From Candidatus Aminicenantota bacterium (lineage in GTDB: Bacteria > Acidobacteriota > Aminicenantia > UBA2199), in contig JADFDP010000020.1 in NCBI GenBank assembly GCA_018262835.1, forward strand, positions 1 through 35,386: 35,386 bases of DNA. The letters run 5' to 3'. This document shows positions 1-35,386 of this stretch, one piece after another (the first letter of the stretch is position 1; every line of letters begins with the position of its first letter). The position numbers and the translations under genes are program-made. The notes beneath the pieces were generated by a model that made no database searches, was not told the origin of the DNA, and saw only the letters and a program-made list of their open reading frames with translations.

Positions 1-1
1 C

Positions 2-820
2 ATCTGGGCCATGGCGCTGACCGCGTTCCTGTGGAGCATCGCCGGCCTGTTCATCAAGGTGATCGACTGGAATCCCTTCGCCATCGCCGGCATGCGCAGC
101 CTGATCTCGTCGCTGGTCATCTTCGTTTATTTGCGGCGGCCGAAATTCCACTGGTCCCTGCCGCAGATCGGCGCCGCCCTGACCCAGACGGCCACCATGC
201 TGCTTTTCGTGACCGCGAACAAGACGACCACCGCGGCCAACGCCATCCTGCTGCAGTATGTCGGCCCGGTTTTCACCGCCATCATCGGCGCCTGGCTGCT
301 GAAGGAGCGGGCACGCTGGGAGCACTGGCTGGCCTTCGCCTTCGTCGGCGCCGGCATGGTCCTGCTGTTCATGGACAAGCTCGGCGGCGGCCGGCTGCTG
401 GGCAACGTCCTGGCGCTGCTGTCGGGGCTGGTCTTCAGCTTTTACTATATTTTCATGCGCATGCAAAAAAACGAGTCGCCGCTGGAGTCGATCCTGCTGG
501 CCCACTGGCTCACCGCCGCCATCGGCCTGGGCGTCTCCCTGTTTCTGCCGCTGCCGGTTTTCACCTGGGGGGCGGCCGGCGCCATCGCCATGCTGGGAGT
601 ATTCCAGGTCGGCGTCTCGGCCATCCTGTTCACCGCGGCGATCAAGCGCATCCCGGCCGTGTTCGCCAACCTGGTCGCCGTGATCGAGCCGGTGTTCAAC
701 CCGGTCTGGGTCTTCCTGGCCCTGGGCGAAGCGCCGGGGCTGAACGCCATCATCGGCGGGGCGATCATCATCGCCGCGGTGACCGGGGCCTCGATCATCA
801 GCGCGAGACGAACCCATTGA
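2..820 (+). CDS. DMT (EamA) family transporter, 5' partial
   Basis: This is an inner-membrane drug/metabolite-superfamily exporter or permease; the substrate cannot be told. The visible part is almost wholly hydrophobic, with about nine predicted membrane helices. It has the internal two-fold repeat of EamA proteins, the second half starting near the GNVLALLSGLVFSF segment. The first ATG in the track is at 11, but the frame stays open to the window edge and reads IWA just before it. Family members usually have a longer N-terminus, so the true start probably lies outside the window. It ends in TGA ahead of a fold-back repeat. It shares no operon with yjbQ, which runs the other way. Family assignment is firm, specificity unknown. 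Confidence 0.85.
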   Translation: MWAMALTAFLWSIAGLFIKVIDWNPFAIAGMRSLISSLVIFVYLRRPKFHWSLPQIGAALTQTATMLLFVTANKTTTAANAILLQYVGPVFTAIIGAWLLKERARWEHWLAFAFVGAGMVLLFMDKLGGGRLLGNVLALLSGLVFSFYYIFMRMQKNESPLESILLAHWLTAAIGLGVSLFLPLPVFTWGAAGAIAMLGVFQVGVSAILFTAAIKRIPAVFANLVAVIEPVFNPVWVFLALGEAPGLNAIIGGAIIIAAVTGASIISARRTH

Positions 821-830
821 ACTGAAGAGG

Positions 831-936
831 CAGGTTCGAAGTTCGAAGTTTAAGAAAAAAGTATTAGTTCGAACCCTTTGCAGTTGATTCCGGTTTCTTC
901 AACGTCGAACATCGAACCTCGAACATCGAACCTCAT
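831..936. repeat. Fold-back repeat with NTCGAAC arms
   Basis: The left arm carries GTTCGAA words and the right arm carries four tandem 7-base NTCGAAC words. The arms are inverted relative to each other around about 45 bases of unrelated sequence. It sits between two convergent genes and slightly overlaps the end of yjbQ. It is one of many copies of this word family in the window. Confidence 0.75.
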
Positions 937-1352
937 TCCCCGATGATCTTCACCAGCACTCTCTTCTTGCGCCGGCCGTCGAACTCGCCATAGAATATCT
1001 GCTCCCAGGGGCCGAAGTCCAGGCGGCCCTGCGTGACGGCAACGACCACCTCGCGGCCCATGACCTGGCGCTTGAGATGGGCGTCGCCGTTGTCCTCGCC
1101 ACTGAGGTTGTGGCGGTAGGCCGCAACCGGCTCGTGCGGAGCCAGTTTCTCCAGCCACTTTTCGTAGTCCTGGTGCAGTCCGGATTCGTCGTCGTTGATG
1201 AATACCGAGGACGTGATGTGCATGGCGTTGACCAGGGCCAGCCCCTCCTGTACGCCGCTTTCATTCAATGCCAGCTCCACCTCGGGCGTGATGTTGATGA
1301 ACGCCCGCCGGTGCGGCGTCTGGAACCACAGTTCCTTTCTATAGCTTTTCAT
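933..1352 (-). CDS. yjbQ: YjbQ / UPF0047 family protein
   Basis: This is a small cytoplasmic protein of the YjbQ (UPF0047) family, whose members have been reported to have weak thiamine-phosphate synthase activity; the physiological role is unsettled. The translation shows family hallmarks in order: an N-terminal strand with PHRRAF, the [16 protein letters not shown] segment, AAYRHN followed by [11 protein letters not shown], and the C-terminal [19 protein letters not shown] block. Length is 139 residues, normal for the family. The track ORF starts 12 codons earlier, but homologues begin near [17 protein letters not shown] box also lies exactly six bases before that ATG, which supports the shorter start and a leaderless message. 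It is a single-gene unit. Confidence 0.9.
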
Positions 1353-1358
1353 CAGCCG

Positions 1359-1388
1359 ATTATAGCTGAATAATATATAGATGGACAA
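1359..1388 (-). promoter_or_regulatory. Predicted promoter of yjbQ, leaderless geometry
   Basis: Reading the minus strand, a perfect TATAAT (1364-1359) follows TTGTCC (1388-1383) with an 18-base spacer. The -10 box ends six bases before the ATG, so transcription should begin at or next to the start codon and leave no room for a ribosome binding site. Confidence 0.5.
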
Positions 1389-1390
1389 GA

Positions 1391-1497
1391 ACTCGGTGTA
1401 AGGTGTAGGGCGTAGGGTTTAGGGTAAGAGAAGGCAAACAAAATTGCCAGTGGCTTTTTCTTGCCTTACGCCTTACACCTTGCACCTTACGCCGAGT
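1391..1497. repeat. Fold-back element with ACTCGG(T/C)GTAAGG ends
   Basis: The element opens with ACTCGGTGTAAGG and closes with its near-perfect reverse complement CCTTACGCCGAGT (12 of 13). Inside the left end are degenerate GTAGGG/GTAAGG words. Inside the right end are CCTTACACC/CCTTACGCC words. The centre holds a smaller GGCAA...TTGCC hairpin. Half-copies of this end sequence recur around 32,920-32,950 and 33,890-34,075. Confidence 0.8.
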
Positions 1498-1516
1498 CCT
1501 TCCCTGATCTTATTGT

Positions 1517-1545
1517 TTGACAATTCGCGCCTGGTTCTTTAATAT
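1517..1545 (+). promoter_or_regulatory. Predicted sigma70-type promoter of the purine-type cluster
   Basis: TTGACA (1517-1522), a 17-base spacer and TAATAT (1540-1545) precede the membrane-protein gene. Transcription would start near 1552. The leader then holds a five-base-pair hairpin (GGCTC, loop TCAAC, GAGCC, 1552-1566) just upstream of the Shine-Dalgarno AGAGG. Confidence 0.55.
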
Positions 1546-1578
1546 TAACGAGGCTCTCAACGAGCCCCAGAGGTGCGC

Positions 1579-2268
1579 ATGGCTGTCCATAACGAGTCCT
1601 TGTCCTGGAAATTTTATTTGCTGAATATCATCCTGCTGGGGGCGCTCCTGGGCCTGGTCGAGGCCGGCCTGGGCGGCTTCATCCGCAAAGCCGGCCTGCC
1701 CCTCAGGGGGCCGCTGGTGACCGGCATGGGATTCGCCCTCATGGCCCTGGGGCTGGCCGTGTTCAAGCAGGCGCGGGTGATCCCCGGCATCGCCGTCATC
1801 GGTGTCTTGAGCAAGTGGCTGGCCGTGCCGCTGCTGGGCCTGCCCCTGTTCTGCCAGGCCAACGCCCACCTGGCCATCCTGCTCAACGGCGCTTTCCTGT
1901 TCGCCGCGGTGGGGATGTTCAAAAGGCGCGTGGCCGGAGGCTGGCGGCCGAAGAGCGCCGTGGCTTTTGGGGCGGCTTTTGGCGCGGGCGCCTCCTTTTT
2001 CGCCCTGGGCCGCTTCGTCGCCCCCTGCCGCCACCTGCTCTCTTTCCATTATGCCGGGGGCGCCGCCGCCTACATGCTCACCCGCGTCGTCCCCGCCGCC
2101 CTGCTGGCGGCATTGTTGTTCCCGCTGGGCTACGCTTTGGGCCGGAAACTGGAGGCCATGATCGTGCCCTTATGGCTGCAAAAAAAATGGTTTGTCTTTC
2201 CGGTTTTTTCCGCGTTCACCCTGGCCTGCGTCGGGCTGACGGTTTGGCTGATCTCAACCGGTTTTTAG
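1579..2268 (+). CDS. Polytopic membrane protein of unknown function, first gene of the purine-type cluster
   Basis: I do not recognise the family. The 229-residue product is strongly hydrophobic, with about six membrane helices and few charged loops (for example FKRRVAGGWRPKS mid-protein and PLWLQKKW near the end). I see no signal peptide or soluble domain. The track begins at a GTG at 1573; I prefer the ATG at 1579 because AGAGG lies five bases upstream. It is followed after 22 bases by the iron-sulfur/FAD subunit on the same strand and has its own consensus promoter. A role in taking up the cluster's substrate is an inference from position only; its size and topology resemble small substrate-binding membrane components, but no motif proves it. 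Confidence 0.65.
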   Translation: MAVHNESLSWKFYLLNIILLGALLGLVEAGLGGFIRKAGLPLRGPLVTGMGFALMALGLAVFKQARVIPGIAVIGVLSKWLAVPLLGLPLFCQANAHLAILLNGAFLFAAVGMFKRRVAGGWRPKSAVAFGAAFGAGASFFALGRFVAPCRHLLSFHYAGGAAAYMLTRVVPAALLAALLFPLGYALGRKLEAMIVPLWLQKKWFVFPVFSAFTLACVGLTVWLISTGF

Positions 2269-2290
2269 GACTGGGACCGCGGCTCAAGTG

Positions 2291-3715
2291 ATGAACAGGG
2301 AAATGGCTTTCTTTTTGAACGGTACGGCGGTGCGCAGCACCCTGCCGCCCGGGACCGTGCTCCTCGATTTCATCCGCCGCGACCAACGCCTGACCGGCAC
2401 GCGCGAAGGCTGCCGCGAAGGCGATTGCGGCGCCTGCACCGTCCTGCTGGGCCGCTTGGAAAACGGCGCTGTCCGCTATCGGGCCGTGGTTTCCTGCCTG
2501 CTGCCCCTGGCCGAGGCCGAAAGCTGCCATGTGGTCACCATCGAGGGGCTGAACGGCAAAGACCTGACCCCGGTGCAGCAGGCCTTGGTCAGCGAAGGGG
2601 GCAGCCAGTGCGGCTTCTGCACCCCGGGCATGGTCGTCAGCCTGACCAGCTTCCTGCTCAACAGCCGGGAACTGCAGAGCGATGAGGCCATCACGGCCAT
2701 CGAGGGCAACCTCTGCCGCTGCACCGGCTATGTTTCGATCCGCCGAGCCGTGGAAAAGCTGCTGCGCCAGGTCCGCCCCGGGCTGCAGGCCGCTCCCGAC
2801 CGGCTGGCGGCGCTTTGCGGGCTGGGCATTTTGCCCGCTTATTTTCCCGCCATGCCCGCGCGCCTGTCGGCCCTGGCGGCGGGAGCGCCCCGGGAGCCGG
2901 GCCCGGGAAAAACCGCCGTGGTCGTGGCCGGCGGCACCGACCTTTACGTGCAGCGAGGCAGCGAGCTTCCGGAAAAAGAACTGCGACTCCTCTCCCGGCA
3001 GCCGGGATTTTCCGGGATCTGGCCGTCCGCCGGCCGCATCTTCATCGGCGCCGCCACGACCGTGGCCGAAATCATGGAATCGTCCTTGCTGGCGGCCGCC
3101 CTGCCCGGGCTGGCCGCCTGCCTGGGCCGGGTCTCCTCCACCCAGGTCCGCAACCGGGCCACCGTCGGCGGCAACATCGTCAACGCCTCGCCCATCGGCG
3201 ACCTGAGCGTCATCGCCCTGGCCCTGGACGCCGGCATCGGGTTGCGCGGCCGCGGCCGTGTGCGCGAAATGGCCCTGCGCGATTTCTTCCTGGGCTACAA
3301 AAAGCTGGCTTTGCGAAAAAACGAGACCGTGGCCTGGATCAGCGTGCCGCTGACTAAAAACGGCGTCTCCTTCCATTTCGAGAAGGTGGCCCGGCGCCAA
3401 TACCAGGATATCGCCTCGGTAAATTCGGCCCTGGGCCTGGAAATGGCCGGGGAACGCATCGCGGCCGCCCATGTTTCGGCCGGCGGCGTGGCCCCGGTGC
3501 CCTTGTACTTGCGCGCCGCATCGGCATTTTTAATCGGTAAAACGGTCTCGCCGGCCTTGGTCAGGGAATGGGCCGCCATAGCCGAAACCGAGATCGCCCC
3601 GATCAGCGATGTCCGCGGTTCGGCGCCATACAAGAAATCGCTGCTGCGCCGCCTGCTGTTCGCCCATTTCCTGGACTTGTTCCCCGGGCGCCTGAATGCC
3701 GGAGAACTGCCGTGA
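2291..3715 (+). CDS. Xanthine dehydrogenase-type small subunit: [2Fe-2S] and FAD domains fused
   Basis: This is the electron-transfer subunit of a molybdenum hydroxylase, passing electrons from the Mo site through two [2Fe-2S] centres to FAD. Residues about 1-165 hold the plant-type cluster motif (GCREGDCGACTVLLG) and the helical second cluster (CGFCTPGM ... GNLCRCTGY). Residues about 175-470 are the FAD-binding domain, with VAGGTDLYVQ and ATVGGNIVNASPIGD. Length is 474 residues, right for the bacterial fused form; in the E. coli ygf cluster these domains are split between YgfM and XdhD. The start is the ATG at 2291, though GTG 2288 or ATG 2303 are possible because no good ribosome binding site is visible. 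It overlaps the Mo subunit by four bases (GTGA), so the two are surely co-translated. Confidence 0.93.
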   Translation: MNREMAFFLNGTAVRSTLPPGTVLLDFIRRDQRLTGTREGCREGDCGACTVLLGRLENGAVRYRAVVSCLLPLAEAESCHVVTIEGLNGKDLTPVQQALVSEGGSQCGFCTPGMVVSLTSFLLNSRELQSDEAITAIEGNLCRCTGYVSIRRAVEKLLRQVRPGLQAAPDRLAALCGLGILPAYFPAMPARLSALAAGAPREPGPGKTAVVVAGGTDLYVQRGSELPEKELRLLSRQPGFSGIWPSAGRIFIGAATTVAEIMESSLLAAALPGLAACLGRVSSTQVRNRATVGGNIVNASPIGDLSVIALALDAGIGLRGRGRVREMALRDFFLGYKKLALRKNETVAWISVPLTKNGVSFHFEKVARRQYQDIASVNSALGLEMAGERIAAAHVSAGGVAPVPLYLRAASAFLIGKTVSPALVREWAAIAETEIAPISDVRGSAPYKKSLLRRLLFAHFLDLFPGRLNAGELP

Positions 3716-5967
3716 AGCAGAACGATATCTATTTCCACGCGCGCGGCGAATCGCTTTTCACCGATGACCTGGACGATTTTCCCGGGCTGCTGCACGCCGC
3801 GGCGTTGCCCTCGCCCCTGGCCCACGGCCGCATCGCAAGGCTGGACGTTGAAGCGGCGCGCAGGATGCCGGGTGTGGCCGCGGTATTCACCGCCGCCGAC
3901 ATCCCGGGCGAGAACCAGATCGGCGGCATCATCCCCGATGAACCCCTGCTGGCCGACAGGGAAGTCCATTTCATCGGTCAGCCGGTGGCCCTGGCGGCGG
4001 CCGCGACTCCGCTCCTGGCCCGGCGGGCCCTGGCGGCCGTGGAACTCGAGATCGAGGAACTTCCTGCCGTCCTGGATCCGCGCCAGGCTGCCGCCGAAAA
4101 CCTGCTGATCTCGCCGGCGCGCACCTTCGCCTGCGGCGACGTCGAACAGGCCTGGCCGGCCTGTTCCCTGGTGGTCGCCGGCAGGGTCGACTCGGGCGGC
4201 CAGGAGCATTTGTACCTGGAAACCCAGGCCGCCGTGGCCGTACCCGGCGAAAAAGACACCCTGCGCGTGATCTCGGCCACCCAGTCGCCCGCCGTGGTGC
4301 AGCGCATCACCGCCCGCGTGCTGGGCATGCCCATGAGCCAGGTGGCGGTCGAGGTCTTCCGCCTGGGCGGCGCCTTCGGCGGCAAGGAGGACCAGGCCAC
4401 GGCCTGGGCCGTGCTGGCGGCCCTGGCGGCGCGCCGGCTGCGCCGGCCGGTCAAGCTGGTCCTGAACCGCGGCGAGGACATGCGCCTGACCGGCAAGCGC
4501 CACCCGTACTCTTCGGATTTCAAGATCGGCCTGGACGGCGCCGGCCGGATCCTGGCCTACGAGGTGACCTACTACCAGAACGCGGGCGCCGCCGCCGACC
4601 TTTCGCCCGCCATCCTGGAGCGCACGCTGTTCCACGCCACCAACAGCTACCGTATCCCCAACGTCAAAGCCACGGGCATCTCCTGCCGCACCCACCTGCC
4701 GCCCTTCACCGCCTTCCGCGGTTTCGGCGGCCCCCAGGCCATGTTCGTGCTGGAGGCGGCCATTTTCCAGGCCGCGGAGAAACTGGGGCTGGACGCGGCC
4801 GCATTGCAGGAAAAGAACCTGCTCAGCGAAGGCGACGGATTCCCCTATGGCCAGAAGGTAAAAAACTGCCGGGCCCGACGCTGCTGGGACGAGGCGGTCT
4901 CGTCTTTCGACCTGGCCGGGGCCCGGGCCAGGGTCCGGGCATTCAATGTCGCCAACGCCCTCAGCAAAAAGGGGCTGGCCCTGATGCCGGTGTGCTTCGG
5001 CATCTCGTTTACCAGCACCCACCTGAACCAGGCCGGAGCCCTGGTCCACGTCTACACCGACGGCAGCGTCTCGGTCTCCAGCGGCGCGGTGGAAATGGGC
5101 CAGGGGGTGAACAACAAGATCCTGCGGGTGGCGGCGCGCACTCTGGGCATATCCCAGGCGCGCCTGCGCATGGAGAGCACGTGCACCCAGCGGGTGGCCA
5201 ACACCTCGCCCACCGCGGCCTCGACCGGCGCCGACCTGAACGGCAGGGCGGTCGAACTGGCCTGCGCGGAGATCCGCCGGCGCTTGCTGCGGCTGGCGGC
5301 CGAAAAACTGTCAAGCGCCGATGCGGCCGGATTGGCGATCCGATCTGAAACGGTTTGGCTCAACGGCGCGGCGACCGATCTGACATGGGGAAAACTGGTG
5401 CAGGCCGCGTATTTCGGCCGCGTCAACCTGAGCGCCCAGGCCCACTACGCCACGCCCGGCATCCATTTCGACCGCACCCGGGAAAAGGGCGAACCCTTCG
5501 CCTACCACGTCTTCGGCACCGCCATCGTCGAAGCCACCATCGATGGCCTGCGCGGCACCTGTACCGTCGATTCGGTGCGGGCGGTCCACGACGCCGGCTC
5601 CAGCCTGAATCCGCTGGCCGACCGCGGCCAGGCCGAAGGCGGCATCGTGCAGGGCGTCGGCTGGATGACGCTCGAGGAGCTGCTGTATTCGCCAAAGGGC
5701 CGGCTGCTCACCGACACCCTCTCCACCTACAAGGTGCCCGACATCCGCACGGCGCCGGCGGAGATCGATGTCCGCTTTTTGCAGGACGCTCCCAACCCCG
5801 CCGCGGTCATGAACAGCAAGGCGGTCGGCGAACCGCCCTTCATGTACGGCATCGGCGCCTATTTCGCCCTGCTGGCCGCCATGCGCGCCTTCCGCCCCGG
5901 CCAGGCGCTGCCGTACGCCGCGCCCCTGACCAACGAAAAGGTGCTGGCCTGGCTCGAAGAAAAATAA
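3712..5967 (+). CDS. Xanthine dehydrogenase-type molybdopterin-binding subunit
   Basis: This is the catalytic subunit of a molybdenum hydroxylase (xanthine dehydrogenase/aldehyde oxidase family). Visible signatures are GGAFGGKEDQ, AFRGFGGPQA, the EMGQGVNNKI loop and a C-terminal KAVGEPPF, whose Glu matches the family's catalytic base. The track ORF starts at 3568, but that part overlaps the upstream gene in another frame. The real start is GTG at 3712 (VKQNDIYFHARGES), giving 751 residues. Context with ygeY, ygeW, ygfK and ygeX points to purines (urate, xanthine or hypoxanthine) as substrate. In several anaerobes such enzymes carry a labile selenium cofactor, which cannot be seen from sequence. 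I found no in-frame TGA that would suggest selenocysteine. Confidence 0.93.
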   Translation: MKQNDIYFHARGESLFTDDLDDFPGLLHAAALPSPLAHGRIARLDVEAARRMPGVAAVFTAADIPGENQIGGIIPDEPLLADREVHFIGQPVALAAAATPLLARRALAAVELEIEELPAVLDPRQAAAENLLISPARTFACGDVEQAWPACSLVVAGRVDSGGQEHLYLETQAAVAVPGEKDTLRVISATQSPAVVQRITARVLGMPMSQVAVEVFRLGGAFGGKEDQATAWAVLAALAARRLRRPVKLVLNRGEDMRLTGKRHPYSSDFKIGLDGAGRILAYEVTYYQNAGAAADLSPAILERTLFHATNSYRIPNVKATGISCRTHLPPFTAFRGFGGPQAMFVLEAAIFQAAEKLGLDAAALQEKNLLSEGDGFPYGQKVKNCRARRCWDEAVSSFDLAGARARVRAFNVANALSKKGLALMPVCFGISFTSTHLNQAGALVHVYTDGSVSVSSGAVEMGQGVNNKILRVAARTLGISQARLRMESTCTQRVANTSPTAASTGADLNGRAVELACAEIRRRLLRLAAEKLSSADAAGLAIRSETVWLNGAATDLTWGKLVQAAYFGRVNLSAQAHYATPGIHFDRTREKGEPFAYHVFGTAIVEATIDGLRGTCTVDSVRAVHDAGSSLNPLADRGQAEGGIVQGVGWMTLEELLYSPKGRLLTDTLSTYKVPDIRTAPAEIDVRFLQDAPNPAAVMNSKAVGEPPFMYGIGAYFALLAAMRAFRPGQALPYAAPLTNEKVLAWLEEK

Positions 5968-5976
5968 GGAGCGCTC

Positions 5977-7167
5977 ATGGATAAAACCGCCGAAAAAGTG
6001 CTGCAGCTGGCCGAACAATACCGGGACTACACAACGCAGAACCTTTCGCGCCTGGTCAGGATCAAGTCGACCTCGGGCAAGGAACAGGAGATGGCCGCCG
6101 AGCTGCAGCGGCTGATGAGGGAGTCGCGCTTCGACAGCGTACGCCTCGACGGCCTGGGCAGCGTTCACGGCCGCGTCGGTCATGGCAAGCGCCTGCTGGC
6201 CATCGACGCCCACATCGACACCGTGGACCAGGGCAACCTCGAGAACTGGAGCGAGCCGCCCTTTTCCGGCCGCATCGCCGACGGCTTCGTGCACGGCCGC
6301 GGCAGCGTCGACCAGAAGGGGGGAGCGGCGGCCATGGTCACGGCCGGCCGTATCCTGAAGGATCTGGGGTTGCCAGATGACTTCTCGGTCCTCTTTACCG
6401 GCACGGTCATGGAGGAGGATTGCGACGGCTTGTGCTGGAAATACATCATCGAAGAGGAGAAAATCCGGCCCGAGTTGGTGATCAGCACCGAGCCGACCGC
6501 CCTGGGCGTCTACCGCGGCCAGCGCGGCCGCATGGAGATGCATGTCAGCTTCAAGGGGCTGTCGTCGCATGGCTCGGCGCCCGAGCGGGGCAGGAACGCC
6601 ATCTTCATGGGGGCGCGCGCCTGCCTGGAAATCGAAAAGCTGAACGAGCGCCTGGCCGGTGACGATTTTCTGGGCAAGGGCTCGGTCACGGTCAGCGAAT
6701 TCGTCTCGGGCTCGCCCTCGCTCTGCGCCGTCGCCGATTATGCGCGCATCCACCTCGACCGCCGCCTCACGACCGGCGAGACCAAGGAAACGGCGCTGGC
6801 CGAAGTGCGCGCGCTGGTCGCCGGGCAGTCCGCCAGCGTCGAGGTGCTGGAGTATCGCGAAAAGGCCTATACCGGAATGGAATACGGCATGGAAAAGTAC
6901 TACCCGACCTGGACCGTCGCTGCCGCCCATCCCGCGGTTTCCCGCGCCCAAGGAGTCTTCCGCGCGCTTTTCAACGAGGAGCCGCGCGTGGACAAGTGGA
7001 CCTTTTCGACCAACGGCATCGCCATCACCGGCATCCACGGCATCCCCTGCATCGGCTTCGGCCCCGGCGACGAGGTCATGGCCCACGCGCCCAACGAGAA
7101 GGTCGCCATCGACGACCTGGTCAAAGCTTCCGCATTTTATGCGCTGTACGCGTTGAGCATGAAGTGA
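5977..7167 (+). CDS. ygeY: YgeY-type M20 family zinc hydrolase
   Basis: This is a cytoplasmic M20-family metal-dependent amidohydrolase/peptidase of the YgeY group, named in databases as a selenium-metabolism-linked hydrolase. Zinc-site features are visible in order: DAHIDTV, GRGSVDQKGG (metal-bridging Asp), the VMEEDCDG segment with the general-base Glu, and STEPT. The dimerisation/lid domain follows (about residues 180-290). Near the end lie TNGIAITGIHGIPCIGFGPGDE and AHAPNEKV, where the final metal-binding His of such enzymes falls. Length is 396, as in E. coli YgeY. The ATG at 5977 has a TAAGGAG ribosome binding site that includes the stop codon of the upstream gene, nine bases away. It probably hydrolyses a C-N bond in an intermediate of ring-opened purine; the exact substrate is not established here. 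Confidence 0.93.
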   Translation: MDKTAEKVLQLAEQYRDYTTQNLSRLVRIKSTSGKEQEMAAELQRLMRESRFDSVRLDGLGSVHGRVGHGKRLLAIDAHIDTVDQGNLENWSEPPFSGRIADGFVHGRGSVDQKGGAAAMVTAGRILKDLGLPDDFSVLFTGTVMEEDCDGLCWKYIIEEEKIRPELVISTEPTALGVYRGQRGRMEMHVSFKGLSSHGSAPERGRNAIFMGARACLEIEKLNERLAGDDFLGKGSVTVSEFVSGSPSLCAVADYARIHLDRRLTTGETKETALAEVRALVAGQSASVEVLEYREKAYTGMEYGMEKYYPTWTVAAAHPAVSRAQGVFRALFNEEPRVDKWTFSTNGIAITGIHGIPCIGFGPGDEVMAHAPNEKVAIDDLVKASAFYALYALSMK

Positions 7168-7171
7168 GCCC

Positions 7172-7310
7172 AGTGACGAGTGACAAGTGACGAGTGACGA
7201 GGAAGAAGAACTGCAAGAAATCGACTTAATGCGGTCCCTTGTCAATCGGTCGAGGTCGGTTCATGCGACTTTCTCTTTCTTGTCACTTGTCACTTGTTAC
7301 TTGTCACTTT
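7172..7310. repeat. Fold-back element of GTGACAAGT words inside the operon
   Basis: The left arm (7172-7201) has four tandem (A)GTGAC(G/A)AG words. The right arm (7280-7310) has the inverse, TTGTCACTTGTCAC. About 78 unrelated bases lie between. It sits between ygeY and the ygeW promoter. A transcript could fold into a long imperfect stem. Confidence 0.8.
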
Positions 7311-7330
7311 AGGTCGATATACGCTTCATT

Positions 7331-7359
7331 TTGACATACGCTGGCACTAATGCTATATT
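7331..7359 (+). promoter_or_regulatory. Strong consensus promoter of ygeW
   Basis: A perfect TTGACA (7331-7336), a 17-base spacer and TATATT (7354-7359) with an extended TGC in front. The predicted start near 7366 gives a leader of about 22 bases containing AAGGAG at 7376-7381. The cluster is therefore likely transcribed as at least two units. Confidence 0.75.
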
Positions 7360-7387
7360 TTTCACTAACAAAACCAAGGAGCGAGCC

Positions 7388-8410
7388 ATGAACTCGATCT
7401 TCCATAACCGCCATTTCATCACTGAGGATGACTGGAGCAAGAACGACCTCGACACCGTCTTCGAAACGGCCTTCGACCTGAAGAAAAGATTCGCCCTGGG
7501 CGAGCCGCACCGGCTGCTGCGGGACAAGACGCTGTTCATGATCTTTTTCGAGCAGTCGACGCGCACGCGCAACTCCATGGAAGCGGGCATGACCCAGCTC
7601 GGCGGCCACGCCCACGACCTGACCGCCGACAAGATGCAGATCTCCCACGGCGAATCGGCCAAAGATACGGCCATCATCCTCTCGCGCATGGGCCACGGCA
7701 TCGCCGCGCGCAACTGCTTCTACGGCAGCGGCAACGCCTACCTTAACGAGATGGCCCGGCATGCCAAGTGCCCGGTGATGAGCCTGCAGGACGACGTCTA
7801 CCACCCCTTCCAGGGGCTGGCCGATCTGATGACCATTTTCGAGCACTTCGGCCGCGACCCCAGGGGCTTGAAGGTGACGGTCTCCTGGGCCTACGCCGAA
7901 TCGCACGCCAAGCCTCTTTCCGTGCCCCAGACGCAGATCCTCCTCTTCCCGCGCTACGGCCTGGACGTCACCGTGGCCCATCCTCCCGATTTTCCGCTGA
8001 ACCAGGCGATCGTCGACAAGGCCAGGCTCAACGCCAAGGCCGGCGGCGGCAAGCTGAGCTTCACCCACGACATGGACGAGGCGGTCAAGGGGGCGCAGGT
8101 GGTCATCCCCAAGAACTGGGGCGGTTTCGGCCGCTACGCCGTCGACGAATACCTGAAAAACGAGGCGGAGTGCAAAAAAGAGATGGCCGCCCGTTTGGCC
8201 AAGCACAAGGACTGGATCTTCGACCGCCGCCGCGCCCGGCTGGCCGACCGCGATGTCAAGCTGATGCACGCCCTGCCGGCGGACCGCAACCGCGAGGTGA
8301 CCGACGAGGTGATCGACGACGAGGCGATCTCCCTCGTCTACGATGAGGCCGAGAACCGGCTGCATACGGCCAAGGCCATCATGGCCCTGACCATGGGCGG
8401 CCGCGGCTGA
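7388..8410 (+). CDS. ygeW: YgeW-family carbamoyltransferase
   Basis: This is a member of the aspartate/ornithine carbamoyltransferase superfamily that moves a carbamoyl group between carbamoyl phosphate and an amine. Residues about 55-65 carry the carbamoyl-phosphate loop (EQSTRTRNSM). HPFQGLADL and HALPADRNREV correspond to the family's HPxQ and HCLP motifs. The segment SWAYAESHAKPLSVPQ closely matches E. coli YgeW, a group described as knotted and of unknown substrate. At 340 residues it is about 50 shorter than E. coli YgeW, lacking part of the N-terminus and the C-terminal tail. I chose the ATG at 7388 (AAGGAG six bases upstream) over the track start at 7331, which lies on the promoter. 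In purine breakdown it could run in reverse, phosphorolysing a ureido intermediate to yield carbamoyl phosphate; that is inference. Confidence 0.92.
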   Translation: MNSIFHNRHFITEDDWSKNDLDTVFETAFDLKKRFALGEPHRLLRDKTLFMIFFEQSTRTRNSMEAGMTQLGGHAHDLTADKMQISHGESAKDTAIILSRMGHGIAARNCFYGSGNAYLNEMARHAKCPVMSLQDDVYHPFQGLADLMTIFEHFGRDPRGLKVTVSWAYAESHAKPLSVPQTQILLFPRYGLDVTVAHPPDFPLNQAIVDKARLNAKAGGGKLSFTHDMDEAVKGAQVVIPKNWGGFGRYAVDEYLKNEAECKKEMAARLAKHKDWIFDRRRARLADRDVKLMHALPADRNREVTDEVIDDEAISLVYDEAENRLHTAKAIMALTMGGRG

Positions 8411-8467
8411 ATCCGCCCGGGGGACGGGCCGTGTTCGAAAAATTTGCCATGACGGCGAAGCGGGCGC

Positions 8468-11400
8468 ATGGCTGAACGATTCGCGCCGCTCGCGGCCGGG
8501 CCCCTGCTGGCCTGGATCCTGGCCGAGGAAAAGCGCGGCCAGATCTTCGGCATCCACCGCGATCTTTTTTTTGAAGGCGGCGCCGCCGACCCGTTCCGCC
8601 TGGCCCGTTGCGGACGACAACTCGAGACCCCGCTGGGAGTGGCGCCGGGGCCGCACACGCAGCTGGCCCAGAACATCGTTTCGGCCTGGCTCTGCGGCGC
8701 CCGTTTCATTGAACTGAAGACCGTCCAGACCTTTGACCAGTTGGAAGTGCGCAAGCCCTGCATTGCCGTCAACGACGCCGGCTTCAACTGCGAATGGTCG
8801 CAGGAACTGTCGCTGGATGACTCCTTCGCCCAGTACCTGGCGGCCTGGGTCGCGCTGCACGTGCTCAGGCACCGCCAGCGGCAAAGCGCGCCCGCCCGTG
8901 ATCCGGGCTTCCTGTTCAACTTCAGCGTGGGCTACGACCTGGCCGGCATCCTGCAGCCCAACATGCAGCGATTTTTCGCCAGGATGTCCTCCTGCCGCGG
9001 CGAGAAGGAGGCGCTGATCCGGGAGCTCGCGCCGCTAGTCCCGGGCATCGCCAGGATCGACATTCCCGATTGCATCTCCGACAATGTCACCCTGTCGACC
9101 ATGCATGGCTGCCCGCCCGCAGAGATCGAGAAGATCGGCCTTTACCTCCTGAACGAGAAAAAACTGCACACCACCATCAAGCTGAACCCGACCCTGCTGG
9201 GGCCGGAGCGCCTGCGCGGGCTGCTGAACGACCGCCTGGGCTGGGACATCAAGGTCCCGGACCAGGCTTTCGCCCACGACCTCAAATACGGCGCCGCGCT
9301 GGACCTGCTGCGCAGCCTGCAGGCCTGCGCCGACAGGAACAACCTGAATTTCGGCGTCAAGCTGACCAACACCCTGGAATGCCTGAACGATCGCGGCCTG
9401 CTGCCCGAGGCGGAAAAAACGGTCTACATGAGCGGCCGCCCGCTGCTGCCCATCGCCGTGGCCCTGGCCCGGCGCCTGCAGGACGATTTCGCGGGCCGCC
9501 TCGACATCTCTTATTCGGCCGGCGCCGATGCCTTCAACGCCGCCGACCTTCTGGCCTGCGGCCTGCGGCCGCTGACCGTCTGCAGCGACCTGCTGCGGCC
9601 CGGCGGCTACGCCCGCCTGGGCCAGTACCTGGAGGAGATCCGCCGGGGCATGAAGGCCTGCCGGGCGCAATCCCTGGACGAGCTGGTCCTGAAGCGCGCC
9701 GGGATGAAAGACCCGGCACTGGCGGTCAGGGAAAACCTGAAAAATTACGAAGCCGGGCTGGAAAAAGGCGAGGGCTGCCGCGCCCCGCTGTTTCCCGCGC
9801 CGCCGTTCAAGGGCAAAAGCGCCCTGGGCTGGTTCGACTGCGCCATGGCCCCCTGCCGCGACGCCTGCGCCGTGGGCCAGGATGTTTCCCGATACCTGCA
9901 CTGGGTCGGGCGGGGCGATGCCGACCGGGCCAAGGCCGTGATCTGGGAAACCAACCCGCTCCCCGCCGTTTGCGGCATGGTCTGCGACGAGAAATGCCAG
10001 GGGCGCTGCACGCGCGGCCTGTTCGACCGGGCGCTCGCCATACGCGAGGTCAAGCGCTTCGCCGTTGAAAACGGCAGGATCCCGGCAGCGGACTCGGCGT
10101 CCCTCGGCGACGCCACGCGCATCGCGGTGGTCGGAGCCGGACCGGCCGGCCTGGCCGCCGCCCGCGACCTGATCCAGGCCGGTTTCTGGGTCGAGGTTTT
10201 CGAAGCCCGCGACGCGGCCGGCGGGCTGGCGGCGTCGGTCATTCCCGGTTTCCGACTCGGCGCCGCGGCCCTGGAAGACGACGTTTCGCGCCTGAAAAAA
10301 ATGGGGGTGGTCTTTCGCTTCGGCCAGGCCGTCGACCCGGCCCAGCTGGCGAAGCTCCTGGATACATTCCATGCGGTCTTCCTGGCCTGCGGCGCCGGGC
10401 CGGGGCGGAAAATGCTCATTCCCGAGGAGGACGCGGCCGGCGTCTTCGACGCCCTGGAGTTTCTGGCCGCGGTGAAGCGCGGCGAAACGCCCCCCATCGG
10501 CCGCCAGGTCGTGGTCATCGGCGGCGGCAACAGCGCCATGGACGCCGCCCGCTCGGCCCGGCGCCTGGTCGGCGCGCGCGGCAAGGTCACGGTGGTCTAC
10601 CGGCGCCGGCTGGCCGACATGCCGGCCGCCGCCGCGGAGATCCGCGCTGCCCTGGCCGAAGGGGTAAAAATTCTGGAATTGACCGCGCCGCTGCGCATCG
10701 AAACCGCCGCGGGCCGGGAATGGGCCCTGCTCTGCGCGCGCATGGAACTGAAGGGAACGGACGAAAGCGGCCGCCCCCGGCCGGTGCCGGTTTTCGGTTC
10801 CGAGTTCGAACTGGTCTGCGAGGCGGTGATCGTGGCCATCGGCCAGGAAAAAAATTCCGGGTTGCCGGCCGGCACGGAATGGCAGGTGCTCGGCGGCGAC
10901 GGCCGCACCAGCCATCCCCGCCTTTTTGTCGGCGGCGACGCGCGCCGCGGCCCTTCGACCCTGATCGGCGCCATCGCCGACGGCTGCCGGTCGGCGGGCC
11001 GGATCATGGAATTGAGCGGCAGGACGGTCGGCGCGCCGTCAGCCGATCCGGTCTCGGACCTGACCTGGGCCGGGCACCAGCTGCTGCGTTCGCGGCGGGA
11101 GCCCGCCACGGCGTCGCCGCCGGGTGGGCAAGCCCCTGCTGCGGCGTCGGCGGCAAAGACCATGCGGGCGGGGGGCCTGTTCAAGACCGACGCCGGCATG
11201 GCGGCCAAGGAGGCCCAGCGCGAAGCCCGGCGCTGCCTGCACTGCGACGATCTCTGCCTGCTGTGCGTCGGCGTCTGCCCCAACCGCGCCCTGGTCGCCT
11301 TCCAGATCGAGCCCAAGCGTTATCCTGTTTTTCAGGCCGTGAAGCGCAAGGACGGGGCCGAGCTTAGCGTGTCCGCTTATCTCGACCTCCGCCAGAAATA

Positions 11401-11806
11401 CCAGCTCGTCCATGTCGTGGACTTCTGCAATGCCTGCGGCCACTGCGCCACGTTCTGCCCGACCGCCGGCGCCCCCTACCGGGACAAGCCCCACGTTTAC
11501 CTGCGGCAGGAGGATTTCGCGCAGGCGGCGGACGGCCTTTTCCTGGAGCCGCCCCGCCCCGGCGGGGTAAGGATCCTGCGCGCCCGCCGCGGCGGCGAGG
11601 GGCAGCAGCTCCGCCAATACCCTGACCGGCTGGAGTTTGAAAACCGCAACTGCCTGCTGAAGCTGCGGCGCGAGGATTTTTCATTCCTGGCCGCCGACTG
11701 GCGGCTGGTGGCCGATCCTGTTTTTGACGGCGAAATGCTGGCGCGCATGTTTGTGCTCCTGGAATTTCTGCCGCTGTTTCTACAGGGAGACAAAACCGAT
11801 GTGTGA
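8468..11806 (+). CDS. ygfK: YgfK-type flavo-iron-sulfur oxidoreductase (annotated as putative selenate reductase subunit)
   Basis: A large soluble redox protein of 1,112 residues. Residues about 1-430 form a dihydroorotate-dehydrogenase-like barrel (APGPHTQLAQN, GVKLTNTLEC, SYSAGADAFNAADL). Residues about 455-890 are GltD-like: a cysteine-rich cluster region (CAMAPCRDACAVG ... CGMVCDEKCQGRC), an FAD-binding GAGPAGL near 556, and an NAD(P)-binding IGGGNSAMD near 684. The C-terminus has two ferredoxin-like cysteine sets near 923 (CLHCDDLCLLCVGVCP) and 987 (CNACGHCATFCP). It resembles pyrimidine-dehydrogenase and glutamate-synthase electron chains and probably reduces or oxidises a purine-derived ring with NAD(P)H. 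The selenate label from E. coli is historical; position between ygeW and ygeX favours purine catabolism. The start has only a weak GAAG upstream. The end overlaps ygeX by eight bases. Confidence 0.93.
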   Translation: MAERFAPLAAGPLLAWILAEEKRGQIFGIHRDLFFEGGAADPFRLARCGRQLETPLGVAPGPHTQLAQNIVSAWLCGARFIELKTVQTFDQLEVRKPCIAVNDAGFNCEWSQELSLDDSFAQYLAAWVALHVLRHRQRQSAPARDPGFLFNFSVGYDLAGILQPNMQRFFARMSSCRGEKEALIRELAPLVPGIARIDIPDCISDNVTLSTMHGCPPAEIEKIGLYLLNEKKLHTTIKLNPTLLGPERLRGLLNDRLGWDIKVPDQAFAHDLKYGAALDLLRSLQACADRNNLNFGVKLTNTLECLNDRGLLPEAEKTVYMSGRPLLPIAVALARRLQDDFAGRLDISYSAGADAFNAADLLACGLRPLTVCSDLLRPGGYARLGQYLEEIRRGMKACRAQSLDELVLKRAGMKDPALAVRENLKNYEAGLEKGEGCRAPLFPAPPFKGKSALGWFDCAMAPCRDACAVGQDVSRYLHWVGRGDADRAKAVIWETNPLPAVCGMVCDEKCQGRCTRGLFDRALAIREVKRFAVENGRIPAADSASLGDATRIAVVGAGPAGLAAARDLIQAGFWVEVFEARDAAGGLAASVIPGFRLGAAALEDDVSRLKKMGVVFRFGQAVDPAQLAKLLDTFHAVFLACGAGPGRKMLIPEEDAAGVFDALEFLAAVKRGETPPIGRQVVVIGGGNSAMDAARSARRLVGARGKVTVVYRRRLADMPAAAAEIRAALAEGVKILELTAPLRIETAAGREWALLCARMELKGTDESGRPRPVPVFGSEFELVCEAVIVAIGQEKNSGLPAGTEWQVLGGDGRTSHPRLFVGGDARRGPSTLIGAIADGCRSAGRIMELSGRTVGAPSADPVSDLTWAGHQLLRSRREPATASPPGGQAPAAASAAKTMRAGGLFKTDAGMAAKEAQREARRCLHCDDLCLLCVGVCPNRALVAFQIEPKRYPVFQAVKRKDGAELSVSAYLDLRQKYQLVHVVDFCNACGHCATFCPTAGAPYRDKPHVYLRQEDFAQAADGLFLEPPRPGGVRILRARRGGEGQQLRQYPDRLEFENRNCLLKLRREDFSFLAADWRLVADPVFDGEMLARMFVLLEFLPLFLQGDKTDV

Positions 11807-12992
11807 ATACGCTTTCAACGAATTGTGCAAGCCCCGGCCCGAGTGGCCGGGCGAGGAGTACGCGTTTTTAAAGGATTCCGGCATGCTCGGCTTCCACCGC
11901 TCCCTGCCGGGATACGAACCGACGCCGCTGCGCGAGCTGCCGGCCCTGGCTTTCCGCCTGGGCCTGGGGGCCGTGCTGGTCAAGGACGAATCCCGGCGCT
12001 TCGGCCTCAAGGCCTTCAAGGCCCTCGGGGCCTCCTACGCCATCTACCGCTTCCTGAAAAAAAAGTGGCATGACCGTTTCCAGGCCCCGTTCACCCCCGA
12101 AAGCTTCCGGGACCCCAAAGCGCTGGCGGCGCTGGGCTCCTTCACCTTCTGCGCCGCCACCGACGGCAACCACGGCCGGGCCGTGGCCTGGACCGCCAAG
12201 ATGCTCGGCCAGAAGGCGGTGATCTATATGCCCGCCGATTCGGTCCCGGCGCGGGTGGAAAGCATCCGCGGCGAGGGAGCGGAGGTGGTTCTGCTCGGCG
12301 GGACATTTGACGACTGCGTCAGGCGCTGCGCCGGCGACGCCGCCGCCAACGGCTGGCAGGCGATCTCCGACACCGCCTATTTCGGCTACCGCGAGATCCC
12401 CGGCTGGATCCTGCTCGGCTACACCACCATTTTCGCCGAGCTGGAAGGGCTCCTGCACGGGCCGATGAAGATCGGCGTCGATGCCGTCATCCTGCCGGCC
12501 GGGGTGGGGGGCCTGGCCGCAGCCGGCGCCTTCTATTATGCGAAGCACTACGGGTCCAAGCGGCCGGTCCTGATCTGCGTGGAGCCGGTTTCCTCCGATT
12601 GCTTTTTGGAGTCGGTGCGCTTCGGCAAGGGCGAGCCCCTGCCCACGCGGGGGCGTCAGACATCGATCATGGCCGGCCTGAACTGCGGCGTCCCCTCGCC
12701 GCTGGCCTGGCCCATCGTGCGCGACGCCATACCGTTTTTCCTGGCCGTCAGCGACAAGTACGCGGAACAGGCCATGCGGCGCTACAACCGTCCCCTGGGC
12801 ATGGACCCGCGCGTGGTCTCCGGCGAATCGGGCTCGTCGGGCCTGGCCGCCTTGCTGGCCCTGACCAACAGCGACAAGCTGGCCGGCATCCGCTCCAAAT
12901 TGCCTTTGAACCAGAACTCGCGCATTTTGCTCTTGAACACCGAGGGAGACACGGATCCTGAGAACTTTCAGAAGATCGTCCAAGCCGAATAG
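11799..12992 (+). CDS. ygeX: Diaminopropionate ammonia-lyase (YgeX/DpaL)
   Basis: A PLP enzyme that splits 2,3-diaminopropionate into pyruvate and two ammonia. The PLP lysine is in RFGLKAFKALGASYAI (Lys74 with this start, matching Lys77 of E. coli YgeX). The substrate/cofactor loop TDGNHGRAVAW and the glycine-rich phosphate loop PAGVGGLAAAG follow, with SGESGSSGLAAL late in the chain. Length is 397, essentially that of E. coli YgeX. The track start at 11724 lies inside ygfK. The ATG at 11799 has GGGAG upstream and overlaps ygfK by eight bases, so translation is coupled. As the last gene of the run it would deliver pyruvate and ammonia, the fermentable end of the pathway. A fold-back repeat follows; I see no clear intrinsic terminator. 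Confidence 0.95.
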   Translation: MCEYAFNELCKPRPEWPGEEYAFLKDSGMLGFHRSLPGYEPTPLRELPALAFRLGLGAVLVKDESRRFGLKAFKALGASYAIYRFLKKKWHDRFQAPFTPESFRDPKALAALGSFTFCAATDGNHGRAVAWTAKMLGQKAVIYMPADSVPARVESIRGEGAEVVLLGGTFDDCVRRCAGDAAANGWQAISDTAYFGYREIPGWILLGYTTIFAELEGLLHGPMKIGVDAVILPAGVGGLAAAGAFYYAKHYGSKRPVLICVEPVSSDCFLESVRFGKGEPLPTRGRQTSIMAGLNCGVPSPLAWPIVRDAIPFFLAVSDKYAEQAMRRYNRPLGMDPRVVSGESGSSGLAALLALTNSDKLAGIRSKLPLNQNSRILLLNTEGDTDPENFQKIVQAE

Positions 12993-13020
12993 TGTTCGGC
13001 GTACGGCCAAAGCAAAAACA

Positions 13021-13206
13021 GGTTCGATGTTCGAAGTTCGACGTTCGATGTTGCAAGAAAAGGCGATAAAATGAAATATAGATGGCAATTCATGTAATTT
13101 TGAAATGGATTCCAAGCGTATGAATATAAAAAAAAACTGAATCTTTATTTCGCATAATTCTTTTCTTTAACTTCGAACAACGAACATCGAACTTCGAACC
13201 TCGATT
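13021..13206. repeat. Fold-back element with long NTCGAAC arms
   Basis: The left arm (13021-13053) has four GTTCGA-type words. The right arm (13168-13206) has their inverse, NTCGAAC. The interior of about 115 bases is AT-rich and shows no ORF. It fills the space between ygeX and the OmpA promoter. Confidence 0.75.
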
Positions 13207-13215
13207 CTTCCATTT

Positions 13216-13244
13216 TTGGCAATATTTCTTAAATCTGCTATCAT
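13216..13244 (+). promoter_or_regulatory. Predicted promoter of the OmpA-like gene
   Basis: TTGGCA (13216-13221), a 17-base spacer and TATCAT (13239-13244) with an extended TGC. The predicted start near 13251 gives a 28-base leader that contains AGGAGGTG. Confidence 0.65.
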
Positions 13245-13278
13245 TTCCCTTTCATGCAGAGACATCAGGAGGTGCCGG

Positions 13279-14124
13279 ATGGCAAGATATTCTTCAAGGT
13301 TGCGAGTTTTCGCCCTGGCCGCGGTCATCATCATTTCTGCAGCGGGCCTGGCGGCCCAGCAGCACGACGCCAAGGGCTGCCAGGACCACCCGGCGTTCAC
13401 CCGCATGCCGGACTACTGGATTTACGCGTGCCAGCAAAAACAGTTCGACGCCTATTCGTTCGTCGTCGGCAAGGGAAAGAGCGAGTCGCAGGAGGGCCAG
13501 TTCTGGAAGATCGCCTATCGTCCGCAGAACACCCTCGCCTCGAAGCCCAGCGAGCTCCAGATACAGCGCAACTTCGAGAATGCCGTCCAGAAGCAGGGGG
13601 GAGCGGTCCTCTGGAGCGAAAAGGGGCGGAGCACTTTCAAGCTCGCCCGCGAGGGTCTGGAGATCTGGGTCGAGTTGCGGGCTGATTTCACCAGCGGCTA
13701 CGCCCTGTTCATCATCCAGAAGGCGAGCATGGCCCAGGACATCGTCGCCGATGCCGCGGCCATGGGCAACGACATCCACGCCACCGGCCACGCGGCGGTC
13801 TACGGCATCTACTTCGACACCGGTAAGTCGACCATCAAGCCCGAGTCGGCGCAGGCCATCGCCGAGATCGCCAAGCTGCTCAAATCCGACCCGGGGCTCA
13901 AGATCTACGTGGTGGGCCACACCGACAGCCAGGGCGGCGTGGAGAGCAACATCGCGCTCTCTCAAGGTCGGGGCGAGGCCGTCCTGCAGTCCCTGGTGCG
14001 CGACCACGGCATCGCGCCGGCGCGCCTGCGCTCCTGGGGCTGCGGCCTTTTCGCCCCGGTGGCCAGCAACGACACCGAGGCGGGCCGGGCCAAGAACCGC
14101 AGGGTCGAGCTGGTTAAACAGTAG
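13279..14124 (+). CDS. OmpA-family protein with signal peptide
   Basis: An exported protein of 281 residues whose C-terminal OmpA/MotB domain should bind peptidoglycan. The N-terminus (MARYSSRLRVFALAAVIIIS ...) is a standard signal peptide with likely cleavage at GLAAQQ; there is no lipobox cysteine. Residues about 25-165 form an unrecognised domain with paired Cys-containing segments. From about 172 the OmpA domain runs through YFDTGKSTIKPES, VVGHTDSQGG, LSQGRGEAV and NRRVELVKQ. Within it, HTD and the NRRVEL arginine are the usual contacts with diaminopimelate. The track start at 13216 covers the promoter; the ATG at 13279 has a perfect AGGAGGTG five bases upstream. A beta-barrel is not evident, so it is more likely a periplasmic or membrane-attached cell-wall-binding protein. 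Confidence 0.9.
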   Translation: MARYSSRLRVFALAAVIIISAAGLAAQQHDAKGCQDHPAFTRMPDYWIYACQQKQFDAYSFVVGKGKSESQEGQFWKIAYRPQNTLASKPSELQIQRNFENAVQKQGGAVLWSEKGRSTFKLAREGLEIWVELRADFTSGYALFIIQKASMAQDIVADAAAMGNDIHATGHAAVYGIYFDTGKSTIKPESAQAIAEIAKLLKSDPGLKIYVVGHTDSQGGVESNIALSQGRGEAVLQSLVRDHGIAPARLRSWGCGLFAPVASNDTEAGRAKNRRVELVKQ

Positions 14125-14146
14125 AAGCCGTGGCGAGGAAGGGCAT

Positions 14147-14298
14147 AAAACAAGGTTCGACGTTCGAACCTTTTTAAGGTCATAGGCCCTGGGTAATAGG
14201 TTATAGGTAAGAAGATATCGCTAAATTGCTGTTAACCTATCACCCATAACCCATCACCCATTGCCTTATTTTTCTTCAGCTTTGAACCTCGAACTTCT
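14147..14298 (+). repeat. Dispersed ~150-bp element, copy 1
   Basis: It begins with GTTCGACGTTCGAAC, then an AGGTCATAGG/CCTGGGTAATAGG block. Next comes the conserved core GATATCGCTAAATTGCTG, then tandem CCCATCACC/CCCATAACC words, TTGCCTTATTTTTCTT and a terminal TCGAAC arm. Copies sit at 18,028-18,217 (inverted), 22,377-22,541 and 27,664-27,834. Confidence 0.85.
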
Positions 14299-14306
14299 GA
14301 CCTGTA

Positions 14307-15782
14307 TTATCTCCTGACTGTCCTCAGTATCCAATCCGCCACGCGCTGCAGAACGGCGGGCGCCATGGTCTCGGCGATCCGGCCGTACTCGCGCGGGTGG
14401 CCGGTCCCGGCCGTCTGGAACAGATGGTTCAATCCCGGCAGCTCGGCGGTCTCGACGCCGGTATTGCCGCCCTCGTTCAGGGCCCTGGCGATGGCCGGCA
14501 GGTTGACGTCGGCGTCCACCTGGGTGTCTTTCTCGCCGTGGAGGGCCAGCACCGGGCAGTGGACCCGGCGCAGCGACGCGGCGGGGTCGTAGGAAGCAAG
14601 GAAGCGGTTCCAGTCCAGGTCGGCAACATAGCTCTTGATGTCCGCCATCTGCATCTCTTCGCTCTCGTTCAGCTGCTTCTTCTCCTCGGCGCTCATGCCC
14701 GCCAGCGCCTCCAGGGCGATGCGCTTCATCTCCGGTTCCACGATCGCGGGATCCGACTCTGATTTCAGGACCGCGAACAGCTTGGCGGACAGCGCGAGCT
14801 CCTTGCGCACCGCCTCCTCGCCGGCGCCGCGGCTGCGGGCGAGCGACTCGGCCTGCATGAACCACAAACGCTCGCCCGGGATGCCCGTGCCGGCCAGCAG
14901 CACCAGGAAGGCCACCTTGGGGTTGCGCGCCGCGACCATGGGCGCGGCGATCGCCCCCTCGCTGTGGCCGCACAATCCCACCCGCTTCGGGTCGATGCGC
15001 GGCTGCCGCGCCAGGAACTCCCAGGCGGCCCCGGCGTCGCCGGCGAAGTCGGCGGTGGTGGCGTTGTGGAAGTTGCCGCCCGAGCGGTTGCAGCCGCGGT
15101 CGTCATGGCGCAGCACGGCGATGCCGCGCCGGGTCAGGTAGTCGGCCGCCACCAGGAAGGGCCGGTGGCCGGCGATGGCCGAGTTGCGGTCCTGGGGACC
15201 CGAGCCGCTGATCAGGACCACGGCGGGGAAGGGGCCGGCGCCGCCGGGCAGGGTCAGGGTGCCGGCCAGATCGATGCCCGCCGCCCGGTTGCGGAAGGTC
15301 ACCTCGATCTCCTCGTAGGGGTAGGGCGGCTGCGGCTCCTGGGGCCGGCGCATGTCGGGCACCGCCGCCGCGCGCTGCAGCACCAGGGGCGGGGCGTCGT
15401 CGCCGATCTTGAACCGCCCGTTGATGGCGGAGCCGTCGGGAGCCATCTTTCCTTCATAAACAATCCCATAGCTGCTCATGTCGAGCATCAGGTCGGGCGG
15501 GTGCCAGCGCAGCCCGGTCACCGGGATGTCGCGCGCGCTCTGGGCGGGGATATCCACCTTGGCCATGTAGGCGCCGTCGCTCCTTTTCTCGATGGTGAAA
15601 AAGATCTGCATGTTCCCGGGCTTGCCGGCGACCGTACCCTGCCAGACGCCGGCCAGCGGGTCGGCTGGCATTTCCTGTGCGTACATGGTGAAGGCCAGTA
15701 CGGCCACCAACAGGATGGCAATAGCCAGCCCGAAGGCCAGCCAGTTCCTGGGACTGCGATCTCTCGTATTCGCTTCGGACAT
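14307..15782 (-). CDS. Alpha/beta hydrolase, membrane-anchored or exported
   Basis: A serine hydrolase of the COG1073/dienelactone-hydrolase-like group, 491 residues. An N-terminal hydrophobic helix (NWLAFGLAIAILLVAVLAFTMYA) is a signal anchor or uncleaved signal peptide. Residues about 35-145 form a beta-rich domain seen ahead of such hydrolases. The catalytic domain shows the oxyanion segment VVLISGSGPQDRN, the HDDRGCNRSGG turn, the nucleophile elbow GHSEG (Ser274), and a late ALHGEKDTQVD with LPGLNHLF providing the probable Asp and His. The track start at 15863 is too long; the ATG at 15782 has AAGGAGG seven bases upstream, itself preceded by a GGATCG/CGATCC hairpin. It is divergent from the LuxR-type regulator and may be its target. 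Likely an esterase or peptidase; substrate unknown. Confidence 0.88.
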   Translation of the reverse strand: MSEANTRDRSPRNWLAFGLAIAILLVAVLAFTMYAQEMPADPLAGVWQGTVAGKPGNMQIFFTIEKRSDGAYMAKVDIPAQSARDIPVTGLRWHPPDLMLDMSSYGIVYEGKMAPDGSAINGRFKIGDDAPPLVLQRAAAVPDMRRPQEPQPPYPYEEIEVTFRNRAAGIDLAGTLTLPGGAGPFPAVVLISGSGPQDRNSAIAGHRPFLVAADYLTRRGIAVLRHDDRGCNRSGGNFHNATTADFAGDAGAAWEFLARQPRIDPKRVGLCGHSEGAIAAPMVAARNPKVAFLVLLAGTGIPGERLWFMQAESLARSRGAGEEAVRKELALSAKLFAVLKSESDPAIVEPEMKRIALEALAGMSAEEKKQLNESEEMQMADIKSYVADLDWNRFLASYDPAASLRRVHCPVLALHGEKDTQVDADVNLPAIARALNEGGNTGVETAELPGLNHLFQTAGTGHPREYGRIAETMAPAVLQRVADWILRTVRR

Positions 15783-15871
15783 GATTTCCTCCTTGGATCG
15801 TTGCGATCCCTGCACCCGGTATACGCTCATTGAGCGCGGACGGGAATGGAACAAACCTTTCATTTCGCGAA

Positions 15872-15889
15872 CTGGTACATCTGTACCAG
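15872..15889. promoter_or_regulatory. 18-bp perfect palindrome, candidate operator
   Basis: CTGGTACATCTGTACCAG has eight-base half-sites that are exact inverse complements around a two-base centre. It lies between the divergent hydrolase and LuxR-type genes, 27 bases upstream of the regulator's -35 box. Size and symmetry fit a dimeric LuxR/NarL-type site. Confidence 0.6.
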
Positions 15890-15916
15890 GGCTTGGCCCC
15901 GGCCGCCGCGGGCCGT

Positions 15917-15945
15917 TTTACATTTGCCGGGAAAACTGCTATAAA
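15917..15945 (+). promoter_or_regulatory. Predicted leaderless promoter of the LuxR-type gene
   Basis: TTTACA (15917-15922), a 17-base spacer and TATAAA (15940-15945) with an extended TGC. Six bases separate the -10 from the ATG, so the mRNA should start at the A of the start codon. Confidence 0.65.
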
Positions 15946-15951
15946 AATGCC

Positions 15952-16905
15952 ATGGACCCCGCATCCTTGTCCCTCTATCTGGCCTACCTGGCCGTGATGG
16001 CCCTGGCTTGGTGGTACGGCCTGCGCCTCGTCCGCTCCTTCCGCTTCTACTTCCTGCCGGCCTTCCTCGGCTACCTGGTGACGCTCAACCTCGTCGCCCT
16101 GGTCAACCTGGTGGTCAACGTCCTGTCGGCGGAGATCCTGCGGCCGCTGCCGCCGGCGGGCCTGTTGCGCGTCTACATGCTGTTCGGCCTGGTGGCCATC
16201 CCGCTGCTGGCGGTCTCCTTTTATTTCCTGCTGGCCTTCGTTTCCGGCCTGCTCGACCGCGAGCTGCCGGCCTGGGCGCGCGGGGCCTACGCGGCGCTGT
16301 GGCTGGCCTTCGCCGCCCTGTTCATCCTGCGCATCCACTTCGAGCTGCGCGGGCAGCCGCTGCCGTGGGTCGAGCGGTTGTATGGCGCGTTCAGCAGCAT
16401 GATCATCGTCATCCCGCTCGTGGTCCTGGCCGTACTGGCCTGGCAGCTGCACCGGCGGCGGGCCGAGCCCGATATGAAGGAATTTCGCTGGTTCGCCGCC
16501 GCCGCCCTGTTCGGCTGCTTCCTCTACCTGGCCGCCGCGTTCATTGGGCAGCTCGGCAACCGCTACCGCTGGCTGACGCCCCTGCTCCTGTTCCTGGCCA
16601 ACTTCCTGCCGCTGCTGAGCCTGAAGCGTGCCCTGGCCCGCCATTTCCGCCCCGTGCCCCACGGCCCGACCGTGGCGCCGGCGCTGGCCGCCTTCGCCGC
16701 CCATTATCGCCTGTCAGAGCGCGAGCGCGAGATCCTCGACCTGCTGCTGCTGGGCAAGAGCAACAAGGAGATCGACAGCGAGCTCTTCATCTCGGCGCAC
16801 ACCGTGCGCAACCACGTGCACAACATCTACGAGAAGCTCGGCGTGGGCAGCCGCCTGCAGCTGATGAACAGCGTGCGCTCCTGGCTGGAGAAGCAGAACG
16901 CCTGA
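15952..16905 (+). CDS. Membrane-bound LuxR-type transcriptional regulator
   Basis: A one-component regulator of 317 residues joining about seven N-terminal membrane helices (residues about 5-225) to a C-terminal LuxR/NarL helix-turn-helix (about 250-315). The HTH reads LSEREREILDLLLLGKSNKEI ... HTVRNHVHNIYEKLGV, including the family's recognition helix. No receiver or autoinducer-binding domain is present, so the membrane part presumably senses the signal. The track ORF begins at 15592 but runs over the divergent promoter region. I choose the ATG at 15952 because the hydrophobic helices start there and a consensus promoter ends six bases upstream. It probably binds the palindrome at 15,872 and controls itself and the divergent hydrolase. 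Confidence 0.88.
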   Translation: MDPASLSLYLAYLAVMALAWWYGLRLVRSFRFYFLPAFLGYLVTLNLVALVNLVVNVLSAEILRPLPPAGLLRVYMLFGLVAIPLLAVSFYFLLAFVSGLLDRELPAWARGAYAALWLAFAALFILRIHFELRGQPLPWVERLYGAFSSMIIVIPLVVLAVLAWQLHRRRAEPDMKEFRWFAAAALFGCFLYLAAAFIGQLGNRYRWLTPLLLFLANFLPLLSLKRALARHFRPVPHGPTVAPALAAFAAHYRLSEREREILDLLLLGKSNKEIDSELFISAHTVRNHVHNIYEKLGVGSRLQLMNSVRSWLEKQNA

Positions 16906-16911
16906 GAGATA

Positions 16912-17146
16912 AGATTCCAAATTACAAGCAGCAAATTCCAAATAAATTCCAATAGCCGAATTCCCATGACCCAAACAAAGAGAACAAGCAATCGTTAATG
17001 GGTTGATGAGTAAATGAGGCAACCGCTTAGGTTCATATTGCTTGCTCGCTCTTTTTTTTGACTTCTAACTTCGGATCTCAATGATCGATCCATCGCCTGA
17101 TTTTTCAACTTCGAACATCGAACGTCGAACTTCGAACCTCCTTCTT
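16912..17146. repeat. AATTCCAA-word array and NTCGAAC array
   Basis: Bases 16912-16982 are degenerate CAAATTCCAA words ending in CCATGACCCAAACAAAG. The same order recurs at 27,495 and, inverted, at 29,357. About 120 bases without a clear feature follow, then six tandem NTCGAAC-type words at 17104-17142 just upstream of the PHP gene. Confidence 0.7.
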
Positions 17147-17150
17147 TTTA

Positions 17151-17159
17151 TGTTACTAT
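17151..17159 (+). promoter_or_regulatory. Possible extended -10 of the PHP gene
   Basis: TGTTACTAT ends eight bases before the ATG. A 17-base spacing would place the -35 on a TTCGAA from the adjacent repeat, which is a poor match. Transcription would begin at or within two bases of the start codon. Confidence 0.35.
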
Positions 17160-17167
17160 AGCCCCTT

Positions 17168-18004
17168 ATGGAAAAAACCACCGACCTGCATATTCATACC
17201 CTGGTCTCGGATGGCGTGTCGACCCCGCTCGCCATGCTGTCCGCCGCCGGAGAACTGGGCCTGAAGCGAATCTCGTTCACCGACCACGACGCCCTGGGCG
17301 CCTACCGCCATTGGGGCGACCTCTTCGCCCCGGCCCGGGAGCTCGGCCTGGAGCTGATTTCCGGCATCGAGCTGGACAGCGACTACCGGGACCGTGAGAT
17401 CCACCTGCTGGGCTACGGCTTCGACCTCGGCCACGGTCCGCTGAACCAGCATTTGCAGCTGACCCAAAAGCTCAGGAAGGAGAAAGTGTCGCTGCAGCTG
17501 GCGATCATCAACCGTTTTTTCGGGCGCATGGTCGTGGATCCCGCCAGGGTCCTCCTCCCGCATCGGGACACTTTGATGAAGCCCCACCTGGTCCATGCCA
17601 TGCTCGACCAGGGCCTGTTTGCCGAATACCGCTCGGCCGCTTACTGGCTTTCTCAAAACGCCCAGGTGCCGATTGCGGTCCCCAAATTGCCTCTGGCCGA
17701 CGCCGTGCGCATGATCCGTTCCGCCGGCGGCCATGCCGTGCTGGCCCACCCGGGGTTCCTGGCCAGGGAAACCGAAATTTCCCTGGCAGCGTTGCTGGAA
17801 GAATTCGTCCCGCTCGGCCTCTCGGGCCTGGAAGTCGATTATCCCTATCTCGGCACCGGCCCCGCTTTCCCGGATCGTGAATCCGAGCGCCAGATGATCG
17901 GGGAGCTGCGGGCCCTGGCGGAGCAATTCGGCCTGGAAACCACCCGCGGGTCGGATGCGCATGACGTCGGGGCGCTTAAGATGTTTGCTTCCAAGTGTTT
18001 GTGA
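17168..18004 (+). CDS. PHP-domain phosphoesterase
   Basis: A cytoplasmic metal-dependent phosphoesterase of the PHP family, related to the YciV/RNase AM group that acts on 3',5'-nucleotide bisphosphates or RNA 5' ends. The four PHP metal motifs are visible: DLHIHTLVSDG at the N-terminus, SFTDHDALGAY near residue 38, GIELDSDY near 68, and AVLAHPGF and GSDAHD late in the chain. Length is 278, normal for the group. The ATG at 17168 lies directly after the repeat array with no convincing ribosome binding site, consistent with a leaderless message. It is a single gene between repeat-filled spacers. RNase/nucleotidase assignment is by family; exact substrate unknown. Confidence 0.9.
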   Translation: MEKTTDLHIHTLVSDGVSTPLAMLSAAGELGLKRISFTDHDALGAYRHWGDLFAPARELGLELISGIELDSDYRDREIHLLGYGFDLGHGPLNQHLQLTQKLRKEKVSLQLAIINRFFGRMVVDPARVLLPHRDTLMKPHLVHAMLDQGLFAEYRSAAYWLSQNAQVPIAVPKLPLADAVRMIRSAGGHAVLAHPGFLARETEISLAALLEEFVPLGLSGLEVDYPYLGTGPAFPDRESERQMIGELRALAEQFGLETTRGSDAHDVGALKMFASKCL

Positions 18005-18027
18005 TCGTGTTAGGAAGAAAATAGGAC

Positions 18028-18217
18028 GAGGTTCGAAGTTGAAGAGATTGAATGAGGTTCGAGGTTCGAAGTTCGATGTTCGATGTTAAAGAAAAATAAG
18101 GCAATAGGTGATAGGTTATGGGTGATGGGTGATAGGTTATGGGTGATGGGTTAACAGCAATTTAGCGATATCTTCTTACCTATGACCTATAACCCAGGAC
18201 CTATGACCTTAAAAATC
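18028..18217 (-). repeat. Dispersed ~150-bp element, copy 2 (inverted)
   Basis: This is the reverse complement of the 14,147 element. It runs GTTCGA words, then AAGAAAAATAAGGCAATAGG, tandem GGTGATGGGT words, the core CAGCAATTTAGCGATATC, and ends in CCTATGACC words. Confidence 0.85.
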
Positions 18218-18487
18218 GTAGGGGCGGCGTCGGGGACCCGCCCTTCTTAAATCCCAAATCCCAAGCGCCAAATCCCTAAAGAAAAAGTGTTAGTGATAGT
18301 GTTAGTGTTAGCAGCCGCAATATATCGATCTTGTAGTGTTTGTGATAGTGACAGTGATAGTAGCTGCATTTTTACGGCCTTTTGGGATTTCGGTGATTTT
18401 CTTGCTACCACAAACACTTAGATTTAGCTCGTTAAAGCTACAGTTCGGCCACTAACACTTTCTTGGCTTTGGCTGACACTAACGCCT
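18218..18487. repeat. Mosaic of three repeat families before lsrF
   Basis: Bases 18214-18249 are an AGGGGCGG...CCGCCCTT hairpin, also found at 29,264 and 31,070. Bases 18250-18280 are CCCAAATCCCAAGCGCC words. Bases 18285-18487 are GTGTTAGTGATAG words with inverse CTAACACT words at the far end and a conserved ACTTAGATTTAGCTCGTTAA block, shared with 29,190. I see no gene in this 600-base spacer apart from the lsrF leader. Confidence 0.75.
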
Positions 18488-18494
18488 TCTTGCC

Positions 18495-18523
18495 TTGACA
18501 TCGCAAATAATTGACCTTAGAAT
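18495..18523 (+). promoter_or_regulatory. Strong predicted promoter of lsrF operon
   Basis: TTGACA (18495-18500), a 17-base spacer and TAGAAT (18518-18523). The predicted start near 18530 gives a leader of about 88 bases. Confidence 0.7.
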
Positions 18524-18533
18524 ACCGGTCTGG

Positions 18534-18549
18534 GGAAAATAAATTTTCC
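18534..18549 (+). promoter_or_regulatory. Dyad GGAAAATAAATTTTCC at the lsrF transcription start
   Basis: Two perfect seven-base half-sites flank AA and cover about +4 to +20 of the predicted transcript, an operator-like position. Further down the leader, GGGGCC pairs with GGCCCC. The overlapping TTCCCGG/CCGGGAA arms run into the AAGGAG ribosome binding site, so two exclusive hairpins are possible. Confidence 0.45.
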
Positions 18550-18617
18550 TGCAAGTTCCTGGCTTGAATTCAATATCCTGGGGGCCTTTTATTCCCGGCC
18601 CCGGGAAGGAGCGCGCC

Positions 18618-19502
18618 ATGCCCGAAGCCGATGAAAGCGGAGAAGCCAAACAGTTTCATGCCGAGGTCCCGCAGCCGGCGGAAAAATTCTATTTGAAAGG
18701 CTCGCAGTCTTTGGACTGGGGCATGAAAAACCGCCTGGCGAGGATTTTCAATCCCCTCTCCGGCCGGACGGTCATGCTGGCCTTCGACCACGGATATTTT
18801 CAGGGGCCCACCACGGGCCTGGAAAGGATCGACCTCGCCATCCTGCCGCTGGAGCCTTACGCCGATACGCTGATGCTCACCCGCGGCATCCTGCGCAGCA
18901 TCGTGCCGCCCTCTTCGCAAAAATCCATCGTGCTGCGGGTCTCGGGCGGAGCCAGCATTCTCAAGGAGCTCTCCAACGAGGAGATCGCGGTGGATATCGA
19001 AGACGCGGTCCGCCTGAACGTCTGCGCCATGGCCGTGCAGGTTTTCATCGGCGGGGAGCACGAAAAGCAGTCCGTCATCAACATGACGAAAATGATCGAC
19101 CGCGGCATGCGCTACGGCATTCCCACCCTGGCCGTGACCGCGGTGGGCAAGGACATGAAGCGGGACGCCCGCTATTTCCGGCTGGCCACCCGCATCTGCG
19201 CCGAGCTGGGCGCCCATTACGTCAAGACCTATTACGTGCCGGAAGGTTTTGAAACCGTCACCGCCGCCTGCCCGGTGCCCATCGTCATCGCCGGCGGCAA
19301 GAAGATCCCGGAGCTGGACGCCCTGACCATGGCCTACCGGGCCATCCAGGAAGGGGCAGCGGGCGTGGACATGGGGCGGAACATCTTCCAGGCCGAAGCG
19401 CCGGTGGCCATGATCCAGGCCGTGCGGGCCGTGGTGCATCGGAACGAAAAGCCGGAAAAGGCCCTGGAACTGTATCATTCCCTGAAAAACAAGAAAAAAT
19501 AA
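18618..19502 (+). CDS. lsrF: LsrF-like 3-hydroxy-2,4-pentadione-5-phosphate thiolase
   Basis: A class I (Schiff-base) aldolase-fold enzyme of the DhnA/LsrF family. E. coli LsrF transfers an acetyl group from 3-hydroxy-2,4-pentadione 5-phosphate to CoA in autoinducer-2 breakdown, giving dihydroxyacetone phosphate and acetyl-CoA. The match is close across the whole length: [63 protein letters not shown] and [10 protein letters not shown] all have near-identical counterparts. The catalytic lysine in [12 protein letters not shown] falls at residue 203, the same number as in E. coli. Length is 294. The ATG at 18618 has AAGGAG seven bases upstream; the longer track start has none. No lsrK, lsrR, lsrG or Lsr transporter is visible, so another phospho-sugar substrate remains possible. 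Confidence 0.92.
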
Positions 19503-19512
19503 CAAGCGAAAG

Positions 19513-20541
19513 ATGAAAGTCTCCCTCTGGCACAACAACCGGGATATCCGCATCCAGGACGCTCCCGTGCCCGAGCCGGCGGCGGGGGAGGTGCTTCTGA
19601 AAGTCATGGCCTGCGGCATCTGCGGCAGCGATCTCGTGGAATGGTACCGCCTGCCGCGGGCGCCGCTGGTCCAGGGGCATGAAGTCGGCGCCCGGGTGGA
19701 AAAAACCGGGCCCGGGGTTTCGCGTTTCCGGCCCGGGGACCGGGTCATGGCCGCCCCCAAGGTTCCCTGCCTGAAATGCAGCTATTGCCGCGGCGGCCAT
19801 TTTCCCCAGTGCTCGGAGGTAAAGGAGCGGCTCGGCGGCGGCTTTGCCCAGTATGTGCTGGTCCCGAAGTCCATCGTGGAGAACGGCCTCTATCGTCTGC
19901 CCGCCGGCGTTTCCTGCGAGCAGGCCACCTTCATCGAGCCCCTGGCCTGCGTGGTGCGCGCGGCCCGCCTCGGCGGCGCGACGGAAAAAAAGACGGTCCT
20001 GGTCCTGGGTTCTGGCGTCTCGGGGCTGCTGCATATCCGCCTGGCGAAGCTCAGGGGCTGCGTCGTCGCCGCCACCGACGTCAACCCCGGGAAGCTCGAG
20101 CTGGCCGGCAAAGCCGGGGCGCAGTACCTCATCCCCGGCGACGAAGATGTCCCGGCCCGGCTCATCCAGGAGACGGGGCGCAAGGCCGATGTCGTCATGG
20201 TCTGCACCGGCGCCCTGTCCGCCATCGAGCAGGCGTGGCGCAGCGTGGACCAGGGCGGGTCGATCGTGTTCTTTGCCGTGCCCGGCCCGGAGAAAAGCGT
20301 CACCATGCCCCTCAACGATTTTTGGACCCGGGAGATCAGGGTCCTCACCTCGTACTATTGCGGCCCGCCGGACATCAGGGAGGCCATGGATCTGCTGGCC
20401 TCGGGGCGGATCGAGGTGGACAGCCTGGTGACGCACCGGCTGCCGCTGGAAGAGATCGCCGCGGGTTTCGCCTTGCTGCTGGAAGGCAGGGACGCGGTCA
20501 AGGTGATCATCGAGCCGAACGGCCCGTCCCGGGGCAGTTAA
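19513..20541 (+). CDS. Zinc-dependent medium-chain alcohol dehydrogenase
   Basis: A soluble NAD(P)-dependent polyol/alcohol dehydrogenase of the sorbitol/threonine dehydrogenase type, 342 residues. The catalytic-zinc region shows CGICGSD (Cys37) and GHEVGA. The structural zinc lobe is CLKCSYCRGGHFPQC, with four cysteines. The nucleotide-binding fold has VLGSGVSGLLHIRLAK near residue 175, with an acidic residue following (ATDVNPGK) that favours NAD. It starts 10 bases after lsrF with only a weak purine-rich upstream stretch, so it is surely co-transcribed. Together with lsrF it suggests oxidation of a sugar or polyol ahead of, or after, thiolytic cleavage; the substrate is not determined. Confidence 0.9.
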   Translation: MKVSLWHNNRDIRIQDAPVPEPAAGEVLLKVMACGICGSDLVEWYRLPRAPLVQGHEVGARVEKTGPGVSRFRPGDRVMAAPKVPCLKCSYCRGGHFPQCSEVKERLGGGFAQYVLVPKSIVENGLYRLPAGVSCEQATFIEPLACVVRAARLGGATEKKTVLVLGSGVSGLLHIRLAKLRGCVVAATDVNPGKLELAGKAGAQYLIPGDEDVPARLIQETGRKADVVMVCTGALSAIEQAWRSVDQGGSIVFFAVPGPEKSVTMPLNDFWTREIRVLTSYYCGPPDIREAMDLLASGRIEVDSLVTHRLPLEEIAAGFALLLEGRDAVKVIIEPNGPSRGS

Positions 20542-20552
20542 AAGGAGGCGCC

Positions 20553-20936
20553 ATGCGCTTGCTTCATGTGGGGCTCGGGGCCGCCAGCGAAAGCCACGCC
20601 GACCTCTTTTTTCAAAGGCTCCTGGGCCTTGAAAAGTCCGCGCCCGTCAGCCTGGCCGCGGAACTTTGCCGGAGCATCTTCGCCGTCGACCGGGAGCTCA
20701 AGCTCATCCATTACCGGGCCGAAGGGATCCATTTTGAGGTATTCATCGATCCGCTGTACCGGGCGCCGGAGCGGACCGTGCTCCATGCCTGTCTCGAGGT
20801 GAACGACCCGGCCGGATTCCTGAAGAAATGCGGCGAAGCCGGCCTGAAGGTCAGCCGCACGCCCAGGGGGGATGCCTCAGTCACCTTCGTTTCCGACCTT
20901 GACGGCAATCTCTTCGAGGTCAAGGAGAGAAAGTAG
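20553..20936 (+). CDS. Small VOC/glyoxalase-like protein
   Basis: A 127-residue protein of the vicinal-oxygen-chelate superfamily. It has the beta-alpha-beta-beta-beta layout in two halves: MRLLHVGLGA ... AESHADLFFQRLLGL, then FEVFID, HACLEVNDPAGFLKKCGEAGLKV, and the closing FVSDLDGNLFEVKE, with the typical metal-site Glu. It is too short for the track because its longest frame was merged into a shadow ORF. The ATG at 20553 has AAAGGAGG six bases upstream and follows the dehydrogenase by 11 bases. Metal-dependent isomerase, epimerase or lyase activity on the operon's intermediate is plausible. In enteric lsr operons the neighbouring small enzyme LsrG is unrelated in fold, so a functional replacement is possible but unproven. 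Confidence 0.82.
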   Translation: MRLLHVGLGAASESHADLFFQRLLGLEKSAPVSLAAELCRSIFAVDRELKLIHYRAEGIHFEVFIDPLYRAPERTVLHACLEVNDPAGFLKKCGEAGLKVSRTPRGDASVTFVSDLDGNLFEVKERK

Positions 20937-20943
20937 GCTCGCT

Positions 20944-20976
20944 CCGGGTTTCCCCGGCTCTCGGCTTTTTCAGCAG
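20944..20976 (+). terminator. Weak terminator-like hairpin between convergent genes
   Basis: CCGGG (20944-20948), loop TTTC and CCCGG (20953-20957) are followed by GCTCTCGGCTTTTTC. The stem is short and the T-run is displaced, so this is only a candidate. Confidence 0.3.
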
Positions 20977-20993
20977 TCCGGCGGCAGTTGTTT

Positions 20994-22241
20994 TTACAGC
21001 AATTGCTGCAGCTTTTCCTTGAGCTTGGCGTTTTGCGGGTTCACCTGCAGCGCTTTCTCGTAGTTCTCCTTCGCCAGTCTGGGGTCGCCTGTCTTGACAT
21101 AGGCATCCCCAAGCTGCTCCCAGACATCCGCCGACTCCGGGTGCGCCTGGGCGTTGAACTGGAATACGGCGATCGCTTCTTTGCCTTTGTTCTCGCTCAA
21201 CAGGTCGGTGCCCAGCTGCTGGATCAGGCCCTCAAAGAACGAATAGCTGTATATCTTCTGGTGCTTGTCCTTGACTTCCCGGTACCAGCTGACCGCACTC
21301 TCCAGCCCGCCGGACTCGATCTTCTGCTGCAATTCGCGGATGCCCAGCTTGGTGGCGTTGGCTTCATGGGACACGGCGGCAAAGGTCTTTACCGCGAACA
21401 AGGCGGGGAGATCATGGGATTTTCTGCCTTTTTTCAACTCTTCCCTTAAATCGAACTCATAGGCCTCTTCAAAATTGTGAAAATTGTAGACGCGGACTCT
21501 CAGGTTTTTCAAGTCGCCGATGTAGGAATAAATGGTCGGATACGACCATTCTTTATGCGTCGCCGACAAAACGGCGCGCATGGCGGCCAGGGAAGCCTCA
21601 TTTTTGTTTAGAATGACCCTTTCGGCTATATTGTACCGGTCATCGCTGACCTTGCCCGCAACCATGTTCCACTGGGGAATGTTGGTCGATACCTGGTAAA
21701 ACCCCTGGCGCCGGCTGATGCGGTCGCTGCCGTCGGCCCATTCCACGACGATCGAAGCGCCCCGGGCATCGGCAATGACGAATTTGCCGCCCCCCAGGAA
21801 CACGCTGTATTTCCTGAAAAAAGCGATGGCGTCGTCCACCGTGGCGCAATGGGCGAGAATATGATCGTTGATGCTGACGATGCTGTCGTCAAACAGGGGC
21901 TTGCCCGGGTCGGGCTGCCAGCCGGTGGGCGGCAGGGCATTGGCATCGAGGAACAGCCCCTGGTCGTTGATGCCGCCCTGGGCGAAACCGAAATCCCTGC
22001 CGAATCCGAAGCAGACCCGGCCGTACTCGCCGGCGGCGGCGGGGTAGAACCACATTTTTGTCTGGGGGTCGGTCCAGTCTTCATTGCTGCCGATAAGCAC
22101 CTGCCCCCCCTTGGCCATGGTGACAATGGTGCAGGCAGGCAGGTCCTGGACGGGCGGAACCGCCATGGCCAGCATCACGATGATCGCCTTCAGCGGCAGG
22201 CCGGAGGCCATGGCCGCTATTTTTTTTCTGATTTTATTCAT
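20994..22241 (-). CDS. Exported Ntn-type amidohydrolase (choloylglycine hydrolase-like) with TPR tail
   Basis: A 415-residue protein with a signal-anchor-like N-terminus (KAIIVMLAMAVPPVQDL). It is followed by PACTIVTM, where Cys37 would be the N-terminal nucleophile after processing, as in linear-amide C-N hydrolases. GSNEDW, NDQGLFLDANAL and the VIADARGASIVVEW strand fit that fold, as does WSYPTIYSYIGDLKN, a segment typical of these Ntn proteins. Residues about 335-415 contain two tetratricopeptide-type repeats (AIAVFQFNAQAHPESADVWEQLGDAYVKTGDP ...). A similar hydrolase-plus-TPR design is common in uncharacterised exported proteins. The ATG at 22241 has GGAGGG upstream. It is convergent with the lsrF operon. 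Substrate unknown. Confidence 0.78.
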   Translation of the reverse strand: MNKIRKKIAAMASGLPLKAIIVMLAMAVPPVQDLPACTIVTMAKGGQVLIGSNEDWTDPQTKMWFYPAAAGEYGRVCFGFGRDFGFAQGGINDQGLFLDANALPPTGWQPDPGKPLFDDSIVSINDHILAHCATVDDAIAFFRKYSVFLGGGKFVIADARGASIVVEWADGSDRISRRQGFYQVSTNIPQWNMVAGKVSDDRYNIAERVILNKNEASLAAMRAVLSATHKEWSYPTIYSYIGDLKNLRVRVYNFHNFEEAYEFDLREELKKGRKSHDLPALFAVKTFAAVSHEANATKLGIRELQQKIESGGLESAVSWYREVKDKHQKIYSYSFFEGLIQQLGTDLLSENKGKEAIAVFQFNAQAHPESADVWEQLGDAYVKTGDPRLAKENYEKALQVNPQNAKLKEKLQQLL

Positions 22242-22306
22242 GCAACCCTCCGAGCAGAGTTCGGCCGAGCTTTTGGGAAAGCAGCGATTTTTTTGATCTG
22301 CTCCAT
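22238..22306 (-). CDS. Possible 22-residue leader ORF coupled to the Ntn-hydrolase gene
   Basis: MEQIKKIAAFPKARPNSARRVA ends in an ATGA overlap with the start of the hydrolase gene. This would couple translation. No Shine-Dalgarno is visible before it, and such short overlaps arise by chance. Confidence 0.25.
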   Translation of the reverse strand: MEQIKKIAAFPKARPNSARRVA

Positions 22307-22376
22307 GGAATAATAACGAACCGCGCGCCTTTTTGTTTCAAAACGGCGTGAAATAAAACCATTGCCTTTATCTTCA

Positions 22377-22541
22377 AAGTCGAACCTTTTTTGAGGTCAT
22401 AGGTCCTGGGTAATAGGTCATAGGTGAAAAGATATCGCCAAATTGCTGTTAACCTATCAACCCATCACCCATAACCCATCACCTATTGCCTTATTTTTCT
22501 TTAACATCGAACATCGAACCTCGAACTTCGAACTTCGTTCT
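22377..22541 (+). repeat. Dispersed ~150-bp element, copy 3
   Basis: Same order as copy 1: TCGAACC, GAGGTCATAGGTCCTGGG, core GATATCGCCAAATTGCTG, CCCATCACCCATAACC words, TTGCCTTATTTTTCTT and four TCGAAC words. One core base differs from the other copies. Confidence 0.85.
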
Positions 22542-22632
22542 TCTCTTACTTTTGCTTTTTCTTCCCTATCGCCTGCTTTTCAAATTTAAATATCACATTT
22601 TTCCCCATTCCCTCCCCCCGCTTTTTATGCTT

Positions 22633-22660
22633 TTGAAAATTGCCGATATGAAAGGATAAT
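22633..22660 (+). promoter_or_regulatory. Candidate promoter of the protease operon
   Basis: TTGAAA (22633-22638), a 16-base spacer and GATAAT (22655-22660). A leader of about 150 bases would follow. It contains an ATTTTCAT/ATGAAAAAT inverted repeat close to the AAGGAGG of the first gene. Confidence 0.45.
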
Positions 22661-22814
22661 AATTTTAAACAATCGATTCTTCCGCAGGCAATATCATATT
22701 TTGCTCTATTGCTTTTCCCCGGGCGGCCATATAAGAAGCCAGTGAAGATGAAAGGGAGAATCGTGCAAAAATATTTTCATGAAGCATGGAATGATGAAAA
22801 ATCAAGGAGGAATC

Positions 22815-23333
22815 ATGGAAGCTGTCAGCGTTTCTTCGGTATTGGATGCCTTGTTCAAGCTTAAAACGCTCGAGTTTCTCCTGGCCGCGGCTCTTTTCGG
22901 CATGATCGGCGGGCTGGCGCAAAAATTCGCCGCCGAGCAAGGCGGTGCGAAAAAGGGCTCCTGGCTGGCCAGCGTCGTGATCGGCGGATCGGCGGCCATC
23001 GCCATCCTGTTCATTCTCGTCCCCAACGACCCCATTCGCCTGGTATCCATGTGCCTGATCGCCGGCTACGGCGGCAAGGCGGTACTGGATTCGCTGCAGG
23101 CAAAGTTGAACACCGCCAAAATAGCGGAAGCGAAAGCCCAATTTGAAGAATCCGTTTCCGCGGCCATCGACGATTTCAACGACAAGATTTTGCCCGCGCT
23201 CGCCGGCAAGGCGAATGTCCTGGAATTAAGCGGCAAATCCGGTCCGCTTCAGAGCTTTTCCGACGAGATCCTGAAGTTTTCCGGCGTTTTGCATTCCCTG
23301 CAAGTCAAGACAAAAAAAAGAAGTGAAGAATGA
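22815..23333 (+). CDS. Small membrane protein with C-terminal helical tail, first gene of protease operon
   Basis: I do not recognise the family. The 172-residue product has three hydrophobic segments (about residues 18-35, 48-70 and 74-90). A long charged, helical and probably coiled-coil tail (AKLNTAKIAEAKAQFEESVSAAIDDFNDKI ...) follows, ending in KTKKRSEE. The layout resembles small membrane scaffolds or holin-like proteins. The track start 12 codons earlier lacks a ribosome binding site; the ATG at 22815 has AAGGAGG four bases upstream. It overlaps the protease gene by four bases (ATGA), so the two products are probably made in fixed ratio and may form a membrane complex. Confidence 0.72.
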   Translation: MEAVSVSSVLDALFKLKTLEFLLAAALFGMIGGLAQKFAAEQGGAKKGSWLASVVIGGSAAIAILFILVPNDPIRLVSMCLIAGYGGKAVLDSLQAKLNTAKIAEAKAQFEESVSAAIDDFNDKILPALAGKANVLELSGKSGPLQSFSDEILKFSGVLHSLQVKTKKRSEE

Positions 23334-24094
23334 GCCATGTCATTTCCGGGCCCAGGGTCGACTGGAAGCCGGCGGCCGCGGATTCGCTTTCGGCCAGCAG
23401 GGAATTCCTCAAGGCCATCGTCGATGAAAGAACGGCCAACAGGAACTACGAAAAAATCGTGGCGCAGAACAATCTGAAGCCCATCGCTTTTCTCGAGCAG
23501 GGGATCAGGGTCGCGAAGCCGGTCGCCCATATCACGCGCGCCGATGGCGGGCTGGCCAGCGGGTTTCTGATCGGCCCGGACGTTCTTTTGACCAACTGGC
23601 ATGTTTTCCCGCTGGCCGAGGATGCCCGAAACGCCAGGGTCCGCTTCAATTATCAGAACGATCTGCTGGGGAATTTCCTGCCGACCGAGGAATACGGGCT
23701 CGACGCGGCCGGCCTGTTCAGGAGCAATGAAGACCTGGATTACGCGGTCGTGCGCATCCAGGGCGAGGCCGGGCTGAAATGGGGATATTTGAAAACCAGG
23801 GCGCTCGAGGTGCAGATGGACCAGAAAGTGAACATCATCCAGCATCCGGCCGGCGGGCCCAAGCAGATCGCCATGAATGACAACGAGATCAAATACGCGG
23901 ACGGCAGGGTCGTGCAGTACATCACCGATACCCTGCCGGGATCCTCGGGATCCCCGGTTTTCAACGATGACTGGCAGGTCGTGGCGCTGCACCACAGCGG
24001 CGGCAATATCCCGGAGCCGAGCACGAACTCCATCCATTTTCGCAATGAGGGGATCCGCATCGGCGCCATCCTGGCCGACTTGCCGTCTTTTTAA
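23330..24094 (+). CDS. Trypsin-like serine protease, intracellular
   Basis: A 254-residue chymotrypsin-fold protease. The triad is visible: His91 in LLTNWHVF, Asp137 in EDLDYAVVRI and Ser206 in LPGSSGSPVF, followed by VVALHHSGG, the usual substrate-cleft strand. An N-terminal helical stretch of about 60 residues (SREFLKAIVDERTANRNYEKI) is not part of the protease fold. It resembles the small adaptor regions seen on effector proteases. No signal peptide or membrane helix is present, so it should act in the cytoplasm, probably recruited by its membrane-protein neighbours. Start ATG overlaps the upstream stop; the next gene begins 11 bases after its end. Cytoplasmic trypsin-like effectors are known from bacterial conflict systems, but I cannot assign one. 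Confidence 0.9.
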   Translation: MSHVISGPRVDWKPAAADSLSASREFLKAIVDERTANRNYEKIVAQNNLKPIAFLEQGIRVAKPVAHITRADGGLASGFLIGPDVLLTNWHVFPLAEDARNARVRFNYQNDLLGNFLPTEEYGLDAAGLFRSNEDLDYAVVRIQGEAGLKWGYLKTRALEVQMDQKVNIIQHPAGGPKQIAMNDNEIKYADGRVVQYITDTLPGSSGSPVFNDDWQVVALHHSGGNIPEPSTNSIHFRNEGIRIGAILADLPSF

Positions 24095-24105
24095 AAGGGG
24101 GAGCG

Positions 24106-25743
24106 ATGCCGAACAAGAAATTCTGGCTGAACTACGCGCTTTGCTGGCTGGCGCTGGCGGGCTTCTGGTGGTGGCTGCAGGTGGGGTACTTTTATGTCCA
24201 GCATGAACGCCTGAAAGTCAAGCCGCTCGAGGTCATCTGCCTGGCCTTCTTCGCCATACTGATCAGCATGGTCAGCGATAGCGAATTTGACGCCGTCAAG
24301 ATCAACCCGGGCATCAAATTGTTCGTATTCAAGATCCTGGGGCCGGTTTTGCGCAGCCGCTTCGGCTTCCTGCTGCCGCTTTTCCTGCTGGGGTTCACCG
24401 GGTTTCTTTTTTTTCAGTCGCGGCAGGTCCACCTGGCCTGGAAAAAAATCCCCTTGTCCGCCCATGTCCTGGTGGTCACCCCGGACGGCGAGAGAGAGAT
24501 CACCGGGGAAATGCGCGGCGCCGACCGCTATGTCCTTCCCCTGGACCGCGGCCTGCTGCGCGACGGCACATTGGAGGTCCGGGACGACTACGGCATGCTG
24601 AGGCAGGGCAAGGCGTTGAGCCGGGTGTTCGGCTGGTGGAGATATCTGAGCGCGGGAAAATTCGACCTGGGCGATCATTTCAGCCAGGACGAATTCGGCA
24701 AGCCCGTCAAGGTCGCCATCCATTTCCTGAGCGCGGAAAACCAATATGAGACGGATGAAGGTTCGCTCAATCCGACTTCCGCCTGCTGGAAAAAATTCTC
24801 TCCCGAGGGCGGCATCCCGGCCTTCTTCGCCTCCGTGGCCGACGCCTATTCCAGGCAAAAGAAACCGTTCGCCGTCGGCGCTTATGTTCCGGCGGTTCAT
24901 GAGAACGTGAACTACATGTGCCGGTTCACCAGCCGGCAGCGCCTGGAGATCGTCGACGAGAGGGTGGAGCTGACGGCCGCCGTCCTGGCCGAGCTCACGG
25001 GCATGGCCCGGCGCATCGTCGACAACGACAGCCAGAATGATTATTCGGATTTCCATAATTGGTTCCGCTCCTTTTCCCCCAAATCCAAGAACCGGATCGT
25101 GGCCCGCGTGGTCGGGGAGCTGGCCGTCGCTCCGGGCTGGCGGCGGGAATTGAACCGCAACAACATCATGGGCATGGGGAACCTGCTCGATCTCTTCACC
25201 CAATGCACCAGCGAGCTGAATGACGAGAACATCCGGCTTTTGTTCACCAGCGCCTTTCCCCTCTTTGACGAATACCTGGGAGAGAGCCGGATCATCCTGC
25301 CCATGGTCGCCCTGCTGAGGCTTTCCGCCAGCATCTGCGGGCAAAACGCGAAAACGGAAACAAATGAATCCTATCAAAACAAGCTGCTGGCCAGGCTGGA
25401 GGCCTTTTTCAAGGCCAGCTCCTACAACGTGATCAAATGGCGCTTCCTGCGTTGCGCGCGGGGGCACGTGAACGACCTGCCGACAAAAAATTCGCTGCCG
25501 GGCTACGTTTCCTGCCTGCGGGCCGTCCTGGACGGCGGCGCCAACTACGTCCGCTCGGCGGCGGCGGACCTGGTCGGCGCCCTGCGCGGGAAATGGGGCG
25601 GCCAGGCGGAATTCGACGGGCTCTACCGGGATTTTCTCGCGGACAAGAGCCGCTGGCCCTTCACCCGGCAGGAGGTCGAGCTGCAAATCGAAAGCCAGGT
25701 GGAAATTGCGCCCCGGGAAGCAGCGATCCGGATTCCGGATTGA
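24106..25743 (+). CDS. Large membrane protein of unknown function, third gene of protease operon
   Basis: I do not recognise this 545-residue protein. Three hydrophobic helices are clear (about residues 7-26, 41-57 and 84-103). A beta-rich region follows (about 110-260: HVLVVTPDGEREITGEM ... YVLPLDRGLLRDG). The C-terminal half is helical with repeated leucine-rich helices, perhaps HEAT-like (about 290-520). GGGGGAG lies upstream of the ATG at 24106. The strict order membrane scaffold, cytoplasmic trypsin-like protease, membrane protein suggests a membrane-linked proteolytic device. This protein could be the sensor or the cleaved target. An intrinsic-terminator-like hairpin lies 134 bases downstream. 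Confidence 0.75.
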   Translation: MPNKKFWLNYALCWLALAGFWWWLQVGYFYVQHERLKVKPLEVICLAFFAILISMVSDSEFDAVKINPGIKLFVFKILGPVLRSRFGFLLPLFLLGFTGFLFFQSRQVHLAWKKIPLSAHVLVVTPDGEREITGEMRGADRYVLPLDRGLLRDGTLEVRDDYGMLRQGKALSRVFGWWRYLSAGKFDLGDHFSQDEFGKPVKVAIHFLSAENQYETDEGSLNPTSACWKKFSPEGGIPAFFASVADAYSRQKKPFAVGAYVPAVHENVNYMCRFTSRQRLEIVDERVELTAAVLAELTGMARRIVDNDSQNDYSDFHNWFRSFSPKSKNRIVARVVGELAVAPGWRRELNRNNIMGMGNLLDLFTQCTSELNDENIRLLFTSAFPLFDEYLGESRIILPMVALLRLSASICGQNAKTETNESYQNKLLARLEAFFKASSYNVIKWRFLRCARGHVNDLPTKNSLPGYVSCLRAVLDGGANYVRSAAADLVGALRGKWGGQAEFDGLYRDFLADKSRWPFTRQEVELQIESQVEIAPREAAIRIPD

Positions 25744-25876
25744 TCGCGTCGGAGCTTTATGCCAAAGAATCTGCGGTTTCAAACAAAGGGGAGCTGGGCG
25801 TTGTTGCGGCTTTTGTTTGTGAAGCGGCATTTTATCCCTCGGGCGGGTCCATGACTCCGCCTATTCAACTAGATCC

Positions 25877-25906
25877 GAAGGGCGGCCGTGGGGAGGGCCG
25901 CCCTTC
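25877..25906 (+). terminator. Strong hairpin downstream of the protease operon
   Basis: GAAGGGCGGCC pairs perfectly with GGCCGCCCTTC around an eight-base loop, followed by ATTATTTCGCCCC. The T-run is poor. It is related in sequence to the AAGGGCGGG...CCGCCCC repeat family, so it may be a repeat acting as terminator. Confidence 0.55.
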
Positions 25907-25924
25907 ATTATTTCGCCCCTTGCC

Positions 25925-26198
25925 TTTGTTTTTGCCAATCACCTGCAACCTGTCGCCTATTGCCTTATTTTTCTTCAACCTCGAACTTCGAACCTCGTTC
26001 TTCTCTTTATTTTGCCTTTGCCTTTTCTTCCCTATCGCCACTGGCCACTCGCCTCTAGCCTTTTCTTACTTTTTACTTTTACCTTTTTACTTTTACCTTT
26101 TACCTTTGTATTTTCTTTAACTTCGAACGTCGAACATCGAACTTCGAACCTGTCTTAATCTCCTTAACTTCGAACTTCGAACGTCGAACCCCGTCTTT
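25925..26198. repeat. Mosaic of short-word arrays
   Basis: Fragments in order: half of the 150-bp element (CACCTGCAACC, TTGCCTTATTTTTCTT, TCGAAC words), GCCACTGGCCACTCGCC words, TACTTTTTACTTTTACC words, then two NTCGAAC arrays (26119-26150 and 26168-26190). No gene is supported between 25,744 and 26,258. Confidence 0.7.
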
Positions 26199-26209
26199 TC
26201 CTCTAGCCA

Positions 26210-26238
26210 TTGCCTTTCTGCCCTTTTTCCTGTATAAT
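26210..26238 (+). promoter_or_regulatory. Predicted promoter of the DUF3788-like gene
   Basis: TTGCCT (26210-26215), a 17-base spacer and a perfect TATAAT (26233-26238). Transcription near 26245 leaves a 14-base leader with GAGGT. Confidence 0.6.
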
Positions 26239-26258
26239 AAGTATTGAGGTTCCCCCCC

Positions 26259-26681
26259 ATGCTTCGACCTTCCCTGAACGACCCTGATGTTTTTCCTTCC
26301 GACTCCGTCCTCTGCCGGCCGCTTGGCCGTGCCAAGGCTGCCTGGGACGCTTTCATGCTGCTGCTGAAAAACGATTATCCGCAAATGTCGGTCGATTGGC
26401 GCTACTACAACGACGGCAAGAGCTGGCTGTGCAAGGTGACGCTCAAGGCCAACACCATATGCTGGGTCTCGGCCTGGGAAAACTTCTTCAAGATTTCGTT
26501 CTATTTCACCGCCAAGGCCGAACCCGCCATCAGCGCCAGCGGCCTGGGCGCCGAGTTGAAATATTCTTTCCTCCACCCCAAGGGCAGGTGCTCGCTCCGG
26601 CCGGTCGTCACCGATGTGAAAAAAAAGTCCGATCTGGATTCGATAAAGGAACTGATCGAGATCAAGCTGAAAGCCAAGTAA
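26259..26681 (+). CDS. DUF3788-like protein
   Basis: A 140-residue cytoplasmic protein that resembles DUF3788, a family of unknown function with a fold like that of ligand-binding SRPBCC/GyrI-type proteins. Matching features are the N-terminal PLGRAKAAWDAFMLLL, YPQMSVDWRYYNDGKSWLCKVTLKANTICWVSAW, a strand-rich middle and a basic C-terminal helix (SIKELIEIKLKAK). I prefer ATG 26259 over the track's TTG 26244 because the TTG lies at or before the predicted transcript start, while GAGGT is well placed for the ATG. It is a single gene with its own promoter. Confidence 0.7.
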   Translation: MLRPSLNDPDVFPSDSVLCRPLGRAKAAWDAFMLLLKNDYPQMSVDWRYYNDGKSWLCKVTLKANTICWVSAWENFFKISFYFTAKAEPAISASGLGAELKYSFLHPKGRCSLRPVVTDVKKKSDLDSIKELIEIKLKAK

Positions 26682-26753
26682 CCCGCCGAAACCAGGGCGG
26701 GCGCGATCCTACCGTGACGCGCCGCGTAGTACATTCCTTTTAGTCCTAATCCT

Positions 26754-26762
26754 TGCTATCAT
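26754..26762 (+). promoter_or_regulatory. Extended -10 of the 26,770 gene, near-leaderless
   Basis: TGCTATCAT ends seven bases before the ATG. The -35 region is weak. The transcript would start at or one base before the start codon. Confidence 0.45.
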
Positions 26763-26769
26763 TCTCCCC

Positions 26770-27477
26770 ATGAGCAATGAACTAGGCAACAGGTTGTATC
26801 GCGCGATAAAGTGGTTGTGGCTGCTGCTGCAGGCCCTGATCCTCCCCCTGGCCGCCCGGCATGCCGTAGCCGCTCCGGTGCGTTGGCCGCTAATCCTGCC
26901 GGCGCCGCTCCTCTTTTTCGCCGCCGCCGTGTTCCTGGTCCTGTGGCTGATCGCCCAATCGCTGCTGGCCATGGCCCGCTTCCCCCTGACCCTGAAAGGG
27001 GGCGCGCTCCTGGTCGGCGGCACCGTCGCCCAGTTCGCCTCGGTGGTCGCCGCCGGCGGCTCGCTGCCCGAAGCCGCCTATGCCCTCTTCTTCGCCACCC
27101 TGGCGGCCCTGGTCGTGCTGATCGCCATCATGGTTGTGCTCGCTTTCCGCCGGCGGATCGGTTCCCCGTGGGCCAGGCTGGCTGCCCTGCTGGCCCTGCT
27201 GCCCTTGGCCGGGCTGGTCTGGTTCCTGGCTGCCCCCCTGGGACCGGCCTTTTCCCGCCTGCCCTCAGGGCGGCAGGCTCTCGACTGGCTGGTCCTGGCG
27301 CTCAACTCCGGCCTGATCATCTTCAGCCTCTACCGCTTCTCCATCTTTGCCCCGGCGCCGGAAAACGACGCGGCCTACACGCGGGAGTGGGAACGCTGGG
27401 CCGCCCCGACCATCATTATCCTGATCCTCTCGGCGGTGACGGCGGTTGTGCTGGCAGGAGTCGGAAGCAGGGTATAG
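26770..27477 (+). CDS. Polytopic membrane protein, unknown
   Basis: A 235-residue integral membrane protein with about six hydrophobic helices. These include ALILPLAARHAVAAP, LLFFAAAVFLVLWLIAQSLL, ALFFATLAALVVLIAIMVVLAF, LAALLALLPLAGLVWFLAAPL and a final IIILILSAVTAVVLAGV. No conserved polar motif that would name a family is seen. Basic residues at FRRRIG suggest a cytoplasmic loop. There is no ribosome binding site before the ATG, in agreement with the near-leaderless promoter. It is a lone gene after the DUF3788-like one (88-base gap). Confidence 0.72.
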   Translation: MSNELGNRLYRAIKWLWLLLQALILPLAARHAVAAPVRWPLILPAPLLFFAAAVFLVLWLIAQSLLAMARFPLTLKGGALLVGGTVAQFASVVAAGGSLPEAAYALFFATLAALVVLIAIMVVLAFRRRIGSPWARLAALLALLPLAGLVWFLAAPLGPAFSRLPSGRQALDWLVLALNSGLIIFSLYRFSIFAPAPENDAAYTREWERWAAPTIIILILSAVTAVVLAGVGSRV

Positions 27478-27494
27478 GGCGCAGGGTAAGAATA

Positions 27495-27566
27495 AAATCC
27501 CAAATTCCAAGCACCAAATTCCAAATAAGCACCAATATCCAATGACCAAATGATCAAAACAAAGGC
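27495..27566. repeat. AATTCCAA-word array, copy 2
   Basis: CCCAAATTCCAAGCACC words run into CCAATGACCAAATGATC and AAAACAAAGGCA, the same order as at 16,912 and the inverse of 29,357-29,424. Confidence 0.75.
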
Positions 27567-27663
27567 ATTTTTTTTTTAATATTTTTCGCTGTTTTTAAAC
27601 TTTTGCATTTTTCTTGCCGTCTATCGTGTACCGTATGCCGTCTTTCCTTCTCTTATCGCCTTA

Positions 27664-27885
27664 TTCTTCAACATCGAACATCGAACCTTTTTTAAGGTCA
27701 TAGGTCCTGGGTATTAGGTCATAGGTAAGAAGATATCGCTAAATTGCTGTTAACCTATCACCCATCACCCATAACCCATCACCCATTGCCTTATTTTTTT
27801 TTAACTTCGAACCTCGAACTTCGAACCTCGTTCTTTTTTACTTTTTCCTTTTACCTTTATATTTTCTTCAACATCGAACCTTTAT
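27664..27885 (+). repeat. Dispersed ~150-bp element, copy 4, with extra arms
   Basis: TCGAAC words, AGGTCATAGGTCCTGGG, core GATATCGCTAAATTGCTG, CCCATCACC/CCCATAACC words, TTGCCTTATTTT and TCGAAC words (to 27834). A TACTTTTTCCTTTTACC array and one more TCGAAC word follow. Core identical to copies 1 and 2. No gene is seen from 27,478 to 27,890. Confidence 0.85.
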
Positions 27886-27890
27886 TTAGA

Positions 27891-29012
27891 CTAGATCAAT
27901 TCGCGCAGGAAAGGCAGCGCCGGGCGGACGCGGATCCCTTCCGGGGACAAGTAATCTTTTTTGCCCGTGGCGCTGATCTGCAGCGCTTCCACGTCCGGGA
28001 ACCTCTTTTTCAGGTAGCCAAGGGCCGGCGAGACCGGCGCGTCATCCCATTTCACCTCGATGAAGCGCAGCGGCTTGCGGCCGGCGCAGACAACGAAGTC
28101 GACCTCGCGGCCGTCAACGTCGCGGAAATACCTGAGTTCGAGGTCCAGGCCCCGGGCGTCCTGGTGGAAGTGCACCCATTTGAGCAGGTGCGAGGCCACC
28201 AGGTTCTCGAAGCGCTTGGGCGGGTCCGGAACCTGGCTCCAGTCATAGTGATAGTGCTTGGCCTCCTTTTTTACCGCCCGGATGGCGGGGGCGCCGAAAG
28301 GGGGAAGGCGGAACATGAAATACAATCTCTCCAGGACCAGCAGCCAGCGGCTCACCGTCTTGTGGCTCACCTGCAGGTCCTCGCGCAGGGCGTTGACCGA
28401 CAGGGGCGAACCGACAAGCTCGGGCAGACGCAGGGCCAGCAGCTCCAGGTTGCCGAGATCGAGGATGTGCTCCAGGGAAACGATCTCGTCCCGCAGCACG
28501 CGGCTGCGATAGGAGCGCGACCAGCGGCGCGCCGCCGTCTGCGAGCCCGACAGGAAGGGCTCCGGGAAGCCGCCCAGGGTCAGCAGGTCGAGCAGTTCCT
28601 GCGGCCGCTCCAACTTCAGCTCGGCCGCCGAGAACGGGTGCAGGCGCAGGAAATGGTAGCGGCCCTGCAGCGAGTCGCCGCCGAAGCGGTAGACGTCGAG
28701 GCGGGCGCTGCCGACGACCAGGATGTCCAGCCGGCGCTCCGGCTGGTCCACCAGGCCCTTCAAGTAATTCCGCCAGGAGCGGTACTTGTGGATCTCGTCC
28801 AGCACGAGCCCCCCCGCGGCCGGCAGTTCCCGGCGCAGTATGGTTTCCCGGTGTTCGGGGACGTCCCAGTTGAGATAGCGGCCCTTGGCGCCGATGATCC
28901 GCCGCGCCATGGTGGTTTTGCCGACCTGGCGGGGTCCGGCGACGAACACCATCTTTTTCTTGAGGTCGGCCCGCGCCTGCTTTTCCAGGTATCGTTCTTT
29001 CATGTCCTTCAT
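27891..29012 (-). CDS. AAA-family ATPase with DUF4143 domain
   Basis: A 373-residue protein of the AAA_14/DUF4143 group, common in anaerobes and of unsettled function. Walker A is GPRQVGKTT (residues 26-34) and Walker B is GLVLDEIHK (about 68-76). A sensor-like VGSARLDVYR and the LHPFSAAEL motif of this family follow. The middle has a winged-helix segment (NALREDLQVSHKTVSRWL). The C-terminal DUF4143 part carries a PD-(D/E)xK-like core (GREVDFVV ... LRFIEVKW), suggesting a nuclease or a degenerate one. A TTGACA-17-TATGCT promoter ends six bases before the ATG, so this message is also likely leaderless. It stands alone between repeat arrays. Confidence 0.92.
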   Translation of the reverse strand: MKDMKERYLEKQARADLKKKMVFVAGPRQVGKTTMARRIIGAKGRYLNWDVPEHRETILRRELPAAGGLVLDEIHKYRSWRNYLKGLVDQPERRLDILVVGSARLDVYRFGGDSLQGRYHFLRLHPFSAAELKLERPQELLDLLTLGGFPEPFLSGSQTAARRWSRSYRSRVLRDEIVSLEHILDLGNLELLALRLPELVGSPLSVNALREDLQVSHKTVSRWLLVLERLYFMFRLPPFGAPAIRAVKKEAKHYHYDWSQVPDPPKRFENLVASHLLKWVHFHQDARGLDLELRYFRDVDGREVDFVVCAGRKPLRFIEVKWDDAPVSPALGYLKKRFPDVEALQISATGKKDYLSPEGIRVRPALPFLRELI

Positions 29013-29018
29013 GTCTCA

Positions 29019-29047
29019 AGCATACTGTTATTTTTGCCGCATGTCAA
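29019..29047 (-). promoter_or_regulatory. Leaderless consensus promoter of the DUF4143 ATPase
   Basis: On the minus strand: perfect TTGACA (29047-29042), 17-base spacer, TATGCT (29024-29019), six bases, then ATG. Confidence 0.7.
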
Positions 29048-29110
29048 ATTTACTCGCGAGTTATTTCCCCTGCGGGTGAAAATACAAGCGCTGGTGCTTT
29101 GCCGATCTTG

Positions 29111-29424
29111 CTGTGTTAGCGATAGTGTTGGTAGCGAGCAGAATATTGAATTGTTTAGCCGATCAATTGCTGTTATTGAGACTAACACTTAGATTTAGCT
29201 CGTTAAAGTTACAGCTCGGCCTCTAACACTGTTTTTCTTCAACGTCGAACATCGAACATCAAGAAGGGCGGGTCCCAGACCGCGCCCCTACGATTCTGTG
29301 TCTTTTCTTCAACTTCGAACTTCGAACGTCGAACATCGAACCTCGTCCTTTGCCTTCGTTTGGGTCATTGGAATTTGGATGTTGGAATTTATTTGGAATT
29401 TGGTGCTTGGAATTTGGGATTTGA
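29111..29424. repeat. Mosaic of four repeat families
   Basis: Bases 29111-29231 are GTGTTAGCGATAG and CTAACACT words around the shared ACTTAGATTTAGCTCGTTAA block. Bases 29239-29262 and 29308-29345 are TCGAAC arrays. Bases 29264-29297 are the AAGGGCGGGTCCCAGAC hairpin. Bases 29357-29424 are the TTGGAATTTGG array. No gene is seen from 29,048 to 29,466. Confidence 0.75.
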
Positions 29425-29466
29425 TCTTTCGTGTGGGTCCGGACGCCGCCTCCCGATTCCCGGCGA

Positions 29467-30090
29467 TCATCTGATGAAATTCGTCCGGACCCTCTCCTCC
29501 GCTTCCGGCAGGGAGATCCCCGCTTTTTGCCCGGCTTGAATCGATTTTAAAAGCCAGGCCATGTTCCGCCCCAGCGTCCTCATGATCTGCAATCCTTCAA
29601 GGTCCTGGCGCACGTCCCGGGGGGTGTGGCCATGGACCATGTTCCAGTACTGCGATGAAACGACCGGCATGTTGTTGATGGTGAAATATTTGTTGAGCTG
29701 CTCGAACGCCGCACTGGCCCCGCCCCGGCGGCAGCTGACGATCGCCGCTCCCGGCTTGTAGGCGAAGCGCTCGCTGCCGGCGAAGAAGCAGCGGTCCAGG
29801 AACGATTTGATGAAACCGGAAGGCCCGGCGTAATGGACGGGCGAACCGAAGACAAAGCCGTCGGCTCCCTCGGCCTTGGCCAGCGCGACGTTGACGGCGT
29901 CATCGTCAAACACGCATTTTCCCAGTTGCGAGCATTTCCGGCAGGCCGTGCAGCCCCGGATCGGCTCTTTCCCCAGCTGGAATAGTTCCGTTCCGATATC
30001 CTGCTTGAGCAGCTCTTTTTCCACTTCACAAAGGGCCGTGTAGGTGCAGCCCTTGTCGTTCGGGCTGCCATTGACCAATAAGACTTTCAT
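29467..30090 (-). CDS. Iron-sulfur flavoprotein / NADPH-dependent FMN reductase family
   Basis: A 207-residue flavodoxin-fold protein that binds FMN. MKVLLVNGSPNDKGCTYTAL is the phosphate-binding start, FGSPVHYAGPSGFIKSFLDR the second flavin loop, and IVSCRRGGA the third. Cysteines 47, 50, 53 and 59 (GCTACRKCSQLGKC) form the compact cluster motif of iron-sulfur flavoproteins, so a [4Fe-4S] centre and low-potential electron transfer are likely. Such proteins are common in anaerobes. The ATG at 30090 has AGGAGG eight bases upstream. It overlaps a 34-residue ORF by four bases. Confidence 0.9.
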   Translation of the reverse strand: MKVLLVNGSPNDKGCTYTALCEVEKELLKQDIGTELFQLGKEPIRGCTACRKCSQLGKCVFDDDAVNVALAKAEGADGFVFGSPVHYAGPSGFIKSFLDRCFFAGSERFAYKPGAAIVSCRRGGASAAFEQLNKYFTINNMPVVSSQYWNMVHGHTPRDVRQDLEGLQIMRTLGRNMAWLLKSIQAGQKAGISLPEAEERVRTNFIR

Positions 30091-30191
30091 TTGTTATGCC
30101 TCCTGCATGGATCATGATCCTGGCGGGCGAGGGCCGGCGCCCCGACCAGGGCGACGATCGTCATCCAGCCTGTCTGCGGTTGCGAGTACAT
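30087..30191 (-). CDS. 34-residue ORF coupled to the flavoprotein gene
   Basis: MYSQPQTGWMTIVALVGAPALARQDHDPCRRHNK starts after an AGGGGG ribosome binding site six bases away and ends in an ATGA overlap with the flavoprotein gene. A TATAAT box lies about 20 bases upstream. It is not hydrophobic enough throughout to call a membrane peptide. It could be a leader peptide or the remnant of a longer gene. Confidence 0.4.
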   Translation of the reverse strand: MYSQPQTGWMTIVALVGAPALARQDHDPCRRHNK

Positions 30192-30209
30192 GAGGACCCC
30201 CTGAATACT

Positions 30210-30215
30210 ATTATA
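30210..30215 (-). promoter_or_regulatory. TATAAT box ahead of the small ORF and flavoprotein
   Basis: A perfect TATAAT on the minus strand whose first bases include the TAA stop of the upstream zinc-ribbon gene. The -35 region is poor. Confidence 0.4.
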
Positions 30216-30939
30216 TGTCAGTACCGTCCAGCAAATGCTGTTCGAGTAATTCCGGATATCCTTCCAGCCACGCCGTATTGACGCCGATGAACGTCTCTCC
30301 AGCCTCCGGCAGCTTTTGCCAGGCTGACAGCGTCTCCCTGGCCACGAAGCGCGCCGTTTTGTCGTCATCGCTTTTGTCGGGCAGGGTAAGGAGAAGAGCG
30401 CGACAGACGCGGGCATGGGCGTTCGCCCAAGCAACCAGGATCTCCGGGCAATCGCGGCGCATCGTTTCCACCAGGGCCTGGAGCCTGGCGCGCAGCCGGC
30501 CGGCTTCCGCGCGCTGGCTTTCCATGGAGTCATAGGCCTCCTTCTCCTCGGCCGGGCCGGGCCGGCCGCGGTCGATGTAGTCGCCCAGGCTGCCGGCCGC
30601 CCCCTGCAGGTCGTCGATCTCGCGCCGACGGCGCTCCAGCCCCACGGCCTGCTCCAGGCAAAAGGCTGTTGCCTGGGTGGGGGAGAGGCGGGTCAGCTCC
30701 TCCTGGTCCTCGGTGCCGTTGATCATGTATTCGTGGCTTTGGAGATAGCGATAGAACGTGCCGCATTGCGGGCAGCGGCGCACATGCGTCTTTTCGGGAT
30801 CAGCCGCCGGGTCAATGGCCGGCAGGACGATCAGCCGCTGCGCTGCTTCCGGCAGGGGCTGGTCATGCTGCGGCGCCAGATATTTTGCCAATGAAGTCTC
30901 GTTGTCCTTGAGCGGACTGCAGATCGGGCAGGCTCCGAT
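30211..30939 (-). CDS. Zinc-ribbon/coiled-coil protein, probable AUC start
   Basis: I do not recognise the family. The track starts at TTG 30891, but the frame upstream encodes GACPICSPLKDNETS. That supplies a first CxxC to pair with RRCPQCGTFY, so the real protein begins earlier. There is no ATG, GTG or TTG between the upstream stop and that segment. An ATC at 30939 sits five bases after a perfect GGAGGTG, behind a TTGCCG-17-TATAAT promoter. With that start the protein is 242 residues: an N-terminal zinc ribbon (CPIC and CPQC), a charged helical middle (LERRRREIDDLQGA ... RAEAGRLRARLQALVETMRRD), and an acidic C-terminus. It is probably soluble and self-contained. The start codon choice is an inference; the extended coding frame is seen directly. 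Confidence 0.68.
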   Translation of the reverse strand: MGACPICSPLKDNETSLAKYLAPQHDQPLPEAAQRLIVLPAIDPAADPEKTHVRRCPQCGTFYRYLQSHEYMINGTEDQEELTRLSPTQATAFCLEQAVGLERRRREIDDLQGAAGSLGDYIDRGRPGPAEEKEAYDSMESQRAEAGRLRARLQALVETMRRDCPEILVAWANAHARVCRALLLTLPDKSDDDKTARFVARETLSAWQKLPEAGETFIGVNTAWLEGYPELLEQHLLDGTDI

Positions 30940-30957
30940 GGTCCACCTCCAGCTGAA

Positions 30958-30986
30958 ATTATATAGGGTTCAGTCCCGGGCGGCAA
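30958..30986 (-). promoter_or_regulatory. Predicted promoter of the zinc-ribbon gene
   Basis: On the minus strand: TTGCCG (30986-30981), 17-base spacer, perfect TATAAT (30963-30958). The short leader then carries GGAGGTG. Confidence 0.6.
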
Positions 30987-30989
30987 GCA

Positions 30990-31410
30990 TCGGAATTAGA
31001 TCGGTTAAGCTACAGCTCGGCACTAACACTTTTCTTTATAGGGATTTGGTGCTTGAGATTTGGTATTTAAGAAGGGCGGGTCCCAGACGCCGCCCCTACG
31101 ATTCTGAGTCTTTGTCTTCAACATCGAACATCGAACTTCGAACGTCGAACTTCGTCCTTTGCTTTCGTTTGGGTCATTGGAACTTGGGATTTGGTGCTTG
31201 GATTTGGGATTTGAATTTTTGGCGGGGCTTAACCTCACCCCCGCACCCCCTCTCCTGATAGGCGAGGGGGCAAGGAATTGTGAGCGAGTCTGAGACGCCG
31301 CCCCTACATGCGGAAATGTCTTTTTCCTGCTAACACTAACACTATCACTAGCACTTTCTTCTCTAACTATTGCCTTTTGCCTTTTCTCATCCCCTCGCCC
31401 CTTGCCCCTT
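30990..31410. repeat. Mosaic of repeat families with hairpins
   Basis: Bases 30990-31033 are a half-copy of the TTAAGCTACAGCTCGGC/CTAACACT block. Bases 31041-31068 are GGATTTGGTGC words. Bases 31070-31105 are the AAGGGCGGGTCCCAGAC hairpin. Bases 31118-31158 are TCGAAC words. Bases 31165-31218 are TTGGGATTTGG words. Bases 31246-31270 are a CCCCCTC/GAGGGGG hairpin. TAACACTAACACTATC words follow at about 31331. No gene is seen. Confidence 0.72.
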
Positions 31411-31430
31411 TCATTTGACAAATTTTCCGT

Positions 31431-31436
31431 TATAAT
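31431..31436 (+). promoter_or_regulatory. TATAAT box of the 31,464 gene
   Basis: A perfect TATAAT. A TTGACA lies 10 bases upstream (31415-31420), too close to pair with it. The transcript would start near 31443 and carry AAAGGAG. Confidence 0.45.
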
Positions 31437-31463
31437 CTTGTTCGATTCACAAAGGAGCAAGCC

Positions 31464-31862
31464 ATGAGTGTAAGCCAAGGTTCGGTTTTGCTGGGGGGAG
31501 TATTCACTTTGCTGATGGCCTTGTTCCATTGCTTTTTCCCCCGAGTTTTCAGTTGGCAAAAAGAGTATCCCCGCCTTTCCGGCGCCAACCAGAGAATTTT
31601 TTTCACCATTCACCTGGCCCTGCTGCTTTTGTTTTTCATCATGGCCGCGGTCACGATCGTTTGCCATCAGGAATTGAGCCGGGGCCGGGGCCTGGCTTTC
31701 TGGCTGCTGCTGGGCTTTTCCCTGTTCTGGTTCTGGCGGGCCGTCTGGCAGGTCGCCTATTTCAAACCTCAAAAAGGCAGTCCCATGGCATTCATGCACT
31801 GGCTGTTGACCGCGGTGTTCTTCATCCTGGCCGCAGCCTACCTGCTGCCGTTGCTCGTGTAA
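31464..31862 (+). CDS. Small four-helix membrane protein
   Basis: I do not recognise a named family. The 132-residue product has four evenly spaced hydrophobic helices: VLLGGVFTLLMALFHCFFP, FFTIHLALLLLFFIMAAVTIV, AFWLLLGFSLFWFWRAVWQV and HWLLTAVFFILAAAYLLPLLV. Short loops separate them, rich in aromatic and basic residues. The ATG at 31464 has AAAGGAG six bases upstream. A clear intrinsic terminator follows 83 bases after the stop. Confidence 0.75.
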   Translation: MSVSQGSVLLGGVFTLLMALFHCFFPRVFSWQKEYPRLSGANQRIFFTIHLALLLLFFIMAAVTIVCHQELSRGRGLAFWLLLGFSLFWFWRAVWQVAYFKPQKGSPMAFMHWLLTAVFFILAAAYLLPLLV

Positions 31863-31944
31863 ATTCAAAGGGTGTTTTGCATTTTGTATTTGCTGCCTGA
31901 GATCCGCGATTTAAGCAGGGCGAACGCTCCCTGAGGAAACAAAC

Positions 31945-31978
31945 AAATCAGGTCCGCCAAGGCAGGCGGATGATTTTT
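31945..31978. terminator. Intrinsic terminator shared by convergent genes
   Basis: AAATCA-(GG)-TCCGCC pairs with GGCGGA-TGATTT around loop AAGGCA: twelve base pairs with a two-base bulge, ending in a T-run (TGATTTTTG). It lies between the small membrane protein (+) and the methyltransferase (-), and A/T-rich flanks on both sides allow use in both directions. Confidence 0.7.
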
Positions 31979-32040
31979 GCGGACAGACGCCGTCCCTGCG
32001 TTAAAAATGGCAAACGCCAATCGTTTTCGCCTGCTGCTGG

Positions 32041-32688
32041 CTACGGCCTGCTTTCCTTTAATGGCCGGCACAGCCAGGCGTTGCCGAAGCTTGAGATGGG
32101 CAGCACCCGGTCGATCGCCAAACCGGCGCCGGCGAATTCCGCCTCCCGTGGCGTGGCGATGAACTGCGGGTAGTTCGGCCCCTCGATCCATTCGATCAGG
32201 CGCACGAACCAGCCCCCGTCGCAGCAGTAGTCAAAGACCAGGACGTAGCGGCGGGCGATGCGCGCGATGTCTTTCAGGATGGTTTCCCTGAACCCGGCCG
32301 AGACCCCGTGCAGGAGATAGCCGCAGCAAACGATGTCATAGCTTCCCGAGGCGATCTGCGGCAGGTCCACCAGGTCGAAGGTCCTGAAATCGAACGCGGG
32401 AAAACGCTTCCTGGCCCGCTTCAGCATCCGCTCGGAAAGGTCCAGCCCGGTGACCGCGTGGCCCCGCCCGGCGAAGGCGGCCGCCAGGATGCCGCTGCCC
32501 GTGGCCGCGTCCAGGACCGTGAGTTCCGCGGGCAGGTCCAGCTTGGCGAGGGCATCCTTGTACCTGGGGAACAGGTGCCGTTCGATCATGGGATAGATGA
32601 CCGATATCAGGTTGAATAAAACCCGGGCCCTTTTCCTTTCGCGCAGGAATTCCCGGCTGCGGGCCTGGCGCGGATCGCTTTCTTGCAT
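32041..32688 (-). CDS. Class I SAM-dependent methyltransferase
   Basis: A 215-residue soluble methyltransferase of the UbiE/Methyltransf_11 type. Motif I is VLDAATGSGILAAAF (about residues 58-72). GLDLSERMLKRARKRF supplies the acidic residue that holds the ribose, and FDLVDLP and YDIVCCGYLLHGV are motifs II-III. A hydrophobic N-terminal helix (FNLISVIYPMIERHLF) is typical of quinone/lipid methyltransferases. The track start at 32850 covers the promoter. ATG 32688 fits the family length and lies six bases after a promoter -10, implying a leaderless mRNA. Substrate unknown; no quinone or lipid gene is adjacent. Confidence 0.87.
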   Translation of the reverse strand: MQESDPRQARSREFLRERKRARVLFNLISVIYPMIERHLFPRYKDALAKLDLPAELTVLDAATGSGILAAAFAGRGHAVTGLDLSERMLKRARKRFPAFDFRTFDLVDLPQIASGSYDIVCCGYLLHGVSAGFRETILKDIARIARRYVLVFDYCCDGGWFVRLIEWIEGPNYPQFIATPREAEFAGAGLAIDRVLPISSFGNAWLCRPLKESRP

Positions 32689-32694
32689 GCCCCT

Positions 32695-32723
32695 ATTCTG
32701 GCAAAAAACATCGGGAATGTAAA
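32695..32723 (-). promoter_or_regulatory. Leaderless promoter of the methyltransferase
   Basis: On the minus strand: TTTACA (32723-32718), 17-base spacer, CAGAAT (32700-32695), six bases, then ATG. Confidence 0.55.
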
Positions 32724-32859
32724 AGGCTGTCAAAGAACCTGGAAAAGAAGAACGTGTTGGTGATTGTGATAGCTGGAAACTCCAGCTGACAAAAGTGTCA
32801 ACCAATGCAGGTAAGAATACCGCCAAAGGCAGTGCCTGCGTTTGGGGCATTGTGATTCG

Positions 32860-33052
32860 GAATTTTATTCTTACTTTTACCTTTTACATTTTTCCTTTTA
32901 CTTTTAAATTTTCTTCCCCTCCACCCTATACCGTAAACCGTACACCGAGTTCATTTCTTCTTTTTCATTACCTATCACCCATCACCCCTAACCTCTGACC
33001 TAGTCTCCTTCTTCCTACTAACTACTGTCTACTGCCTACTGTCTAATATCTA
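32860..33052. repeat. Mosaic of short-word arrays
   Basis: In order: ATTCTTACTTTTACC words, ACCGTAAACCGTACACCGAG words (32925-32949, an end of the ACTCGG family), CCTATCACCCATCACC words, and CTACTGTCTACTGCC words (33019-33045). No gene is seen between 32,724 and 33,136. Confidence 0.65.
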
Positions 33053-33057
33053 CCAAT

Positions 33058-33086
33058 TTGACAATTTCCCCACCTTTTTTTATGAT
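33058..33086 (+). promoter_or_regulatory. Consensus promoter ahead of first MazG-like fragment
   Basis: TTGACA (33058-33063), a 17-base spacer and TATGAT (33081-33086). Its spacer and flanks (ATTTCCCC, TATGATGA) closely resemble the promoter at 34,101. Confidence 0.7.
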
Positions 33087-33136
33087 GATCTTTCTAGAAG
33101 TAAAATTGCGAGAGACCACGCAGGCGGATGGGGGGC

Positions 33137-33241
33137 ATGCAAAAGAACGACATGGCTGAGTTGATCAAGAAGATCCTGAAGTTCCGCGATCGTCCCATCT
33201 CAGGTGGCAGACTGATCCAATCTGCCTCCATACTCTTATGA
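33137..33241 (+). pseudogene. Truncated start of a MazG-like nucleotide pyrophosphohydrolase gene, copy 1
   Basis: The 34-codon frame begins MQKNDMAELIKKILKFRDR and then departs from the family into PISGGRLIQSASILL and a stop. The LIKKILKFRDR helix matches the N-terminus of small MazG-like (all-alpha NTP pyrophosphatase) proteins and the fragment at 34,181. The catalytic EExxE region is absent, so no enzyme is made. It has its own strong promoter and lies 57 bases ahead of the ORF6N gene, which it may now drive. Confidence 0.6.
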
Positions 33242-33298
33242 AAGCAACACTTCCAATGAAGTCAGATTCATGCGAAAAGAATCTAGAGGAGTTGGGCT

Positions 33299-33823
33299 TT
33301 GGCAAATAGCAGCGCGCTCATCCCCGCGGAACGCATCGATCGGCTGATCATCATGGTCCGCGGGCAAAAGGTGATCCTGGACCGGGATTTGGCGGCGCTA
33401 TATGGTGTGTCGACTGGGAACCTGAACAAGGCGGTATCCCGCAATTTGGATCGCTTCCCTGAAGATTTCATGATTCAATTGACCCATGAGGAATTGCGCG
33501 GCTTGATATTCCATTTTGGAACATCAAGTTGGGGCGGCACCCGGAAACCCCCGCGGGCCTTCACCGAACAGGGGGTGGCCATGCTCTCCAGCGTGCTGCG
33601 CGGCAAGCGCGCCGTGCATGTCAACATCGAGATCATGCGCGCTTTTGTCCGCCTGCGGCGCATGCTCCAGGCAAATACCGTATTGGCCCGCCAACTTAGG
33701 GACTTGGAGAAAAAGTACGATTCCCAGTTCAAGGTGGTTTTCGACGCCATCCGGCAGTTAATGACTCCACCGTCCGGGAAGCCGCGCCAGATCGGGTTCA
33801 AAAATGACGAACCCGACAAGTGA
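33299..33823 (+). CDS. ORF6N (KilA-N-type) DNA-binding domain protein
   Basis: A 174-residue protein with an ORF6N domain, found in phage antirepressors and in many bacterial accessory loci. Signatures are [46 protein letters not shown] and [36 protein letters not shown]-terminal helical, probably coiled-coil tail follows ([31 protein letters not shown]). It starts at TTG 33299 with GAGGAG seven bases upstream. Base composition is close to the host, unlike the AT-rich genes further on. Probably a DNA-binding regulator of a mobile or defence locus; no partner gene is adjacent. Confidence 0.9.
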
Positions 33824-33854
33824 CTAGTGCCAATAAGGCCCGCCTGGAGAAATT

Positions 33855-34090
33855 TTACCTTTTTCCTTTTACCAATGTCTTTCTCTTCCTTACACCGAGT
33901 CCATCCCCTCTATTCTTACCTTACACCTTCCGCCCTCAACCTTACACCGAGCTCATTTTTTTCCCCTCTGCCTCTCGCCCATAGCCTTAGTCCTCTTACC
34001 TATCACCCATAACCTATGACCCATCACCTTTTATCTTTTCTTCCCTTACACCTTCCGCCTTACGCCTAACGCCGAGTTGCTTCTTCAATT
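33855..34090. repeat. Mosaic of CCTTACACC and CCTATCACC words
   Basis: TTTTACC words, then CCTTACACCGAG half-elements (33,889-33,951 and 34,043-34,075), CCTATCACCCATAACC words (34,000-34,030) and a terminal TTCGAAC. The element stops just before the promoter at 34,101. No gene is seen. Confidence 0.7.
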
Positions 34091-34100
34091 TCGAACTGAT

Positions 34101-34129
34101 TTGACATTTTCCCCCTTCTTTCCTATGAT
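34101..34129 (+). promoter_or_regulatory. Consensus promoter ahead of second MazG-like fragment and the Thoeris genes
   Basis: TTGACA (34101-34106), a 17-base spacer and TATGAT (34124-34129). It is the only promoter I see upstream of the TIR gene. Confidence 0.7.
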
Positions 34130-34180
34130 GAAACTTAGCCGCCGCAAAGCGGGAATGAGAGATAGATTAAAGGATTCGCT

Positions 34181-34345
34181 ATGAATCAAAAGAAGTTCGA
34201 AGGATTGATAAAAGAGATCCTGAAATTCCGCGACAAAAGAGACTGGGCGCAGTTCCATGATCCGAAGAACCTGGCTGGGCTAAAATTGGGAAAAATAAAT
34301 AATAGTGAAAGACCTAGTACCGATGTCTTCTTTAATTGGAGGTAA
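34181..34345 (+). pseudogene. Truncated start of a MazG-like nucleotide pyrophosphohydrolase gene, copy 2
   Basis: The 54-codon frame reads MNQKKFEGLIKEILKFRDKRDWAQFHDPKNLAGLKL, which matches the first helices of MazG-like pyrophosphohydrolases (typically RDWEQFH followed by LA and the EAAELLE catalytic helix). It then runs into an unrelated, AT-rich tail, GKINNSERPSTDVFFNWR, and stops. The family match breaks off around 34,280, and composition changes there. The stop lies six bases before the TIR gene, whose GGAGG ribosome binding site lies inside the last codons of the fragment, so the fragment's translation may feed that of the TIR gene. Confidence 0.65.
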
Positions 34346-34351
34346 TATTAA

Positions 34352-34855
34352 ATGAGCTATAGAAACAAAACATTTGTATCATTCGATGGTGATAATGATA
34401 TGCACTACTACAGACTTATGCAGGCATGGAAGCAAAATGAAAATATTTTATTTGATTTTTTTAATGCTCATGATTTGAATAGCGCAAGAGATACAAGTCC
34501 AGAGGAATCGATAAAATCTCAATTGGCAGAAAGATTAAGAAATACAAAAGTATTTGTAATACTTATTGGAGAAAGCACGAGATATTTGTACAAATTTGTC
34601 CGATGGGAAATTGAGCAGGCCATTAAAAGAGATTTGCCAATTATTGCGGTTAACTTGAGTGGGAAAAAGTCACTCGATACTGATAGATGTCCGCCATTAC
34701 TTAGTGATGCATTAGTTATTCATATAAGTTTTAATGCAAAAATCATGCAATATGCATTAGAGAATTGGCCAGATTCACATGAAAAATATAGAAAAGAAGG
34801 TAAAAGTGGCTCTTATTATTATAAAGAGGAAGTATATAATGGGTTAGGGATATGA
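34352..34855 (+). CDS. thsB: Thoeris ThsB-like TIR-domain protein
   Basis: A 167-residue protein made almost wholly of a MTH538-type TIR-like domain, the form found in Thoeris ThsB. The fold is visible as NKTFVSFDGDND (first strand), AHDLNSARDTSPEESIKSQL, KVFVILIGEST, and LYKFVRWEIEQAI, where Glu86/Glu88 lie in the catalytic helix, then LPIIAVNLSG. In Thoeris, ThsB senses phage and makes an NAD-derived signal that activates ThsA. The gene is about two-thirds AT, unlike its upstream neighbours, which points to recent transfer. It overlaps the next gene by four bases (ATGA). GGAGG lies nine bases before the ATG. The pairing with a membrane macro-like protein suggests the type II form. Confidence 0.87.
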   Translation: MSYRNKTFVSFDGDNDMHYYRLMQAWKQNENILFDFFNAHDLNSARDTSPEESIKSQLAERLRNTKVFVILIGESTRYLYKFVRWEIEQAIKRDLPIIAVNLSGKKSLDTDRCPPLLSDALVIHISFNAKIMQYALENWPDSHEKYRKEGKSGSYYYKEEVYNGLGI

Positions 34856-35386
34856 ATTTAGAATTGACACTTTTTAAAATTAAATTGTGGGCAAAAAATT
34901 TAATTAGTATAAAAGCTTTATCAGCTGTTTTAAGTTCATTTGGGTCTCTTTGGTTGGTTGTAGAAATTGTTTCTTTCTTTTGGGAAAAAACCATCTTTAT
35001 AGAAAAAGTTAAAGGCTTTTGGTTTTTATTTTTATTTGCAGGCGTCATTACTGCCATTTTCACATGTAAACCAAAACTATCGTATGGATGTAAACTCAAT
35101 AATCGGGATATATATATTGAGCTTGTTATTGGAGATTTGTTTAAATACAAAGGGGCTTTAATAATAGGTTCAAATACTACTTTTGATACTAAAATCTCTC
35201 GTGAATTGATTTCTGGAAAAAGTATTCAAGGCCAATTTACAAAAAGATATTATGGCGACGAAACACAGCTCAACAAAGAAATACAGGTTGGGCTATATAG
35301 TATAACACCAGAAATACTTCCAGGAAGTCGAATTGGAAAATCTAATAGATATCCAATAGGTACTGTGGTTAGATTGAACCCTAAGG
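34852..35386 (+). CDS. thsA: Membrane-anchored macro-domain-like protein, ThsA of type II Thoeris, 3' partial
   Basis: The frame opens at ATG 34852 and runs off the window after 178 codons, which is why the track missed it. Two membrane helices come first: residues about 22-43 (LSAVLSSFGSLWLVVEIVSFF) and 56-72 (FWFLFLFAGVITAIF). From about residue 85 the sequence reads DIYIELVIGDLFKYKGALIIGSNTTFDT, the opening strands and ligand loop of a macro-like (DUF6430-type) domain, then SGKSIQGQFTKRYYG. In type II Thoeris, ThsA has this two-helix plus macro plan, binds the TIR-made His-ADPR signal, and is thought to attack the membrane. The AT-rich composition equals that of thsB. Assignment rests on recognition of family and architecture, without the C-terminus. 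Confidence 0.82.
   Translation, partial: MNLELTLFKIKLWAKNLISIKALSAVLSSFGSLWLVVEIVSFFWEKTIFIEKVKGFWFLFLFAGVITAIFTCKPKLSYGCKLNNRDIYIELVIGDLFKYKGALIIGSNTTFDTKISRELISGKSIQGQFTKRYYGDETQLNKEIQVGLYSITPEILPGSRIGKSNRYPIGTVVRLNPK

Follow-up and report, generated by a model that had tools for sequence, protein, structure and literature searches.

A probable type II Thoeris operon at a contig end, with phenylalanine in place of the active-site tyrosine of its ThsB protein

The closest described relatives of the locus analysed here are two type II Thoeris systems, the TM-macro system of Escherichia coli, in which EcThsB2 and EcThsA (PDB 8V6T, 8V6Q, and 8V6R) are accompanied by a second ThsB, EcThsB1 (PMC11204291), and the BaThs system of Bacillus amyloliquefaciens Y2, in which a single ThsB is paired with a TM-macro ThsA. 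What has been described about the trigger, the signal, effector clustering, and killing comes from studies of these two systems (PMC11204291; PMC12847820; PMC12360287). In EcThsB2, Tyr8 lies within hydrogen-bond distance of the catalytic residue Glu89 (Shi et al., PMC11204291). Such an active-site Tyr is confined to the ThsB proteins of TM-macro systems, BaThsB among them, and this class has been linked to His-ADPR by way of the B. amyloliquefaciens system; NADase TIRs usually possess Phe or Ala at the same position, EcThsB2 exhibited no NADase activity in vitro, and EcThsB1 forms ADPR and base-exchange products (PMC11204291).

The window, by which we mean the whole stretch of DNA that was analysed, is one entire contig of 35,386 bases from a genome of 2.73 Mb that was assembled into 160 contigs and is 81% complete. 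Its final kilobase contains a complete thsB gene followed by the 5' part of thsA (Table 1), and the two frames overlap by the four bases ATGA at 34852-34855, as proposed in the initial annotation. That annotation had also described the pair as AT-rich in a GC-rich genome and the second gene as lacking a stop codon in the window, both of which were borne out: the GC contents of thsB and thsA are 0.32 and 0.31 compared to 0.61 for bases 1-34000, and thsA is still open where the contig stops. As in BaThs, one ThsB is paired with a TM-macro ThsA, whereas the E. coli operon encodes a second ThsB that has no counterpart in the window, the sequence of which ends within thsA. On the basis of the results described below, we consider it very probable that the genes belong to a type II (TM-macro) Thoeris abortive-infection operon that was acquired horizontally and that the assembly has cut short, a natural truncation not being demonstrable.

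Table 1. Features at the 3' end of the window
Feature	Position	Strand	Description
54-residue open frame	34181-34345	+	probably no gene; partly repeat and its conserved upstream flank
Dispersed repeat copy TAATAGTGAAAGACCTAGTACCGATG	34300-34325	+	26 bases 5' of thsB; genus-wide repeat
GGAGG-type motif	34338-34344	+	likely ribosome-binding site, about 9 bases 5' of the thsB ATG, as read from the sequence
thsB	34352-34855	+	complete, 167 aa, ATG to TGA
thsA, 5' part	34852-35386	+	178 aa, open at contig end

The identification of the first gene product as a ThsB-type TIR protein rests on concordant sequence and fold comparisons. The protein matched Pfam family PF08937 (ThsB_TIR) above the family cut-off (1.7e-21) and all 167 positions of the PADLOC ThsB profile (2.6e-81), and a sequence search of the PDB aligned its whole length with 8v6t (9.5e-35), the crystal structure of EcThsB2 that was deposited as 'Molecular chaperone Tir'; an NCBIfam search gave no match for this protein. 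An AlphaFold2 model built with 29 sequences as input (pLDDT 88, pTM 0.86) again returned 8v6t as the best Foldseek match (TM 0.83, E 1.6e-16), and the second-ranked fold scored far lower. The two proteins are of the same size and fold, and they are 44% identical over 163 aligned columns, or 40% over 168-173 columns in the structure match. Alignment placed E86 on the catalytic E89 of EcThsB2, so that the TIR domain has the catalytic Glu that the earlier reading called for, and Glu occupied this column in all 41 of the aligned sequences covering it. The Tyr-bearing C-terminal tail is likewise common to both proteins; its residues Y157, Y162, L165, and G166 are conserved in the alignment, and residues 154-164 form a strand and a helix in the AlphaFold2 model.

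The second protein was examined in the same manner, using the 178 residues present. The initial annotation had assigned it two membrane helices followed by a macro-like domain, and both elements were recovered. Hydropathy peaks in two 19-mers at residues 25-43 and 53-71 (Kyte-Doolittle values of 1.84 and 1.87) predict transmembrane segments, and the AlphaFold2 model (pLDDT 88, pTM 0.62) shows helices at 20-43 and 57-71. C-terminal to both helices, residues 89-178 constitute the N-terminal half of the macro domain, matching positions 1-90 of the 183 in PF20016 ('Thoeris protein ThsA, Macro domain') at 8.1e-23, and the PADLOC ThsA profile was matched at 2.4e-35. The only PDB sequence matches were to ThsA macro domains, and the only confident Foldseek matches were 8v6q, 8v6r, and 8r66, the macro domains of EcThsA and BaThsA (probability 1.00); the accompanying E values of 0.003-0.008 are in the range to be expected for just half a domain. 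Entry 8R66, which we take to be the BaThs ThsA macro domain, contains the signal and matches the window protein in both sequence and fold; compared with BaThs, only half of this domain is present in the window sequence. EcThsA has the same arrangement, with membrane helices ahead of a macro domain that belongs to this family. Pfam and PADLOC searches of the partner protein gave no match to SIR2 or SLOG, the domains that would mark a type I system. The Pfam, PADLOC, PDB sequence, and fold searches agree for both proteins, with Pfam and PADLOC E values of 1e-21 to 1e-81 that are far beyond chance, and the proposed assignment of the adjacent genes as a type II Thoeris pair is thus supported.

Within the ThsA fragment, the peptide GDLFKYKGALIIGSNTTFDT spans residues 94-113 and includes D95 and D112 (in the motifs GDLF and TFDT), which correspond to D83 and D100 of EcThsA in a numbering that we worked out from the construct given in PMC11204291. 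The position of EcThsA N114 is taken by Gln (SIQG) in the window protein, as it is in most relatives. The ligand-holding residues S217, T220, H259, and K262 of EcThsA are situated in the C-terminal half, and their equivalents were not found in the assembly. The lack of this half of the macro domain from the available sequence counts against taking ThsA as a demonstrably intact, working effector.

By analogy with the published systems, phage infection would switch on the TIR enzyme ThsB, and this enzyme would form an ADP-ribose conjugate from NAD+, in all likelihood histidine-ADPR. Binding of this signal to the macro domain would cause ThsA to cluster by way of its two membrane helices; the clustered protein would then disrupt the membrane, and the phage would be stopped by abortive infection.

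To place the pair among its relatives, we used 40 loci obtained by a scan of genome contigs, the ThsB proteins of which are 32-73% identical to that of the window and come from Fibrobacterota, Verrucomicrobiota, Bacillota, Cyanobacteriota, Chloroflexota, Pseudomonadota, and other phyla. A ThsA-like open reading frame directly follows ThsB in 36 of the 40, in most cases overlapping it by the same ATGA, and it encodes approximately 280-310 aa where intact. The pair is also carried by plasmids of Carnobacterium, Synechococcus, Vibrio, and Enterococcus, in some of which ThsA precedes ThsB. No other ThsB of this kind was detected in 59 related genomes or among 297 genomes sampled from the phylum, and a further search of the phylum provided additional ThsB relatives, all of them distant; phage and viral collections yielded almost nothing close to this protein. 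Parts of the upstream window DNA match the genus well, and this match, together with the low GC of the pair and its absence from the genus, family, and phylum as sampled, fits a horizontal gain. The locus is one more type II Thoeris, gained by transfer in a lineage that seemingly has no other Thoeris of this kind. Two plasmids offered side observations. On a Lactococcus plasmid (L092), an unannotated ThsB-like reading occurs at 3001-3474 between type I restriction-modification genes, where neither a complete ThsB frame nor ThsA was recovered. On a Neorhizobium plasmid (L095), a cluster with several TIR-domain genes, a DNA lyase gene, and a 7-cyano-7-deazaguanine synthase gene includes a relative of ThsB that adjoins a DUF4231 gene, with no macro ThsA detected beside this ThsB-like TIR.

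The pair is otherwise ordinary, one more type II Thoeris, and its unusual point is a Phe where nearly all relatives have Tyr. Residue 8 of the window ThsB, at the column of EcThsB2 Tyr8, is Phe (codon TTT), which also distinguishes the protein from BaThsB; the active-site Tyr, hydrogen-bonded to the catalytic Glu, of the EcThsB2-like ThsB 'subfamily 9' of Shi et al. 2024 is therefore not found in it. The column contains Tyr in 48 of 52 aligned ThsB proteins and Phe in the remaining four, namely that of the window and those of a Chitinispirillia MAG (L004), a Verrucomicrobia MAG (L005), and a Chloroflexota MAG (L016), three hosts that span three phyla. The latter ThsB proteins are 62-72% identical to that of the window, and each is encoded in an ATGA overlap with a gene for ThsA, which is full-length (307-310 aa) in all three but partial in the window. 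Three of the Phe8 proteins group together in a tree (92/82 support) and that of L016 stands apart, which indicates one or two origins of the substitution. Since the residue tied to the His-ADPR class is Phe here, the signal of the window ThsB cannot be read from its active site; the link from an active-site Tyr to His-ADPR, judged from the sequence, does not carry over automatically, and the exact chemistry is the least certain step of the proposed mechanism.

Lacking the Tyr hydroxyl that is hydrogen-bonded to the catalytic Glu in EcThsB2, the Phe8 ThsB of the same type II operon might accordingly yield a different product, for instance another imidazole conjugate or plain ADPR. The residues usual in NADase TIRs and the activities of EcThsB2 and EcThsB1 cited above are compatible with such a change, as is the fact that the Phe occurs in four ThsB proteins that each have a ThsA and sets them apart as the sole dividing column from the other 48. 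Set against this, no other column changes along with Phe8, the remainder of ThsB is typical, being up to 68% identical to Tyr-bearing relatives, and its ThsA partner does not differ in kind. We regard a different product as unlikely, and we assign a similarly low probability to the broader statement that the Phe8 set, from at least three phyla, has natively swapped the Tyr and either makes a different ADPR-based signal or makes the same one without the Tyr hydroxyl. The natural change affects the very residue that has been proposed as the determinant of the chemistry in His-ADPR-type ThsB proteins, and the window protein and its three relatives with complete operons offer natural material, of modest value, bearing on the need for that hydroxyl. 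Two further alternatives concern the integrity of the locus. The pair could be a decayed remnant in which thsA is naturally truncated or broken just beyond the window edge, given that the contig ends at 35386 and that a search of the genome with the C-terminal half of the L004 protein as query, for which there was no within-genome positive control, failed to find the rest of the gene; a family search of the genome similarly returned this ThsA copy alone, with no second copy or remainder. A missing piece is to be expected, however, in a genome that is 81% complete and divided into 160 contigs, both frames are intact up to the last base, and the ThsA proteins of the three nearest Phe8 relatives are full-length, so that decay seems very improbable to us. 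Slightly less probable again is a chimeric contig, in which a Thoeris pair from another organism was joined through misassembly. The sharp GC shift within the final kilobase, the absence of the pair from the related genomes searched, and the dispersed repeat at the junction would suit this explanation, but acquired defence genes are often low in GC, stretches of the upstream DNA match the genus, and the junction copy of the repeat is unlike the other copies seen in the genome, which makes a repeat-driven false join less likely. We thus retain the horizontally acquired type II Thoeris operon, cut by the contig end, as the preferred reading.

The repeat just upstream of thsB marks roughly where the low-GC insert starts and has no part in the defence mechanism. 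The TAATAGTGAAAGACCTAGTACCGATG pattern has one exact match in the window where none is expected, and the core of the dispersed repeat, TAATAATGAAAGACCTGRYMCC, recurs in the majority of the genus's genomes, where its copies are often spaced by 2-3 kb. A conserved flank of the window copy begins at about 34240, and copies were found in loci L069-L077, in the last of which one copy lies directly 3' of a Y1_Tnp (IS200-like) transposase gene; from this position, the repeat is probably associated with a RAYT-type transposase. We also considered it as the boundary of a Thoeris-tied cassette, but its genus-wide distribution and the copy that ends the Y1_Tnp gene are explained more simply by such an association. 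The short open frame that includes the repeat had been a candidate for a truncated MazG-like gene cut by the insert, and this was rejected: the frame has no Pfam match, its DNA is broken by stops in the relatives G006 and G008, and its recurrence with stops in the genus shows that it is at least partly dispersed repeat. Nor is the DNA from 34305 onward the start of an ORF6N gene, as the relatives' copies do not run into ORF6N.

A separate ORF6N-domain gene is located at 33299-33823 (3.3e-31), next to the Thoeris insert; this family is common in phages and mobile elements. Elsewhere in the window, a TTGGAATTTGG-rich, AT-rich repeat of approximately 70 bases occurs at 29352-29422 and again at 16904-16980. 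A stretch containing it folded no better than shuffled sequence, and all of the searched genomes of the genus had very many copies of the repeat, which were 83-95% identical.
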